DNA of 64,000 bases from an uncultured Subdoligranulum sp. GTDB lineage: Bacteria; Bacillota; Clostridia; Oscillospirales; Ruminococcaceae. The position numbers and the translations under genes are program-made. The DNA lies in NCBI GenBank assembly GCA_945830575.1, contig CALZZE010000001.1, positions 1-64,000 on the forward strand, written 5' to 3'. Numbering within the stretch: the first letter of the stretch is position 1; each line of letters opens with the position of its first letter. Below the pieces are notes generated by a model. The model ran no database searches and was not told the DNA's origin. It worked only from the letters and a program-made list of their open reading frames with translations. Below, one piece after another: positions 1 to 64,000 of this stretch.

Positions 1-25
1 CCCCGGCTCTGTTGGCGCAGGGAAA

Positions 26-253
26 TCAGTCCTGCAAAAAGTCTTTCAGAACGGCCACATCCTCCGGGTTCTTGCAGTTGATCTCGGCGGACAGCGTGCG
101 GTGAACGTTGGCGCCGGACGCGAACACAAAGCGGCAGAGCTCGCTTTTCAGGTTCATCTGGTCGCCCTCGGGGGTCTCAAACAGCACATCACCCTTGCAG
201 GTGGAAACCACCTTCAGAAATTCATTGATGTCGATATTGGGGTTCAAATGCAT
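26..253 (-). CDS. small conserved protein of unknown function
   Basis: A 75-residue soluble protein with no signal peptide or membrane segment. The ATG start is fixed by GGAGGA at 261-266, 7 nt upstream, and by a consensus promoter behind it. The core (KGDVLFETPEGDQMNLKSEL) resembles small uncharacterised proteins that are common in Clostridia; some databases give that family unsupported enzyme names. I do not assign a function. It is transcribed alone, divergently from the two-component operon, so the two promoters share a short intergenic region. Confidence 0.75.
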   Translation of the reverse strand: MHLNPNIDINEFLKVVSTCKGDVLFETPEGDQMNLKSELCRFVFASGANVHRTLSAEINCKNPEDVAVLKDFLQD

Positions 254-289
254 GGCGGGGTCCTCCTGTTAAATTTTTATCACACTTAG

Positions 290-318
290 ATTATACTGGA
301 AAATCCCCCGTTTGTCAA
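290..318 (-). promoter_or_regulatory. promoter of the small protein
   Basis: Read on the minus strand, TTGACA (318-313) is separated by 17 nt from TATAAT (295-290). Both hexamers are perfect sigma-A consensus. It drives the 26-253 gene. Confidence 0.75.
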
Positions 319-346
319 CCATAGAATCCAAATATAGCGGGAAAGT

Positions 347-375
347 TTGCAAAAACCGCCGCGGCACGCTATAAT
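347..375 (+). promoter_or_regulatory. promoter of the two-component operon
   Basis: TTGCAA (347-352), 17-nt spacer, TATAAT (370-375), 34 nt before the response regulator start. It sits back to back with the minus-strand promoter at 290-318. Confidence 0.7.
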
Positions 376-409
376 AGTTCCATCTATAAAGGCCATGGAG
401 GACAACGGT

Positions 410-1660
410 ATGCCGGAAAAAACCTTTTACACTGTGGTGGTGGCGGATGACGAGACCGAGCTGCGGGAGGCTGTCTGCACCATGATCCCGTGGGAGGCGC
501 TGGGCTTTCGTCTGGTGGGCAGCGCCAGCAACGGGCTGGACGCATTGCAGCTGGTGGAGCAGCTGGAGCCGGACCTGCTGCTCACCGATATCCGGATGCC
601 CTTTATTTCGGGCATCGAGCTGGCCCGGCAGGTGCGGGAGATCCGCCCCGCCATGAACATCGCCTTTCTCAGCGGCTTTGATGATTTTGAGTACGCCAAG
701 CAGGCCATCCAGTACAACATCATCAGCTACATGCTCAAGCCGCTGACCATGGACGGCCTTGCCGCCGAACTGAAGGTCATCCACGAGAAGATCGACAATC
801 AGTATGACCGTTTCCGCCGCCGGGACAATGCCTCCGGCGACAAGGCGGCCTTTGTGATCCCGCTGCTGCTGGCGGGGGAGGACCCCCAGCCGGAGGACAA
901 GCTGAGGCAGGCGGCGGCCGGGTGCGGCCTGCTGCGGGGGCTGGATGATGTGCCCCGGTACGTGGTGCTGGCGGCCAGCCTGTATACCAAGGAGGGCGCC
1001 AACGTCACCGAGCCGGCCCAGCTGCGGATGCTGGAACAACTTTCGGGAAAATATCTGCGCTATTACGCGTTTTATGCGGCGGGCAGTCTGGTGGCGCTGC
1101 TCATGGGCAACCCCTCGGATTTTGAGGAGTACCTGCACATTCTGGCAGACGAATTCTGCCAGCTGGCAGACCGCGCTCTGGGTCTGCGCTGCTGTGTGGG
1201 CATCAGCCGGCCGGTGGGGCAGCTGTCGGAACTGAACCAGTGCTGGCGCAAAGCCGCCGAGGCGCTCCACGCCGCCGAGGAAGGGGAGGGCGGCGTCAGC
1301 TTTATCACCGACCTGCGCAAGGGCGGCACCACGCTGTGTCAGCGGGCGCTGGCGGTCATTGACGAGCAGTACTCCGACGAGACGCTGTCGCTGGTATCGC
1401 TGGGCACCCAGCTGGAGGTCAGCCCCAACCATCTGAGCGCCTGCATCAAAAAGGAAACCGGCGAGACCTTCATCAACATCCTCATTCGCAAGCGGATGGA
1501 GGCCGCCCGGGAGCTGCTGCTGGGAACCGACCTGAAGATTCAGGAGATCGCCCGCCGCTGCGGCTACTCCGACCAGCATTATTTCAGCTATTGCTTCAAA
1601 AAATACTGCGGCGCGTCCCCCAACGCGCTGCGCCGCCAGAAAGCGGGGGACAGCCAATGA
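410..1660 (+). CDS. AraC-type response regulator (YesN-like)
   Basis: A 416-residue cytoplasmic transcription regulator of the YesN type. The receiver domain (about 5-120) has the acidic pair D13/D14, phosphoacceptor D60 in LLLTDIRMP and K110 in MLKPL. A middle region without a recognised domain follows. The C-terminal AraC-type double helix-turn-helix (about 320-410) contains IQEIARRCGYSDQHYFSYCFKK. The ATG at 410 is chosen because GGAGG lies at 397-401, 8 nt upstream. Its stop overlaps the kinase ATG (ATGA), so the two are cotranslated. By family knowledge it is phosphorylated by the adjacent YesM-type kinase. Activation of the downstream sugar ABC transporter is inferred from position. Confidence 0.92.
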   Translation: MPEKTFYTVVVADDETELREAVCTMIPWEALGFRLVGSASNGLDALQLVEQLEPDLLLTDIRMPFISGIELARQVREIRPAMNIAFLSGFDDFEYAKQAIQYNIISYMLKPLTMDGLAAELKVIHEKIDNQYDRFRRRDNASGDKAAFVIPLLLAGEDPQPEDKLRQAAAGCGLLRGLDDVPRYVVLAASLYTKEGANVTEPAQLRMLEQLSGKYLRYYAFYAAGSLVALLMGNPSDFEEYLHILADEFCQLADRALGLRCCVGISRPVGQLSELNQCWRKAAEALHAAEEGEGGVSFITDLRKGGTTLCQRALAVIDEQYSDETLSLVSLGTQLEVSPNHLSACIKKETGETFINILIRKRMEAARELLLGTDLKIQEIARRCGYSDQHYFSYCFKKYCGASPNALRRQKAGDSQ

Positions 1661-3357
1661 AACGTCCACGCCTGACAGGGCTGCTGCTGTGCGCCATCAC
1701 CGTCATCACGGCGGGGGCGCTGGTGGCCGCAGTGGCGCTGTTCATCAACCGGTATCGCACCGCCACCGTCCAGACCGCCCGCACCAGCAGCGCGCAGGCG
1801 GTCAGTCAGGTGGCGGACACGGTGGGCAACTACGTGCAGCAGATGGATGACGCCATGGCGCTGCTGGCCGACGCCATGGACGAGCCGGCCCGCCAGCGGG
1901 ACGATTTTTTGGAGGCGTTTCTGAAAATACGCCCCGAGATCGCCGCCGTCACCACCTACAATGCCGAAGGCGAGCTGCTGCATTGCTGGAGCGCCGGGCA
2001 CACCCCGCGGGAAAACATCATCACCAACCTGTCCTTTGACACGGAACGGATGGAGTCCATGGGGGAGCGCATCGTTACCGCGCCCCACGTGGCCACCATT
2101 TTTGAGGGCTGGTATCCCTGGGTCGTCACCATGATCGACCGCATCGACGCGCCGGACGGCGCCTGCTTTGTGGCGCTGGATCTGAGCTTTTCCAGCATCT
2201 CCAAGACCATTGCCAACGTGGGCATTGGCCAGCACGGCTACTGCTTTCTGCTGGATCAGCAGGGCAATCTGGTCTATCATCCCCAGCAACAGCTGATTTA
2301 CGCGGGGCTGAAAAGCGAGGACACCGCCCGTCTGGCCGCCGCCGAAAACGATACCTTTGAGGAAAACGGCGTCATTTACAGCATTCAGGCCGTGGAGGGC
2401 AGCCCGTGGCGGGTGGTGGGCGTCAGCTACGTGGACGAGCAGGTCAACCGCAACGTGGCGCAGCTGGCGAAGATGTCCATTGTCATCGTGCTGGCGGTGC
2501 TGGCGGCGGCTCTGCTGGCGGCGGCCCTGCTGGCGCGCATCGTCACCCGCCCGCTGCAAAATCTGGCGGGGGAGATGGAGCGCTTTGAACAGGACGCTGA
2601 CCAGTTCACCTATCAGGAGGTGAACGGCACCCGGGAGGTGGGGGAGCTGTCCGCCTCCTTCGGGCATATGGTGGTGCGCATCCAGCAGCTGATGGCCACC
2701 GTGCGGGAGGAGGAGATCAACCTGCGCAAGACCGAGCTGAAAGCGCTGCAGGCCCAGATCAACCCGCATTTTCTCTACAACACGCTGGATTCCATCGCTT
2801 GGATGTGCGAGCGGGGCAAAAACGCCGACGCGGTGCAGATGGTTCACGCGCTGGCCCGGCTGTTCCGCATCAGCATCAGCAAGGGCCACGAGCTGATTCC
2901 CATTGCCCGGGAGATTGAACACGCCGAAAGCTATCTGCAAATTCAGAAATACCGGTACAAAAACCAGTTTACCTACCATTTTCAGGTGGACCCCGCCTGC
3001 ACGGAGTACCTATGCAATAAAATCACGCTGCAGCCGATCATCGAGAACGCCATTACCCACGGGCTGGACCTGCTGGTGGACGAGGGGCACATCGAGGTGG
3101 AGGTGCTGCAGGACGGCGAGGATATCCTGTTCAAGGTGACGGACAACGGCGTGGGCATGGAACCGGAGCAGGTGCGGGCCATCTTCCGGCGGGAGCCGGG
3201 AGACCGCACCGGCATCGGCATCAAGAACGTGAATGACCGGCTGCGCATCTATTTTGGGGAGGGTTACGGCCTGACCATCGACAGCGTGCCTGACGAGGGC
3301 ACCACTGTCACGGTGCGGATGCCCAGAGTGAAGGAGGGCAGCTATGAGACAAAGTAA
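1657..3357 (+). CDS. YesM/LytS-type sensor histidine kinase
   Basis: A 566-residue membrane kinase. A first membrane segment (about 8-30) and a second (about 273-295, rich in Ala/Leu/Val) flank an extracytoplasmic sensor domain. A HAMP-like linker follows. The phosphoacceptor His near residue 371 lies in LQAQINPHFLYNTLDS, the hallmark of the His_kinase (PF06580) class. The ATP-binding domain shows PIIENAITHGLD, DNGVGM and GIGIKNVNDRL. The ATG at 1657 overlaps the response regulator stop. The following lipoprotein gene starts 14 nt inside this gene, so all three form one unit. The ligand is not visible; a sugar presented by that lipoprotein is the natural guess. Confidence 0.93.
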   Translation: MKRPRLTGLLLCAITVITAGALVAAVALFINRYRTATVQTARTSSAQAVSQVADTVGNYVQQMDDAMALLADAMDEPARQRDDFLEAFLKIRPEIAAVTTYNAEGELLHCWSAGHTPRENIITNLSFDTERMESMGERIVTAPHVATIFEGWYPWVVTMIDRIDAPDGACFVALDLSFSSISKTIANVGIGQHGYCFLLDQQGNLVYHPQQQLIYAGLKSEDTARLAAAENDTFEENGVIYSIQAVEGSPWRVVGVSYVDEQVNRNVAQLAKMSIVIVLAVLAAALLAAALLARIVTRPLQNLAGEMERFEQDADQFTYQEVNGTREVGELSASFGHMVVRIQQLMATVREEEINLRKTELKALQAQINPHFLYNTLDSIAWMCERGKNADAVQMVHALARLFRISISKGHELIPIAREIEHAESYLQIQKYRYKNQFTYHFQVDPACTEYLCNKITLQPIIENAITHGLDLLVDEGHIEVEVLQDGEDILFKVTDNGVGMEPEQVRAIFRREPGDRTGIGIKNVNDRLRIYFGEGYGLTIDSVPDEGTTVTVRMPRVKEGSYETK

Positions 3358-4297
3358 GCTGGCGGCGGCTCTGCTGGCGCTTCTGATGCTGGGCGGCTGC
3401 GCGGCAGCGCCCGCCCAGCGGCACAATGTTGCCATCGTGGCGAAATCCACCTCCACCGAGTTCTGGGCGGCGGTGTTTGCCGGGGCGGAGGCCGCCGGGG
3501 CAGAGTACAATCTGGACCTGAGCATCACCGGCCCCGAGACCGAGGAGGACTACGAGACCCAGAACGCCATGATCGCGCAGGCGGTGGAGGACGGCGCGGA
3601 GGCGCTGGTGTTTTCCGCCATCGACTTTGAGGCCAACGCCGCCGCCATCAACGAGGCCGCCCGCAGAGGGGTGCGCATCGTGGTCATTGACTCGGGTGTA
3701 GACTCCGACGCGGTGGAGACCTACATCGGCACCGACAATCTGGCGGCGGGGCGCATGGCGGCACAGGCGGCGCTGGACGGCACGCCCGGCCGGCTGACGG
3801 TGGGGTTCGTGAACTATGACGTCAATTCCGCCAACGGCCAGCTGCGGGAGCAGGGCGCCCGGGAGGCGCTGGCGGACAGCGGCCGCGCACAGGTGGCGGC
3901 GTGCATCAATACGGTTTCCGAGGCGGGCGCCGCCATGCAGGACACGCTGGCCATGCTGAACGCCCACCCGGAGATCAATGTGCTCATCGCCTTCAACGAG
4001 CCGACCAGCGTGGGCGCGGCCCGTGCGCTGGACGCATCGGGCCGGGCGGATGCCGTGGCGCTGGTGGGCTTTGACTCCAACGTGGAGACGGTGGACGGCC
4101 TGCAGACCGGGCTGGTGGATGCCCTCATCGTGCAGAACACCTACGCCATGGGGTATCTGGGGGTGGAGAGCGCCTACCGCCTGCTCACCGGGCAGGGCGG
4201 CTCCATGCTGCGCACGGTGGACACCGCCACCCGCATCATCACCCGGGAAAACATGTTCACCATCGACGGTCAGAAGGCGCTGTTCGCCTTTGAATAA
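3344..4297 (+). CDS. sugar-binding lipoprotein, probable sensor partner
   Basis: A 317-residue type-1 periplasmic binding protein (Peripla_BP_4, ribose/galactose-like fold). A short signal peptide ends in the lipobox LGGC (Cys19). The start lies inside the 3' end of the kinase gene, with AAGGAGGG at 3331-3338. No permease or ATPase follows immediately, and a second, different binding protein heads the transporter at 4575. I therefore infer that this one presents ligand to the kinase, as ChvE-type proteins do, although it could also feed the MglAC channel. Confidence 0.88.
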   Translation: MRQSKLAAALLALLMLGGCAAAPAQRHNVAIVAKSTSTEFWAAVFAGAEAAGAEYNLDLSITGPETEEDYETQNAMIAQAVEDGAEALVFSAIDFEANAAAINEAARRGVRIVVIDSGVDSDAVETYIGTDNLAAGRMAAQAALDGTPGRLTVGFVNYDVNSANGQLREQGAREALADSGRAQVAACINTVSEAGAAMQDTLAMLNAHPEINVLIAFNEPTSVGAARALDASGRADAVALVGFDSNVETVDGLQTGLVDALIVQNTYAMGYLGVESAYRLLTGQGGSMLRTVDTATRIITRENMFTIDGQKALFAFE

Positions 4298-4574
4298 ACA
4301 AGATGCCCCAAGCCGGGCGCAGCGGAGAGAAAAACACTGATTTTGTACCAAAATGTTACAAATTTTGGACTTGTTGCACAAAAATAGAGGATTCCATGTG
4401 GTCAAATCGTTGAGAGTCATAAAAAAATACCCCCATTTTTCGGTGAAATTTCACCTTGTTTTTTGGTGAATTTTCCAGTAACATAATAAACGAACAAAGC
4501 ATCCGGCCTCTACACGGGTGCGAAAAAAAATACCGCCGCACCCCTGCGGCGGGAAAGATTTGGAGGAAAACACT
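4298..4574 (+). promoter_or_regulatory. mglB upstream region with palindromes and rival hairpins
   Basis: This AT-rich, 277-nt gap has an inverted repeat CCAAAAT-N7-ATTTTGG at 4348-4368 and a perfect palindrome GGTGAAATTTCACC at 4442-4455, both plausible operators. Just before the mglB ribosome site, two hairpins are mutually exclusive: GGGTGCG (4516-4522) with CGCACCC (4537-4543), or CCGCCGCA (4533-4540) with TGCGGCGG (4545-4552). I see no -35/-10 pair with convincing spacing. Operator and switch roles are inference. Confidence 0.45.
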
Positions 4575-5630
4575 ATGAAAAAATTGTTAGCTCTGGCTGT
4601 TGCCGGCTGCATGGCGCTGTCTCTGGCGGCCTGCGGCGGTTCCACCGCATCCAGCGCCCCCGCCGCCTCTTCTGAGGCTGCCAGCTCCGCCGCTGAGAGC
4701 GCCGCGGAGAGCGTTGCCGAGTCCACCGCCGCCGGCGGCAAGATCGGCGTCTGCATCTACAAGTTTGACGACGCGTTCATGACCACCTACCGCAATGCCC
4801 TGCAGGAGATCCTCGAGGGCAAGGGCTACGAGGTCACCGTCGTGGACGGCAACAACGACCAGAACAAGCAGAACGAGCAGATCAACACCTTCATCACCCA
4901 GGGCGTTGACGCGCTCATCATCAACCCCGTCATGACCTCCGCTGCTGACCAGATCATCAGCACCGTCAAGGACGCGGACGTTCCCACCGTCCTCATCAAC
5001 CGTGAGCCCACCGCCGATCAGATGTCCGCTTACGAGAAGCTGGTTTACGTTGGCTGCGACGCCGCTCAGTCCGGCACCATGCAGGGCGAGCTGATCCTCG
5101 ACACCGAGAACAAGGGCGACATCAACGGTGACGGCAAGGTTTCCTACATCATGATCCAGGGCGACCCCGAGAACATCGACGCGCAGCTGCGTACCGAGTA
5201 CTCCGTCAAGGCTCTGACCGACGCCGGCGTCGAAGTCGAGCAGCTGGACCTCCAGCGCGGCGACTGGGACCGCAACAAGGGCCAGGAGATCGCTCAGAAC
5301 GACCTCGCCAAGTTCGGTGATCAGATCGAAGTCGTCTTCTGCAACAATGACGACATGGCCATCGGCGCTCTGCAGGCCATCCAGGCTGCGGGCCGCACCG
5401 TCAACAGCGACATCTATCTGGTCGGCGTTGACGCTCTGGACGCTGCTCTGAACGAAGTCGAGGCCGGCAACATGACCGGCACCGTTCTGAACGACGCCAA
5501 GGGCCAGGCCTCTCAGGCTGTCGAGTGCATGGAAGAGCTGCTGGGCGGCAAGACCTTCGCTGCCGGCGAGCAGAGTGTGTACGTTGACTACGTCAAGGTC
5601 ACTCCTGACAACGTTGCTGAGTTCAAATAA
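4575..5630 (+). CDS. mglB: galactose/glucose-binding lipoprotein MglB
   Basis: A 351-residue binding protein of the D-galactose/D-glucose ABC transporter. The signal peptide ends in the lipobox LAAC (Cys20), followed by a Ser/Ala-rich linker. Near residues 182-190 is DINGDGKVS, the equivalent of the calcium-binding loop of E. coli GGBP, which is the best evidence for the MglB subfamily. The C-terminal half has FCNNDDMAIGALQAIQAAG and DALDAALNEVEAG, as in the family. The ATG at 4575 is preceded by GGAGG (4562-4566). It is separated from mglA by a strong hairpin, so it is probably made in excess over the channel. Glucose or a methylgalactoside cannot be excluded as ligand. Confidence 0.92.
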   Translation: MKKLLALAVAGCMALSLAACGGSTASSAPAASSEAASSAAESAAESVAESTAAGGKIGVCIYKFDDAFMTTYRNALQEILEGKGYEVTVVDGNNDQNKQNEQINTFITQGVDALIINPVMTSAADQIISTVKDADVPTVLINREPTADQMSAYEKLVYVGCDAAQSGTMQGELILDTENKGDINGDGKVSYIMIQGDPENIDAQLRTEYSVKALTDAGVEVEQLDLQRGDWDRNKGQEIAQNDLAKFGDQIEVVFCNNDDMAIGALQAIQAAGRTVNSDIYLVGVDALDAALNEVEAGNMTGTVLNDAKGQASQAVECMEELLGGKTFAAGEQSVYVDYVKVTPDNVAEFK

Positions 5631-5651
5631 TCCCCCGGAATCGGTCTGACC

Positions 5652-5681
5652 GGGGTGCGGGTGCACAGGCACCCGCACCCC
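5652..5681 (+). terminator. intra-operon hairpin between mglB and mglA
   Basis: A perfect 13-bp stem, GGGGTGCGGGTGC / GCACCCGCACCCC, with loop ACAG, followed by TTTACTTT. It probably acts as a leaky terminator or 3'-end stabiliser that raises mglB mRNA over mglA-mglC, a common arrangement in ABC operons. Confidence 0.75.
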
Positions 5682-5709
5682 TTTACTTTGAGAGAAGGGG
5701 GCAAGCGAA

Positions 5710-7218
5710 TTGTCGGAATATCGTTTGGAAATGCGTGGCGTTGTCAAGACCTTCCCTGGCGTTAAGGCACTGGACCACGCGCAGCTGCAGCTGCGGCCCG
5801 GCACCGTCCATGCGCTCATGGGCGAGAATGGCGCGGGCAAATCCACCCTGATGAAATGTATGTTCGGCATCTATCACATGGATGAAGGCGAAGTCATTTA
5901 CGAGGGTGAAAAAGTCGAGATCAAAGGCCCGCTGGATGCGCTGAACCGGGGCATTGCCATGGTGCATCAGGAATTGCAGCCCATCCCGGAGCGCAGCATC
6001 GGCGAGAACATTTACGTGGGACGCTATCCCACCAAACAGTTCGGTCCCGTTACGGTGATCGACCACGAAAAGATGTACGCGGACGCGGCCAAGGTGCTCA
6101 AGGAAGTGCATCTGAACTTTGACCCCAAGGCCAAGCTGGGGTCGCTGAGCGTTTCCCAGATGCAGCTGGTGGAGATCGCCAAGGCGGTCTCGGCGGACTG
6201 CAAGGTGCTGATTCTGGACGAGCCTACCTCCTCGCTGACCGCGGCGGAGGTGGAGGCGTTGTTCACCATCGTGGATGAGCTGCGCGCCAAGGGCGTCTCC
6301 ATCGTGTACATCAGCCATAAAATGGACGAAATTCTTCGTATCAGCGACGAAGTTACCATCATGCGCGACGGCCAGTACATTGGTACCTGGCAGGCCAAGG
6401 GGCTGACCACCGACTTCATCATCACCAAGATGGTGGGCCGTGAGCTGTCCAACCTGTATCCGCCGCGGGAGAACGTCCCCGGCGAGGTGGTGTTTGAAGT
6501 CAAGGACTTCACCTCCATCAATCCCAAGAGCTTCCGCAACGCCACCTTCAACGTCCGCAAGGGCGAGATTCTGGGCGTGGCCGGTCTGGTGGGCGCACAG
6601 CGCACCGAACTGATGGAAGGCCTGTTCGGCCTGCGTGCCCACACCAAGGGCACCATCACCTACAAGGGGCAGGAGCTGAAGATCGACCAGCCCCGGGACG
6701 CCATCAAATCCGGTATCGCCATGCTCACCGAGGATCGCCGCGCCACCGGTATTCTGGGCGTTCTGTCCATCGCGGACAACGTTTCCATCGCCTCGCTGGA
6801 TCAGTACCTGATCGGCGGCATCATGCTGGACGATGGCAAAATCGAAAAGCTGGTGCAGGACAACGTTGCCAAGCTGTCCATCAAGACGCCGTCCTCCAAA
6901 ACGCAGATCCAGACCCTTTCCGGCGGCAACCAGCAGAAGGTCCTTATCAGCCGCTGGCTGGCCAACGACCCCGATGTGTTCATTCTGGACGAGCCGACCC
7001 GCGGCATCGACGTGGGCGCCAAGTACGAAATTTACTGCATCATCGCGGAATTGGCCAAACAGGGCAAGAGCATCATCATGATTTCCTCCGAAATGAGCGA
7101 GTTGATCGGCATGTCTGACCGCATCATGGTCATGTGCGACGGCCGGGTCACCGGTTTCATCGATGGCGACAAGGCCAATCAGGAGAACATCATGGCGTTG
7201 GCCACCCAGTTTGAATAA
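5710..7218 (+). CDS. mglA: galactose ABC transporter ATPase MglA
   Basis: A 502-residue cytoplasmic ATPase with two fused ABC domains. The first has Walker A GENGAGKST near residue 37 and Walker B LILDEPTSSL. The second has a degenerate Walker A (GLVGAQRTELMEG), an intact signature LSGGNQQKV and FILDEPTRGIDVGAK. One competent and one degenerate site is normal for MglA/RbsA/XylG. The start is TTG at 5710, chosen because AAGGGGG at 5695-5701 sits 8 nt upstream and no ATG precedes the conserved N-terminus. It lies between the binding protein and permease and energises import. Confidence 0.93.
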   Translation: MSEYRLEMRGVVKTFPGVKALDHAQLQLRPGTVHALMGENGAGKSTLMKCMFGIYHMDEGEVIYEGEKVEIKGPLDALNRGIAMVHQELQPIPERSIGENIYVGRYPTKQFGPVTVIDHEKMYADAAKVLKEVHLNFDPKAKLGSLSVSQMQLVEIAKAVSADCKVLILDEPTSSLTAAEVEALFTIVDELRAKGVSIVYISHKMDEILRISDEVTIMRDGQYIGTWQAKGLTTDFIITKMVGRELSNLYPPRENVPGEVVFEVKDFTSINPKSFRNATFNVRKGEILGVAGLVGAQRTELMEGLFGLRAHTKGTITYKGQELKIDQPRDAIKSGIAMLTEDRRATGILGVLSIADNVSIASLDQYLIGGIMLDDGKIEKLVQDNVAKLSIKTPSSKTQIQTLSGGNQQKVLISRWLANDPDVFILDEPTRGIDVGAKYEIYCIIAELAKQGKSIIMISSEMSELIGMSDRIMVMCDGRVTGFIDGDKANQENIMALATQFE

Positions 7219-7232
7219 GGAGGAAAACATCC

Positions 7233-8225
7233 ATGGCAAAGAAATTTGATCTCAAAAAATTTGCGTCCAACAACGCCATCATCATTCTGATCGCGGTGCT
7301 GGCGCTGTTCGTGGGCATGACCACCCAGAACTTCTTTACCACCCGCAACCTGTCCAACCTGATCGTCAACATGGCGCCCCGTTTCATCATCGCCTGCGGC
7401 GTGTCGGGATGCCTTATCACCAAGGGCACTGACCTTTCCGCCGGCCGTCAGGTCGGTCTGGCTGCCTGCCTTTCCGCCATGCTGCTGCAGAGCGTGGATT
7501 ACTCCGCCCGTATGCTGCCCTGGCTGCCGGACATTCCGTGGCCTCTGGCTCTGCTCATCGTCATGGCCATCATGGCGGTCTTCGGCGCCATCAACGGCGT
7601 CATCATCGCCTTCCTGAAGGTTCCTCCCTTCATCGCCACGCTGGGCATGCAGACCATCGTCTACGGCCTGTGCTCCCTCATCACCAACAACCAGCCCATG
7701 GGCGGCTACAAGAAGAGCTACCTGAACGTGGCCTCCGGCAAGCTGTTCAACAATGACTTCCTGCCCTTCCTGCTGTTCTTCGCGCTGGGCGTCGGCCTGT
7801 TCTTCTGGTTCCTGTACAACAAGACCCGTCACGGCAAGTACATGTACGCCATCGGCGGCAACGAGAGCGCTGCCACCGTGGCCGGCGTCAACGTGCCCGC
7901 CACCCTCATCCGCATCTACATTCTGGCGTCCCTGATGTACGCGCTGGGCGGTTTCCTGGTCGGCGCCAAGGCTGGCGGCGCCTCCACTGCCACCGGCCTC
8001 GGCTATGAGCTGGAAGCCATCGCGGCCTGCACCATCGGCGGCGTTTCCGCCAACGGCGGCGTCGGCACCGTGCCCGGCGTTCTGGTGGGCGTTCTGGTGT
8101 TTGAAGTGCTGAAGATCTGCCTCCAGTTCATGGGCGTGGATCCCGCTTACACCTACATTGCTCAGGGCCTCGTCATCATCGTGGCCGTTGCCCTTGACCT
8201 GCGCAAGTACCTCGCCAAGAAGTAA
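7233..8225 (+). CDS. mglC: galactose ABC transporter permease MglC
   Basis: A 330-residue BPD_transp_2 family permease with about eight to ten hydrophobic segments. Family features include FVGMTTQNFFTTRNLSN near the N-terminus, GTDLSAGRQVGL (DLSVG-type loop) and GKYMYAIGGNESAATVAGV in the cytoplasmic loop that contacts the ATPase. AAGGAGG lies 8 nt before the ATG. Its TAA stop overlaps by 1 nt the ATG of the next small gene, suggesting translational coupling. Confidence 0.93.
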   Translation: MAKKFDLKKFASNNAIIILIAVLALFVGMTTQNFFTTRNLSNLIVNMAPRFIIACGVSGCLITKGTDLSAGRQVGLAACLSAMLLQSVDYSARMLPWLPDIPWPLALLIVMAIMAVFGAINGVIIAFLKVPPFIATLGMQTIVYGLCSLITNNQPMGGYKKSYLNVASGKLFNNDFLPFLLFFALGVGLFFWFLYNKTRHGKYMYAIGGNESAATVAGVNVPATLIRIYILASLMYALGGFLVGAKAGGASTATGLGYELEAIAACTIGGVSANGGVGTVPGVLVGVLVFEVLKICLQFMGVDPAYTYIAQGLVIIVAVALDLRKYLAKK

Positions 8226-8452
8226 TGCCCATGGACGAGCAGAACAATACCCCCGAAACGGAGCAATCGCCCATTCCGGAGCGCGACCCGGTGACAGGCA
8301 AGCGTGCCCGCCGGGACCCCAAGGACCTGAACGCTTTCGAGAACTTCTATGAGAACTTCCGGAATGTTCCGGTGAAGTACGTGGACCGGTTCATTGCCCT
8401 GTGCGTCATCGCGCTGGTGGTCGTTGTTGCCATCGGGATCATCAACCGCTGA
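8225..8452 (+). CDS. small C-terminally anchored membrane protein of the mgl operon
   Basis: 75 residues: a charged, Pro/Glu/Arg-rich N-terminal half followed by one membrane segment near the C-terminus (FIALCVIALVVVVAIGIIN). The ATG at 8225 shares its first base with the mglC stop; a second ATG at 8231 is possible. No family is recognised. Its place as last gene of the transporter operon, just before the terminator, suggests an accessory subunit of the permease, but this is inference. Confidence 0.75.
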   Translation: MPMDEQNNTPETEQSPIPERDPVTGKRARRDPKDLNAFENFYENFRNVPVKYVDRFIALCVIALVVVVAIGIINR

Positions 8453-8458
8453 AAAAAT

Positions 8459-8493
8459 CTCCCGGCATCCTGCGATGCCGGGAGGTTTTCTTT
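8459..8493 (+). terminator. terminator of the mgl operon
   Basis: CTCCCGGCATC (8459-8469), loop CTGC, GATGCCGGGAG (8474-8484), then GTTTTCTTT. An 11-bp perfect stem with a T-run on the plus strand. Confidence 0.9.
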
Positions 8494-8494
8494 G

Positions 8495-9064
8495 CTATTT
8501 CCGCTTTTTCTTTCGCACGCTGTACCCAAAGCTGCCCAGCTTGCGGCCCAGCGCCAGATAATCCCCGTGGGAATAGACGATGAGCTTTGCCTTGCCCAGA
8601 CACAGCTTTCCGTTTTCATCCAGCAGCCGCTCGTCCACGTCCACGGCCACCACCTCCGCCAGAAACAGGTCGTGACTGCCCAGCGGGATGACCTGCGTCA
8701 CCTTACATTCCAGATTCACGGGGCTTTCCGCCAGCAGGGCGGTGCCCACTTTGGCGGCAGGCTCCGCCGTCAGGTGCATGGCGGCGAATTTGTCCACATC
8801 GCGGCCGCTTTTCACGCCGCACCAGTCCACCGCCCGCACAAGGCTCTCGGTGGGCAGATTGATGACGAACTCGCCGCTTTCCCTGATCAGATGATGGCTG
8901 AACCGCTCCGGCCGCACGCTGATGGACACCATGGAAGGCTGGGTGCAGATGGTGCCGCACCAGCCCACCGTGATGAGGTTGGGCTTTTCCAGCGTTCCGC
9001 AGCTTACCAACACGGGCGGCTCCGGGTTGAGCAGGGTGGAGCCTTTCCAGACTTGTCGGCTCAT
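8495..9064 (-). CDS. flavin reductase-like FMN-binding protein
   Basis: A 189-residue protein of the flavin reductase-like family (FMN-binding split barrel, PF01613). Visible features are PNLITVGWCGTICTQPSMVSISVRPERFSH, split here as PNLITVGWCG then PSMVSISVRPERFSH, FVINLPTESLVRAVDWCGV and LECKVTQVIPLGSHDLFLAEV. The ATG at 9064 overlaps the stop of the upstream glycosyltransferase (ATGA). It is the last gene of a three-gene unit headed by a Crp-like regulator. The electron donor and acceptor cannot be told from sequence. Confidence 0.88.
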   Translation of the reverse strand: MSRQVWKGSTLLNPEPPVLVSCGTLEKPNLITVGWCGTICTQPSMVSISVRPERFSHHLIRESGEFVINLPTESLVRAVDWCGVKSGRDVDKFAAMHLTAEPAAKVGTALLAESPVNLECKVTQVIPLGSHDLFLAEVVAVDVDERLLDENGKLCLGKAKLIVYSHGDYLALGRKLGSFGYSVRKKKRK

Positions 9065-10029
9065 GTTGTCTCCTCCCAGGTGCGCTCGCTGATGATATAC
9101 CGGGGCCGGGCCTTGGTCTCCATATAGATTTTGCCGATGTATTCCCCGATGACGCCCAGACAGATCAGCTGTACGCCGCTGACAAAGCAGATGATGCTGG
9201 TCATGGAGGCCCAGCCAGACACCGTATGCCCCAGAAGCGCCTGAATGACCGCCCACACCACGCCAAGAAAGCTGATGAACGCCACAAACACGCCGAACCC
9301 GGTGATCATGCGGATGGGCTTGACGGACAGGCTGGTGATGCCGTCAAAGGCCAGTGCCAGCATTTTGGATAGGGGGTAGTGGCTTTCGCCGGCGATGCGC
9401 TCATGGCGCTCGTAGGTCACGCTGGTGGACTTGAACCCCACCAGCGGCACCATGCCCCGCAAAAACAGGTTTACTTCCTTGAAATTGGAGAACTCCTGCA
9501 GCACCCGGGCGCTCATCAGGCGGTAATCCGCGTGGTTGAACACCACCTCCGCGCCCATGGCATTGAGCAGCTTATAAAAGCTCTCGGCGGTGAACCGCTT
9601 GAAAAAGGTGTCGGTATCCCGCTTGCTGCGCACGCCGTACACCACATCGCAGCCGTCCCGGTATGCGTCCACCATGCCGTCCATGGCGTTGATGTCATCC
9701 TGCCCGTCGCAGTCGATGGAGATGGTGATGTCGCAGCGGTCTTTCGCCTCCATCAAACCGGCCAGCACGGCGTTCTGGTGGCCCCGGTTGCGGCTCTGGC
9801 AGATGCCCAGATAATGCTCGTCTGCGTTGGCCAGCCCCCGGATGATGTCCCAGGTGGTATCTTTGGAGCCATCGTTGACGAACAGCACCCGGCTGTCGCT
9901 GCTGATCTTGCCCGCGGCGGCCAGATCGGTGATTTTTTTCAAAAACAACGGTGCCGTGATGGGCAGCACCTCCTGCTCGTTGTAGCAGGGGATGACGATA
10001 TACAGAACAGGATTCTGACGGTCATTCAT
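9061..10029 (-). CDS. GtrB-type polyprenyl-phosphate glycosyltransferase
   Basis: A 322-residue family 2 glycosyltransferase. The N-terminal GT-A domain has YIVIPCYNEQEVLP, FVNDGSKD and SIDCDGQDD (DxD site). Two membrane segments lie near the C-terminus (about 225-300). This is the DPM1/GtrB layout: transfer of a nucleotide sugar to undecaprenyl phosphate on the inner membrane face, for later use outside. It overlaps its neighbours by 4 nt on both sides. Why it sits between a Crp-like regulator and a flavin reductase is not obvious. Confidence 0.9.
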   Translation of the reverse strand: MNDRQNPVLYIVIPCYNEQEVLPITAPLFLKKITDLAAAGKISSDSRVLFVNDGSKDTTWDIIRGLANADEHYLGICQSRNRGHQNAVLAGLMEAKDRCDITISIDCDGQDDINAMDGMVDAYRDGCDVVYGVRSKRDTDTFFKRFTAESFYKLLNAMGAEVVFNHADYRLMSARVLQEFSNFKEVNLFLRGMVPLVGFKSTSVTYERHERIAGESHYPLSKMLALAFDGITSLSVKPIRMITGFGVFVAFISFLGVVWAVIQALLGHTVSGWASMTSIICFVSGVQLICLGVIGEYIGKIYMETKARPRYIISERTWEETT

Positions 10030-10730
10030 AAGGTTGCCTCCCGGGCGCTGCCCTGCAGGCCCGTTTTGTCAAGAATTTTGAAGCTGCCGTGCCAGGTTTC
10101 CACCAGTCCGTCCCGCTGCATCCGTCCCAGCTCCCGGGACAGGGCGCTGCGGTCGCAGCCCAGATATTCCGCCAGCGCGGCGCGTGTCAGCGGGATGGTG
10201 AAGGTATCGCTGCCCTGCCGGGCGGCCTCGTCCAGCAGCCACAGCGAGATGCGCACCCGCAGACTGCGGCACATGAGCAGTTCCAGACGGCGGTCCAGCG
10301 AGAAATATTTCTGGCTGATGGTTTCCACCAGATTGCGCAGCACCCGCCATTGCAGGGCCGGCGGCGCATCGCCGGGGCTAAGCAGCCGTTCCCGGGGCAG
10401 GTACAGCACGGTGCAGTCCTCCGCAGCGGCCACATTCACCGGGCTTTTGGTGCCCGCGCCCGCCAGCACATCCCCGAACAGCCCACCCGGCCCCATGTGG
10501 GTCACCGTGACGGTGCTGCCGTCCGGCAGTGTCTTGGCGGCCGTGATGCGCCCTGTGAGGATCAGCCCGATCTCGCTGGCGGCATATCCGGCCAGCAGCA
10601 GGAACTCGCCTTTCCGGTAGGAGCGCAGGCGGGGCGACAGCGTGGGCAGCAGAGCGTCCAGCTCCGGGTCTGTCAGCCCGCGCAGCAGGCTGGTGTCGCG
10701 CAAAACCGCATAATAGGGCCGAAGTTCCAC
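10026..10730 (-). CDS. Crp/Fnr-family transcriptional regulator
   Basis: A 234-residue regulator. The cyclic-nucleotide-binding beta-barrel domain (about 15-130) includes YRKGEFLLLAGYAASEIGLIL. The C-terminal winged helix has PLTRAALAEYLGCDRSALSRELGRM. No Cys cluster for an Fe-S sensor is present. The start is taken as GTG at 10730 because AGGAG lies 6-7 nt upstream; a frame extending to 10805 would cover the promoter. It heads a minus-strand operon and is divergent from an ABC transporter, a typical place for a regulator of both units. The effector is unknown. Confidence 0.87.
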   Translation of the reverse strand: MELRPYYAVLRDTSLLRGLTDPELDALLPTLSPRLRSYRKGEFLLLAGYAASEIGLILTGRITAAKTLPDGSTVTVTHMGPGGLFGDVLAGAGTKSPVNVAAAEDCTVLYLPRERLLSPGDAPPALQWRVLRNLVETISQKYFSLDRRLELLMCRSLRVRISLWLLDEAARQGSDTFTIPLTRAALAEYLGCDRSALSRELGRMQRDGLVETWHGSFKILDKTGLQGSAREATL

Positions 10731-10776
10731 ACCGGTCTCCTTTCCGCGTTGCCGCTGCAACAGACATTTCCTTTTT

Positions 10777-10805
10777 ATTATAGTATAGTGTTGCCGCAAA
10801 AGCAA
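10777..10805 (-). promoter_or_regulatory. promoter of the Crp-like operon, overlapping a divergent promoter
   Basis: On the minus strand, TTGCTT (10805-10800), 17 nt, TATAAT (10782-10777). The plus-strand gene may use CAGACA (10761-10766), 17 nt, TATAGT (10784-10789), so the two promoters interlock. A small symmetrical TTGCCGCAA (10791-10799) lies in the overlap and could be a regulator contact. Confidence 0.6.
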
Positions 10806-10825
10806 ATGTTTTTGGAGGAATTTGT

Positions 10826-11896
10826 ATGAAATTCAAAAAAGTTCTTTCCGCTGTTCTGGCGCTGGCCATGGCTGCCAGTCTGGCCGCCTGCGGCAGTACG
10901 GCAGCCGCATCGTCCGTGGAGGCTGTCTCTGAACCGGCAGCCACCGAGGCGCCCGCCGAGAGCACCGAGACCACCGAGACCGCGGCGGAGTCCGCCGGCA
11001 TCCGCATCGCGGGTCTGAAAGGCCCCACCACTATGGGTCTTGTGAACCTGATTGCCCAGGCCGAGGCGGGACAGACCGCCCAGGACTATGCGTTCACCAT
11101 GTACGGCGCGGCGGATGAGATCGTTCCGCTGCTGGTCAAGGGCGAGCTGGACGCCGCCGCCATTCCCGCCAATCTGGCGGCCACGCTGTACCAAAAGACC
11201 AACGGCGCGCTGGAGGTGGCCTGCATCAACACGCTGGGCGTGCTGTATGTGGTGGAGCTGGGGAACAACATCCAGTCCGTGGAGGACCTGAAGGGCGCCA
11301 CCATCGTCACCACCGGCAAGGGCACCACGCCGGAGTATGTGCTGCGCTACGTGCTGAGCCAGAACGGCATCGACCCGGACAAGGATGTGACCATTGAGTA
11401 TCTCAGCGAGGCCACCGAGGTGGCGGCCCGTCTGACCGCTCCCTCCGCCGACAGCCGCACCATCGTGGCGATGCTGCCCCAGCCTTTTGTCACCAGCGTG
11501 GTGGCCCAGAGCGAGGGCGGAGTGCGCGTGGCGCTGGACATGAACGAGGAATGGCAGAAGGTGGCGGGCAGCCGCCTTGTCACCGGCGTGACGGTGGTGC
11601 GCAAGGAATTTGCCGAGGCCAACCCGGACGTGATGGCTCAGTTGATGACGGACTACGCCGCCAGCGTGGAGAGCGTGACCGCCGACCTGTCCGGCACCGC
11701 CGCGCTGTGCGAGCAGTACGGCGTGGTGGCCAAGGCGGCGCTGGCCGAGAAGGCGCTGCCCAGCTGCAACATTGTGTTTGAGACCGGCGACGAGATGAAG
11801 ACCGACCTGACTGCCTATCTGCAGGTGCTGTATGACGCCGATCCCGCCTCGGTGGGCGGCGCGCTGCCCGGCGAGGACTTCTATCGTGCGGACTAA
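10826..11896 (+). CDS. NMT1/SsuA-like ABC transporter substrate-binding lipoprotein
   Basis: A 356-residue lipoprotein: the signal peptide ends in LAACGS, then an acidic Thr/Glu-rich linker. The body is a type-2 binding fold of the NMT1/SsuA group: IRIAGLKGPTTMGLVNLIAQ, LVKGELDAAAIPANLAATLY, TIVTTGKGTTPEYVLRYVLS. Such proteins bind sulfonates, nitrate, thiamine precursors or riboflavin-like ligands; sequence alone does not say which. GGAGG precedes the ATG. Genes for the permease and ATPase follow with overlaps. Confidence 0.88.
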   Translation: MKFKKVLSAVLALAMAASLAACGSTAAASSVEAVSEPAATEAPAESTETTETAAESAGIRIAGLKGPTTMGLVNLIAQAEAGQTAQDYAFTMYGAADEIVPLLVKGELDAAAIPANLAATLYQKTNGALEVACINTLGVLYVVELGNNIQSVEDLKGATIVTTGKGTTPEYVLRYVLSQNGIDPDKDVTIEYLSEATEVAARLTAPSADSRTIVAMLPQPFVTSVVAQSEGGVRVALDMNEEWQKVAGSRLVTGVTVVRKEFAEANPDVMAQLMTDYAASVESVTADLSGTAALCEQYGVVAKAALAEKALPSCNIVFETGDEMKTDLTAYLQVLYDADPASVGGALPGEDFYRAD

Positions 11897-12635
11897 GCTG
11901 GCCGCGCTTGCGTTCTGGCTGATCGTCTGGCATCTGGCGGCCATGGCGCTGGGTCATGGCGGGCTGTTTCTGGCCACCCCGGGGCAGACCCTCGGGGCGC
12001 TGGCAGCGCTGCTGCCCACCGCCGGATTCTGGCGGCGGGTGCTGTTTACAGCGGGGCGTATCCTGCTGGGGTTTGTTCTGGCGGTGGTGACCGGCGTGGC
12101 GCTGGGCGCACTGTCCAGCCGCTGGCGGGCCGCCCGGGCGCTGGTGGAGCCTGTCATGCAGCTCATCCGCGCCATGCCGGTAGCCAGCTTTGTCATTCTG
12201 GCGCTGCTGTGGGTGCGCAGCGCCAATCTGAGTGTGGTCGTCAGCTTTACCCATGTGCTGCCCGTCATCTACGCGGGCACACTGACGGGCATTGCGGACA
12301 CCGACCGCCAGCTGTTGGAGATGGCGAGGGTGTACCGCCTGCCGCTGTCCAAAACGCTGCGGGTCATCTGGCTGCCGGGGGTGTTCCCGGCGCTGTCGGA
12401 AAGCTGCATCGCCGCCATGGGCATGTGCTGGAAAAGCGGCGTTTCGGCGGAGGTCATCGGCCTGCCGGACTGGTCGGTGGGGGATGCGCTCTACCGAGCC
12501 AAAATCACCCTTGCCACGCCGGAGGTGTTCGCGTGGACGCTGGTCATCGTGGTGGCCTCGGCGCTGCTGTCCCATCTGGCGGCGAGGGGGCTGCGGGCGG
12601 CCAAGTCCCGGCTGTGTGGGGAGGTGACGGCGTGA
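11886..12635 (+). CDS. SsuC/TauC-like ABC transporter permease
   Basis: A 249-residue BPD_transp_1 permease with about six membrane segments. The coupling loop includes LLEMARVYRLPLSKTLRVIWLP, the EAA-type motif. The start is GTG at 11886, inside the end of the binding-protein gene (11-nt overlap); the frame upstream has no membrane character. The gene ends in a GTGA overlap with the ATPase gene. It forms the channel for the ligand of the preceding lipoprotein. Confidence 0.88.
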   Translation: MRTKLAALAFWLIVWHLAAMALGHGGLFLATPGQTLGALAALLPTAGFWRRVLFTAGRILLGFVLAVVTGVALGALSSRWRAARALVEPVMQLIRAMPVASFVILALLWVRSANLSVVVSFTHVLPVIYAGTLTGIADTDRQLLEMARVYRLPLSKTLRVIWLPGVFPALSESCIAAMGMCWKSGVSAEVIGLPDWSVGDALYRAKITLATPEVFAWTLVIVVASALLSHLAARGLRAAKSRLCGEVTA

Positions 12636-13186
12636 TCACTGCCCGCTCTTTGTATAAATCCTTCGGTGAAACGCAGGTTTTGCGGGGCCTCACCCTGACG
12701 GTGAACGGCCCGGCGGTGCTGATGGGCCCCAGCGGATGCGGAAAAACCACCTTGCTGCGCATCCTCATGGGGCTGGAGACTGCCGATGCAGGAACGGTGC
12801 AGGGGATGGGCCGGGTGGCGGCGGTCTTTCAGGAGGACCGTCTGTGCCCCCAGCTCACCGCGCCCGGCAACATTGCGCTGACCGGGGCGGACGCTGCCGC
12901 CGCTGTGCGGGAACTGGAGGCGCTGGGCTTCTCCCCGGAGGATCTGCACCGCCCGGCGGCGGCGCTTTCCGGCGGTCAGCGCCGGCGTGCCGCGCTGCTG
13001 CGGGCGCTGCTCTGCCGGAACGCCGACACGCTGCTGCTGGACGAGCCTTTCACCGGCATGGATGAAACGCTGGTGGAACAGGCCGCCGCGGCCACCGTCC
13101 GCCTGACGTCGGGACGGGACGCCCTTCTGGTCACCCACGACCCCCGCGCCGCCGCCCTGCTGGGCTGGCCGGTGCTGCACTTATAA
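12632..13186 (+). CDS. ABC transporter ATPase, short form
   Basis: A 184-residue ATPase, shorter than the usual 230-260. Walker A is GPSGCGKTTLL, the Q-loop is FQEDRL, the signature is the variant LSGGQRRRAALLRAL, and Walker B is TLLLDEPFTG followed by VTHD. All catalytic motifs are kept; the C-terminal extension is missing. The GTG start overlaps the permease stop, with GGGGAGGTGA just upstream. It closes the three-gene transporter operon. Confidence 0.9.
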   Translation: MITARSLYKSFGETQVLRGLTLTVNGPAVLMGPSGCGKTTLLRILMGLETADAGTVQGMGRVAAVFQEDRLCPQLTAPGNIALTGADAAAAVRELEALGFSPEDLHRPAAALSGGQRRRAALLRALLCRNADTLLLDEPFTGMDETLVEQAAAATVRLTSGRDALLVTHDPRAAALLGWPVLHL

Positions 13187-13193
13187 AAATAAC

Positions 13194-13221
13194 AACGCAC
13201 CGCGTTTTGCGGTGCGTTTTG
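13194..13221. terminator. bidirectional terminator between ABC operon and hemW
   Basis: AACGCACCGC (13194-13203), loop GTTTT, GCGGTGCGTT (13209-13218), with T-run on the plus side and A-rich sequence before it. The convergent genes on both sides can use it. Confidence 0.85.
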
Positions 13222-13225
13222 TGCG

Positions 13226-14299
13226 TTACAGCAGCTCCTGCAGAATGGCGTTTTGCACCACCATCCCGGCGGGGGTCAGGGCCAGCACCTCGCCGTCAAA
13301 CCGGGCGTAGCCGTGGGACACACATTGCCGGATAAAGGCCAGTCTGCGCCGGTCAAACACCGCCCCGCCCCGGTCATAATATTCCCGCAGCCGCAGGCCG
13401 CTGGTCAGCCGCAGCTGCATCAACAGAAAATCCTCCGCGTCACAGACGCCCTCCGCCTGCTCCCGCAGCGTGCCCGCCACAAACCCGGCGGTGTCACTGG
13501 GCCAGAACCGGCGCACACCGCCCACGCAGCTGTGGGCCGCCGGGCCAAGACCCAGATAGTCCTCACAGTTCCAATACAGCAGGTTGTGCCGTCCCTCGTG
13601 CCCCGGCAGGGCAAAGTTGGAGATTTCGTATTGCCGGTAGCCCTCCTCCTCCAGACGCCGGCAGGCGTACAGGTAAAAGTCCGCCGCCGCGTCGCTGTCG
13701 GGCAGGCCGTCCGGCGGGAACCGTTCAAAGGCCGTCCCCGGCTCGATCTTGAGCAGATACGCCGAGATGTGGGTGCAGCCCCCGTCCTGCAAAAGTGACA
13801 GCGTTTCGTCAAATTCCTCCCGGGTGTAATGGGGCAGCGCCAGCATGATGTCCCCGCACAGCTCGGTGAATCCGGCCTGCCGGGCGGTGCGCAGTGCGGC
13901 GGCGGCTCCGGCGGCGGTGTGGGTGCGGCCAAGGCGGCGCAGCTGGTCGTCCCGGGCGCTCTGCACGCCCAGACTCAGCCGGTTCACCCCGGCTTGCCGG
14001 AACCCCGCCAGCCGCTCCGGCGTCACCACGTCCGGGTTGGTCTCCAGCGTGATCTCCGCCCCCGGCAGCGGGTCTGCCGCCGCCAGTAGCTGCCCCACCT
14101 GTGCAGGGGAGAGCAGCCCCGGCGTACCGCCGCCGAAATACACGGTGTCCGGCCGCCGGGGACAGTCTGCCAGCTCCCGCAGCAGCGCGTCCACATAGGC
14201 CTGCGGCACCGCCCGGCGGCCCGGCGCGGAATAAAAATCGCAGTAGCGGCATTTGGCCGGGCAGTAGGGGATGTGTATATACAATCCAAATCTTGACAT
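13226..14299 (-). CDS. hemW: HemW-type radical SAM heme chaperone
   Basis: A 357-residue radical SAM protein. The cluster motif is YCPAKCRYCDF (Cys13, 17, 20), followed by the GGGTP SAM-binding motif. RHNLLYWNCEDYLGLGPAAH contains HNxxYW, which marks HemW rather than true coproporphyrinogen III dehydrogenase HemN. The family binds heme and helps deliver it; these proteins are often mislabelled HemN. No heme genes are adjacent. It ends opposite the ABC operon at a shared terminator. Confidence 0.93.
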   Translation of the reverse strand: MSRFGLYIHIPYCPAKCRYCDFYSAPGRRAVPQAYVDALLRELADCPRRPDTVYFGGGTPGLLSPAQVGQLLAAADPLPGAEITLETNPDVVTPERLAGFRQAGVNRLSLGVQSARDDQLRRLGRTHTAAGAAAALRTARQAGFTELCGDIMLALPHYTREEFDETLSLLQDGGCTHISAYLLKIEPGTAFERFPPDGLPDSDAAADFYLYACRRLEEEGYRQYEISNFALPGHEGRHNLLYWNCEDYLGLGPAAHSCVGGVRRFWPSDTAGFVAGTLREQAEGVCDAEDFLLMQLRLTSGLRLREYYDRGGAVFDRRRLAFIRQCVSHGYARFDGEVLALTPAGMVVQNAILQELL

Positions 14300-14321
14300 T
14301 TGACCCTCAATGTGCGATAGT
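14293..14321 (+). promoter_or_regulatory. promoter of the Bax-inhibitor-1 gene
   Basis: TTGACA (14293-14298), 17 nt, GATAGT (14316-14321), overlapping the start of the divergent hemW. A TATACT at 14371-14376 closer to the gene lacks a -35. Confidence 0.5.
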
Positions 14322-14408
14322 GTTCATAACAGATTTACAATTCGGTGATAATTTTATCAAGAAAATCCTGTATACTAATGATACTCGAAAGGAGAGGGGA
14401 TTGCAACT

Positions 14409-15131
14409 ATGTTCAATCGTTATGAAAACATTTCCTATGCCGAAAGTCCCTTCGGCACCTTAAACCAGTTTGTGGCCAAGACCTTCGGCTGGATGTTTGC
14501 GGGCCTGCTGGTGACCTTCGCCGCCGCGGTGGGCACCGTGTCCACCGGCGCCTTTGTCATGCTGTTCAACACCGGTCTGGTGTTTGCGCTCACCATCGCG
14601 GAGCTGATTCTGGTGCTGGTGCTCAGCGCCCGCATCACAAAATTGCAGCCGTCCACCGCCACCGCCATGTTCTTTGTGTATGCGGTGCTCAACGGCATCA
14701 ACCTGAGCGTCTATTTCATCGCCTATGACCTGAGCACGCTGATCCTTGCCTTCCTGGTGGGCGCGGTGTACTTCGGCGTCATGGCAGTGTACGGGGCCAA
14801 CACCCAGCGCGATCTGCTGGGCTGGGCGCCCAAGCTGATGGGCGGTCTTGTGGCTCTCATCGTCACCGCGCTGGTGGGCGGGCTGTTCGGCCTGCTGTTC
14901 GGCATCAGCTTCGGCTTTCTCGACGTGGTCTACTGCGGTTTGTCGGTGCTGCTGTTCATGGGCATGACCGCCTACGACACCCAGATGCTCAAGCATCATT
15001 ACGCCTATTTCGGCGGCGATGCGGCCATGCTGCAAAAGGCGTCTATCTTCGGCGCGCTGAACCTGTATCTGGACTTCATCAACATTTTCCTGTATATCGT
15101 CCGGATTCTGGGCCGCAACCGGGACAACTGA
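14409..15131 (+). CDS. Bax inhibitor-1/YccA family membrane protein
   Basis: A 240-residue protein with seven hydrophobic segments. The family block MGMTAYDTQMLKHHYAYFGGDAAM (shown in part: MTAYDTQMLK) near the C-terminus and the hydrophilic tail are typical of BI-1/YbhL-YccA proteins. Members are calcium-leak channels or modulators of membrane proteases; the role here is unknown. The ATG is preceded by GGAGAGG. It is monocistronic: the pheST T-box promoter starts 5 nt after its stop. Confidence 0.9.
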   Translation: MFNRYENISYAESPFGTLNQFVAKTFGWMFAGLLVTFAAAVGTVSTGAFVMLFNTGLVFALTIAELILVLVLSARITKLQPSTATAMFFVYAVLNGINLSVYFIAYDLSTLILAFLVGAVYFGVMAVYGANTQRDLLGWAPKLMGGLVALIVTALVGGLFGLLFGISFGFLDVVYCGLSVLLFMGMTAYDTQMLKHHYAYFGGDAAMLQKASIFGALNLYLDFINIFLYIVRILGRNRDN

Positions 15132-15136
15132 GGCGC

Positions 15137-15165
15137 TTGACATTTCCTGCCGAAAGAATTATAAT
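15137..15165 (+). promoter_or_regulatory. consensus promoter of the pheST T-box operon
   Basis: TTGACA (15137-15142), 17 nt, TATAAT (15160-15165); both hexamers are perfect. Confidence 0.9.
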
Positions 15166-15171
15166 GTACCC

Positions 15172-15431
15172 GTGTAAAACGCATTGACGGAGAAAAGTAC
15201 CTGCCCGCACGTGGATGCAGAGAGAGGGGCCGCCGGCTGAAAGCCCCTCCGGAACGCAAGGCAGCGAAGTTCCCTCCCGAGCGGTCTGTGTGAACGGCTT
15301 TCCCAGTAGCGCAGAACGGCAGCCCCGTTACCGGCACAAAACGAGTGCCGCGCTTCTGCGCGGAACACGGGTGGTACCGCGAGACTTTTTCAGTCCCGTC
15401 CCTGAGTCAATTCCGGGGACGGGGCTTTTTG
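15172..15431 (+). promoter_or_regulatory. T-box leader with Phe (UUC) specifier
   Basis: The region between the BI-1 gene and pheS is a T-box riboswitch. It carries AGAGAG in the distal stem I region, the conserved T-box GGGTGGTACCGCG (15369-15381), and a terminator CCCGTCCC / GGGACGGG (15395-15402, 15416-15423) with T-run to 15430. The probable specifier is TTC (15270-15272), followed after six bases by GAG, the same spacing as the TGG specifier of the second T-box here. Uncharged tRNA-Phe binding would favour the antiterminator and pheST expression. Confidence 0.92.
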
Positions 15432-15461
15432 TTTCTGTCCCGACAAGTAAGAGGTGCAAGT

Positions 15462-16484
15462 ATGGAAGAAAAAATCAAGGAGCTGCGCGCCGCGTTGGAG
15501 GCCGACATGGCCGGCGTGCAGAACAAGGACCAGCTTTCCGCCTTCTGGCAGAAGTACCTGAGCAAAAACGGCTCGGTGGCGGGGCTGACCAAAAACCTGC
15601 GTGACGTGCCCAAGGAGGACCGTCCCGCCGTAGGCAAGACCATCAACGAGTTCAAGACCTGGGCGGAGGGGCAGTACAAGGCCCTGTCCGAGCAGGTGGA
15701 GCAGGCGGCGCTGGCCGCCCGCAACGAGGCCGAGACGGTGGACATCACCCTGCCTGCCAAGCGGCATCACTGCGGCGGGCTGCATCCCATCACGCTGGTG
15801 AAAAACGAGATCATCGATGTGTTCGCCGGCATGGGCTTTGAGATTTACGAAGGCCCCGAGATCGAGGACGACGACCACAACTTCACCCGCCTGAACGTGC
15901 CCAAAAACCATCCCGCCCGCGACATGCAGGACACCTTCTATGTGGCGGAGGACATCGTGCTGCGCACCCAGACCAGCGGCGGCCAGATCCGCGTGATGGA
16001 CAGGGAAAAGCCCCCCATCAAGGTGCTGGTGCCGGGCCGGGTGTTCCGCTCGGACTCCGACGCCACCCACTCGCCCATGTTCCATCAGATGGAGGGCCTT
16101 GTGGTGGACAAAAACATCACGCTGTGCGATTTGCAGGGCATGCTGGACAAGTTCGTGCAGGCGCTGTTCGGCCCCGAGGTCAAGACCCGTCTGCGCCCCT
16201 CCTATTTCCCCTTCACCGAGCCAAGCGTGGAGGTGGACGTCTCCTGCTTTGCCTGCGGCGGCAAGGGCTGTTCGCTGTGCAAGGGCACCGGCTGGATCGA
16301 GGTGCTGGGCGCGGGCGTGGTGCATCAGAACGTGCTGAAAAACTGCGGCATCGACCCGCAGGAGTACTCCGGCTTTGCCTTCGGCATCGGCATCGAGCGC
16401 ATCGCCATGCTGAAATACGGCATCAACAACATCGGCCTGATGTTTGAGAACGACCTGCGCTTTTTGGAGCAGTTCAAGGACTGA
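15462..16484 (+). CDS. pheS: phenylalanyl-tRNA synthetase alpha subunit
   Basis: A 340-residue class II catalytic subunit. The N-terminal coiled coil (about 1-95) contacts tRNA. The core holds [26 protein letters not shown] (motif 1 region), [23 protein letters not shown] (motif 2) and [18 protein letters not shown] (motif 3), given here in part. [17 protein letters not shown] contains four Cys typical of bacterial PheS. The ATG at 15462 follows the T-box with GAGGTG upstream. It forms an alpha2-beta2 enzyme with PheT, which begins 18 nt later. Confidence 0.97.
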
Positions 16485-16502
16485 GGAAGGGGAGGCAAAT
16501 CC

Positions 16503-18926
16503 ATGAAAGTACCATTCAGCTGGCTCAAGCAGTACGTGGACATCGACGTGACTGCCCAGGAGCTGGAAGATAAACTGTTTGACTGCGGCTTTGAGGTGGA
16601 GGAGCGCATCGATCTGGGCGCCGACATCCACAAGGTCGTGGTGGGCGTTGTGACCGACTGCGTGCCCCAGGAGGGCACCCATCTGCACATCTGCAAGGTG
16701 GACTGCGGCGACTACGGCCATGATATCCAGATTTCCACCGGCGCGCCCAACGTCTACGCCGGCATGCACACCGCGGCGGCGCTGGACGGCTCCACACTGC
16801 CCGGCGGCATCAAGATCAAGGCCAAGCCCCTGATGGGCGTGGAGTCCAACGGCATGCTCTGCTCCGGCGAGGAGCTGGGCCTCAATGAGGACCTGTACCC
16901 CGGCGCGGAGGTCTACGGCCTGCTGGACCTGCCCAAGGACACTGTGCCCGGCACCCCCATCCAGCAGGTGGTGGGGCTGGACGATTCCATTTTTGACATC
17001 TCCATCACCGCCAACCGGGCGGACTGCCAGAGCGTTCTGGGCATCGCCCGGGAGGTGGCGGCGGCGCTGGGCAAGCCTCTGACCATGCCCGCCACCGACT
17101 ACACCGTCAGCGATTACGTGGACGAAAAGCTGAGCATCACGGTGGAGGCCCCCGACCTGTGCCCCCGCTATCTGGGTCATTATGTGCGCAACATCACGCC
17201 GGGCACCTCGCCCCGCTGGATGCGCCGTCAGCTGGCGCTGTGCGGCCTGCGCAGCATCTCCAACGTGGTGGACATCACCAACTACGTGATGCTGGAGATC
17301 GGCCAGCCCATGCACGCCTTTGACATGGATACGCTGGAAAGCCACCAGATCATTGTGCGCCGCGCCGCTGAGGGCGAGGGCATCACCACGCTGGACGGCA
17401 AGGAATTCACGCTGACCCCCGACAATCTGGTCATCTGCGACGGCCACAAGCCGGTGGCGCTGGCGGGCATCATGGGCGGTCTGAACTCCGAGATCAAGGA
17501 CACCACCACCCAGCTGCTGTTTGAATCCGCCAAGTTCGCCCGGGACAACATCCGCAAAACCGCCCGCAGCCTTGGTCAGAACACCGATGCCTCCAGCCAC
17601 TACGAGAAGGGCATCAGCGAGTACACCACCGAGCTGGGCATGGCCCGCGCCCTGCACCTGATTCAGGAGTTGGGCTGCGGCGAGGTGACTGCCACCCACT
17701 TTGACTGCTCCGCCGGGGCCTCCCGGGAGGGCAAGCGGTTCACCGCCAAAATCAGCCGCATCAACGCCATTCTGGGCATCGAGGTGCCTCAGAACGAGGT
17801 GCTGTCCATCCTGCGCCGCCTTGCTTTTGAGGTGGAGCTGATGGAGGACGGCGACACCATGCAGGTGGTGGCTCCCCGCTGGCGGGAGGACATCGAGATC
17901 GGCGAGCCGGATCTGGCCGAGGAGGTCATCCGGGAATACGGCTACGACCACATCAAGCCCACCTTCTTGAAGGCGGCGCAGGTCACCACCGGCGGCCTGG
18001 CGGCGGAGCAGCAGCGCACCGCCCGGCTGAAAAAGGCCATGTGCGCCCAGGGTTTCTACGAGGCCATGACGCTGGCCTTCTATGCGGACGCCGATCTGGA
18101 CATGCTGCACATCGCCCCCGATGCGCCGGAGCGCAAGGTCATCCGGCTGCTCAATCCGCTGTCCTCCCATCTCACCATCATGCGGCCGCTGTTGGCGCCC
18201 TCGCTGCTGAACAGCGCCGTGGGCAACCTGCGCAATGGCAATGCGGCGGGCCGCCTGTTCGAGCTGTCCAACATCTACCTGCCCCGGCAGCTCCCTGTCA
18301 CCGAACTGCCGGAGGAGCGCCCCCATCTGGGCTTTGTGGCCTTCGGCCCCGACGAGGATTTCTTCACCCTCAAGGGCGCGCTGGAGGGCGTGGGCGAAGC
18401 GTTCGGCATCACCTTCGAGGTGGAGCGCGCCGCCGATGTACCCTGGCTGCATCCCGGCCAGTCGGCGTATCTGGTGTGTGACGGCGAGCGGGTGGGCGTT
18501 TTCGGCCGCCTTGCCAACGATGTGACCGCCGAGCTGAAGCTGCCCAAGGACAGCCGCACCAACCTGAACATTCTGCTGGGCGAAGTGGACTACGCCGCCC
18601 TGATGCGCCATGCCTGCTGCAAGCTGTGCTACCGTCCGCTGTCCCCGTTTGCCACGGTGGAGCGCGATCTGGCGCTGGTGGTGGACGAGGGGATGACCTG
18701 CGGCGCCATCGTGGACGCCATCCGCCATGCCTGCCCGCAGGTGCATAAGGTGGAGCTGTTCGATGTGTACCGGGGCGAAAAGCTGGGCGCAGGCAAAAAG
18801 AGCATGGCCTTCCGGCTGTACTTCCAGCCCGCCGACAAGGCGCTGGAGCCCGCTGACATCGACCGCTTTGTCAAGAAGATCCTTGGCAACCTGAAATACA
18901 AGCTGGGCATCGAGATCCGCGAGTGA
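16503..18926 (+). CDS. pheT: phenylalanyl-tRNA synthetase beta subunit
   Basis: An 807-residue beta subunit of normal length. Domains in order: N-terminal tRNA-binding EMAP-like domain (about 40-150), B3/B4 editing domain (about 210-370), B5 DNA-binding-like domain (about 400-475), catalytic-like core, and C-terminal FDX-ACB anticodon-binding domain (about 715-807). GGGGAGG precedes the ATG. It is translated from the same T-box-controlled mRNA as pheS and ends at a strong terminator. Confidence 0.97.
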   Translation: MKVPFSWLKQYVDIDVTAQELEDKLFDCGFEVEERIDLGADIHKVVVGVVTDCVPQEGTHLHICKVDCGDYGHDIQISTGAPNVYAGMHTAAALDGSTLPGGIKIKAKPLMGVESNGMLCSGEELGLNEDLYPGAEVYGLLDLPKDTVPGTPIQQVVGLDDSIFDISITANRADCQSVLGIAREVAAALGKPLTMPATDYTVSDYVDEKLSITVEAPDLCPRYLGHYVRNITPGTSPRWMRRQLALCGLRSISNVVDITNYVMLEIGQPMHAFDMDTLESHQIIVRRAAEGEGITTLDGKEFTLTPDNLVICDGHKPVALAGIMGGLNSEIKDTTTQLLFESAKFARDNIRKTARSLGQNTDASSHYEKGISEYTTELGMARALHLIQELGCGEVTATHFDCSAGASREGKRFTAKISRINAILGIEVPQNEVLSILRRLAFEVELMEDGDTMQVVAPRWREDIEIGEPDLAEEVIREYGYDHIKPTFLKAAQVTTGGLAAEQQRTARLKKAMCAQGFYEAMTLAFYADADLDMLHIAPDAPERKVIRLLNPLSSHLTIMRPLLAPSLLNSAVGNLRNGNAAGRLFELSNIYLPRQLPVTELPEERPHLGFVAFGPDEDFFTLKGALEGVGEAFGITFEVERAADVPWLHPGQSAYLVCDGERVGVFGRLANDVTAELKLPKDSRTNLNILLGEVDYAALMRHACCKLCYRPLSPFATVERDLALVVDEGMTCGAIVDAIRHACPQVHKVELFDVYRGEKLGAGKKSMAFRLYFQPADKALEPADIDRFVKKILGNLKYKLGIEIRE

Positions 18927-18934
18927 TGCCGCGG

Positions 18935-18970
18935 GAGGGGGACCGCTGTGCGCAGCGGCCCTCTCTTTTT
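18935..18970 (+). terminator. terminator of pheST
   Basis: GAGGGGGACCGCTG (18935-18948), loop TGCG, CAGCGGCCCTCTC (18953-18965) with one bulged A, then TTTTT. Confidence 0.85.
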
Positions 18971-18995
18971 CATGGGGGCAAACGACAGCATTCCC

Positions 18996-19025
18996 TTGCA
19001 ATCGAACCACAAAACGTGTTATAGT
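18996..19025 (+). promoter_or_regulatory. promoter of the sortase gene
   Basis: TTGCAA (18996-19001), 18 nt, TATAGT (19020-19025), 40 nt before the start codon. Confidence 0.65.
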
Positions 19026-19064
19026 GTAGGAAATGGAACGGAAACTGTGAAAGGAAGGGGAATC

Positions 19065-19970
19065 ATGGCCAGAATGCACCGCCGCCGGAAGGAACCGGCT
19101 CCCGCGGCGCCGCTGTACGGCGAGCCGACCGGGTTTTACGATCAGGACCACGACGCGGATTTTGAGGCCCGGCAGAGCGCCAAAGCCAGACGCCGCCGCA
19201 GTGACCGCCTGTACACCGCGGCGATGGTGGTGTTCGCAGCCATCTTTCTGGTGAGCGGTGGGATGCTGGTGAAACGGTTTCTGGAGGATCGCAAAACGGA
19301 AACACAGTTTTCCGATTTGGCGGCCCTGATCGACACCACCGCCCCCGCCGAGCCGGCCCCGGAGGAGGAGCCGATGGAATCCAATGCTGCCAAGTTTGCC
19401 GCGCTGAAAGCCAGGAACGCGGAATTCATCGGCTGGATCCGTATTGACGGTACCAGTCTGGATTACCCGGTCATGTACTCGCCCACCCGGGAGGATTTTT
19501 ACTTAAAGCACGATTTTGAGGGCAATTACAGCGATTACGGCGTGCCCTATCTGGACGAAAACTGCAAAATGGACGCCGGCGGCCAATCCGACAATCTGGT
19601 GGTATACGGCCACAATATGAAAACCGGTACCATTTTCGGCTGCCTGACGGAATATAAAAAGGAAAGCTGGTATGCCCATCACCCCGTCATCACCTTTGAC
19701 ACGCTGTACGGGGATGCGGAGTACGAGGTGTTCGCCGCCTTCGCCATCGATGTGGAGACCGACCAGAGCTTTTTGTACAACGAATATCTGGACGTGAGCC
19801 AGACCAAATTCGACGAGTATGTGGCCGAGGTCCGCCGCCGCAGCGATGTGAAAACCGACATCGTCCCCCGGTACGGCGACCAGCTGCTGACGCTGTCCAC
19901 CTGTGAGTATTCCACCGCCAACGGCCGGTATGTGGTGGTGGCAAGGCGGGTCGAAGCGGAGAATGCCTAA
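19065..19970 (+). CDS. srtB: class B sortase
   Basis: A 301-residue membrane-anchored transpeptidase. A basic N-terminal tail and one membrane segment (about 45-67) are followed by the extracellular sortase fold. Catalytic residues are visible: His in NLVVYGHNMKTG, Cys in LLTLSTCEYS (TLxTC motif) and Arg in NGRYVVVARR. The class B subgroup is supported by DYPVMYSPTREDFYLKHDFEG-type spacing (in part: DYPVMYSPTREDFYLKHDF). The ATG at 19065 has AAGGAAGGGG upstream. No substrate with a sorting motif lies nearby, so it probably serves proteins encoded elsewhere. Confidence 0.93.
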   Translation: MARMHRRRKEPAPAAPLYGEPTGFYDQDHDADFEARQSAKARRRRSDRLYTAAMVVFAAIFLVSGGMLVKRFLEDRKTETQFSDLAALIDTTAPAEPAPEEEPMESNAAKFAALKARNAEFIGWIRIDGTSLDYPVMYSPTREDFYLKHDFEGNYSDYGVPYLDENCKMDAGGQSDNLVVYGHNMKTGTIFGCLTEYKKESWYAHHPVITFDTLYGDAEYEVFAAFAIDVETDQSFLYNEYLDVSQTKFDEYVAEVRRRSDVKTDIVPRYGDQLLTLSTCEYSTANGRYVVVARRVEAENA

Positions 19971-20003
19971 GATTCTTAAGAAAAATAGGGAAAAGTCCTT
20001 GTA

Positions 20004-20057
20004 AAATTTTGCAAAATTTCAAAAAGTATTGCCCATCAGGGCAAAATATGGTATTCT
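20004..20057 (+). promoter_or_regulatory. promoter of the glmS leader RNA with two palindromes
   Basis: TTGCCC (20029-20034), 17 nt, TATTCT (20052-20057). The -35 is the left half of a perfect inverted repeat TTGCCC-ATCA-GGGCAA (20029-20044), and a 16-bp palindrome AAATTTTGCAAAATTT lies at 20004-20019. Both look like protein-binding sites; no regulator is identified. Confidence 0.6.
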
Positions 20058-20060
20058 AAA

Positions 20061-20155
20061 TGTGCGCGAGACTCTTGTTCGTGGTGTAAGAAACAGGAAA
20101 AAGGGAATGCGCACGGCGGGCAGCCGTTGCCCTTGACGGCTGCCCGTTTTATTTC
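20061..20155 (+). promoter_or_regulatory. structured leader RNA with terminator before glmS
   Basis: The predicted transcript begins at a closing stem GTGCGC (20062-20067) / GCGCAC (20109-20114). An inner stem of about six pairs (CTTGTT with AACAGG) and a purine-rich internal loop lie within it. Immediately after is an intrinsic terminator, CGGGCAGCCGT (20117-20127) / ACGGCTGCCCG (20136-20146) plus TTTTATTT. The glmS start is 56 nt downstream with no obvious second promoter. The layout suggests a transcription-terminating riboswitch or a short independent RNA. It does not show the conserved core of the glmS ribozyme, and I cannot match it to a known class. Confidence 0.55.
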
Positions 20156-20211
20156 AGAAAACTTTCGTTTGATTTTGAATAGAATACATCAGAGGATCGG
20201 GAGGGATTTGT

Positions 20212-22053
<1,842 letters not shown>

Positions 22054-22110
22054 TTACGATGAAATGTGGGAAATTGAGAAGTATCGGATGCTTCTTGTTT
22101 CCTGAGCCGG

Positions 22111-24093
<1,983 letters not shown>

Positions 24094-24097
24094 GCCA

Positions 24098-24724
24098 ATG
24101 TACCAACGTTATTGTAAACGGCTGCTGGATTTTGTGCTGTCTCTGGCGGCCTGCATCGTGCTGGCGCCCGTCATGCTGGCCATCGCCGTCTGGATCAAGC
24201 TGGACTCCCCGGGGCCGGTATTTTTCCGTCAGCGCCGGGTGGGCGCGCACAAGACCCATTTCAACATTTTGAAATTCCGCACCATGCGGGGCGACACCCC
24301 CCATGATGTGCCCACCCATCTTCTGAAAAACGCCGACAGCTACATTACCAAAAGCGGTGCGTTTCTGCGCAAGACCAGCCTGGACGAGCTGCCCCAGATC
24401 TACAACATTCTGGTGGGGGAGATGGCCATCATCGGCCCGCGCCCGGCGCTGTACAACCAGTATGATCTCATCGAGGCGAGGGACAGGGTTCACGCCAACG
24501 ATGTGCGTCCCGGCCTGACGGGTCTGGCGCAGGTCAACGGCCGGGACGAGCTGCCCATCGATGTGAAGGCCCGCTATGACGGCGAGTACGCCGCCAACAT
24601 CACCTTTTTGGGCGATATGAAGATCTTTTTCGGCACGTTTGGTTACGTGTTCCACCGCAAGGGCGTGGTGGAGGGCGGCACCGGCGCACTGGAGGAACAG
24701 CAAAAGGCCGGAAAGACCAAATGA
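24098..24724 (+). CDS. initiating phosphoglycosyl transferase (PglC/WcaJ catalytic type)
   Basis: A 208-residue bacterial sugar transferase (PF02397). One reentrant/N-terminal hydrophobic helix (about 8-35) precedes the catalytic core: SPGPVFFRQRRVG, ILKFRTMRGDTP, KTSLDELPQIYNILVGEMAIIGPRP and RPGLTGLAQVNGRDEL. It moves a phospho-sugar from a UDP-sugar to undecaprenyl phosphate. Size and partner indicate the small monotopic PglC type. AAGGAGG lies 9 nt before the ATG at 24098. With the dehydratase it would begin a surface glycan; the later glycosyltransferases are not in this window. Confidence 0.92.
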   Translation: MYQRYCKRLLDFVLSLAACIVLAPVMLAIAVWIKLDSPGPVFFRQRRVGAHKTHFNILKFRTMRGDTPHDVPTHLLKNADSYITKSGAFLRKTSLDELPQIYNILVGEMAIIGPRPALYNQYDLIEARDRVHANDVRPGLTGLAQVNGRDELPIDVKARYDGEYAANITFLGDMKIFFGTFGYVFHRKGVVEGGTGALEEQQKAGKTK

Positions 24725-24770
24725 GTGGTTTTGGCACTTTCCGTCATTTTGACCAACAAATTTCTGGCAC

Positions 24771-24796
24771 AAAGCCCCCCAAAAGGGGCTTTTTTT
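24771..24796 (+). terminator. terminator of the sugar-transferase operon
   Basis: AAAGCCCC (24771-24778), loop CCAAAA, GGGGCTTT (24785-24792), then a run of T. Confidence 0.85.
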
Positions 24797-24848
24797 GCGC
24801 AAACTTCAAAAATAACCAAGAAAATATTGTTTTTTTCGTTAAAATATG

Positions 24849-24877
24849 TTGCAAAAGCCAAGCGAATTGTGTAAAAT
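24849..24877 (+). promoter_or_regulatory. promoter of the CdaR/PucR-type regulator
   Basis: TTGCAA (24849-24854), 17 nt, TAAAAT (24872-24877). The remaining AT-rich 100 nt to the start codon has no clear hairpin. Confidence 0.6.
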
Positions 24878-24979
24878 ATACATATACCTTGGGTTGAATT
24901 ATGGCAATGTTACGGTCGGCGGTTTTCACAAAACGGAACGGCAGGCCCGTAAACGATAGAAAAAGAGGAGAGGCTACCA

Positions 24980-26065
24980 ATGGCGAACAGGGTATTCCAG
25001 AATGTGGTCTATCAAATGAAGGATGCACTTGATCGTGTGGTGGGTGTTGTGGATGACACCGGCACCGTCATTTCCTGCTCAGAGCTGGGCCAGATCGGGG
25101 AAATGCGGGACGGCTTTGCCGCGGCCCGGCTGACGGCGGGGGATGCCTTCATCCGTGACGGCTACGCCTATCATCAGTTCTCCAACGCCAAGCACAACGA
25201 CTACGCCGCCTTTGTGGAGGGCACCGACAGTGTGTCCGAGCAGTTTGCGGCCATGCTGTCCATCAGCCTGCAAAGCATCAAGCAGTACCACGACGAGAAG
25301 TTTGACAAAACCAACTTCATCAAAAACGTGGTACTGGACAACATCCTCCCCGGCGACATCTACGCCAAAGCCCGGGAACTGCATTTTGTGTCGGATGTGC
25401 AGCGTGTGGTGCTGCTCATCCGTGTCACCTCCGGCACCGACATCTCCGCCTACGATGTGGTGTCCAGCCTGTTCCCCGACAAGCAGAAGGACTTTGTGTT
25501 CAACATCTCCGAGACCGACACCGTCCTTGTCAAGGAAATCAAGCCGGACAACAGCACCCGGGATATGGAAAAGCTGGCCGCCTCCATTGTGGATACCCTG
25601 CAGGGCGAGCATTACATCAAGGCCGTGGTGGGCATCGGCACGCCCATCGGCAACATCAAGGACTTGGCCTCCAGCTTCAAGGAAGCCCAGATCGCCATGG
25701 AGGTGGGCAAGGTCTTTGACACCGAGCAGCAGGTCATCTCCTACGATCATCTGGGCATTGCCCGCCTCATTTACCAGCTGCCCACCACCCTCTGCGAGGC
25801 CTTCCTCCGGGAGGTGTTCAAGCAGGAGAGCATCGATTCCCTCGATCAGGAGACACTGTTCACCATCCAGCGGTTCTTTGAGAACAACCTGAACGTGTCC
25901 GAGACTAGCCGCGGTCTGTTCGTCCACCGCAACACGCTGGTCTACCGTCTGGAAAAAATCCGCAAGCTTACCGGGCTTGACCTGCGCAATTTCGATGATG
26001 CCATCATCTTCAAGGTGGCGCTGATGGTCAAAAAGTACCTCTCCGCCAATCCGGCCCGGTACTGA
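24980..26065 (+). CDS. CdaR/PucR-type transcriptional regulator
   Basis: A 361-residue cytoplasmic regulator. The N-terminal part (about 1-110) looks like a small-molecule sensor (VVGVVDDTGTVISCSELG). A GGDEF-like middle region follows. The C-terminal HTH_30 domain is clear: VSETSRGLFVHRNTLVYRLEKIRKLTGLDLRNF, shown in part as FVHRNTLVYRLEKIRKLTG. Relatives sense sugar acids or purine breakdown products. No target operon is adjacent. GGAGAGG precedes the ATG; a terminator follows. Confidence 0.87.
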   Translation: MANRVFQNVVYQMKDALDRVVGVVDDTGTVISCSELGQIGEMRDGFAAARLTAGDAFIRDGYAYHQFSNAKHNDYAAFVEGTDSVSEQFAAMLSISLQSIKQYHDEKFDKTNFIKNVVLDNILPGDIYAKARELHFVSDVQRVVLLIRVTSGTDISAYDVVSSLFPDKQKDFVFNISETDTVLVKEIKPDNSTRDMEKLAASIVDTLQGEHYIKAVVGIGTPIGNIKDLASSFKEAQIAMEVGKVFDTEQQVISYDHLGIARLIYQLPTTLCEAFLREVFKQESIDSLDQETLFTIQRFFENNLNVSETSRGLFVHRNTLVYRLEKIRKLTGLDLRNFDDAIIFKVALMVKKYLSANPARY

Positions 26066-26102
26066 GCGCAGACGGCATCCAATTTTTAACAAAGCTTTCA
26101 CA

Positions 26103-26136
26103 AACGGCGCAAACCTGCGGGTCTGCGCCGTTTTTC
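26103..26136 (+). terminator. terminator after the CdaR-like gene
   Basis: AACGGCGCA (26103-26111) pairs with TGCGCCGTT (26124-26132), then TTTT. The 26137-26255 stretch before ftsE is AT-rich; TTGACG at 26161 has no well-spaced -10, so I mark no promoter. Confidence 0.8.
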
Positions 26137-26255
26137 CTGTTGTGTGCCAGCCAAAAAAACTTGACGGACGGGCTGTTGTATGGTAAGTTATTATATGTAC
26201 CACTATGCGCGGTTTGGCAGCGTACAGGGCCGTGTAACATAACAGGAGCAAAGTA

Positions 26256-27008
26256 ATGATCGATTTTGAACACGTTTCCAAAACGTATGAAACACATAAT
26301 TCCGAGAATGTGGCGCTGGAGGACATCAGTCTGCATATCGATGAGGGCGAGTTTGTCTGGGTGCTGGGCCATTCCGGCGCGGGCAAATCCACCTTCATCA
26401 AGCTGATGCAGATGGAGGAGCGGGCCACCGGCGGCACCATCACCATCAACGGGCAGAACCTGAATAAGATCAAGCGCAAAAAGGTACCGTTCCTGCGCCG
26501 GGAGATGGGCGTGGTGTTTCAGGACTTCCGCCTCATCCCCACCATGACGGTGTATGAAAATGTGGCGTTTGCCATGCGCGTCACCAACATTTCCACCAAG
26601 CACATCAAGTCCCGCGTGCCCTTTGCCCTGTCCCTTGTGGGGCTGGAGGACAAGATGGACCGCCTGCCGGACGAGCTTTCCGGCGGCGAGCAGCAGCGCG
26701 TGGCGGTGGCCCGGGCGCTGGTGCATGGCCCCAAGTTCATCATTGCGGACGAGCCTACCGGCAACCTGGACCCCGAAATGAGCATGGACATCATGCAGCT
26801 GTTCGAGGCCATCAACAAGGTGGGCATCACGGTGGTGGTGGTCACTCATGAGCACCAGCTGGTTCACAAGCTGGCGGCCAAGTATCACAACCGGATCATC
26901 ACGCTGGCGCACGGCCTCGTCAAGTCCGACACCGCCGACCCCCTTGTGGCCGAGGAATACGCCCAGCTTGCGGCGGAACGCGGCTATGAGGATGAAGAAT
27001 TCGTGTAA
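26256..27008 (+). CDS. ftsE: cell-division ATPase FtsE
   Basis: A 250-residue ABC ATPase. It has Walker A GHSGAGKSTFIKL, Q-loop VFQDFRLIPTMTVYENVAF (typical of FtsE), signature [15 protein letters not shown] and Walker B FIIADEPTGNLDPE. It works with FtsX to switch on a periplasmic peptidoglycan hydrolase during division or elongation. A slightly longer C-terminus than the 220-residue norm is rich in acidic residues. AGGAG precedes the ATG; ftsX starts 12 nt after its stop. Confidence 0.96.
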   Translation: MIDFEHVSKTYETHNSENVALEDISLHIDEGEFVWVLGHSGAGKSTFIKLMQMEERATGGTITINGQNLNKIKRKKVPFLRREMGVVFQDFRLIPTMTVYENVAFAMRVTNISTKHIKSRVPFALSLVGLEDKMDRLPDELSGGEQQRVAVARALVHGPKFIIADEPTGNLDPEMSMDIMQLFEAINKVGITVVVVTHEHQLVHKLAAKYHNRIITLAHGLVKSDTADPLVAEEYAQLAAERGYEDEEFV

Positions 27009-27020
27009 GAGGGTACAACC

Positions 27021-27926
27021 ATGCGATTTTCCAGTTTTACATATTTGGTAGGGCAGGGCCTGCACAATCTGAAAGCCAACCGGCTCATGACGCTGGCCTC
27101 CATGGGCGTGCTGACCGTCTGCATGCTGCTCATCGGCGCGGCGTTCCTGCTGGGCGCCAACATCGATGCCATGGTGGCCTACATCGGAGACCAGAACCAG
27201 ACCATCGTGTACATGGATCTGGGCGCCTCCGAGGAACAGCTGGCCGCCGCCGACGCAGCCATCCGCTCCACCGCCGGTGTGGTGGAGGTCAGCTACGTTT
27301 CCCCGCAGGAGGTGCTGGACCGCTACGCCGACATGCTCAAAGACTACACCAACCTGCGGGAGGCCTTTGAGGACGACAACCCCTTCAACCCCAACTATGT
27401 GGTGGTGGTGGACGACCCCAACCATATCTCGGATATCGCCGCCCAGCTGCGTACCATCGGCGGGGTGGAGGACGTGGTGGCCCCGGTGGAGATGTCCCGG
27501 CTGTTCGTCACGCTGCAAACCGCCATCAACTATGCCTGCTATGGCATCGTGGCGGTGCTGGCGCTGGTCAGCATGGTGGTCATCAACAACACCATTAAAA
27601 TCACCGTGTTCAACCGCCGCAAGGAGATCAACATTATGAAACTGGTGGGCGCCACCAACGGTTTCATCCGGTTCCCCTTCTTTGTGGAGGGCGTCACCTC
27701 CGGTCTGGTGTCGGCGGCGCTGGCCTCCGGCATCATCTGCGGCGCCTACTACGCGCTGACCCGCTGGTATGAGGAGAACCCCACCAACATTTCCCAGCTG
27801 TTCGGCGGCACACTGGTGCCGCTGCAGGACGTGTGGTATTATCTGGTCATCGGCTTTGCCGCGCTGGGCTTTGTGCTGTGCGGCATCGGCACCGCCACCA
27901 GCATCCGCAAGCATCTGAAGGTGTAA
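27021..27926 (+). CDS. ftsX: cell-division protein FtsX
   Basis: A 301-residue membrane protein with four membrane segments: one near 20-42, then an extracellular domain (about 43-170), then three near the C-terminus. LVGATNGFIRFPFFVEGV is the conserved stretch before the last segments. The large extracellular loop recruits an amidase activator or hydrolase; the M23 protein encoded 3 nt downstream is the obvious partner. Confidence 0.95.
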   Translation: MRFSSFTYLVGQGLHNLKANRLMTLASMGVLTVCMLLIGAAFLLGANIDAMVAYIGDQNQTIVYMDLGASEEQLAAADAAIRSTAGVVEVSYVSPQEVLDRYADMLKDYTNLREAFEDDNPFNPNYVVVVDDPNHISDIAAQLRTIGGVEDVVAPVEMSRLFVTLQTAINYACYGIVAVLALVSMVVINNTIKITVFNRRKEINIMKLVGATNGFIRFPFFVEGVTSGLVSAALASGIICGAYYALTRWYEENPTNISQLFGGTLVPLQDVWYYLVIGFAALGFVLCGIGTATSIRKHLKV

Positions 27927-27929
27927 GGT

Positions 27930-29150
27930 ATGAAACACGCAACATCCATCCGTCTGCGGCGCATCGGCTCGCTGCTGCTGGCGCTGCTGCTGACGCTGTC
28001 CGTGTCCTTTGCCAAGGCGACCCCCGCCCGGGCGGATGACAGACAGCAGGAACTGCAGCAGGCCAAGGAGGAGGCCCAGAACAAGCTCAACGAGATCAAC
28101 GCGGGCATCAAGGCGGCGCAGGCCAATCAGGCTGCCGCCGCCGAGCTGAAACAGCAGTATGCCCAGCAGGAGGCCGTCATCAAGAGCCAGATCACCATCC
28201 TCTATGAGCAGATCACCGCCATCAAGGAGCAGATCTCCAACAAGGAGACGGAGATTCAGGAAAAACAGCAGCAGATCGAGCAAAAGCAGGCGGAATACGA
28301 CGAACGGTTCGCCGGCTTTCAGGAACGTATGCGCGCCATGCAGCGGCTGGACAACGGCGGCGCGGTGGCGCTGCTGTCCCAGGCCACCAGCCTGTACCAG
28401 CTGCTGACCTTTTCCTCCACGCTGGAGCAGATCTCCACCAAGGACACGCAGATGTGCGAGGAACTGGAGAACCAGCGCATCGAGCTGAACCAACAGAAGG
28501 AGGCGCTGGAGACCGCCAAAGCGGAGCTGGAGGAGGCCCAGAACGAGCTGGAAAACCAGAACAGCCAGCTGGAGAGCAAGCGCGGCGAACTGGTGGCCAG
28601 CATGCAGGCGCAGAATGAAAAAATCTCTGCCGCCGAGGCGGAGGAGGCCGCGCTGGAAGTGGAGGCCGCCGAGGCCCGCAAGCAGCTGGATGCCGCCGCC
28701 GCCGCACTGGACGCCTACCTGAACGAGCAGGTGCGCAAATACGGCGACGCCGCCATCAAATGCTCGCTGAATTTTGGCCCGGCGCTGTCCACCTACAAGT
28801 ATATTTCCTGTGTGTTCGGTGCAGGCGGCCACCGCGGCACCGACTTTGCGGCCCCCGCCAACACGCCCATCTACGCGGTGGCGGACGGCATTGTCACCAC
28901 CGCCGCCAACCACTGGAGCTACGGCAACTACGTCCAGATCTACCACGGCAAGGACGATGACGGCAACACCTATTCCACTCTCTATGCCCATATGATCCAG
29001 TGGCCGTCGGTCAGCTCCGGGCAGCCCGTCACCAAGGGCACCATCATCGGCTATGTGGGCTCCACCGGCAATTCCACCGGCAACCATCTGCATCTGGAAA
29101 TGAAGATCAACGGTGTGCTGACCAATGCGGCCAACTACATTCCCCATTAA
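27930..29150 (+). CDS. EnvC-like coiled-coil M23 peptidase
   Basis: 406 residues: signal peptide (about 1-32), a long coiled coil (about 35-260, many Glu/Gln/Lys heptads, e.g. QEKQQQIEQKQAEYDERF), then a LytM/M23 domain (about 275-406). The zinc ligands appear intact: GHRGTDFAAPANTPIYA supplies His and Asp, and NHLHLEM supplies the HxH. It may therefore cleave peptidoglycan itself, unlike E. coli EnvC, which only activates amidases. Directly after ftsEX, so probably controlled by that complex. Confidence 0.93.
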   Translation: MKHATSIRLRRIGSLLLALLLTLSVSFAKATPARADDRQQELQQAKEEAQNKLNEINAGIKAAQANQAAAAELKQQYAQQEAVIKSQITILYEQITAIKEQISNKETEIQEKQQQIEQKQAEYDERFAGFQERMRAMQRLDNGGAVALLSQATSLYQLLTFSSTLEQISTKDTQMCEELENQRIELNQQKEALETAKAELEEAQNELENQNSQLESKRGELVASMQAQNEKISAAEAEEAALEVEAAEARKQLDAAAAALDAYLNEQVRKYGDAAIKCSLNFGPALSTYKYISCVFGAGGHRGTDFAAPANTPIYAVADGIVTTAANHWSYGNYVQIYHGKDDDGNTYSTLYAHMIQWPSVSSGQPVTKGTIIGYVGSTGNSTGNHLHLEMKINGVLTNAANYIPH

Positions 29151-29162
29151 AAGAGGTACCTC

Positions 29163-29270
29163 ATGAAACATCAAGAGAAACAGAAACTCCTTGTGCGCAT
29201 CGTATGCTTTGCCATTGCCGCTCTGATGGTGGCGGGGCTTGTGGCCTCTGTGGCGCTGGCGATGATGTAA
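29163..29270 (+). CDS. 35-residue single-pass membrane peptide
   Basis: A tiny ORF between the M23 and protease genes: basic start (MKHQEKQKLLVRIVCF) followed by one hydrophobic segment of about 20 residues ending in MM. AGAGG sits 8 nt before the ATG, and the stop is 11 nt before the next start, so it fits the operon spacing exactly. No function is known. Its constant place between envelope genes suggests a small regulator or scaffold of FtsEX, the hydrolase or CtpA. Confidence 0.7.
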   Translation: MKHQEKQKLLVRIVCFAIAALMVAGLVASVALAMM

Positions 29271-29281
29271 GGGGGCACGGT

Positions 29282-30499
29282 ATGAGCAAAAAAGTCAGCA
29301 TCGCGGTGGCGGCCACCGTCACCCTCATCGCCATGGCACTGACCTTCTCCATCACCATGGCCATCTCCATGAACATGTTCAACAACACCGTATCCAGCGT
29401 CAAAAGCAGGGAACGGCAGTACAACAAGCTGTCGGAAATCGACCGCTTTGTGCGTTCTAATGAGTATTTTTCCATCAATGATGACACGCTGAACGATACC
29501 ATCGCCTCCGGTTATATGCTGGGCATCAGCGATAAATACGCCCGGTATTATTCCGCCAAGGCGTACGCCGAGCGGGTCAATGTGGCCTCCGGCAAGCTGA
29601 TGGGCATCGGCGTGGAGATCGTCAACGACGCCTCCTCCGGCTATGGCCGCATCATCCGCGTGTATGACAATTCTCCCGCCAGCGAGGTGGGCATGCAGGT
29701 GGGCGGTTTCATCACCGCGGTGGGGGAGCAGAGCACCCGCACCATGACCGACACGGCCGCCATCACCTCCGCGCTGCTGGGGGAGGAGGGCACCAGCGTG
29801 GCGGTCACCTACCTTGGCCCTGATAAACAGGAGCAAAAACTGGAAATCATCCACTCCAGCTACACCATCCCCACGGTGTACGGCCAGATGGTGCGGGACA
29901 ACTGTGCCTATGTAAAGGTCAGCGCCTTTACGACCGGCACCGCCACCGAGTTCAAGGCCACGGTGGACAGCCTGAAAGGGCAGGGAGCCACCAGCTTTGT
30001 GTTTGACCTGCGGGACAACAGCGGCGAAAACCTCAATGCGGCGCTGGTCGCGGCGGATTACTGCGTGCCTGCGGGCCTCATCGCCCAGAGCGAAGATAAG
30101 GACGGCAACCTCACTGACCTGCGCGTCTCGGATGACAGCGAGCTGGAACTGCCGCTGGTCTGCCTTGTGAACGGCAGCACCGCCGGCGGCGCCGAGCTGT
30201 TCGCCAACGCGCTGCGCAAAATGGGCGGCGCAGTGCTGGTGGGAACCACCACTGCGGGCAAGGGCGTGGTGCTCAGCGATGCGCAGAGCTTTTCGGACGG
30301 CAGCGCGGCGTATATCACCATTGCCATTCTGCGGGACAATGAGGGCTGGAACTGGAACGACAGCGGCCTGACCCCCGATGTGGAGGCAGCGCTTTCCGCC
30401 GACGAACAGACCAACTACTACGCCTTTACGGTGGACAGCGACCCGCAGATCCAGAAAGCGGTGACGGCTGCTGCCGCGCAGGCGGGACAGGGGCAATGA
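29282..30499 (+). CDS. S41 carboxyl-terminal processing protease (CtpA/B-like)
   Basis: 405 residues. An N-terminal membrane anchor (about 8-30) leads to a PDZ domain (about 95-185: GIGVEIVNDASSGYGRIIRV, SPASEVGMQVGGFI) and a tail-specific protease domain. Catalytic Ser is in LVNGSTAGGAELFANALR and Lys in VGTTTAGKGVV. It degrades or trims secreted proteins at the outer face. In several bacteria Ctp proteases control M23/NlpC hydrolases, which fits its place behind the M23 gene. The ATG at 29282 follows AAGGGGG. Confidence 0.93.
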   Translation: MSKKVSIAVAATVTLIAMALTFSITMAISMNMFNNTVSSVKSRERQYNKLSEIDRFVRSNEYFSINDDTLNDTIASGYMLGISDKYARYYSAKAYAERVNVASGKLMGIGVEIVNDASSGYGRIIRVYDNSPASEVGMQVGGFITAVGEQSTRTMTDTAAITSALLGEEGTSVAVTYLGPDKQEQKLEIIHSSYTIPTVYGQMVRDNCAYVKVSAFTTGTATEFKATVDSLKGQGATSFVFDLRDNSGENLNAALVAADYCVPAGLIAQSEDKDGNLTDLRVSDDSELELPLVCLVNGSTAGGAELFANALRKMGGAVLVGTTTAGKGVVLSDAQSFSDGSAAYITIAILRDNEGWNWNDSGLTPDVEAALSADEQTNYYAFTVDSDPQIQKAVTAAAAQAGQGQ

Positions 30500-30500
30500 T

Positions 30501-31367
30501 ATGCCAAAGCTGACGGAACTTGCCACCATCCGCGACCTGTGCGCCCGGTATGATTTTGCTCTGTCCAAGGGCTTCGGACAGAATTTCATCATCAATCCGG
30601 GCATCTGCCCCCGCATTGCCGAGGCCAGCGGCATCGGCCCCGGCTGGGGCGCGCTGGAGATCGGCCCCGGCATCGGGGTGCTGACGGAACAGCTTTGCCA
30701 GCGGGCGGACAAGGTGGTGGCGGTGGAGGTGGACAAGCGTCTGCCGCCGTTGCTGGCCGAGACCATGGCGGACTATCCCAACTTCAAGCTGGTACTGGAG
30801 GATGTGCTCAAGGTGGACCTGCGCGGTCTGCTGGCGGAGGAATTCGGAGACCGGCCGGTGGCGGTGTGTGCCAATCTGCCCTATTATATCACCAGTCCCA
30901 TCCTGATGCGGCTGCTGGAGGAGCGCCTTCCTATTTGCAACATCACCGTGATGGTGCAGAAGGAGGCCGCCCAGCGGCTCTGCGCCGCCCCCGGCACCCG
31001 GGAGGCAGGGGCCATCAGCTACGCGGTGGCCTACTACGCCCAACCAAAGCTACTGTTTACGGTGCAGCCGGGCAGCTTTTACCCGGCCCCCAAGGTCACC
31101 AGCGCGGTCATTCAGCTGACGCTGCATCCCCAGCCCCCGGTGCAGGTGCCGGGCGGCGATGAGGCGGGGTATTTCCGGCTGATTCGTGCGGCCTTCTCCC
31201 AGCGGCGCAAAACGGCGGCCAACGCCATCGCCAATGGCCTGTCCCTGCCCAAAGCGCAGGTGCTCGCGGCGCTGCAGGCCACCGGACTGGACGCCCGCCT
31301 GCGCCCGGAGCAGCTCACGCTGCAGGATTTCTGTGCCTTACAGACTGCATTGACAAACCTTGGTTGA
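30501..31367 (+). CDS. rsmA: 16S rRNA (A1518/A1519) dimethyltransferase RsmA
   Basis: A 288-residue KsgA/Dim1 methyltransferase. SAM-binding motif ALEIGPGIGVLTEQL, acidic loop VAVEVDKRL, and the catalytic NLPYYITSPI are all present, as is the N-terminal SKGFGQNFIIN. It dimethylates two adenines in helix 45 of 16S rRNA late in assembly. The gene starts 1 nt after the protease stop region, so it is cotranscribed with the envelope cluster. The promoter of tRNA-Thr lies inside its last codons. Confidence 0.96.
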   Translation: MPKLTELATIRDLCARYDFALSKGFGQNFIINPGICPRIAEASGIGPGWGALEIGPGIGVLTEQLCQRADKVVAVEVDKRLPPLLAETMADYPNFKLVLEDVLKVDLRGLLAEEFGDRPVAVCANLPYYITSPILMRLLEERLPICNITVMVQKEAAQRLCAAPGTREAGAISYAVAYYAQPKLLFTVQPGSFYPAPKVTSAVIQLTLHPQPPVQVPGGDEAGYFRLIRAAFSQRRKTAANAIANGLSLPKAQVLAALQATGLDARLRPEQLTLQDFCALQTALTNLG

Positions 31368-31379
31368 GTATGGTATAAT
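31350..31379 (+). promoter_or_regulatory. promoter of tRNA-Thr
   Basis: TTGACA (31350-31355), 18 nt, TATAAT (31374-31379), beginning inside the end of rsmA. Confidence 0.8.
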
Positions 31380-31412
31380 ACTTTCGCTGTGGGATGCCCC
31401 ATGGCGGAATAT

Positions 31413-31488
31413 GCTGGTGTAGCACAACTGGCAGTGCAGCTGATTTGTAATCAGCAGGTTGCGGGTTCGATTCCTGTCGCCAGCTCCA
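31413..31488 (+). tRNA. tRNA-Thr (anticodon TGT)
   Basis: A complete cloverleaf with encoded CCA. Acceptor stem GCTGGTG (31413-31419) pairs with CGCCAGC (31478-31484). The anticodon stem GCTGA/TCAGC encloses loop TTTGTAA with TGT at 31446-31448, reading ACA. The T-arm contains GGTTCGATTCC. Discriminator T85 and CCA at 31486-31488. Confidence 0.95.
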
Positions 31489-31489
31489 C

Positions 31490-31528
31490 AGGGACAGCGA
31501 GGTCTTGTTGGCCGGGCTGTCCCTTTTC
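31490..31528 (+). terminator. terminator of tRNA-Thr
   Basis: AGGGACAGC (31490-31498) pairs with GCTGTCCCT (31516-31524), followed by TTTCTT. Confidence 0.85.
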
Positions 31529-31557
31529 TTGACAATCCGTATGTGTTTTACTATAAT
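31529..31557 (+). promoter_or_regulatory. promoter of the M20D gene
   Basis: TTGACA (31529-31534), 17 nt, TATAAT (31552-31557), perfect consensus. The 80-nt leader that follows has no clear switch. Confidence 0.85.
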
Positions 31558-31636
31558 GAGAGATAATAGGTAACACCGCATACCGGCGCGCAGGCGAAGC
31601 CTCGCGCCTTTCCATGTTCGATGGGAGGTCTTATTG

Positions 31637-32851
31637 ATGGATTCCAACATGATACTCAAGGAGGCGGCCGCGCTGCAGCCCGAGCTGCAGGCTGTCCGCC
31701 GCGATCTGCACCGCCATCCCGAGCTTGGCTTTGATCTGGTGTACACCAAGGCTTTGGTGCGCCAAAAGCTGGAGGAGATGGGGTATCAGCCGCAGGACTG
31801 CGGAAAATGCGGACTGGTGGCGCTGGCGGGAGGGAAGCATCCCGGCAAGACCATCCTCATCCGCGGCGACATGGACGCGCTGCCCATCGAGGAAGAGGCG
31901 GACGTGGACTACAAGAGCGAGATACCGGGCAAGATGCACGGCTGCGGGCATGATATGCACGCGGCCATGATGCTGGGCGCGGCGAAGCTGCTGAAGGCGC
32001 ATGAGGAGGAATTGCAGGGCACCGTCAAGCTGATGTTCCAGCCGGCGGAGGAAATTTTCCAGGGGTCGGAGGACATGATCCGCGCCGGCGTGCTGGAGAA
32101 TCCCACGGTGGACGCCGCCCTGATGATCCATGTGGTGCCCGGCCTGCCCATGCCCGCCGGCATGGTGCTGGTGCAGGGAGGCGGCGTGTCCATGGCCTCC
32201 TGCGAGCAGTACCACATTCTGGTGAAGGGCCGCGGCGGCCACGGCTCCATGCCCGCCGTCTGCATCGACCCCATCACCGCCGCCGCCCACATCCATCTGG
32301 CATTGCAGGAGATTAACTCCCGCGAGCTGGACCCCCATGGCTTTGGCGTGTTCACCACCGGCCGTTTTGAAGGCGGCAAAACCTCCAATGTCATTCCCGA
32401 CACCGCCGAGATGTGGGGCACCATCCGCACGGTGGACCCGGACGGGAAAATCAACGCACAAATCAAGACCCGCATGACGGAGATCGCCAAAGGCGTGGGC
32501 GCGGCCATGCGCTGCGAGGTGGAGACGGAATTTTACGATTTCTGCCCCTGCATGGTCAACGATGACGCCTTGTCCGCCGACACGCTGCGCTATATGACCG
32601 AGCTGCTTGGCCCGGCCGCGCTGGACATGGCCAAGCTCACCGGCGGCAAGCCGGGCGGCGGCAGCGAGGATTTCGCCTTTGTCAGCCACAAGGTTCCCAC
32701 CGTGGGGATGCTGCTGTCCACCGGCAATGCCAAGGAGGGCTACTGCTACACCCAGCACAACCCCAAGGCCAAATTTGACGATTCTGTGCTGTTCCGTGGT
32801 TCGGCGGCCTATGTGTATGCCGCCGCCCGCTGGCTGGAGGAACACAAGTAA
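31637..32851 (+). CDS. M20D amidohydrolase (hippurate/N-acyl amino acid hydrolase type)
   Basis: A 404-residue zinc hydrolase. RRDLHRHPELGFDLVYTK begins the catalytic domain; metal ligands lie in IRGDMDALPIEEEADV, GKMHGCGHDMHAAMMLG and PAEEIFQGSEDMI. The dimerisation domain insert starts near GRGGHGSMP. Such enzymes remove acyl groups from amino acids. The ATG at 31637 has GGGAGG 8 nt upstream; a TTG one codon earlier is less likely. The same mRNA may read through into the MATE gene, but a hairpin lies between. Confidence 0.93.
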   Translation: MDSNMILKEAAALQPELQAVRRDLHRHPELGFDLVYTKALVRQKLEEMGYQPQDCGKCGLVALAGGKHPGKTILIRGDMDALPIEEEADVDYKSEIPGKMHGCGHDMHAAMMLGAAKLLKAHEEELQGTVKLMFQPAEEIFQGSEDMIRAGVLENPTVDAALMIHVVPGLPMPAGMVLVQGGGVSMASCEQYHILVKGRGGHGSMPAVCIDPITAAAHIHLALQEINSRELDPHGFGVFTTGRFEGGKTSNVIPDTAEMWGTIRTVDPDGKINAQIKTRMTEIAKGVGAAMRCEVETEFYDFCPCMVNDDALSADTLRYMTELLGPAALDMAKLTGGKPGGGSEDFAFVSHKVPTVGMLLSTGNAKEGYCYTQHNPKAKFDDSVLFRGSAAYVYAAARWLEEHK

Positions 32852-32860
32852 AGAAAACAA

Positions 32861-32890
32861 AGCACACGGGCGCGATCCGTGTGCTTTTCT
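32861..32890 (+). terminator. terminator between M20D and MATE genes
   Basis: AGCACACGG (32861-32869), loop GCGCGAT, CCGTGTGCT (32877-32885), then TTTTCT. The MATE start is only 20 nt further, with no room for a promoter, so MATE expression depends on readthrough. Confidence 0.8.
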
Positions 32891-32909
32891 GCGGGAGAGG
32901 GGAAACGTT

Positions 32910-34241
32910 ATGAATCATGATCTGACGGTGGGAAAACCGGGCACTGTGCTGTGGCAGTTCTGCCTGCCGCTGTTCGGCAGCATCATTTTTCAACAGCTGT
33001 ACAATCTGGCGGATAGTTTGGTTGCGGGACGGTTCATCGGGGAAAACGCGCTGGCCGCAGTGGGAAATTCCTACGAAATTACGCTGATTTTCATTGCCTT
33101 TGCTTTCGGGTGCAACATCGGCTGCTCGGTCATGGTCTCCCGGCTGTTCGGCGCAAAGGAATACGCCGAGATGAAAACCGCCGTGACCACCTCCATGCTG
33201 GCCTCCGGCGGTATCTGCCTGCTTCTGATGGCGGTGGGGCTGCTGGGCGGCCGCTGGCTGCTGGGGCTGATCAACACCCCAACGGAACTGATGGGGGACA
33301 GCGCCCTGTATCTGGACATCTATGTGCTGGGTCTGCCGTTCCTGTTTTTTTATAACCTTTCCACCGGCATCTTCTCCGCCTTCGGAGACTCCAAAACTCC
33401 GTTTCGGTTTCTGGCAGTGTCCTCCATGGCCAACATTGCGGTGGACATCCTTTTTGTGACAGCGTTCCGTATGGGGGTCGCGGGCGTGGCATGGGCCACG
33501 TTCCTGTGTCAGGGCGTCAGCTGTGTGCTGGCACTGTGGGTGGTGCTGCGGCGGCTGCAGGCCATCCGGACAGCGACCCGCCCCGCACTGTTTTCACTGC
33601 GTCTGCTGGGCAAGTTCGCTGTCATTGCCATTCCCAGCACCTTACAGCAGTGCTTTGTGTCGGTGGGCAACATCATCATTCAGGGCGTCATCAACAGCTT
33701 TGGCGCCAGCGTCATGGCGGGGTACGCGGCGGCGGTCAAACTGAACAATCTGGTCATCACCTCGCTGACCACGCTGGGCAACGGTGTTTCCAATTACACG
33801 GCGCAGAATCTTGGCGCAGGCAAGCCGGAGCGTGTGCGGCAGGGCTTTGCGGCAGGCCTGCGCATGACATGGATGCTGATTTTGCCGCTGGCGCTGTGCT
33901 GGTTCTTTGGCGGCCAGATACTGCTGCGGCTGTTTTTGGCGGATGCCCATGGGGAGGCTATGGCGGCAGGTATGCAATTTTTACGCATTGTAGCGCCTTT
34001 TTACATGGTACTGTGTGTGAAACTGGTGGCGGACGGCGTGCTGCGCGGCAGCGGTCTGATGGGCCGGTTCATGGTGGACACCTTCTCCGACCTGATTTTG
34101 CGTGTGGGACTGTCCATCCTGTTTTCCGGCTGGTGGGGTTCCACCGGCATCTGGCTTTCCTGGCCTGTGGGATGGACGGTGGGCACCCTTCTGTCGGTGC
34201 TGTTTTACCGAACCGCGCCCCTTGACAAAACCAAATCATAA
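32910..34241 (+). CDS. MATE family efflux transporter
   Basis: A 443-residue membrane protein with twelve hydrophobic segments in two similar halves (MatE domains). The first half has QLYNLADSLVAGRFIGENALAAVG, shown in part, and the second has QCFVSVGNIIIQGVINSFG. MATE proteins export cationic drugs or metabolites using Na+ or H+. GGGAGAGGGG precedes the ATG. A second, divergent MATE gene lies at 55272-56675 on the other strand. Confidence 0.93.
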   Translation: MNHDLTVGKPGTVLWQFCLPLFGSIIFQQLYNLADSLVAGRFIGENALAAVGNSYEITLIFIAFAFGCNIGCSVMVSRLFGAKEYAEMKTAVTTSMLASGGICLLLMAVGLLGGRWLLGLINTPTELMGDSALYLDIYVLGLPFLFFYNLSTGIFSAFGDSKTPFRFLAVSSMANIAVDILFVTAFRMGVAGVAWATFLCQGVSCVLALWVVLRRLQAIRTATRPALFSLRLLGKFAVIAIPSTLQQCFVSVGNIIIQGVINSFGASVMAGYAAAVKLNNLVITSLTTLGNGVSNYTAQNLGAGKPERVRQGFAAGLRMTWMLILPLALCWFFGGQILLRLFLADAHGEAMAAGMQFLRIVAPFYMVLCVKLVADGVLRGSGLMGRFMVDTFSDLILRVGLSILFSGWWGSTGIWLSWPVGWTVGTLLSVLFYRTAPLDKTKS

Positions 34242-34244
34242 CAC

Positions 34245-34279
34245 AAAATCCGGCGCCCCCCATGGGACGCCGGATTTTT
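34245..34279. terminator. bidirectional terminator between MATE and ireB
   Basis: AAAATCCGGCG (34245-34255) pairs with CGCCGGATTTT (34268-34278); T-runs on both strands serve the convergent genes. Confidence 0.85.
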
Positions 34280-34287
34280 GTGATAGG

Positions 34288-34539
34288 TCAGTTCCGGATG
34301 TAATCCCGCACCAGAGCCTGCAGCAGATCATCCCGGTCAATGCGGCGGATGAGCGCACGGGCGTTCTTGTAGGTGGTGATGTAGGTGGGATCCTCCGACA
34401 GAATGTAGCCCACGATCTGGTTGATGGGGTTATAGCCCTTTTCTTCCAGTGCGCGGTAAACCTGCTGCATGGTCTGCTTGATCTCCATATCTTTCTCATC
34501 GCGGAGCGAGAATACAGCAGTTGGTTCTGAAATTGCCAT
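34288..34539 (-). CDS. ireB: IreB family regulatory phosphoprotein
   Basis: An 83-residue IreB/UPF0297 protein: FSLRDEKDMEIKQTMQQVYRALEEKGYNP is conserved, shown in part as KQTMQQVYRALEEKGYNP, with PINQIVGYILSEDPTYITTY. In Enterococcus faecalis IreB is phosphorylated by the Ser/Thr kinase IreK and affects cell-wall stress and cephalosporin resistance. The ATG at 34539 has AAGGGGG upstream. In most Firmicutes it is cotranscribed with ruvX and a UPF0473 gene; here it stands alone. Confidence 0.93.
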   Translation of the reverse strand: MAISEPTAVFSLRDEKDMEIKQTMQQVYRALEEKGYNPINQIVGYILSEDPTYITTYKNARALIRRIDRDDLLQALVRDYIRN

Positions 34540-34579
34540 GGCAACAACCCCCTTTTCACGTTTGGATTCTTTTCTTCCT

Positions 34580-34608
34580 ATTATATACGAATGATTTGCC
34601 GGATGCAA
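34580..34608 (-). promoter_or_regulatory. promoter of ireB
   Basis: On the minus strand TTGCAT (34608-34603), 17 nt, TATAAT (34585-34580). Confidence 0.75.
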
Positions 34609-34623
34609 TGCCGGAAACGGCGT

Positions 34624-34674
34624 TTTAAAAAATTTTTCCTCAGGGCAATACCGCACAATTCATGGCTGTTGCCC
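34624..34674 (-). terminator. probable terminator of nagB
   Basis: Read on the minus strand GGGCAA (34674-34669) pairs with TTGCCC (34648-34643) over a 20-nt loop, followed by an A-then-T-rich tail. The stem is short, so this is a weaker call. Confidence 0.5.
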
Positions 34675-35400
34675 TCAGATCAGGCTGGCAGCCTCGGCGT
34701 CCAGAACGATGGTGCAGTCGGGGTGCATCTGCAGGATGGAGGCGGGCACCTCGGGGGTGACGGGGCCGAAGAAGGCGCGCTTGATGATCTCCGCCTTGCC
34801 CGCGCCGTTGGCGACCAGCAGCACCTTGCGGGCCTGCATGATGGTCTTGATGCCCATGGTGTAGGCCTGACGGGGCACTTCCTCCTTGCTGGCAAAGAAC
34901 CGCTTGTTGGCCTCGATGGTCTCCTCGGTCAGGTCGACGCAGTGGGTGCCCAGTTCAAAGGCGGAGCCCGGCTCGTTGAAACCGATGTGGCCGTCATGGC
35001 CGATGCCCAGCAGCTGCAGGTCGATGCCGCCCACGCGCTGGATCACGTAGTCATAGCGGGCGCACTCGGCGGCGGCGTCCAGATTGGTACCGTCCGGCAG
35101 GTTGATGCGCTCGGGACGGATGTTCACCAGATCGAACAGGTTGCGGTGCATGAAGCTCCAGTAGCTCTCAGGATGCTCCCGGGGCAGGCCGCGGTACTCG
35201 TCCAGGTTGACGGTGGTGACTTCAGAGAAGTCGATGTCATCCTTGTTGTACCACTCCACCAGCTGCTTGTAGATGCCCACGGGGGTGCCGCCGGTGGCCA
35301 GACCCAGCACGCAGTTGGGTTTCATGATGACCTGCGCCGAGATGATGTTGGCGGCCTTGCGGGACATGTCATAGTAGTCCTTTGCGCGAATGATTTTCAT
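34675..35400 (-). CDS. nagB: glucosamine-6-phosphate deaminase
   Basis: A 241-residue NagB converting glucosamine-6-phosphate to fructose-6-phosphate and ammonia, the reverse of GlmS flow. Motifs: GLATGGTPVGIYKQLV, VNLDEYRGL, LLGIGHDGHIGFNEPGS and AYTMGIKTIM. GGAGG lies before the ATG. NagA or a PTS gene is not adjacent. Slightly short of the E. coli enzyme, as in other Firmicutes, which lack the C-terminal allosteric extension. Confidence 0.95.
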   Translation of the reverse strand: MKIIRAKDYYDMSRKAANIISAQVIMKPNCVLGLATGGTPVGIYKQLVEWYNKDDIDFSEVTTVNLDEYRGLPREHPESYWSFMHRNLFDLVNIRPERINLPDGTNLDAAAECARYDYVIQRVGGIDLQLLGIGHDGHIGFNEPGSAFELGTHCVDLTEETIEANKRFFASKEEVPRQAYTMGIKTIMQARKVLLVANGAGKAEIIKRAFFGPVTPEVPASILQMHPDCTIVLDAEAASLI

Positions 35401-35465
35401 AATGGAAAAACCTCCTGTTCAGGTGCGGCGAAAGATTTTTTCACCGTCCTTTGCGTATTGCCTAT

Positions 35466-35494
35466 ATTGTAGCACAGACAGGAGAAAAAATAAA
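35466..35494 (-). promoter_or_regulatory. promoter of nagB
   Basis: On the minus strand TTTATT (35494-35489), 17 nt, TACAAT (35471-35466). Confidence 0.55.
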
Positions 35495-35555
35495 GTGAAA
35501 TTGCATAAATTTCTGCGGAAATTCGAGAAGAAATCGAAAAAGCCGGCGTTCTCTT

Positions 35556-36245
35556 CTAAGGCTTGCGCTTTAGTGCCCGGAAAGCTGCTTTTTGCGCCGG
35601 CGTAAGGCGCAGGCTCTCGCAGGTTTTCTGTACGGCCTTGTTGTGGGTGGCGTCGTCCAGCGTGTCCTGCCGCAGCCAGACAAGCCCCAGCGCTGGCTCT
35701 TTGGCGGCCGCCGCGCTCACCGCCCAGGCCACCGCCAGCCGGGCGTAGGGGGCGGGGCAGGAGACCTCCCCGCAGACCGAAAGCACCATCCGCCGGTGTT
35801 CCGGGTCGGCGGTGAAGTGGTCCAGCAGGCAGACAAGACCAAACCGGGCGGTGAACTCCGCCTCCGAGCGGGCCAGCTCCCGGAGCCACGGCAGCCAGAC
35901 CTCCGGTTCCTTTGCCATAAACTTGCAGGTGGCGGCGGTGGAATCGCAGATGCTCCAGTTGTCGATGTGGGGCAGCAGCGCCGTCAGCCGCGCTTTGCGG
36001 GCGGCGGCGTCCCCTTTGGCGCAGGCGCACACCAGCCCCCGCAGCATGCCTTCCTCGAAGGTGGCGCCGGTCAGCATGGCCAGCGATTCCTCCGGGGTGC
36101 GGGCCAGTTCTTTGGCCAGCCTGCGCAGCGCCGGGATGCGCACCCCCAGCATGGGCCGGCAGCCGGGGATCAGCGCCGAGGAAAAGGCGGCGTACTCCGG
36201 CTCCGCCAGTTCGTTCAGGCGGGCCATCAGTTGCTCGTGGTTCAT
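35556..36245 (-). CDS. AlkD-like DNA alkylation repair protein
   Basis: A 229-residue all-helical HEAT-repeat protein of the DNA alkylation repair (AlkC/AlkD) family: GVRIPALRRLAKELAR near the N-terminus and KFMAKEPEVWLPWLRELARSEAEFTARFG in the middle, shown in part as KEPEVWLPWLRELARSEAEF. Founding members excise N3/N7-alkylated purines, but many Firmicutes homologues are untested. The ATG at 36245 has GGAGG 8 nt upstream. It is separated from thiT by a strong hairpin. Confidence 0.88.
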   Translation of the reverse strand: MNHEQLMARLNELAEPEYAAFSSALIPGCRPMLGVRIPALRRLAKELARTPEESLAMLTGATFEEGMLRGLVCACAKGDAAARKARLTALLPHIDNWSICDSTAATCKFMAKEPEVWLPWLRELARSEAEFTARFGLVCLLDHFTADPEHRRMVLSVCGEVSCPAPYARLAVAWAVSAAAAKEPALGLVWLRQDTLDDATHNKAVQKTCESLRLTPAQKAAFRALKRKP

Positions 36246-36282
36246 TGCGGACACCTCCTTGTACCATGATAGCACAGAAAAT

Positions 36283-36304
36283 GCCGGCCGCACAAGCGGC
36301 CGGC
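36283..36304 (-). terminator. terminator of thiT
   Basis: A 9-bp perfect stem GCCGGCCGC / GCGGCCGGC with loop TTGT (minus strand), followed by ATTTTCTG. Confidence 0.8.
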
Positions 36305-36319
36305 GCCGAAAACCGGAGA

Positions 36320-36877
36320 TCACTTCTGGAACAGCTTGGGAGCGGCCTTGTACAGCAGCAGGCAGACGACCACCATGAGGATGGTGTTGGGCAGCATGTA
36401 GGAGCCGTTGTACACCAGACTCCACACGGGGGCGGACATGCCCTCCGGCGCCCAGGAGCCCCACAGCAGCCAGCCGGACAGGAAGCTGCACACAAAGCGC
36501 AGCACGCCGCACACCGCGGCGCCCACGGCCACGCCGGCCGTCTTGTTGGAGAAACGCTCAGCCACCAGCGGGGCCAGACCCAGCACGGTGAAGGCCAGTA
36601 CATAGTCCAGCAGGATGCAGCCGATCTGGGCGGGCAGGGTGGCGCAGTACAGCACGTTTTCAAAGCCCATCATCATTTGCAGCACGCCGTGGACAAAGCC
36701 GGTGAAGCATCCCCACTTGGTGCCGTTGCGCAGGCCCATCAGCACCAGCGGGATCATTTCCAGCGTGATGGAGCCGCCCTGCGGCAGCTCAAACACCTTG
36801 ATGTAGGACAGTACGGTGGCCAGCGCGATCATCAGCGCGCCCTCCACCAGCAGGCGGGACTTGGAATTGGTTTTCAT
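36320..36877 (-). CDS. thiT: thiamine ECF transporter S component
   Basis: A 185-residue membrane protein with six hydrophobic segments, of the ThiT family. LVEGALMIALATVLSYIKVFELPQGGSITLEMIPL contains the Arg/Leu start and the GGSIT region; WGSWAPEGMSAPVWSLVYNGSYMLP contributes thiamine-contact aromatics (both shown in part only as ELPQGGSITLEM and APVWSLVYNGSYML). It pairs with a shared EcfAA'T module encoded elsewhere. The TPP riboswitch immediately upstream confirms the substrate. Confidence 0.94.
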   Translation of the reverse strand: MKTNSKSRLLVEGALMIALATVLSYIKVFELPQGGSITLEMIPLVLMGLRNGTKWGCFTGFVHGVLQMMMGFENVLYCATLPAQIGCILLDYVLAFTVLGLAPLVAERFSNKTAGVAVGAAVCGVLRFVCSFLSGWLLWGSWAPEGMSAPVWSLVYNGSYMLPNTILMVVVCLLLYKAAPKLFQK

Positions 36878-36907
36878 GGGACAAAACTCCTCTTTACAAA
36901 AGTACAT

Positions 36908-36941
36908 AAAAACAAGCGCCTGCACAATGATGAGCAGGCGC
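36908..36941 (-). terminator. riboswitch-controlled terminator upstream of thiT
   Basis: Minus strand GCGCCTGC (36941-36934), loop, GCAGGCGC (36923-36916), then TTGTTTTT. It lies between the TPP aptamer and thiT, so ligand binding can stop transcription here. Confidence 0.85.
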
Positions 36942-36967
36942 AAAGCGTTCAGACTTTGTCGGTCAAA

Positions 36968-37043
36968 ACTCCCTCCGCCGGCATTACCCGGATCAGGTTA
37001 AGGGTACTTCGCTCTCGCAAATCTCAGCCTTACGGCGCCCCTG
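36968..37043 (-). promoter_or_regulatory. TPP riboswitch (THI element)
   Basis: On the minus strand the aptamer runs from GGGGCGCCG to GGCGGAGGGAG. It contains CTGAGA and CCCTTAACCTGATCCGGGT, the two universally conserved TPP contacts. It precedes an intrinsic terminator and thiT, so thiamine pyrophosphate should shut off thiamine uptake. Confidence 0.95.
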
Positions 37044-37060
37044 TTTTTATGTCCAAAACC

Positions 37061-37088
37061 AGTATACACATTTTGGCGGATTTGTCAA
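37061..37088 (-). promoter_or_regulatory. promoter of the thiT riboswitch transcript
   Basis: Minus strand TTGACA (37088-37083), 16 nt, TATACT (37066-37061). Confidence 0.75.
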
Positions 37089-37135
37089 GGGAGGGGAGGC
37101 CTGCTGTGTTTTTTCACAAAAATACAAAGAAAGTT

Positions 37136-37164
37136 TTGTATATTCCATGAATCTATGGTACAAT
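37136..37164 (+). promoter_or_regulatory. promoter of the BMP-fusion gene
   Basis: TTGTAT (37136-37141), 17 nt, TACAAT (37159-37164), 30 nt before the ATG. With the minus-strand elements, this accounts for the whole 36878-37194 gap. Confidence 0.65.
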
Positions 37165-37194
37165 AGAAACAGCAAGCGAAAGGGAGGCTTTGCG

Positions 37195-39153
37195 ATGAAC
37201 CGCACAGAGGCGCTTGAGTATTATCAGAAAGCCCAGAAACGGGGCCGGCAGAACTACCGGGAAAAAACACTTTCCGGCCAGTCGCCCTATCTGCCGGTTC
37301 TGGACGACATTTTACAGAATACCAACGTGGAACAGCAGATCCCGCTGGGGGTGATGGAGGTGCCGCTGCATCTGGTGGTGGGCACCAAGACGGCGGGACG
37401 CACCGCGGCCTTTGCCAGCAACTTTATGCCGCTGCTGCCGCAGGACACCGAGTTTGCCACCAAATGGATCAGCCTGTGTCTGGCCCATCTGGAGGACGGC
37501 ATCCATGACCCCATCCGCTGCTTTGAGTACATGGGTCTGTTTTACGTGCAGGAGGGCAACAAGCGGGTCAGCGTGCTGAAATCCTTCGGGGCGGATTCCA
37601 TCGCCGCCCACGTGACCCGCATCGTGCCCCGCTGGGTGGATCTGCCGGTGGTGCGCCAGTATTACGAGTTTATGGAGGCGTTCCCCCTCACCGGGCTGTA
37701 CACGCTGCAATTCACCCGCCCCGGCAGCTACGCCAAATTGCAGACGCTGCTGGGCAAGGCTCCCGGCGAAAAATGGGATGACGATGACCGGGCGGACATT
37801 CTTTCGCTGCACAACTGGGTGGCGAAGGCCTATCAGGCCCACGGCGGCGCGCACATGAAAACCACCGCCGACGATGTGCTGCTCCTGCTGATGAAGCTGT
37901 ATCCGCTGGAGGAGCTGAAAAAAGACACCCCCGCCGGGCTGGCCAAACGGCTGGACGGCGTGTGGGACGATGTGCTGGCCATGGAAAACCCCGCGCCCAT
38001 CACGGTCAGCTCCGCCCCGGCGGCGCCCGCCGCCCAGAAGACCACCCTGCTGGACCGGGTTCTGCCCAAAAAGCCCCAGAAGCTCAAGGTGGCCTTTGTG
38101 AATGAGCGCACGCCGGAAACCTCCACCTGGACCAGCCAGCATGAGTTTGGCCGCACCCAGCTGGACAGCGCCTTCCCGGGTCAGGTGACCACCGCCGCCT
38201 ATTTCAATGCCGAGCAGGGCAAAAACGATGATGCACTGCTGGAGCAGGCCATCGCGGAGGGCGCCAACATGGTGTTCACCACCAGTCCCAAGCTGGTGGG
38301 GGCCAGCCTGCGGGCCGCCGTGAAGCATCCGGAGGTGCACATCCTCAACTGCTCCATGGACATGCCCTACGCCTCCATCCGCACCTACTACACCCGCGTG
38401 TATGAGGCCAAGTTCATCACCGGCGCCATCGCGGGCGCCATGGCCAAAAACGACCGGGTGGGCTTTGTGGCGGATTACCCCAACTTCGGCGTGCCCGCCA
38501 ACATCAACGCCTTTGCGCTGGGTGCGCGGATGGTGAATCCCCGGGTCAGGGTGGTGCTGAAATGGACCTGCCTGCCCGGCGACCCGCTGACGGAATTTCT
38601 GCAAAAGGGCATCACGGTGGTGTCCGGCCGGGATGCGCCCCATCCCAGCCGCTCCCAGCGGGAGTTCGGCACCTTCCAGGTGCTGCCCGGCGGCATTCTG
38701 CGGGATTTGGCGTCCCCCTTCTGGCACTGGGGCCAGTTCTACGAGAATGTGGTGCGCACCGTGCTGGACGGCGGCTGGAGCCGGGACAAATCCGGCACCG
38801 ACGGGCGGGTAGTCAACTACTGGTGGGGCATGAACAGCGGCGTGCTGGACGTGCTGATGAGCCGGGAACTGCCCCATGATGTGCGCCATCTGGCGGACAT
38901 TCTGCGGGGCGGTCTGACCTCCGGTGCGGTGGATCCCTTTGCCTGCCGCATCGTGGCGCAGGACGGCACGCTGAAAAATGAGGGCCTGCACGGCTTTGAG
39001 CCGGAGCAGATCATCCATATGGACTGGCTGTGCGACGCGGTGGAGGGCCGCATCCCGGAATACGAAGAGCTTATCCCCGAGGCGCAGCCCATGTACCGCA
39101 TGCAGGGGCTGCACCGTGACCGGCTGGCCGCCGAGAAGGAGGCAGTGCTATGA
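37195..39153 (+). CDS. cytoplasmic ParB-like/BMP-domain fusion protein
   Basis: 652 residues with no signal peptide or lipobox. The N-terminal third includes YMGLFYVQEGNKRVSVLKSF, which recalls the ParB/Srx nucleoside-phosphate fold (E-G-N-K-R-V). A Pro/Ala linker (about 270-290) leads to a BMP/PnrA-type binding-protein domain (about 300-560): KVAFVNERTPETSTWTSQHE, FTTSPKLVGASLRAA, GAIAGAMAKNDRVGFVADYP. BMP proteins normally sit outside the cell and bind nucleosides. The start is firm (GGGAGG before ATG 37195). An intracellular nucleoside sensor is a plausible role, but this is inference. Overlaps the next gene by 4 nt. Confidence 0.82.
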   Translation: MNRTEALEYYQKAQKRGRQNYREKTLSGQSPYLPVLDDILQNTNVEQQIPLGVMEVPLHLVVGTKTAGRTAAFASNFMPLLPQDTEFATKWISLCLAHLEDGIHDPIRCFEYMGLFYVQEGNKRVSVLKSFGADSIAAHVTRIVPRWVDLPVVRQYYEFMEAFPLTGLYTLQFTRPGSYAKLQTLLGKAPGEKWDDDDRADILSLHNWVAKAYQAHGGAHMKTTADDVLLLLMKLYPLEELKKDTPAGLAKRLDGVWDDVLAMENPAPITVSSAPAAPAAQKTTLLDRVLPKKPQKLKVAFVNERTPETSTWTSQHEFGRTQLDSAFPGQVTTAAYFNAEQGKNDDALLEQAIAEGANMVFTTSPKLVGASLRAAVKHPEVHILNCSMDMPYASIRTYYTRVYEAKFITGAIAGAMAKNDRVGFVADYPNFGVPANINAFALGARMVNPRVRVVLKWTCLPGDPLTEFLQKGITVVSGRDAPHPSRSQREFGTFQVLPGGILRDLASPFWHWGQFYENVVRTVLDGGWSRDKSGTDGRVVNYWWGMNSGVLDVLMSRELPHDVRHLADILRGGLTSGAVDPFACRIVAQDGTLKNEGLHGFEPEQIIHMDWLCDAVEGRIPEYEELIPEAQPMYRMQGLHRDRLAAEKEAVL

Positions 39154-39794
39154 GAGCGCTGGTCATTGCAGACGAGGAGGACAAGTACCTTTGGGACTAT
39201 TTCAGTCCCGAAAAGCTGGACGGCATCGACCTCATCATCGGATGCGGGGACATGCACGTGCAGTACCTGACCTTTTTAGCCACCATGGCCCACGTGCCGC
39301 TGATCTACGTCCACGGAAACCACGATGAAAGCTATGACCAGAACCCGCCCGGCGGGGCGCTGTGTATCGATGACGAGGTGTACATCCACAAAGGGGTGCG
39401 CATTGCCGGGCTGGGCGGCTCGGTGCGGTACCGCAACGGCGCGTGGCAGTTCACCGAGGCGGAGATGCGCAAACGCATCCGCCGCCTGCGGGGCAAAATC
39501 GAGCGTGCCGGCGGTCTGGATGTGCTGGTGACCCATGCGCCGCTGCACGGCTACGGCGATCTGAGCGACCTGCCTCACCGTGGCTTCACGGTGTTCCATG
39601 AGCTGCTGGACCAGTACCATCCGCCGCTGATGCTCCACGGGCATGTCCATCTCAGCTATGGCAGCGCCATCCCCCGGGAACAGCAGTACGGCTCCACCCG
39701 CATCCTCAACGCCTGCGGGCGCATCGTGCTGGAGCTGCCGGACCCGCCTCCGCCCAAACAGCACCGAGGCCTGCTGCGCCGCTTCTGGCGGTAA
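39150..39794 (+). CDS. calcineurin-like metallophosphoesterase
   Basis: A 214-residue cytoplasmic phosphoesterase. Metal-site motifs: LVIADEEDKYLWDYF, IIGCGDMHVQYL, VHGNHDESYDQ, VTHAPLHGYGD and LHGHVHLSYG. The first motif is D-E rather than the usual DxH. The ATG overlaps the stop of the BMP fusion (ATGA), so both are made together, suggesting a common pathway such as nucleotide or cyclic-nucleotide turnover. The substrate is unknown. Confidence 0.88.
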   Translation: MRALVIADEEDKYLWDYFSPEKLDGIDLIIGCGDMHVQYLTFLATMAHVPLIYVHGNHDESYDQNPPGGALCIDDEVYIHKGVRIAGLGGSVRYRNGAWQFTEAEMRKRIRRLRGKIERAGGLDVLVTHAPLHGYGDLSDLPHRGFTVFHELLDQYHPPLMLHGHVHLSYGSAIPREQQYGSTRILNACGRIVLELPDPPPPKQHRGLLRRFWR

Positions 39795-39830
39795 ACATCC
39801 CTTACTATCACCGAAACGAGGAACAAATTT

Positions 39831-40829
39831 ATGGCAACCATCACTGTATTTGGCGCGGGCACCTGGGGCATCGCGCTGGCCCGCCTGCTGGCCGTCAACG
39901 GCCACGACGTCACGGTCTGGAGCGCTCTGCCGGAGGAGCTCAAGGAGTTGCGCACCACCCGCCGCCACAAGAATCTGCCGGGCATGGAGCTGCCATCCTC
40001 CATGCACTACACCGCCGACATGGCCGAGGCCTGCAAAACCCGGGATCTGCTGGTGTTTGCGGTGCCGTCGCCGTTTGTGCGTGCCACCGCCAAAAAGGCC
40101 GCCAAATGCCTGCCGGAGGGACAGATCATCGTGGACGTGGCCAAGGGCGTGGAGGAAAAGACGCTGGCCACCATGTCGGAGGTCATTGAGGACGAGGTGC
40201 AGAAGGTCGGCAAGCACGCCCGCGTGGTGGCGCTGTCCGGCCCCACCCACGCCGAGGAGGTGGCCCGGGACATGCCCACCCTCATCGTGGCGGCCAGCAC
40301 CGATATAGCAGCGGCCGGCGCTGTGCAGAAAATTTTCAACAGCCCCACCTTCCGGGTGTACACCAACACCGACCGCAAGGGCGTGGAGCTGGGCGGCGCG
40401 GTGAAAAACGTCATTGCGCTGGCGGTGGGCATCGGGCTGGGCCTTGGCTACGGCGACAACGCCAAGGCGGCGCTCATCACCCGCGGCAACGCCGAGCTGG
40501 CCCGTCTGGGCGAGGCCATGGGCTGTCAGGCATCCACCTTTGCGGGGCTGTCCGGCATGGGCGACCTCATCGTCACCTGCACCAGTATGCACAGCCGCAA
40601 CCTGCACGCCGGCATGCTGCTGGGCCGCGGCCGCACCGCCGACGAGGCCAGAGCCGAGGTGGGGCAGGTGGTGGAGGGCATGAACGCTCTGCCCGCCGCC
40701 CGCCGTCTGGCAAAGAAGTACAAGGTGGAGATGCCTATTGTGGAGAGTGTTGGCGCGATTCTGGACGGCACCCTCGCCGCCCGCGATGCCCTCGCTGCCC
40801 TCATGGGTCGCGATTTGAAAGCGGAATAA
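39831..40829 (+). CDS. gpsA: NAD(P)-dependent glycerol-3-phosphate dehydrogenase
   Basis: A 332-residue enzyme reducing dihydroxyacetone phosphate to sn-glycerol-3-phosphate for phospholipid synthesis. N-terminal Rossmann motif FGAGTWGIALARLLAVNGH; catalytic Lys in GAVKNVIALAVGIGLGLGYG with NAKAALITRG; FAGLSGMGDLIVTCTS closes the active site. GAGGAAC precedes the ATG. Full length. PlsX/PlsY are not nearby. Confidence 0.96.
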   Translation: MATITVFGAGTWGIALARLLAVNGHDVTVWSALPEELKELRTTRRHKNLPGMELPSSMHYTADMAEACKTRDLLVFAVPSPFVRATAKKAAKCLPEGQIIVDVAKGVEEKTLATMSEVIEDEVQKVGKHARVVALSGPTHAEEVARDMPTLIVAASTDIAAAGAVQKIFNSPTFRVYTNTDRKGVELGGAVKNVIALAVGIGLGLGYGDNAKAALITRGNAELARLGEAMGCQASTFAGLSGMGDLIVTCTSMHSRNLHAGMLLGRGRTADEARAEVGQVVEGMNALPAARRLAKKYKVEMPIVESVGAILDGTLAARDALAALMGRDLKAE

Positions 40830-40834
40830 AACGG

Positions 40835-40870
40835 TCCCCTCCCGGCATACACTAACCGGGGGGGGATTTT
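40835..40870 (+). terminator. hairpin after gpsA that covers the next ribosome site
   Basis: TCCCCTCCCGG (40835-40845) pairs with CCGGGGGGGGA (40856-40866) with a few G-T pairs, followed by TTTT. The G-run in the right arm is also the only ribosome-binding sequence for the gene starting at 40873. Confidence 0.65.
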
Positions 40871-40872
40871 GT

Positions 40873-42027
40873 ATGCGCAAAAAACGGTTTCTGGAGCGCC
40901 AGCCCTGCTTTGATGTGACCTTTCTCATCATTCTGCTGTCCCTGCTGTGCTACGGTCTTATCATGCTGTACAGCGCCGGGTACGCGGTGGCGCTGTACCG
41001 CCGGGGCGACGCCTTCACCTACATCCGCCCCCAGCTGCTGTTTGCGGCGCTGGGGGTGGCTGCCATGTACGCCGCCAGCCGGGTGGATTACCACCTCTGG
41101 CACAAGCTGGCGTGGCCTGTCATGGGGCTGTCGCTGGCGCTGCTGGCGGTGGTGCTGTTCATGCCGGAGTACAACGGCTGCAAGCGCTGGATCGTGCTGC
41201 CCGGCCTTGGCACCCTCCAGCCCAGCGAGATCGCCAAATTCGCGGTGGTGCTGGTGTTCTCCCACATCATCTCGCTGAACCATGACCGCATGAAGACCTT
41301 TGCCACCGGGGTACTGCCCTTCGGGCTGATTCTGGGCGTGGTGACGGTGCTGATGCTGCTGGAGCCGCACCTGTCCGGCACGCTGCTGATTTTGTCCATC
41401 GGCGCGGTGCTGATGTTTGTGGGCGGCACCGGGCTGAAATGGTTCGGCATCGTGGGGGCGCTGGGGCTGACGGCCATCGCCGCGGCGGTGGTGCTGCTGC
41501 CCGAGCTGGTGCCCTATGCCACCGACCGGCTGGCCTCCTGGCGGGACCCTTTTGTCGACCCGCTGGGGGAGGGCCACCAGACCATCCAGAGCCTGTACGC
41601 CATCGCCTCCGGCGGGCTGGCCGGGCTGGGGCTGGGCAACAGCCGCCAGAAATATCTCTACGTGCCGGAGCCGCAGAATGATTTCATTTTCTCCATCCTC
41701 TGCGAGGAACTGGGCTTTGTGGGCGCGGCGCTGGTGGTGGTGCTGTTTCTGCTTCTGCTGCTGCGGGGCATGTCCATCGCCCTGCGCGCCCGGGACAAAT
41801 TCGGTGCGCTGCTGGTGGTAGGGTTCGTGGTGCAGGTGGTACTGCAGGCGGTGCTGAACATTGCTGTGGTCACCAACACCATCCCCAACACCGGCATCAG
41901 CCTGCCCTTTTTCTCCTCCGGCGGCACCAGCCTGATGATGCTGCTGGGGGAGATGGGCATTGTGCTGTCGGTGTCCCGTCAGGCGGACGCGGGCAGGGGT
42001 TGCACACGGCCGGGTTTTGCCGTATAA
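40873..42027 (+). CDS. FtsW/RodA/SpoVE family SEDS glycosyltransferase
   Basis: A 384-residue polytopic membrane protein with about ten segments. SEDS family landmarks: ALYRRGDAFTYIRPQLLFAALG, CKRWIVLPGLGTLQPSEIAKFA, FVDPLGEGHQTIQSLYAIASGGL (all shown in part) and NTGISLPFFSSGGTSL. It polymerises lipid II during division or elongation with a class B PBP. No PBP or mreBCD gene is adjacent, so FtsW, RodA and SpoVE cannot be separated. The ATG lies 3 nt after a hairpin that may hide its ribosome site. Confidence 0.92.
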   Translation: MRKKRFLERQPCFDVTFLIILLSLLCYGLIMLYSAGYAVALYRRGDAFTYIRPQLLFAALGVAAMYAASRVDYHLWHKLAWPVMGLSLALLAVVLFMPEYNGCKRWIVLPGLGTLQPSEIAKFAVVLVFSHIISLNHDRMKTFATGVLPFGLILGVVTVLMLLEPHLSGTLLILSIGAVLMFVGGTGLKWFGIVGALGLTAIAAAVVLLPELVPYATDRLASWRDPFVDPLGEGHQTIQSLYAIASGGLAGLGLGNSRQKYLYVPEPQNDFIFSILCEELGFVGAALVVVLFLLLLLRGMSIALRARDKFGALLVVGFVVQVVLQAVLNIAVVTNTIPNTGISLPFFSSGGTSLMMLLGEMGIVLSVSRQADAGRGCTRPGFAV

Positions 42028-42028
42028 T
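42000..42028 (+). promoter_or_regulatory. promoter of the polytopic membrane protein gene
   Basis: TTGCAC (42000-42005), 17 nt, TATAAT (42023-42028), lying inside the last codons of the SEDS gene. Confidence 0.75.
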
Positions 42029-42061
42029 AGAACAAGACTGAATGAAACGGCGGAACCGACC

Positions 42062-43393
42062 ATGGAACAGACCAACCTGAAACAATTTCCCCGGCGTGCG
42101 GCACTGGCGTTCTTTGTCACGCTGGCGGCGCTGTTTCTGCTGCTGCTGGGCGCCTATGCGCTGCCCGGCGCCCCGGTGCGGCAGAGCGTCTACCGCTCGG
42201 TGGAGACGCTGCGGCAGGAGGGGCTGTACCCGGAATTTTTCGGCTTCAAGCTGTTCCAGATGGACAATTACACCGACACCATCATGCTGTTTGAGGCGGC
42301 TGCCGCTGACGAGACCGACCCGCTCACTGCCATGATGACCAACACCACCTACAACGTGGACAATTTCGAGACCATGCAGGAGGATCTGTGCTGGTACCTC
42401 GAAAAAGATTTGTCCACCGGCGCGCAGCGTACCGATGCGCCCGCGCTCACCCCGTTTTCCTACGCCCGCTACTGGCACGGCTACCTCATCTGGCTGCGCC
42501 CGCTGCTGGCGCTGGGGGTGCCCTACGCGGGGGTGCGGGTCTTTCAATATGTCGTTCTGACGCTGCTTTTTGCCCAAACGCTGTGGCTTTTGTACCGGCG
42601 CTGCAACGCCCGGACCGCCCTGTGGTTTCTGATCAGCCAGCTGGCGGTGAGCGTCTGGTTCGTGCCCCATCAGATCCAGTATTTCACCACCTTTGCCATC
42701 GCCTATGCGGGCTGTGTCTGGGTGCTGGCGGCCCCCCGCCGGTCGGATGATGTGTGCGTGGCGCTCATCGTGCTGGGCGCCGCCACCGCGTTCTGCGACC
42801 TGCTGGTCACTCCCATCCTCACGCTGGGCCTGCCCGTGGCCTGCTGGCTGCTGCTGCCGCCCCAGCATCTGCGGGCGGGAACGCGCCAGTGCGCTGCCGT
42901 GGCGGCGGGCAGTCTGTGCTGGGGCGGCGGCTACGCGCTGTGCTGGGCCTCCAAGTGGGTGCTGGCCAGCCTGCTCACCGGGCAGGACATCATCGGGGAC
43001 GCGCTGCATCAGGCGGGCGTCCGCACCGCCGCCGACACATGGCACGGCTGGGAGCTGACCTGGGGCAACATTTTCCGCATCGTGTATTCGGCGCTGGCGG
43101 ACAGGGGACTGTTCTGGCCCGCCGTGGCGCTGCTGGTGCTGGCAGCGGTGGCGTTTGTGGTGTGTCTGCGCAGCAAAACCGCGCTGCTGCGCACTTTGCC
43201 GCTGGGCCTGACCGCCCTCATGGCGCCGGTCTGGCTGGCGGTGCTGCGCACCCACTCCATCCAGCACGGCTGGTTCACCTGGCGCAGTCTGGCCCCCACG
43301 GTGTTCGCGGGGCTGGCCTTCGTGTACTATTCCTGCAGCCTGCGCATGGGCGTGAAGAGAGTCCGCCAAAAACTTTTTGCCGAAAAGGGTTGA
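42062..43393 (+). CDS. polytopic membrane protein of unknown function
   Basis: 443 residues with about ten hydrophobic segments. After the first segment comes a soluble extracellular loop of roughly 100 residues (about 45-140: acidic, with FGFKLFQMDNYTDTIMLFEA). The architecture is that of large GT-C-like or polysaccharide membrane proteins, but I see no diagnostic motif. The ATG at 42062 is 34 nt after a consensus promoter. The T-box promoter of trpXYZ overlaps its stop. No function assigned. Confidence 0.75.
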   Translation: MEQTNLKQFPRRAALAFFVTLAALFLLLLGAYALPGAPVRQSVYRSVETLRQEGLYPEFFGFKLFQMDNYTDTIMLFEAAAADETDPLTAMMTNTTYNVDNFETMQEDLCWYLEKDLSTGAQRTDAPALTPFSYARYWHGYLIWLRPLLALGVPYAGVRVFQYVVLTLLFAQTLWLLYRRCNARTALWFLISQLAVSVWFVPHQIQYFTTFAIAYAGCVWVLAAPRRSDDVCVALIVLGAATAFCDLLVTPILTLGLPVACWLLLPPQHLRAGTRQCAAVAAGSLCWGGGYALCWASKWVLASLLTGQDIIGDALHQAGVRTAADTWHGWELTWGNIFRIVYSALADRGLFWPAVALLVLAAVAFVVCLRSKTALLRTLPLGLTALMAPVWLAVLRTHSIQHGWFTWRSLAPTVFAGLAFVYYSCSLRMGVKRVRQKLFAEKG

Positions 43394-43418
43394 CAAACCA
43401 CGGGGAATGTGGTATAAA
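43390..43418 (+). promoter_or_regulatory. promoter of the trpXYZ T-box transcript
   Basis: TTGACA (43390-43395), 17 nt, TATAAA (43413-43418), overlapping the stop codon of the preceding gene. Confidence 0.85.
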
Positions 43419-43424
43419 TGCTTT

Positions 43425-43710
43425 AAACCGATGAAACGAAAGTAAAACTGCAAGCGCACCCACAGAGAGCCCCCGATGCTGGAAACGGGGTGGAGAGCGG
43501 CGCAGACAAATGGTTCGTTGAGGGCACGGGGAAATGCACGGGCAGAGTATCCGTTGACGGAAGCCTCCGTTACAGGGCAGGGGAGTGTTGGCTCTCCGCA
43601 GAGCGGTCATGTTGTACCTTTTTAGCATGGCAAGCAGGGTGGCACCACAGATAACATGTTATCTGCCCCTGCACAGGGAATTGTCCTGTGCAGGGGCAGT
43701 TTCTATTTTA
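43425..43710 (+). promoter_or_regulatory. T-box leader with Trp (UGG) specifier
   Basis: A second T-box: AGAGAG in the distal stem I region, T-box sequence AGGGTGGCACCAC (43636-43648) and a very strong terminator, CTGCCCCTGCACAGG (43663-43677) / CCTGTGCAGGGGCAG (43685-43699) followed by TTTCTATTTT. TGG at 43511-43513 is followed after six bases by GAG, the same spacing as TTC-N6-GAG in the pheST leader, and so is the likely specifier. Low charged tRNA-Trp would open transcription of the ABC transporter. Confidence 0.9.
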
Positions 43711-43728
43711 TCGAAAAGGGGAATCTTC

Positions 43729-43776
43729 ATGAAAGTACGTCCACAGCTTTACCGGCGATGGCGATGGCGGCGCTGA
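43729..43776 (+). CDS. Trp/Arg-rich leader peptide ORF before trpX
   Basis: A 15-codon ORF encoding MKVRPQLYRRWRWRR, with AAAGGGGA 8 nt before its ATG. It lies just after the T-box terminator and ends 48 nt before the trpX start. Two Trp codons are surrounded by six Arg codons in the last eight residues. The layout recalls the B. subtilis anti-TRAP (rtpA) operon, where a T-box is followed by a Trp-containing leader peptide. A second, translational Trp sensor is inferred; no alternative hairpin was found between the ORF and trpX. Confidence 0.55.
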   Translation: MKVRPQLYRRWRWRR

Positions 43777-43824
43777 ATCGTCCACACCCCACCATCCAGA
43801 CAAACACAGAAAGAGGTATTATTT

Positions 43825-44850
43825 ATGAAAAAGCTCATCGCCGTCCTGTCCGCCGCCGCTATGACCCTGTCTCTGGCCGCCTGCGGTTCCACCGCCGCTG
43901 TTTCCTCCGCCGCGTCCTCCTCCGGGGAGGCTGCCTCCTCCGCCGAAGCCGCCGACGCGCAGCACTACAAGATCGCCATTGTCCAGCAGCTGGACCACTC
44001 CTCGCTGGATGAGATCCGCACCGCCGTGGAGGCCCAGCTGGAGGCCCGCGCCGCCGCTGACGGCTTCACCGTGGAATACACCGAGTACAACGGCCAGAAT
44101 GACGCCAGCACGCTGAACCAGATCGGCACCCAGGTGGCGGACGGCGGCTTTAACGCGGTGGTGCCCATCGCCACACTGGCCGCCCAGACCATGGTCACCG
44201 CCACCGAGGGGCTGAATATGCCGGTGGTGTACGCCGCCATCTCTGACCCGGAGGCCGCCGGTCTCACCGACCTGCCGCTGGTCACCGGCACCTCCGATGC
44301 GCTGAACACCCCCTTCATTCTGGAAATGATGCTGGCCGTCAACCCCGACATCCAGACGGTGGGCCTGCTCTACTCCAACTCCGAGACCAACTCCGCCACC
44401 CCCATCGCGGAAGCCAAGGCGTATCTGGACGAAAAGGGCATCGCCTATGTGGAAAAGACCGGCAACACCAACGATGAGATCCTGTCCGCGGTAGCCGCCC
44501 TGTCCGACCAGGTGGACGCCGTCTTTACCCCCACCGATAACGTGGTCATGGCCGCCGCTGCCGCCGTGTCCGAGCAGCTCACCGCCGCGGGCGTACCCTT
44601 CTACACCGGCGCGGACTCCTTCGTCAACGAGGGCGCCTTTGCCACCTGCGGCGTCAACTACACTGAGCTGGGCACCTACACCGCCGATATGCTGGTGGAT
44701 ATCCTCGCCACCGGGGAGGTGCCGGAGTTCCACGTGATGGACGGCGGCATCATCACCGTCAACACCGAGACCGCCGCCGCGCTGAACATTGACTACTCTG
44801 TGTTCAGCACCATGGCCAACACCGTGGTGGAGGTCGCCACCGCCGGGTAA
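43825..44850 (+). CDS. trpX: tryptophan-type ABC transporter substrate-binding lipoprotein
   Basis: A 341-residue lipoprotein of the ABC_sub_bind family (PF04392). The signal peptide ends in LAACGS and is followed by a Ser/Ala/Glu linker. Family blocks: YKIAIVQQLDHSSLDEIRTA, TEYNGQNDASTLNQIGTQ, YAAISDPEAAGLTD and FTPTDNVVMAAAAAVSEQL. Named trpX because the T-box with a UGG specifier and the trpYZ-like neighbours match known Trp transporters of Firmicutes. Without the regulatory context the ligand would be unknown. AAAGAGG precedes the ATG. Confidence 0.88.
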   Translation: MKKLIAVLSAAAMTLSLAACGSTAAVSSAASSSGEAASSAEAADAQHYKIAIVQQLDHSSLDEIRTAVEAQLEARAAADGFTVEYTEYNGQNDASTLNQIGTQVADGGFNAVVPIATLAAQTMVTATEGLNMPVVYAAISDPEAAGLTDLPLVTGTSDALNTPFILEMMLAVNPDIQTVGLLYSNSETNSATPIAEAKAYLDEKGIAYVEKTGNTNDEILSAVAALSDQVDAVFTPTDNVVMAAAAAVSEQLTAAGVPFYTGADSFVNEGAFATCGVNYTELGTYTADMLVDILATGEVPEFHVMDGGIITVNTETAAALNIDYSVFSTMANTVVEVATAG

Positions 44851-44866
44851 TTCCTCAAAAAACGGA

Positions 44867-44895
44867 CAGGGGCGGGCCGTCCGCCTCTGCCTTTT
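44867..44895 (+). terminator. intra-operon hairpin between trpX and trpY
   Basis: CAGGGGCGG (44867-44875) pairs with CCGCCTCTG (44881-44889), one G-T pair, then CCTTTT. Probably a leaky terminator or mRNA stabiliser that raises the binding protein over the channel, as seen between mglB and mglA. Confidence 0.6.
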
Positions 44896-44918
44896 CGCTG
44901 TCAAAGGAGAAGTTTGTT

Positions 44919-45836
44919 ATGCTGACCACCGCCGTTGTGTTCAATGCTCTGGAGCTGGGTTTCATCTACGCTCTGGTGGCTATGGCGCTGTTTTTGAGTT
45001 TCCGTGTTCTGAATGTGGCCGATATGACCACCGATGGCGCCTTTGTGCTGGGCTGTGCCATGTCCGCCACCGCCGCCGTGGCGGGGCACCCGATCCTGGG
45101 CCTGCCCATGGCCATGCTGGCAGGAGCTGCGGCGGGGTTCATCACGGCTGCCCTGCAAACCCGGTTCGGTGTGCCCTCCATTCTGGCGGGCATCATCACC
45201 AACACCGGGCTGTACACCGTCAATCTGGCGGTGATGGGGTTCTCCTCCAACGTGCCTATGCTCAAAACTACCACGATTTTCACGATGCTGCGTGATGTGA
45301 TGGGCGAAAAAGCCCCCTACAAGCTGGTGCTGTGCGCGGGCGTAACCACCGTGGTGTGCGCGCTGCTCATCCTGTTTCTGGGCACCCGGCTGGGCCTGTC
45401 CATCCGCGCCACCGGCGACAACCCGGACATGGTGCGCGCCAGCTCCATCAACACGGCGTTCACCATCACGGTGGGCCTGTGCGTGTCCAACTCCATGACG
45501 GCGCTGTCCGGCGCAGTGCTGGCGCAGTATCAGAAATCCGCCGACATCAATCTGGGCACCGGCATGGTGGTCATCGGTCTGGCCTCCCTCATCATCGGCG
45601 AAAGCCTGTTCGGGCGGGGCGGCCTGTGGCGCAAGGCGGTGGCGGCGGTCATCGGCAGCGTCATTTACCGGTTCATCATCGCCATCGCGCTGCGGGCCAA
45701 CGTTCCGTCAGAGTGCCTCAAGCTCATCTCCGCCTGCATTGTGGCGCTGGCCATCGCCGCGCCCACCATCAAGGCAAATTACGATTTCAAACGCCGCCGC
45801 GCCAGCGCCATGAAAGGGGGCAAAGGCCATGCTTGA
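44919..45836 (+). CDS. trpY: tryptophan-type ABC transporter permease
   Basis: A 305-residue BPD_transp_2 permease with about eight membrane segments: LGFIYALVAMALFLSFRVLNVADMTTDGAF at the start, shown in part as VLNVADMTTDGAF, and LGLSIRATGDNPDMVRASSI in the coupling loop. Such permeases accompany ABC_sub_bind lipoproteins. AAAGGAG precedes the ATG. The ATPase gene starts 8 nt before its stop. Confidence 0.9.
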   Translation: MLTTAVVFNALELGFIYALVAMALFLSFRVLNVADMTTDGAFVLGCAMSATAAVAGHPILGLPMAMLAGAAAGFITAALQTRFGVPSILAGIITNTGLYTVNLAVMGFSSNVPMLKTTTIFTMLRDVMGEKAPYKLVLCAGVTTVVCALLILFLGTRLGLSIRATGDNPDMVRASSINTAFTITVGLCVSNSMTALSGAVLAQYQKSADINLGTGMVVIGLASLIIGESLFGRGGLWRKAVAAVIGSVIYRFIIAIALRANVPSECLKLISACIVALAIAAPTIKANYDFKRRRASAMKGGKGHA

Positions 45837-46635
45837 TCTGAAAAATGTGGGCAAGACCTTCAACCCGGGCACCGTCAATGAAAAGGTGGCGCTCCAGAAT
45901 GTGAGCCTGCATCTGGAGGCGGGGGACTTCGCCACCATCGTCGGCTCCAACGGCGCGGGCAAATCCACGCTGTTCAATGCCATCGCGGGCAGCTTTCTGC
46001 CAGATACCGGCACCATCGTACTGGACGGCAGGGACATCACGCTGCTGCCGGATTTCAAGCGCTCCAAGACCATCGGCCGGATGTTTCAGGACCCGCTGAA
46101 GGGCACCGCGCCCAACATGACCATCGAGGAAAATCTGGCGCTGGCGTTTTTGCGGGCTTCCCGGCAGACCTCGCCCTTTTCCCGCATCTCCAAAGCGGAC
46201 CGGGCGCTGTTTGCGGAACGTCTGGCCCAGCTGGGGCTGGGGCTGGAAAACCGGATGAAACAGCCGGTGGGGCTGTTGTCCGGCGGCCAGCGTCAGGCGT
46301 TGACGCTGCTCATGGCCACGCTGGTCACCCCCAAGCTGCTGCTGCTGGACGAGCACACCGCCGCGCTGGACCCGGCCACCGCCGACAAGGTGCTGGAGCT
46401 TACCCGGCAGATCGTGTCGGAGAATCATATCACCTGCCTGATGATCACCCACAACATGCACGATGCGCTGACGCTGGGCAACCGCACCCTGATGATGGAC
46501 AGCGGCCGCATTGTGCTGGACGTCGGCGGGGAGGAACGCGCCCACATGACGGTGGACGGCCTGCTGGACCGCTTCGCCCAGAACGCCGGCCACGCGCTGG
46601 ACAATGACCGCATCCTGCTGAGCAAACAGGAATAA
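45829..46635 (+). CDS. trpZ: tryptophan-type ABC transporter ATPase
   Basis: A 268-residue ATPase. Walker A GSNGAGKSTLFNAI, Q-loop MFQDPLKGTAPNMTIEENLA, signature LSGGQRQALTLLMATL and Walker B LLLLDEHTAALDP, with His in place of Pro after DE as is usual in this subfamily. ITHNMHDAL is the switch region. It overlaps trpY by 8 nt and ends the operon at a terminator. Confidence 0.9.
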   Translation: MLDLKNVGKTFNPGTVNEKVALQNVSLHLEAGDFATIVGSNGAGKSTLFNAIAGSFLPDTGTIVLDGRDITLLPDFKRSKTIGRMFQDPLKGTAPNMTIEENLALAFLRASRQTSPFSRISKADRALFAERLAQLGLGLENRMKQPVGLLSGGQRQALTLLMATLVTPKLLLLDEHTAALDPATADKVLELTRQIVSENHITCLMITHNMHDALTLGNRTLMMDSGRIVLDVGGEERAHMTVDGLLDRFAQNAGHALDNDRILLSKQE

Positions 46636-46640
46636 AAAAC

Positions 46641-46664
46641 GCCGCCCTTTTGGGGCGGCATTTT
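46641..46664. terminator. bidirectional terminator after trpXYZ
   Basis: GCCGCCC (46641-46647), loop TTTTG, GGGCGGC (46653-46659), then ATTTTCG; an A-run before it gives a T-run on the minus strand for the convergent coiled-coil gene. Confidence 0.85.
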
Positions 46665-46666
46665 CG

Positions 46667-47002
46667 TTATTGCAGCTTTTCCAGAATTTCGGCGGCGCTC
46701 ATGCCGCTGGCCATGAGTTTTTGCAGCGTTTCGTTCAGTTCCGCTTTTTTGGCCTCCTCGGCGCGGGCGGCCTCCTGCGCAGCCTGCTGCTGTTCCAGCT
46801 TGGCGGCTGCCTTCTCGGCCGCCTTCAGCGCGGCATTTTTGGTTTTGAGGTCCTCCTTCAGGGCGGCGATATTCTCCTGAAGGGCGGCGATCTCCGCCGC
46901 AAGGGTCTCTTTTTCAGCCTGCTTTTCGGCGATCAGCGCCTGAAAGTCCGTTCCGGCGGCCGCTTTTTTTGCCTTATTCTTGCTGCCTTTGGGTCTGGGC
47001 AT
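46667..47002 (-). CDS. small coiled-coil protein with AT-hook-like start
   Basis: 111 residues. The first residues MPRPKGSKNKAKKAA resemble an AT-hook (RPKGSKNK), a minor-groove DNA-binding tail. Residues about 20-95 are a continuous Ala/Glu/Lys coiled coil. A short C-terminal amphipathic piece (SGMSAAEILEKLQ) resembles the H-NS C-terminal helix. The ATG at 47002 has AAGGAG 9 nt upstream. DNA bridging or nucleoid binding is a guess. Transcribed alone, convergent with trpXYZ. Confidence 0.75.
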   Translation of the reverse strand: MPRPKGSKNKAKKAAAGTDFQALIAEKQAEKETLAAEIAALQENIAALKEDLKTKNAALKAAEKAAAKLEQQQAAQEAARAEEAKKAELNETLQKLMASGMSAAEILEKLQ

Positions 47003-47039
47003 GATGCATCGCTCCTTTATAAAACAATCTGTTGGTTTC

Positions 47040-47068
47040 AGTATAATACAGCCCAACGCAGTTTGCAA
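47040..47068 (-). promoter_or_regulatory. promoter of the coiled-coil gene
   Basis: Minus strand TTGCAA (47068-47063), 17 nt, TATACT (47045-47040). Confidence 0.7.
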
Positions 47069-47120
47069 GAAAAATCTGTTGAATCTGCGTTTTTATGCCC
47101 GGCATTTTGATGGTTTGGTC

Positions 47121-47149
47121 TTGCATAACGGGAGAAAGCCTGCTATACT
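47121..47149 (+). promoter_or_regulatory. promoter of the M20 peptidase gene
   Basis: TTGCAT (47121-47126), 17 nt, TATACT (47144-47149) with TG one base upstream (extended -10). Confidence 0.7.
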
Positions 47150-47200
47150 GAAAAAACAAAAAGTATGGATAAAAACTAATTGTCAGGAAAGGGGCATCTC

Positions 47201-48334
47201 ATGACTTCCACTGCCGTAGAATTGACGAAAAAACTGGTGCAGATCGACAGCACCGACCCCGGTCAGTATGAGGGGGCACTGGCGGACTTTGTGCAGGGCT
47301 GGCTGGCGGCACTGCCCGGCGTGACGCTCCGCCGCAGCGAAGTGCTGCCGGGGCGGGCCAACCTGATGGCCGAGATGCCGGGCACCGACCCTTCGCTGCC
47401 TGCGCTGGTGTTCATCTGCCACATGGACACTGTGGTGGTGGGGGAGGGCTGGACGCTGCCGCCCTTCGCCGCCGTGAAGCGGGAGGGCCGTATTTATGGC
47501 CGGGGAGCATGCGATATGAAATCCGGGCTGGCCTGCTGCCTTTCCGCGTTTGCAAAGGCGGCGCAGACGCCCCGGGCGCGGACGCTGAAGTTCATCGGGA
47601 CGGTGGATGAGGAGGACTTCATGCGCGGGGCGGAGGCCGTCATCCGGGATGGCTGGGTCACAGCGCGGGACTGGGTGCTGGATGCGGAGCCGACCAACGG
47701 GCAGATTCAGGTGGCCCACAAGGGCCGCACCTGGTTTGAGGTCACCATGGAGGGCACCACCGCCCACGCCAGCACGCCATGGAAGGGGGCAGATGCCATC
47801 GCGGCCATGGCGGAGGTGGTGTGCGAGCTGCGCCGGGCCGTCCAAAATGCGCCGGCCCATGAGGAGCTGGGCGTGTCCACCGTGACCTTCGGGCAGATCG
47901 AGGGCGGCTACCGCCCCTATGTGGTGCCGGACCGCTGCAAACTGTGGGTGGATCTGCGTCTGGTGCCGCCCACCGACACCGCCCGTGCCGCCGCGCTGCT
48001 GACAGACGCCATCCGGCGGGCCGAACAGGCGGTGCCGGGGGTGCATGGCAGCTTCGCCATCACCGGCGACCGCCCTGCCATTGAACGGGACGATGCCTCG
48101 CCGCTGCTGGCGGCGCTGCGCCAAAGCGTACAGGAGACCACCGGCAGGCAGGCGGTGGTGGGCTGCTTCCCCGGCTACACCGATACCGCGGTCGTTGCGG
48201 GAACGCTCCACGGGCACAGTTGCATGTCCTACGGCCCGGGCAATCTGGAACTGGCCCACAAGCCTGATGAATGGGTGGCCATCGAGGATATTCTGCGCTG
48301 TGAGGCGGTATTCAGCCGCCTGACGGAGCTGTAA
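47201..48334 (+). CDS. M20 family metallopeptidase (ArgE/DapE/CPG2-like)
   Basis: A 377-residue zinc hydrolase. Metal site motifs: LVFICHMDTVVVGEGW, GRGACDMKSGLACCL, VDEEDFMRGAE and a final LELAHKPDEW. The dimerisation domain begins near KGRTWFEVTMEGTTAHAS. Relatives deacylate arginine or succinyl-diaminopimelate or cleave dipeptides; no arg or lysine genes are adjacent. The ATG at 47201 has AAAGGGG 6 nt upstream; a TTG 21 nt earlier lacks one. Confidence 0.9.
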   Translation: MTSTAVELTKKLVQIDSTDPGQYEGALADFVQGWLAALPGVTLRRSEVLPGRANLMAEMPGTDPSLPALVFICHMDTVVVGEGWTLPPFAAVKREGRIYGRGACDMKSGLACCLSAFAKAAQTPRARTLKFIGTVDEEDFMRGAEAVIRDGWVTARDWVLDAEPTNGQIQVAHKGRTWFEVTMEGTTAHASTPWKGADAIAAMAEVVCELRRAVQNAPAHEELGVSTVTFGQIEGGYRPYVVPDRCKLWVDLRLVPPTDTARAAALLTDAIRRAEQAVPGVHGSFAITGDRPAIERDDASPLLAALRQSVQETTGRQAVVGCFPGYTDTAVVAGTLHGHSCMSYGPGNLELAHKPDEWVAIEDILRCEAVFSRLTEL

Positions 48335-48341
48335 AGAAAAT

Positions 48342-48365
48342 CTGCCGGAGGTATGCCTCCGGCAG
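48342..48365 (-). terminator. terminator of the apbE operon
   Basis: A 10-bp perfect stem, CTGCCGGAGG / CCTCCGGCAG, loop CATA on the minus strand, followed there by ATTTTC. On the plus strand it closes the M20 gene but lacks a T-run. Confidence 0.75.
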
Positions 48366-48377
48366 AAATTGGTTCCT

Positions 48378-49397
48378 TTACTTTTGTGCGGCGAACCCGG
48401 CGGAGGCAGTGATCTCACCGGATTCGTGAATCCACATAGCCTCGGTCTGGGGTTCCCGGTCGATGAGGGCAAGGCCGTCCGCCTCCGGCTGGCAGAAAAT
48501 GCCGGTGGAAAGGGCGTCCGCCACGCCGCTGCCCTGCGCGGTGTGTACCGCCACGCTGACGGCGTACCGGGCGGGCTGCAGGGTGGTCAGGTCAATGAGG
48601 TGGTGATACCGCACCCCCTCATACTCAAAATACCGCAGATAATCCCCGCTGATGACAAGACTTTCCCCGTCCCGCAGTTCCACCGCGGCCAGATAGGCCG
48701 GGTCGCTGCCGCGGGGATTCTCCACCCCGGCGGTCCAGTGGCTGCCGTCCGGCTTGGCCCCGATGGCCCGCACGTTGCCGCCCACATTGAGCAGAGCGCT
48801 GGTCAGCCCCCGCTCCCGGGCGGCCCGGGCGGCCATCTCGGTGGCGTAGCCCTTGCCGATGGCTCCCACATCCAGACGCAGCTCCGGGTCAGCGAAGGCC
48901 ACGGTGCAGGTGTCGGCATCCAGCAGCAGATCGGCAATGTCCATGTGCTGTGCGGCGGCCTGCAAGGCGGCATCCTCGGGCGGAACCGGCGTTTCCAGCT
49001 CGCGGGCGTCATGCCACAGACGCAGCACCGCGCCGGCGGCCACGTTGCAGGCCCCGTTGGTGCGGCCGTCCATCTCCACGGCAAACTGCAAAAATTCCAT
49101 CAGCGCAGGCTCCACCGTCACGGGCGACTGCCCGGCGGCCCCGTTCACGTCATACAGGTTGACGACCCCATCATAGTGATTGTAGATGTCAAACAACTGA
49201 TGATAGCGCAGAAGATCCTGATGGAGGGCCTCCGCCTGGCGGTCCCATTCCTGCTGGCTGGCGGCGTAGCCCTGCACGATGGTCACGGTGTCGAACACAT
49301 CAAACCAGCTGGCGGTGTAACGCTGGAGCTTTGGCTGGCAGCCGGAAAGCCCCAGCGCCATGGCACAGGCCAGCATCAGCGCCCACAGACGTTTCAT
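48378..49397 (-). CDS. apbE: FAD:protein FMN transferase lipoprotein
   Basis: A 339-residue ApbE. The lipobox LSGC (Cys20) anchors it outside the membrane. Family motifs: SWFDVFDTVTIVQGY, RLDVGAIGKGYATEMAA (DxGxxxKG), SALLNVGGNVRAIG and DTLLTPARYAVSVAVHT-type end (here DLTTLQPARYAVSVAV). It attaches FMN covalently to Thr in Rnf, Nqr or other flavoproteins. No Rnf genes are nearby. The ATG overlaps the stop of the DUF3783 gene. Confidence 0.94.
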   Translation of the reverse strand: MKRLWALMLACAMALGLSGCQPKLQRYTASWFDVFDTVTIVQGYAASQQEWDRQAEALHQDLLRYHQLFDIYNHYDGVVNLYDVNGAAGQSPVTVEPALMEFLQFAVEMDGRTNGACNVAAGAVLRLWHDARELETPVPPEDAALQAAAQHMDIADLLLDADTCTVAFADPELRLDVGAIGKGYATEMAARAARERGLTSALLNVGGNVRAIGAKPDGSHWTAGVENPRGSDPAYLAAVELRDGESLVISGDYLRYFEYEGVRYHHLIDLTTLQPARYAVSVAVHTAQGSGVADALSTGIFCQPEADGLALIDREPQTEAMWIHESGEITASAGFAAQK

Positions 49398-49786
49398 CGG
49401 CGGCCTCCCATGGCCTCATGCTCCCGGTGCAGTTCCTCCAGCAAAGCCCCCAGCGTCCAGCCCTTGCTGGTGGGGGTCACCATGGCCCGCAGCGGGAACT
49501 GCATCCCGCAGGCCTTGACCGCGTCCAGAAACTGGCTCAGTTCCCCGTTGTCGTGGCGCAGGCCGCTGACGATGAGCGCCGGGGTATCGTCCGGCGGCGT
49601 CACGCCATCGGGCAGGGTAGGGGAGACCTTGCCCGCGCACAGGTCGCCCACCGTGGCGGTCAGGTCGGCGTCGGTCACCACCCGCAGGGCGCAGCCGTGT
49701 TGCTTTGCGGTCACTTCCATGACGGCGGAAGGCTCTGCCCGCCACACCAGCGCGCAGCGGGGGTCTTGTATGATTCTTGCTTTCAT
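49394..49786 (-). CDS. DUF3783-domain protein
   Basis: A 130-residue soluble protein. The C-terminal half matches the DUF3783 pattern as I know it: TPALIVSGLRHDNGELSQFL, then FPLRAMVTPTSKGWTLGALL. The N-terminal half (about 1-60) is not recognised. It precedes apbE with a 4-nt overlap, so the two are cotranslated; a role in flavinylation or its regulation is only suggested by this pairing. Start ATG at 49786; no strong ribosome site is visible. Confidence 0.75.
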   Translation of the reverse strand: MKARIIQDPRCALVWRAEPSAVMEVTAKQHGCALRVVTDADLTATVGDLCAGKVSPTLPDGVTPPDDTPALIVSGLRHDNGELSQFLDAVKACGMQFPLRAMVTPTSKGWTLGALLEELHREHEAMGGRR

Positions 49787-49803
49787 AGAACTACCTCACA
49801 AAA

Positions 49804-50024
49804 ACGCAGGGGCAAAACCTCTGCGTCAGACTGTCAAAAAAGTCCAATCATCACGAGAAACCTTGCCATCATCCGTAGGGGCGGGACATGTCCCGCCCGC
49901 AAAAGGTGGCCTTACAACGATGTTTCTTGTTTGGTAACGCATCACGGGGCGTCGAGGACGCCGCCCCCTACAAACGCGAATTGAGGTTTTTCGACACGCT
50001 GACGCAGGGGCAAAACCCCTGCGT
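49804..50024. repeat. MITE-like palindromic intergenic element
   Basis: The 249-nt gap between the DUF3783 gene and secA is a nested palindrome. Near-identical hairpins ACGCAGGGG-CAAAA-CC(T/C)CTGCGT lie at both ends (49804-49826, 50002-50024), and the bordering sequences (CAGACTGTCAAAAAA, TTTTTCGACACGCTG) are inverted copies. A 97-bp core (49875-49971) begins GTAGGGGCGGG, ends CCGCCCCCTAC, and contains the perfect palindrome GCGGGACATGTCCCGC. There is no transposase ORF. The right-hand hairpin is followed on the plus strand by TTTATTTTTT. Confidence 0.75.
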
Positions 50025-50034
50025 TTATTTTTTC

Positions 50035-52905
<2,871 letters not shown>

Positions 52906-52962
52906 ATCTCAACACCTGTATTTCTGCCGCACGGGCGGCTACTCATAGCTATACACTCTACT

Positions 52963-53005
52963 ATAATACACCCGCACGGGGGATGCTGTCAAATCCGTGC
53001 GGGTG
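52963..53005 (-). promoter_or_regulatory. secA promoter nested in a hairpin
   Basis: Minus strand TTGACA (52992-52987), 18 nt, TATTAT (52968-52963). The -35 lies in the loop of an 11-bp hairpin CACCCGCACGG (53005-52995) / CCGTGCGGGTG (52979-52969), which follows the EamA stop. The hairpin has its T-run on the plus strand, so it is a poor terminator for EamA. Confidence 0.7.
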
Positions 53006-53027
53006 TTTTTTACAAAAATGTTCAATT

Positions 53028-53930
53028 TTACGCCTTGGCAGGCTGTTTTTCCGGCAGGCTCAGCAGCACCAGCATCAGGAAGATGCAGCCAAAGCCCAGC
53101 GCGTCCCAGCGGGTGAAGGGGCTGCCCAGCACAAAGGTGCTGATGAGGGCGGCCACCACCGGCTCGGCAAAGCTGTACAGGCTGGCCTTCTGGGGGCCGA
53201 TGTAGGTGACGCCCTGCATGTAGCAGCAGAACGCCAGCACATTGCCCACCAGCACCACCACCGCGATGCCAAGCAGGCCCGCCGCGTTGGGCACATAGCC
53301 CATCTGCCACGGCCGGAACACCAGGCTGAACACGGTGCCGCCCATCAGGAAGGCCCAGCCCTGCAAAAGCGGCGTGGGGAACTGGCGCTGCAGCCGCTTG
53401 GGCCACATGGTATAAATGACCACGCAGACCGCGCTGGCCAGCCCGGACAGCAGCGCGGCGGGGGAGACGGCCAACTCGGTGAGGCTGCCGTGGGTGGTGA
53501 GCAGAAACACCCCCACCAACGCCAGCAGCACCGAGAACACCTCAAACACCCGGGGACCCCGCCGCGACGCCACACAGGTGACGCCCAGAATCAGAACGGG
53601 GGACACATCCTGCAAAATGGTAGCCACGCCGGCGGTGGACAGCTGGATGGTGAGAAAATACAAAAACTGGCAGCAGCTCACGCCGAACAGGCCGTAAATC
53701 ACAAGGTCTGCGGCGTTGCGGCGTTCTTTCCATGGCCGCACCAGCAGATGACGGTCCTTCACAAGAAAAAACCCGCACAGCACCAGCCCGGCCAGCAGCA
53801 GCCGGATGGGCACCAGCCAGCGGGAATCCATGCCCTGCCGGGTGAACAGGTACTGCCCCACGCAGCCGGAAATGCCCCAGCAGCTGGCACCGAACATGGT
53901 CAAAAATCCACCCTTTGCGTGATCGCTCAC
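53028..53930 (-). CDS. DMT/EamA family transporter
   Basis: A 300-residue membrane protein with ten segments in two EamA repeats. FGASCWGISGCVGQYLFT opens the first repeat; QDVSPVLILGVTCV and QKASLYSFAEPVVAALISTF are typical. Such carriers export amino acids or other small metabolites. The start is GTG at 53930, with AAAGGAGG 7 nt upstream, overlapping the HAD stop (GTGA). It is last in the queT-HAD-EamA unit. Confidence 0.9.
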   Translation of the reverse strand: MSDHAKGGFLTMFGASCWGISGCVGQYLFTRQGMDSRWLVPIRLLLAGLVLCGFFLVKDRHLLVRPWKERRNAADLVIYGLFGVSCCQFLYFLTIQLSTAGVATILQDVSPVLILGVTCVASRRGPRVFEVFSVLLALVGVFLLTTHGSLTELAVSPAALLSGLASAVCVVIYTMWPKRLQRQFPTPLLQGWAFLMGGTVFSLVFRPWQMGYVPNAAGLLGIAVVVLVGNVLAFCCYMQGVTYIGPQKASLYSFAEPVVAALISTFVLGSPFTRWDALGFGCIFLMLVLLSLPEKQPAKA

Positions 53931-54583
53931 AACACATCCTCCTTTAAGATGAGGGCGGCAGCCTGCCGCACATTGTCCGCCGCCGGTGCGCCGGTGGCCC
54001 GCAGTACGGCAGCGGGCTGGTGTCCCGCCGCCTGCAGCACGCAGCGCACGCCCAGGGCCTGCGCCACCTCGAAATCATGGACCGAATCCCCGATCATCAC
54101 GGCACGGCGGCGGTCAAAGCCGCTTTCGGCCAGATACCGCAGCCCCACCTCCACCTTGCTTTTGGCGTAGATGTCGCCCAGACCCAGCAGCCTGTCAAAA
54201 TAGTGCCGCACGCCCCGCTCCGCCACCTGCTGCTGCAGGGTGGTCACGGGGCTGGCGGACAGCACCACCTGCCGCACCCCGGCGGCGCGAAAAGCCGCCA
54301 ATGCCTCCACGGCGCCCTCCATCAGGGGGCAGGCGGCACTGGCGGGAATGTAGTCCGCCATGTAGCTCTCGGCCAGATCCTCAAAGGAATCCTTTGCAAA
54401 ATCAAAGCCCGCCCGGCGGTAGTAATCCACAATGGGAAACCCGAAAATCTCCCGATAGGACGCCAAATCGTACCGCTGAGCATAGCCGTGGCGTTCCAGA
54501 AGACGGTTGAGCGCGTCCACACACAGTGCCACATCGTCCAGCAGGGTACCGTTCCAGTCCCACAGAATCAGTTCGGGTTTCAT
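53927..54583 (-). CDS. HAD-superfamily hydrolase (phosphoglycolate phosphatase-like)
   Basis: A 218-residue HAD phosphatase. Motif I LWDWNGTLLDD has W in place of the usual F before the second Asp, seen in a HAD subgroup. Motif II is VVLSASP, motif III YAKSKVEVG, motif IV MIGDSVHDFEVA. A helical cap (about 20-85) marks subclass I. The substrate is not evident. It lies 9 nt after queT and overlaps the EamA gene. Confidence 0.88.
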   Translation of the reverse strand: MKPELILWDWNGTLLDDVALCVDALNRLLERHGYAQRYDLASYREIFGFPIVDYYRRAGFDFAKDSFEDLAESYMADYIPASAACPLMEGAVEALAAFRAAGVRQVVLSASPVTTLQQQVAERGVRHYFDRLLGLGDIYAKSKVEVGLRYLAESGFDRRRAVMIGDSVHDFEVAQALGVRCVLQAAGHQPAAVLRATGAPAADNVRQAAALILKEDVL

Positions 54584-54592
54584 GGCTTCTCC

Positions 54593-55111
54593 TTAGTTCA
54601 TAAAGCGCTCTTTCAGCGCGGGATTGGCTTCAATGAGCTTCACCATCGCCACACCCAGAACGGTGCAGCTGATGACCTCACCGATGCCCACCGTGAGCAT
54701 GTTCATCAGCACGGCAGGCAGCGTGGCGGGCGTATCCATGAAAAAAAAGCTGATCTCCAGACCCACGATGACGGCGTTGCAGAGCACCGGCGGCAGCGAG
54801 GCGGGAAGGGCAAGCCCCTTGATACGCACATGGCGCAGGTGATAGGTGCCGATGCAGGCCAGAAAGGTGGCCAGTGTGCCGAAGATGACGTCGATGGTGC
54901 TGGAGCCCAGAAGGTTTGCCAGAAAGCACCCCAGCGTGATGGCGGTGATGTACTCCCGCCCGAAGATGGGCAGAAGACACAGCGCCTCGGCCACGCGGAC
55001 CTGAACGGCCCCATAGCTGAACGGCGCCAGCGCCAGACAAAGCGTCACGTACAGCGCGGCGAACACAGCGCCCTTGACGCGGCGGGAAACGGACTGATTC
55101 ATGTTTTTCAT
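54593..55111 (-). CDS. queT: queuosine-precursor ECF transporter S component
   Basis: A 172-residue membrane protein with five or six segments, QueT family: FAALYVTLCLALAPFSYGAVQVRVAEALCLLP is the conserved opening, shown in part as FSYGAVQVRVAEALCLLP, and GTLATFLACIGTYHLRH and LPPVLCNAVIVGLEI follow. It imports a queuosine precursor (preQ0/preQ1 or queuine) with a shared ECF module. The preQ1-III riboswitch upstream supports this strongly. ATG 55111 uses the GGAG that ends the riboswitch; ATG 55102 is an alternative. Confidence 0.94.
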   Translation of the reverse strand: MKNMNQSVSRRVKGAVFAALYVTLCLALAPFSYGAVQVRVAEALCLLPIFGREYITAITLGCFLANLLGSSTIDVIFGTLATFLACIGTYHLRHVRIKGLALPASLPPVLCNAVIVGLEISFFFMDTPATLPAVLMNMLTVGIGEVISCTVLGVAMVKLIEANPALKERFMN

Positions 55112-55117
55112 ACAATA

Positions 55118-55216
55118 CTCCGGCGGATAGATTTTGACCGCAGACAAGACCGCCAGCCTTGTCCCGGTTTGCGCCCCGGCCGAAGCCGGGACGGAGCCTA
55201 AAATCCTAAGTTGCTC
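55118..55216 (-). promoter_or_regulatory. preQ1-III riboswitch
   Basis: On the minus strand the leader begins GAGCAACTTAGGATTTTAGG and ends TGCGGTCAAAATCTATCC followed by GCCGGAG. From memory these blocks match the preQ1-III class known upstream of queT in Faecalibacterium and relatives, including the CTGGCGG segment that pairs with the CCGCC near the end. The last bases (GGAG, 55121-55118) are the queT ribosome site, so ligand binding should block translation. I have not run a covariance search. Confidence 0.88.
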
Positions 55217-55227
55217 AACAGTTTTCC

Positions 55228-55266
55228 ATTATAGCAAAAGCCGCGCCCCACCGCAAGGGGGCGCGG
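55228..55266 (-). promoter_or_regulatory. queT promoter nested with the MATE terminator
   Basis: Minus strand TTGCGG (55256-55251), 17 nt, TATAAT (55233-55228). The -35 sits in the loop of a 9-bp terminator CCGCGCCCC (55266-55258) / GGGGCGCGG (55249-55241) followed by CTTTTG, which ends the upstream MATE transcript. One 40-bp segment thus stops one gene and starts the next. Confidence 0.8.
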
Positions 55267-55271
55267 ACAAT

Positions 55272-56675
55272 TTATGCCACGATATTTTTGACCCAGATAC
55301 CTTTTTTCACCATCACAAAGCCCAGCAGGCATTTGATGAAGTCCAGCCCGCACACCGCCAGATACACCGTCACGATGTTCAGCCCGGTGTAACGGCACAG
55401 CAGGAAAGCGGCGGGCACCGTCACCACCCAGGTGAAGCAGCTGTCGAACAGGAAGGTGATGAAGGTCTTGCCGCCGCTGCGCAGGATAAAATAGGAGCAG
55501 TTGGCAAAGCCCTGCAGCGGCATACACACCGCGTACACGCAGATGCATTCGCTGGCCAGCAGCCGGATGGCCAGTTCGGTGTTGTAGATGTGGGGGATGA
55601 GCGGGGAACACAGCGCCAGTGCCCCGCCGGTGAACACGCAGCTGACCACGCTCAGCGAAATCATCCGCCATGCGGTACGGCGGGCGTTGGTCAGATGGCT
55701 GCCGCCCAATTCCTGTCCCACCACCACGGCGGTGGCGTTGCCCAGCGACAGAAACACTGTGGAGAACAGGTTGGAGCAGGTGACGCAGATGTTCATGGCC
55801 GCCACCACGTCGATGCCCCGCACCGAGTAGCATTGCAGCAGCACCGCCTGTCCGAAGCTCCACAGAAACTCATTGACCAGCAGCGGCAGGCTTTTGGGAA
55901 TGACCTGTCTGGCCAGCTCCTTCGGAATGACGAAGGGGCGGTACAGCCCCTGCATATAGGGGTAGCGCTCCGCGCTGCGGTGGGAGCCGACCACCACAAT
56001 GCCCATCTCCACAAAGCGGGACAGCATGGTGGCCAGGCCCGCGCCCACCACGCCCAGCCGGGGAAAGCCCAGCAGGCCGAAGATGAGCAGCGCGTTGAAC
56101 ACAAAGTTCACCGCCATGGCGATGATGCTGGCCTTCATGGGTAGCGTGGTCTGGCCGGATTCCCGCAGCGTGCCCGCGTAGACCTGCGTGACGGTGAAGG
56201 GAATGAGGCCCGGCAGCATCACCCGCAGATACTGCAGCGCAAAGCCCAGCGTGGCGGCGGCATCGGTGGGGGCGGTGCCCGCCGCGATGTAGGACAGGAT
56301 CATGGGCTGCCCGGCGGCCAGAAACAGCGCCAGCGCGCCGCCGGTCAGCACCGCGCCGATGACCAGCTTGATGCGGAAGGTCTGGCGCACGCCGTCCAGA
56401 TTGCCCTGCCCGTAGAACTGGGCGCCGTAGATGCCCGCACCGGCGGTGCTGCCGAAAATGCACAGATAAAACACGAAGAGCAGCTGGTTGACGATGGCCA
56501 CGGCGCTCATGGGCAGGGTGCCCACCTGACCGACCATCACGTTGTCCAGCAGGCTGACTACGTTGGAGAGGGTGTTCTGCACGATGATAGGCAGAACAAT
56601 GACCGCCACCCGGCGGTAAAACCCTTTGGGGCCGATGAGACATTCCCGCAGGGTCAGGGATTGACTGGTTTCCAT
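55272..56675 (-). CDS. MATE family efflux transporter (second copy)
   Basis: A 467-residue membrane protein with twelve segments. MatE halves begin with NVVSLLDNVMVGQVGTLPMSAVA and QAVLLQCYSVRGIDVVAAM (first shown in part as LLDNVMVGQVGTLPMSAVA). It differs clearly from the MATE protein at 32910-34241, so this is not a recent duplication. The ATG at 56675 has GAGGAAG upstream. A terminator on each side makes it a single-gene unit unless the degV transcript reads through. Confidence 0.92.
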   Translation of the reverse strand: METSQSLTLRECLIGPKGFYRRVAVIVLPIIVQNTLSNVVSLLDNVMVGQVGTLPMSAVAIVNQLLFVFYLCIFGSTAGAGIYGAQFYGQGNLDGVRQTFRIKLVIGAVLTGGALALFLAAGQPMILSYIAAGTAPTDAAATLGFALQYLRVMLPGLIPFTVTQVYAGTLRESGQTTLPMKASIIAMAVNFVFNALLIFGLLGFPRLGVVGAGLATMLSRFVEMGIVVVGSHRSAERYPYMQGLYRPFVIPKELARQVIPKSLPLLVNEFLWSFGQAVLLQCYSVRGIDVVAAMNICVTCSNLFSTVFLSLGNATAVVVGQELGGSHLTNARRTAWRMISLSVVSCVFTGGALALCSPLIPHIYNTELAIRLLASECICVYAVCMPLQGFANCSYFILRSGGKTFITFLFDSCFTWVVTVPAAFLLCRYTGLNIVTVYLAVCGLDFIKCLLGFVMVKKGIWVKNIVA

Positions 56676-56705
56676 GATAACTTCCTCATTTTTTACACAC
56701 AACAA

Positions 56706-56733
56706 ACCGGGCTGCCCGTGGGGACAGTCCGGT
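56706..56733 (-). terminator. terminator after degV
   Basis: Minus strand ACCGG-A-CTG-T-CCC, loop CAC, GGG-CAG-C-CCGGT, followed by TTGTTGTG. A stem interrupted by single mismatches. Confidence 0.65.
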
Positions 56734-56754
56734 GCAAAACAAAGCTGGGGATCC

Positions 56755-57657
56755 TTACGGAAGCTCCGGCTCATAGGCCGCAAGATTCCGGGGCTTGCCC
56801 TCATAGACGATCGCCACCGCATCGGGGCCGGTGTTGGCGCTGACCACGCCGCCCAGCTGGAAAACGATCATGGGCGGGTGCCCGAATTCCTTTTTGCACA
56901 GCTTGACCAGCTCATCCCGGCGCTCCTCGCTGGAGGTATACGCAATCATATACGGCATGGTTTTGACGTCCTCCACGCGGGAACGGACCCACTTCACCAT
57001 GGCGGGCTGCACGGCGGCATCGCCGCGCACCTTGTTTTCCACCTTGGAAATACCGTTGTTCAGGCTGATGATGGGACGGATGCCCAGCAAATCGCCCACC
57101 ACGGCGGCAGCCGCACTCACGCGGCCGGATTTTTTCATCTGTTTCAGGCTGTAAGCGGCCAGGCAGATCTCCATCTTGTCCAGCTTTTGCTCCAGCTCGG
57201 CCAGGCACAGCGCCAGATCGCCGCCGTTCTGCACCTTGCGGGCGCACTCGCAGAGATACCAGCCGAAGGTCATGGAATAGGTATGGCTGTCCACCAGATG
57301 AATTTTCAGGGTGTGGCCGGGACGCTCCTCAGCCAGCATCTCGGTGGCTTTGATGGCATTGTTGAGGGTGCTGGAACCGCCCGAGTTGATGACCACATGC
57401 ACCAGATCGGTGTAGCCCTCGTCCACATAGCGGCTGTAAATTTCCACCCACTGCAGCTGGGTGATGGCAGCGGTGGTGGGCACGCTGGAGGAGGCGCGCA
57501 TCATCTCATAGAACTGGGGGTTGGTCAGATCCCGGCGCTCCAAATACTCCTTGCCGTCCAGATGGATGGGGAACCCGATGACATCAATGCCGTAGCGTTC
57601 TGCAAGCTCAACGGGAATATCCGAGCCGGAATCCGTCAAAAATCCGATCTTGTTCAT
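56755..57657 (-). CDS. DegV family fatty-acid-binding protein
   Basis: A 300-residue DegV (FakB-like) protein: IGFLTDSGSDIPVELAERYG at the start, FPIHLDGKEYLERRDLT, and the lipid-contact SSVPTTAAITQLQWVE (S-P-T). VINSGGSSTLNNAIKA is conserved. The family binds a fatty acid for the kinase FakA. No fakA is adjacent. Its ATG overlaps the trmL stop by 4 nt. Confidence 0.93.
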   Translation of the reverse strand: MNKIGFLTDSGSDIPVELAERYGIDVIGFPIHLDGKEYLERRDLTNPQFYEMMRASSSVPTTAAITQLQWVEIYSRYVDEGYTDLVHVVINSGGSSTLNNAIKATEMLAEERPGHTLKIHLVDSHTYSMTFGWYLCECARKVQNGGDLALCLAELEQKLDKMEICLAAYSLKQMKKSGRVSAAAAVVGDLLGIRPIISLNNGISKVENKVRGDAAVQPAMVKWVRSRVEDVKTMPYMIAYTSSEERRDELVKLCKKEFGHPPMIVFQLGGVVSANTGPDAVAIVYEGKPRNLAAYEPELP

Positions 57658-58163
57658 TGTACATCCTCACTCCATTCATAGTTTGTCAGTTGTCCGTGGG
57701 TCTCCAAGTCTGCAAAATCCCACTGCCGCAGCACCTCGTACACGCCCACCGCCACCGCGTTGGACAGGTTCAGGCACCGCTCGCCTCTGCGCATGGGCAT
57801 CCGCACACAGCTTTTGGGATGGGCGGCCAGCAGGGCCTCCGGCAGACCGGCGTCCTCCCGCCCGAACACAAGATAGCTGCCGTCCGGGTAGACCGCGTCC
57901 ACATGGCGGCGCGGTCCCTTGGAGGTAAAGTAGAAATAAGGGCCCTGATTCTTTTCAAAAAATTCGGTCAGTGACTGATAATATGTTATATCAAGATGGT
58001 GCCAGTAGTCAAGCCCGGCGCGCTTTAATTTTTTGTCATCCACGGCAAACCCCATCGGCCCCACCAGATGCAGCCTTGCGCCGGTGACGGCACAGGTGCG
58101 GGCCACGTTGCCGGTGTTCTGGGGAATCTGAGGTTCCACCAGAACAATATTGATTATGGGCAT
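57654..58163 (-). CDS. trmL: tRNA (cytidine(34)-2'-O)-methyltransferase
   Basis: A 169-residue SPOUT enzyme. Motifs IPQNTGNVARTCAVTGA, LVFGREDAGLP and MPMRRGERCLNLSNAVAVGVYE are those of TrmL/YibK, which methylates the wobble base of tRNA-Leu. The ATG at 58163 has GAGG 10 nt upstream. Cotranslated with degV. A piece of the dispersed repeat lies between it and the kinase gene upstream. Confidence 0.93.
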   Translation of the reverse strand: MPIINIVLVEPQIPQNTGNVARTCAVTGARLHLVGPMGFAVDDKKLKRAGLDYWHHLDITYYQSLTEFFEKNQGPYFYFTSKGPRRHVDAVYPDGSYLVFGREDAGLPEALLAAHPKSCVRMPMRRGERCLNLSNAVAVGVYEVLRQWDFADLETHGQLTNYEWSEDVQ

Positions 58164-58194
58164 GGTTGCACGTTCCTCACTTGTCAGGACGCTG

Positions 58195-58221
58195 GTAGGG
58201 GGCGGCGTCCCCGACGCCCCG
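58195..58221. repeat. partial copy of the GTAGGGG dispersed repeat
   Basis: 27 bp, beginning GTAGGGGGCGGCGTCC and ending CCGACGCCCCG, identical at 26 of 27 positions to the inverted end of the element core at 49945-49971. It can form a hairpin. Only this end is present. Confidence 0.75.
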
Positions 58222-58231
58222 CAGCGGTCTC

Positions 58232-59068
58232 TCAGGGTTCTGTCCGGATGGTCAGCTGGGGCAGTGCGCTCTCCAGCCACACGCCGAGGCGCTCGTCCGC
58301 GTCCGGCGGGGTCAGGCGGATGCACTCCGCCACAAAAGCGGCGGCAGCCTGCGCGGCGGCCTGCGGTACATTGCCGCGCAGCAGCCTGCCCAGAAACACC
58401 GCGCCGAAAATATCCCCGGTACCGTGGTACATCCGCGGCTGCAGGGGCGCTTTGACAAGGAAACTTCCGCCGCCCCGCTCGGCGCCCAGCGCCCCGATGC
58501 ACCGCCCCGAGGTCACGCCGGTGAGCACCACCCGCGGGCACAGCTCCGTTAGGCGGATGGCCCACGGTTCGGCCGTCCGTGGGGAGGCGTCGGCGGGCAT
58601 CGGTTCCTCCAGCAGCAGCGCCGCCTCGGTCAGGTTGGGCAAAATCAGGTCGGCCCGGGCGCACAGGCCCTTCATGGCGCTGACCATCTCCGGCCCAAGG
58701 GAGCGGTACAGCTGTCCGCCGTCCCCCAGCACCGGATCCACCAGCTTGAGGGCCTGCGGCCACAGGGAAAACGCCTGCTCCACCAGATGGGCCTGGGAAG
58801 GGTCCGCCAGATACCCGGAATAGATGGCGTCAAACCGCACGCCAAGGCGCTGATAATGGGCCAGCGCGGCAGGGCCGTAGCCCGGGTTGGACAGCTTGGC
58901 CGGGGTGCCCAGACCGCCGGTGTGGGTGGACAGCACCGCCGTGGGCAGCGCCACCGCCTGCATCCCCAGCGTGGACAGAACCGGCACAATGACGGACAGT
59001 GCCGCCCGCCCGTAGCCGGGCAGGTCGTGGATGCACAGCACCGTTTTGGGACATTGGGAAAGGGTCAT
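58232..59068 (-). CDS. pdxY: pyridoxal/pyridoxamine kinase
   Basis: A 278-residue ribokinase-fold kinase. LCIHDLPGYGRAALSVIVPVLSTLG, shown in part as HDLPGYGRAALSVIVPVL, and LVDPVLGDGGQLYRSLG are PdxY/PdxK motifs; the catalytic region is YHGTGDIFGAVFLGRLL. It makes pyridoxal phosphate from salvaged vitamin B6. The symbol is tentative between pdxY and pdxK. First gene of the pdxY-trmL-degV unit, divergent from the 58-residue gene. Confidence 0.9.
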   Translation of the reverse strand: MTLSQCPKTVLCIHDLPGYGRAALSVIVPVLSTLGMQAVALPTAVLSTHTGGLGTPAKLSNPGYGPAALAHYQRLGVRFDAIYSGYLADPSQAHLVEQAFSLWPQALKLVDPVLGDGGQLYRSLGPEMVSAMKGLCARADLILPNLTEAALLLEEPMPADASPRTAEPWAIRLTELCPRVVLTGVTSGRCIGALGAERGGGSFLVKAPLQPRMYHGTGDIFGAVFLGRLLRGNVPQAAAQAAAAFVAECIRLTPPDADERLGVWLESALPQLTIRTEP

Positions 59069-59154
59069 GGTATCTCATCCTTTATGTAAATCTCATTTCT
59101 CCAGCATTTTACCATAAATCTGGCAGAAAAAACAGGCGCATAAAGGCGAATTTG

Positions 59155-59182
59155 TTTGACAAACTAAAATAAAGAATAAAGA
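59155..59182 (+). promoter_or_regulatory. promoter of the 58-residue gene
   Basis: TTGACA (59155-59160), 16 nt, TAAAGA (59177-59182). The -35 is good, the -10 weak, and the -10 ends only 16 nt before the start codon. Confidence 0.4.
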
Positions 59183-59197
59183 AAGGAGGCAGACCCA

Positions 59198-59374
59198 ATG
59201 GAACTGATGTCGACAGCCACCGGCATGGTGATGGGGGCCGCAGTGGGCGCGGCGGCGGTGTACGCGGCCACGCAGGATAAACGCCAGATGCGCAAAACGG
59301 TTCACAAACTGGCCAAAGGTGCGGAGAAAACGCTGGTGGACCTTGACCGGATGGTCAGCCACAACTGGCGCTGA
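59198..59374 (+). CDS. small membrane-associated protein (58 residues)
   Basis: The N-terminal half is a Gly/Ala-rich hydrophobic helix (ATGMVMGAAVGAAAVYAAT) recalling YtxH-like small proteins. The second half is basic (KRQMRKTVHKLAKGAEKTL). AAAGGAGG lies 8 nt before the ATG, and a terminator follows the stop at once, so this is a real unit although short. No function is known. Confidence 0.75.
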   Translation: MELMSTATGMVMGAAVGAAAVYAATQDKRQMRKTVHKLAKGAEKTLVDLDRMVSHNWR

Positions 59375-59385
59375 CTGTTCCGCAG

Positions 59386-59412
59386 GGCGGCGCTGTCACG
59401 GCGCCGCCTTTT
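59386..59412 (+). terminator. terminator of the 58-residue gene
   Basis: GGCGGCGC (59386-59393), 7-nt loop, GCGCCGCC (59401-59408), then TTTT. Confidence 0.85.
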
Positions 59413-59515
59413 CCGTGTCCCCAAATACGCACGTATACCTTATTATATAAAAAATATGTGTCTCTTGCAAGAGGAATATGAGAGTGTTTCGCTTTGTAAT
59501 AAATAACATATCAGC

Positions 59516-59544
59516 TTGATTTCAGAAGGGAAATACGATATAAT
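59516..59544 (+). promoter_or_regulatory. promoter of the candidate structured RNA
   Basis: TTGATT (59516-59521), 17 nt, TATAAT (59539-59544). No ORF follows for 300 nt. Confidence 0.7.
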
Positions 59545-59550
59545 GGAAAC

Positions 59551-59700
59551 AGAAAAAACGCGGAAAAACCGGGGGACAGGGTGTTCCGCACAGGCGCCCG
59601 GCAGGCCGGTTCATGGTAGAAAAGCAACGATATAAAGTTTGAATTTTCATTGTGCGGAAGCCTTTGAGAAAGCTGAAAAAGGGGGATGCCATGAACTAAT
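59551..59700 (+). ncRNA. candidate pseudoknotted noncoding or leader RNA
   Basis: Two long-range perfect pairings interleave: TTCCGCACA (59584-59592) with TGTGCGGAA (59651-59659), and GTTCATGG (59609-59616) with CCATGAAC (59689-59696). Together they would form a pseudoknot. An upstream GCGGAA (59560-59565) can compete for TTCCGC, giving a switch-like alternative. GC-rich islands stand out from the AT-rich surroundings. There is no T-run terminator directly after. I do not recognise the class; it may be a leader of the XRE gene or an independent RNA. Confidence 0.42.
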
Positions 59701-59860
59701 ATATTAATCTTGGCAAAAAATTCACGCGTTCAATACTTTTTTTCTATAATTCGCGCTCATAATCTCTCGATAAATCGGTAGAAATGAGATAAAATGGAAT
59801 CAAATTGGGATTCCTTGTTGGAAATCTCAACCAATATTTTTGCGGGGAGGGGGGACAACT
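59701..59860 (+). promoter_or_regulatory. XRE gene promoter region with inverted repeat
   Basis: AT-rich sequence. Possible promoters are TTCACG-18-TATAAT (-10 at 59745-59750) and TCGATA-17-TAAAAT (-10 at 59790-59795). Right after the second -10 is a perfect inverted repeat GGAATC-N7-GATTCC (59796-59814), a plausible autoregulatory operator. Confidence 0.45.
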
Positions 59861-60211
59861 GTGAGCACCCCAAAGGAGTATTCAAGAGAAGTAGGTCTCA
59901 AGCTGCGCCATTTCCGAAATGACCGCGGCATGAGCCAGGAGCAGGTTGCACTTGCCAGCGGGTTGAACACCAATTCCATCGGTATGATCGAACGTGGTGT
60001 CAAAAGCCCGACGATCTCCACGCTGAAACGAATTTGTGATAGCTTGGAGATTTCCTTGGCGGAGTTGTTCTTGTACGAAGGGGACAACTCGCAGGCGGAG
60101 AGTGCGGTCTCTGCACAGAAAGCAGCTGCCATGATCCGCAAGCTGCCCGCTCAGGATGCCATTCGCGTGGCACGCATTGTGGAGCAGGCGGTGGAGATTG
60201 GCCGCGAGTAA
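59861..60211 (+). CDS. XRE-family helix-turn-helix regulator
   Basis: 116 residues. The N-terminal HTH_3 domain (about 8-65) reads LKLRHFRNDRGMSQEQVALA then NTNSIGMIERGVKSPTISTLKRI, closed by AELF. A short C-terminal tail (about 75-116) is helical (QDAIRVARIVEQAVEIG) and may dimerise. The GTG at 59861 follows GGGGAGGGGGGA. It stands alone between the structured-RNA region and a terminator. Its targets are unknown; the inverted repeat before it suggests autoregulation. Confidence 0.85.
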   Translation: MSTPKEYSREVGLKLRHFRNDRGMSQEQVALASGLNTNSIGMIERGVKSPTISTLKRICDSLEISLAELFLYEGDNSQAESAVSAQKAAAMIRKLPAQDAIRVARIVEQAVEIGRE

Positions 60212-60220
60212 CAGATTCTC

Positions 60221-60266
60221 ACAAAGACAGCCGAAGGTGTGGGGCCTTTGGCTGTCTTTGTCTTTT
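60221..60266 (+). terminator. terminator of the XRE gene
   Basis: A 17-bp stem from 60221-60237 with 60245-60261 (core AAAGACAGCC / GGCTGTCTTT), loop TGTGGGG, then CTTTTT. Confidence 0.9.
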
Positions 60267-60337
60267 TGTTCCGTTTGTTCCTTCACGGAAAATTCACCAG
60301 ATTTTCAAAACTTGTTCTGGCATCCTCTGTCGGAATA

Positions 60338-60346
60338 TGGTACAAT
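60338..60346 (+). promoter_or_regulatory. extended -10 promoter of the MacB-type ABC operon
   Basis: TGGTACAAT: TG, one base, TACAAT (60341-60346). No good -35 at the normal distance. Confidence 0.4.
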
Positions 60347-60381
60347 AGCTGTATGTTTTTGTAAGGCAGGGAGGGACAGAC

Positions 60382-61092
60382 TTGGAACAGCAACCTTTCG
60401 TGGTGTTTGACGGCGTTTGCAAATATTACCAGATGGGCGAGACCCGCATCGCCGCCGCCGACCATGTGAGCTTCACCATCGAAAAAGGGGAGTTCTGCAT
60501 CATTCTCGGCCCCTCCGGCGCGGGCAAGACCACCGTGCTGAACATGCTGGGCGGCATGGACAGCTGCGACGAGGGCACCATCCTGCTGGACGGCGAGCGC
60601 GTCAGCGATTTCGACCGCAGGTGGCTGACGGATTACCGGCGCTATGACGTGGGTTTTGTGTTCCAGTTTTACAATCTGGTGCAGAACCTCACCGCCCGGG
60701 AGAATGTGGAGCTGGCGGCGGAGATCTGCCGCGACCCGCTGGACACCGACACCGTGCTGGATTCCATGGGCCTGTCGGAGCGGAAAAACAACTTCCCGGC
60801 GCAGCTTTCCGGCGGCGAGCAGCAGCGGGTATCCATTGCCCGGGCGCTGGCAAAAAATCCCAAAATCCTTCTGTGTGATGAGCCTACCGGCGCGCTGGAT
60901 TACAAGACCGGCAAGCAGGTGCTGAGCATTCTGCAGAAGACCTGCCGGGAGATGGGCCGCACCGTCATCGTCATCACCCACAACAGCGCACTGGCGGCCA
61001 TGGCCGACCGGGTCATCCGCATCAATTCCGGCCGCGTGGTGGATGAGACCCGCAATCCCGACCCCACCCCGGTGGAACAGATCGAATGGTAA
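60382..61092 (+). CDS. LolD/MacB-type ABC transporter ATPase
   Basis: A 236-residue ATPase: Walker [20 protein letters not shown]-loop [20 protein letters not shown], signature [19 protein letters not shown] and Walker [20 protein letters not shown], each typical of the MacB/LolD/antimicrobial-peptide group. The start is TTG at 60382 with GGGAGG upstream. It energises the FtsX-like permease 6 nt downstream, usually by mechanotransmission rather than transport. Confidence 0.92.
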
Positions 61093-61098
61093 CCGGCC

Positions 61099-64000
61099 AT
61101 GGGAAAGAGTTATTTTAAGTCCATTGCCCGCACCTTCCGCAGCACCAAAAGCCGGTTTTTGTCGGTGTTTGGCATTGTGGCGCTGGGCGTGGGCTTTCTG
61201 GCGGGGCTTTCCGGCACGCCGGTGGATATGAAAAATTCGGTGGAGCGGTATCTGGACGACGGCAATTTTTATGACGTCCGGGTGCTGTCCACGCTGGGCC
61301 TGACCGACGCGGATGCGGAAGCCCTGTTCAAGGTGCCGGGCGTGCGGCAGGTGGAGCCTGCATGGTCCGCCGACCTGCTGGTGAAGGCGGGCGACACCGA
61401 CGCGGTGGTCAGCCGGGTACACAGCGTTTCCGGGGAGCAGAGCATCAACCGTCTAATTTTGCAGGACGGCCGGATGCCCCAAAGCCCCGGCGAGTGCGTG
61501 GTGGAGGCCGGTGCCAACGCCACCAACCCCACATGGCCCATCGGCACCACCATCAAAGCCACCGCCGACAACGAAGATCTGGACGAAAAGCTGGCGGTGA
61601 CGGAGTTCACCGTAGTGGGTATCGTGCGCAACAGCAACTATTTCAGCTTTGAGCGGGAGCCTGCCAGCGTGGGGGACGGCACCATCCGGCTGATTTTTTA
61701 CATCCCGCCGGAGGCGTTTGCCTACGAGGCGTACACGGAAATTTATCTGACCGCCGAGGGCGCGCTGGAGCTGGACAGTCTGGAGCAGGATTACCAGACC
61801 ACGGTGGACGCGTTGACAGCCGGCATCGAGGCCATCGCGGACGAGCGCTGTCAGGCCCGGTACAACAGCCTGAAGGAGGAGGGCCAGCAGGAAATTGACG
61901 ATGCATGGTCGGAATACAACGACGCTAAGGCGGAGGCCGAGCAGGAGCTGGCGGATGCCTGGGCGGAGCTGGAGGACGGCCGCCGCAAGCTGGCCGACGG
62001 AGAAAACGAAGTCAACAAGGGCGAGGCGGACTATTGGAAGGGTCTGCGGGAACTGAAGGACAACCTGCAAAAATTCAATGACGGCATCGCGGCGCTGGGC
62101 GACGCGGAAAACCAGCTGAACAGCGCCCGCAGCCAGCTGGAGGAAGGGCAGGCCCAGTATGATGCCGGCGCGGCGGAGCTGGAGGCCGCCCGCGGGCAGC
62201 TGGAACAGGGCCGCCAGCAGCTGGCACAGCTGGAACAGCTGGCCGAGGGGTACAGCCGCTACTGGGCGGAACTGGAAACCATGGCCGGGACCATCAACGA
62301 CAGGATGGGGCTGACCGAAGAAGATGCCGTGACAGCGGAGAAACTGAACGCCCTCTTGGCGGATATCTCGGCGCATCTGCCGGATCCGCTGCCGGAGGAT
62401 GACACGGAGCTTCTCACCGCTTTTTTGCAGGCCATGGGACTGCCCGGCCCGGGGGAGGCACCGACGCTGGAGCAGACCATCCAACTGCAGGCGCTTGCCG
62501 GAGCGGTGGCGGACTGGCTGGAGGAACAGAATGACCCTGCCTATGTGTTCATCATTGATCGGCTGCGAGAGTTTGCTGAGATAGAGGATCCGGAGCAGGC
62601 GCAGGCGAAGGCCGGGGCGGTTTCCGCGTTCATTTGGGAGCAGATCACGAAACATCCCGAGGTATTGGATGCTATCCTGCAGGCGATGGTCGGCATGAAC
62701 AGTGAGGAGCTGAGTCAGACACTGCGCATGCTGCTCACCGCATGGCGGCAGATGGACAAGGGCATTGAGCAGACGGCGCAGGCCATGGGCAAGCCCAGAA
62801 GCGAAGTGGAAGCGGGGCTGAAAGACGGTTCGCTGGTCGCCAATGCGGAGCGGGAACTGGCGGACGGCGAGGCCCGGTTTGCCGCGGGCGAGCAGCAGCT
62901 GGCGGACGCCAAAGCCCAGCTGGAGGACGGCTGGAAACAATACAATGACGGCTGGGCGCTGCTGGCGGAGAAGAAGGTCCATCTGGCAGACGCCCAGCGT
63001 CAGCTGGAGGAGGGCCGCCAAAAGCTGGCGGATGCCCGTGTGGAGCTGGACGATGCCCGCGTGACCCTTGCCGAGAACCTGCAAAAGCTGCGGGACGGCG
63101 AACTGGACTACGAGGACGCGCTGCGCGAGGTGAATGAGCAGCTGGCGGACGCCAGAGCTGAAATCGAGGACGGCGAGGCCAAACTGGCGGAGCTGGAGCC
63201 CCCCGAATGGTACATATGGGACCGCAGCCATAACGTGAGTTGGGCGTCCTTCAAGACCAACGTGGACAAACTGCAGGCCATCACCACCATTTTCCCGGTG
63301 TTTTTCTTCCTTGTGGCGGCGCTGGTGGTGTCCACCACCATGACCCGCATGATCGAGGAGGAACGCCTGCAAATCGGCACCCTCAAGGCGCTGGGCTACC
63401 GCAGCGGCGAGATCATGGTCAAATATCTGCTGTACGCGCTGGCCGCTGCGCTTCTGGGCACCGCGGTGGGTCTGACGGTGGGCTTTTACGCCTTCCCCAC
63501 GGTGATTTGGTCGGCCTACACCATCATGTACTATGTGCCGGTGCTGTATACGCCGTGGCAGTTGGACAAGGCGCTGTTTGCGGGCGGCACCCTCACCGGG
63601 CTGACGGTGGGCGTCACGGCGCTGGCCTGCCGGGCCTCGCTGGCGGAGGCCCCGGCGGCGCTCATGCTGCCCCGCGCCCCCCGCGCCGGACAGCGCATCC
63701 TGTTGGAACGCATCACCCCGCTGTGGCGGCGTCTGCCCTTCACATGGAAGGTCACCTGCCGCAACCTGTTCCGCTACAAAAAGCGGTTCTGGATGACCGT
63801 CATCGGCGTGTCGGGCTGTACGGCGCTGCTGGTCACCGGCTTTGGCATCTCGGATTCGCTGGACGCCATCTGCACCAACCAGTTCGGCAACATCTACCAT
63901 TATGACCTCACCACCGCCATCGCCCACCCGGAGGACACCGCCTCCGGCCCGGCGTATGACTACCTGTACGGGGCGGATTTTGACCGTTCCCTCGCCGCCT
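61099..64000 (+). CDS. FtsX-family ABC permease with long coiled coil (3' end outside window)
   Basis: An open frame of at least 967 codons running off the window, starting at ATG 61099. After a membrane segment (about 19-40) comes an extracellular domain with a long two-part coiled coil (about 254-390 and 580-700) built from repeats such as ELADAWAELEDGRRKLADGE and QLEEGQAQYDAGAAELEAAR. A first FtsX core follows (about 720-860: ITTIFPVFFFLVAALVVSTT, IEEERLQIGTLKALGY). A further extracellular part begins near 890. Architecture recalls large Firmicutes permeases fused to YhgE/Pip-like helices. The function is unknown, likely envelope or toxin-peptide related. Confidence 0.88.
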   Translation, partial: MGKSYFKSIARTFRSTKSRFLSVFGIVALGVGFLAGLSGTPVDMKNSVERYLDDGNFYDVRVLSTLGLTDADAEALFKVPGVRQVEPAWSADLLVKAGDTDAVVSRVHSVSGEQSINRLILQDGRMPQSPGECVVEAGANATNPTWPIGTTIKATADNEDLDEKLAVTEFTVVGIVRNSNYFSFEREPASVGDGTIRLIFYIPPEAFAYEAYTEIYLTAEGALELDSLEQDYQTTVDALTAGIEAIADERCQARYNSLKEEGQQEIDDAWSEYNDAKAEAEQELADAWAELEDGRRKLADGENEVNKGEADYWKGLRELKDNLQKFNDGIAALGDAENQLNSARSQLEEGQAQYDAGAAELEAARGQLEQGRQQLAQLEQLAEGYSRYWAELETMAGTINDRMGLTEEDAVTAEKLNALLADISAHLPDPLPEDDTELLTAFLQAMGLPGPGEAPTLEQTIQLQALAGAVADWLEEQNDPAYVFIIDRLREFAEIEDPEQAQAKAGAVSAFIWEQITKHPEVLDAILQAMVGMNSEELSQTLRMLLTAWRQMDKGIEQTAQAMGKPRSEVEAGLKDGSLVANAERELADGEARFAAGEQQLADAKAQLEDGWKQYNDGWALLAEKKVHLADAQRQLEEGRQKLADARVELDDARVTLAENLQKLRDGELDYEDALREVNEQLADARAEIEDGEAKLAELEPPEWYIWDRSHNVSWASFKTNVDKLQAITTIFPVFFFLVAALVVSTTMTRMIEEERLQIGTLKALGYRSGEIMVKYLLYALAAALLGTAVGLTVGFYAFPTVIWSAYTIMYYVPVLYTPWQLDKALFAGGTLTGLTVGVTALACRASLAEAPAALMLPRAPRAGQRILLERITPLWRRLPFTWKVTCRNLFRYKKRFWMTVIGVSGCTALLVTGFGISDSLDAICTNQFGNIYHYDLTTAIAHPEDTASGPAYDYLYGADFDRSLAA

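Follow-up and report, generated by a model that had tools for sequence, protein, structure and literature searches.

A Trp T-box followed by a conserved CGA-TGG leader ORF upstream of trpXYZ: a candidate tandem tryptophan sensor in Bacillota

In the E. coli trpL and TnaC systems, a short ORF with one or more Trp codons precedes a Trp-related operon, and terminator hairpins or Rho take part in the control. The leader ORF of Bacillus subtilis rtpA contains several consecutive Trp codons, and its stop codon lies close to the rtpA ribosome site. According to the available part of one account (PMC11255114), rtpA (yczA) combines a Trp T-box acting on transcription with tRNA-dependent ribosome stalling that controls translation. 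In Streptococcus suis, a T-box with a UGG specifier and a terminator precede trpX, and trpXYZ is induced by low Trp; in the accessible portion of that paper trpX is treated as controlled by the T-box alone, and the term 'open reading frame' is absent from its whole text (PMC9382623). In Staphylococcus aureus, the leader peptide rbfL links starvation to translation initiation by means of a scarce Arg codon, as stated in the part of the report at hand (PMC13009471). Here we describe a trpXYZ locus that carries both a Trp T-box and a short leader ORF with Trp codons.

Anatomy of the trpX leader

The features of the locus in the window (the whole stretch of DNA analysed, 64,000 nucleotides) are collected in Table 1. 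The original prediction had placed here a T-box with a UGG specifier, its terminator and then a 15-codon ORF with its own ribosome site, ending 48 nt before the trpX ATG, and all of these elements were confirmed. It had also proposed two stacked Trp sensors, which the anatomy bears out: a Trp T-box and then a conserved leader ORF with a Trp codon. The ORF lies 3' of the T-box terminator and reads ATG AAA GTA CGT CCA CAG CTT TAC CGG CGA TGG CGA TGG CGG CGC TGA. Five of the last eight residues are Arg and not six, as had been stated, six being the number in the whole peptide. The two Trp codons and the Arg-rich tail, taken at first as the feature, proved to be local, and the part that is kept is a single CGA-TGG-C.

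Table 1. Coordinates of the trpX leader and the trpXYZ genes in the window
Feature	Position	Strand	Basis or remark
Promoter-like TTGACA-17-TATAAA	43390..43419	+	Read in sequence; directly 5' of T-box
Trp T-box leader (RF00230)	43422-43673	+	71.0 bits, E 2e-15, full model covered
UGG specifier	43511-43513	+	Place in covariance-model (CM) alignment; same place kept in relatives
T-box sequence GGGTGGCACC of antiterminator	43637..43646	+	Sequence and CM alignment
Intrinsic terminator	43663-43699, T-rich tail to 43709	+	16 pairs, 11 G-C
Ribosome site AAGGGG of leader ORF	43716-43721	+	Sequence
15-codon leader ORF, peptide MKVRPQLYRRWRWRR	43729-43776	+	Own ribosome site; similar ORFs in many Bacillota
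CGA-TGG-CGA-TGG, kept Arg(CGA)-Trp core, doubled here	43756..43767	+	Comparison with TrpX-selected loci
Spacer, leader stop to trpX	43777..43824	+	No terminator; no fold common to relatives
trpX, substrate-binding protein	43825-44850	+	PF04392; ATG at 43825
trpY, permease	44919..45836	+	PF02653
trpZ, ATPase	45829..46635	+	PF00005

In the covariance-model search, the T-box was assigned to the T-box riboswitch family, Trp class, at a score under the curated gathering score of 93, and because of this it is absent from the default scan. The UGG specifier, the GGUGG T-box sequence and the terminator are present at the locus. The only other terminator match on the + strand overlaps the terminator of Table 1. 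A scan for consensus promoters, which requires T at the sixth place, was silent on the promoter-like element. Pattern matching found UGG at the specifier place in 71 of 73 leaders. The pattern missed L075, whose sequence plainly has UGG, and L160, which is the same locus as L248 and aligns UGG in the CM. A Met specifier (AUG-G) was ruled out because relatives keep UGG at this place, while the base after it may be any of the four. The specifier pattern matched none of 20 loci of streptococcal type; in the CM alignments of three of these (L248, L256 and L261), GAAAUUGG at the specifier place gives UGG one base on.

The genes trpX, trpY and trpZ form a three-gene ABC operon 3' of the T-box leader. 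The trpX product scored 184 bits against NCBIfam TrpX, under the family cut-off of 390. The window's genome stands near Gemmiger, a title carried by 16 of the 48 named TrpX relatives, and in G. formicilis strains TrpX is 71-73% identical to that of the window. The TrpX query gave eight matches in the window's genome, and a second TrpX-like gene lies at 4575-4997 of the window (37% identity over its first part, E 2.8e-9). Ten T-boxes were found in this genome, the trpX T-box among them. Another lies in the window at 15175-15401 (108.9 bits), 5' of a PheS-like gene, with what looks like a UUC specifier. The window also holds, on the minus strand, a PreQ1-III riboswitch (55118-55216, 86.7 bits) and a TPP riboswitch (36953-37052, 67.6 bits).

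Conservation of the leader ORF and its CGA-TGG core

Leaders were counted among loci selected by TrpX, which avoids selecting on the core, and ATG starts only were scored. The 147 loci comprised 48 named relatives and 29, 40 and 30 loci from further TrpX lists, the window's own being left out. The 40 were drawn from the next 48 places of the TrpX list, with eight places passed over: the known bearers G006, G031, G046 and G163, together with G094, G101 and second copies in G062 and G099. Nine duplicates were dropped; 33 loci had no T-box motif by pattern (the script misfiled two streptococcal-type leaders here), 45 had a T-box only, and 60 had a T-box and past it an ORF with ribosome site (SD), ATG and Trp codon. 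The TTG-started leaders L051 and L261 stand outside these 60. CGA precedes TGG in 56 of the 60 ORFs. Among the four others, L123 (ATA-TGG-CGA) is likely a drifted leader, judged by its sequence, while L032, L140 and L158 look like chance ORFs. The base that follows is limited to C (53 of the 56 CGA-TGG cases) and T (the other 3), and where Arg follows TGG directly it is encoded by CGN in 48 of 48 cases and never by AGR. The kept core is thus CGA-TGG-C (rarely T), in leaders whose peptide, length and stop vary. The leader ORF with its Trp codon is not a chance feature, and in all likelihood the ORF is translated. The tandem T-box/leader locus is real, conserved and Trp-linked. The leader ORF is nevertheless optional behind Trp T-boxes, because 45 TrpX leaders with a T-box have no ATG-started ORF of this kind. 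According to the original prediction, T-box leaders without a conserved ORF would refute the idea. Such leaders do exist, in the number just given, so that half of the test went against it; where the ORF exists, its start, its frame and CGA-TGG are mostly kept.

Among the 48 named loci, 46 were examined, and CGATGG lies in a short ORF before trpX in all 16 Gemmiger-titled loci and some others. Outside the core the peptides differ (e.g. MNLMKERWQA, MKTILLKERWRPFSAEC, MFQYTRRWRGLT, MFILSKRWRA and MLLTRRWRITG). A pattern combining T-box and CGATGGC was found in 40 of 396 family genomes, spread over 18 of 126 genera; the reversed control gave one genome. At least three of the 40 (G067, G269, which is L106, and G117, which is L110) are not such leaders, nor is a second pattern match in G000. 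A phylum-wide scan matched 51 of 398 genomes with a looser pattern that also has many control matches, and loci were available for part of the matched genomes. L160, L163, L172-L175 and L178 were used from it; L159, L166, L169, L180, L182 and L185 were judged to be chance or gene-start matches, L185, by a later judgement, being a chance match 5' of a ThrRS-like gene. Of 81 rows with T-box and CGATGG (pattern-selected and TrpX-selected mixed, close relatives included), 76 had a scorable ATG, and the ATG with the best SD was in frame with CGA-TGG in 72 of them and in each of the other frames in 2; 5 of the 81 had no in-frame SD start.

Both the peptide and the nucleotides are under constraint. 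Nine different codons, CGA never among them, supply the K, R or E that precedes CGA in 53 of 74 rows, and R follows W in 65 of 74, some of the rows having been selected by CGATGGC. In 12 unique leaders of Gemmiger type, 85 of 149 single-base codon differences 5' of CGA are synonymous. A pairing partner for CGAUGGC in the same RNA was sought in 74 rows, including the chance match L185 and with L049 and L166 dropped. The longest complement was 7.1 upstream (7.3 in shuffles) and 7.0 downstream (6.1), a small downstream excess without a consistent partner, and the candidate was rejected.

A P-site I:A pair slows decoding of the next codon. The draft genome of the window (33 tRNA hits) has the Arg anticodons ACG, CCG and TCT and no TCG. 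CGA is read by an ICG tRNA in most bacteria, as given in the parts available of two papers (PMC3711424, PMC10454642), and the section at hand of a review describes I:A decoding as weaker (PMC5009743). CGA makes up 5.7% of Arg codons in the long ORFs of the window, 6.4% in ORFs of leader-bearing loci and 16% in streptococcal-type loci; it is not rare in the last, which counts against the tandem sensor favoured below.

A TrpX tree was built from 118 rows, part of which had been selected by pattern. The leader occurs on both sides of its midpoint fork and requires 15 gains or losses, at least 10 of them forced by well-supported branches. Nine duplicate or cut rows were left out of this tree, and 12 leader labels were set by hand after the script misread the start or the T-box. 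By this distribution, the leader would be either old with losses or spread more than once. In the streptococcal-type order around the distant match G687, whose TrpX scored 494 bits against 3lft (which we take to be an S. pneumoniae protein), the leader was present in 20 of the best 30 TrpX loci, many of them near-copies, with peptides such as MKKRWRRSL, MEIKRWRRLNK and MKRWRSSR. The leaderless loci of this order (L264, L266, L267 and L271-L277) had no T-box motif in the upstream stretch examined, in 10 of 10 cases. Of ten distant leader loci tested, seven of them from this order, all had an Rfam T-box match, 7 over the gathering score. A weak second T-box match (48-53 bits) was seen 3' of trpX in L248 (3137-3302) and L256 (1238-1401, minus strand).

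The leader ORF is also found 5' of TrpB2 (L105, L107, L117), TrpB (L114, L118) and an M20 amidohydrolase (L095, L096), the gene being identified by family models in L107, L114 and L095 and by eye in the other four. These downstream genes are consistent with a Trp regulon. The second Trp T-box of the window's genome, 5' of a TrpB2-like gene, has no leader ORF, and no such ORF follows the other T-boxes of this genome, where two unrelated SD-ATG stretches only were seen. Between terminator and trpX, no leader ORF was seen in L033-L036, L038, L039, L041, L045, L047, L067, L069 and L076. These trpX leaders, of Flavonifractor type and some others, share a C-rich stretch, e.g. CCATCTGCCGCC or CCATCGCCCACCCAAA, which by eye is complementary in places to the T-box bulge TTTGGGTGG.

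Position of the Trp codon and possible route of action

The distance from TGG to the gene was the tightest of four distances (median 70, IQR 64-76.5, MAD 6; 71 rows), the MADs being 10 for ORF start to gene, 17 for T-box to gene and 18 for leader stop to gene. In 65 of 71 leaders the gene starts 55-87 nt after TGG, and in 18 of 20 of the streptococcal-type set 59-75 nt after it, while the leader stop ranges from fused (no stop) or overlapping to +107 nt (71 leaders). L049, L166, L086, L097 and L185 were dropped from the set of 71 rows, and L088 and L105 were kept despite doubtful gene starts. T-box sequence and core are 192-305 nt apart in L268-L270 (79-106 nt in the four other leaders measured), yet TGG there remains 67-69 nt from trpX. 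Because this distance is the tightest, and is kept in L268-L270 despite the long gap from the T-box, it seems to be the gene, and not the T-box or the leader stop, to which the Trp codon is tied. The spacing is not strict, since six leaders exceed 100 nt (L011, L012, L063 and L082 of the 71; L262 and L265 of the 20). In streptococcal-type genomes, insert-like stretches lie between T-box and leader ORF in L268-L270 and between leader ORF and trpX in L262 and L265. The leader ORF of L022, L078 and L112 lacks a stop codon and continues in frame with trpX, whose own ribosome site remains; these loci may encode an N-terminally extended form of TrpX.

The frame of the leader is open to the gene in 8 of 69 leaders, against 22.8 expected from shuffles, and the stop before the gene is under selection. 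For this test and the folding test L088 and L105 were dropped too, and the folding test was also done without leaders in which TGG and gene are over 100 nt apart. Across the 65 leaders folded, there was no shared structure that hides the SD of the gene. As a general rule, SD sequestration relieved by stalling was rejected: the mean unpaired probability was 0.49 free and 0.53 stalled, against 0.53 and 0.55 in shuffles (p 0.42 for the difference, 65 leaders), although single loci do shift. No second intrinsic terminator occurs between leader ORF and trpX in the window. Rho was over cut-off in 4 of 17 bearers and not in the other 13; the window's genome is one of these 13, with a best match of 37 bits against a cut-off of 509. 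Because no common fold hides the SD, no terminator lies there in the window and Rho is present in 4 of 17 only, we infer by elimination an effect of the leader on translation or on mRNA life.

On balance we favour, with some confidence, a tandem tryptophan sensor, in which the T-box is followed by a ribosome-based leader that senses charged tRNA-Trp at the level of translation. Uncharged tRNA-Trp would bind the T-box and let RNA polymerase pass the terminator, a step of known kind. A ribosome would then start at once on the leader ORF of the new mRNA and meet CGA-UGG. As long as charged tRNA-Trp stayed scarce, it would halt there, the P site occupied by CGA and the A site by UGG; once Trp had recovered, it would read on to the leader stop and leave. 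Decoding of CGA by the ICG tRNA depends on a weak I:A pair, which may sharpen the halt at a single UGG, and CGA-UGG would thereby do the work that Trp-Trp runs do in classical leaders. The halted ribosome would in most leaders stand 55-87 nt upstream of the gene, clear of the gene's initiating ribosome by the usual footprint sizes, and would raise expression of trpX (or trpB and others) through translation or mRNA half-life. That the ribosome stalls, what CGA contributes, and in which direction and by which route the leader acts are inferred. Against the tandem sensor stand the 45 T-box loci and the TrpB2 T-box of the window's genome that have no such leader, the six leaders with TGG beyond 100 nt, the absence of such a peptide from the S. 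pneumoniae Ribo-RET list, and also the lack of a structural partner to explain how a halted ribosome acts. We hold only tentatively that the codon pair itself, an I:A wobble codon in the P site beside a hungry A-site UGG, is a kept starvation switch across Bacillota, one that would work with no attenuator fold, mostly without Rho, linked to a Trp T-box and at a near-fixed distance to the gene.

Other readings explain part of these observations. A constitutive upstream ORF might open the 5' region or feed ribosomes to the gene by re-initiation, the Trp codon being incidental. This agrees with the absence of a common fold from the spacers and with the finding that the leader is closed by a stop ahead of the gene in 61 of 69 cases. 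It is unlikely, however, as the place of the stop is free while that of TGG is kept, and an incidental Trp codon would vary more than CGA-TGG does. It is also improbable that the ribosome is arrested by the nascent peptide ...(K/R/E)-R-W, perhaps sensing free Trp in the manner of TnaC and not an empty UGG. The residues kept before CGA and after W, with synonymous change, speak for it, but such an arrest has no need for CGA among six Arg codons, and W is the last residue in L062 and L083 or is followed elsewhere by 19 and more residues.

That CGAUGGC is kept as an RNA or DNA site, not as a translated codon pair, would explain why the conserved letters cross codon borders and why Arg after TGG is never AGR. 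We consider this quite improbable, given that the motif is in frame with the ribosome site in nearly all scorable rows, that an in-frame stop is commoner than chance and that complements hardly exceed those in shuffles. The bias to C or T after TGG would also suit a hungry-codon +1 frameshift at CGA-UGG-Y, with Gly GGY in the new frame, like the Ty3 site; the accessible part of a review covers CGA serving in the P site at Ty3 as well as hungry codons (PMC5009743). But the +1 frame is open to the gene in 27 of 69 leaders (24.9 expected) and the shifted product has no visible use, which makes a frameshift very improbable. Finally, stalling on the leader might control Rho or a second intrinsic terminator before trpX. 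In some GC-rich genomes the C-rich, G-poor spacers resemble rut sites by eye, and a few bearers do have Rho. With the other 13 bearers, the window's genome included, lacking Rho over cut-off, no terminator between the ORF and trpX in the window, and leader-gene intervals folding as shuffles do (mean z -0.2, 65 leaders), there is very little chance that transcription attenuation is the answer.

Comparison with described systems

A search of the literature on T-boxes with Trp leader peptides, upstream ORFs and trpX, in which subscription journals were thinly covered, found no description of the CGA-TGG leader. Neither RWR nor KRW occurs as a string in the text of the S. pneumoniae D39 Ribo-RET study, its table of 114 sORFs included; in the media of that study, we assume, the T-box was not active. 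The study does list rio112, a TTG-started frame across a T-box sequence, between spv_2394 and spv_1605. If the tandem sensor is true, many gut Firmicutes and streptococcal-type bacteria would place two successive tRNA-Trp sensors on a single mRNA, the later of which would depend on one exact codon pair. It would provide a natural case of a synonymous codon, CGA, strongly selected for its decoding weakness, and a test bed for the effect of P-site I:A pairing on the response to amino-acid starvation. Studies of the trpXYZ T-box, treated as the only control in the available part of the S. suis work, would gain a further layer.

The leader differs from rbfL, which, in the portion of the report at hand (PMC13009471), overlaps the rbf ribosome site so that pausing blocks it, senses Arg and is presented with no mention of a T-box. 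The alternative terminator and antiterminator hairpins that follow the leader ORF in a classical trpL-type attenuator were not found here, and Rho, on which arrest of the TnaC type depends in its host, was not found over cut-off in the window's genome. The comparison with rtpA (anti-TRAP), made in the original prediction, is apt. As in rtpA, a leader ORF with Trp codons and its own ribosome site lies between the T-box terminator and the gene. The prediction that the mechanism must differ also fits, the leader stop not being held near the next ribosome site. In rtpA the ribosome terminating on the leader covers the ribosome site of the gene, whereas here 48 nt separate the stop from trpX. In place of a run of Trp codons there is one CGA-TGG pair (doubled in the window), with a free stop and TGG about 70 nt from the gene, and the targets, unlike that of rtpA, are a transporter, trpB, trpB2 and an amidohydrolase. 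Thus the known kind is the rtpA type, and what is new is a tandem T-box/leader-peptide sensor, as proposed here, in which one codon pair replaces the runs of Trp codons.
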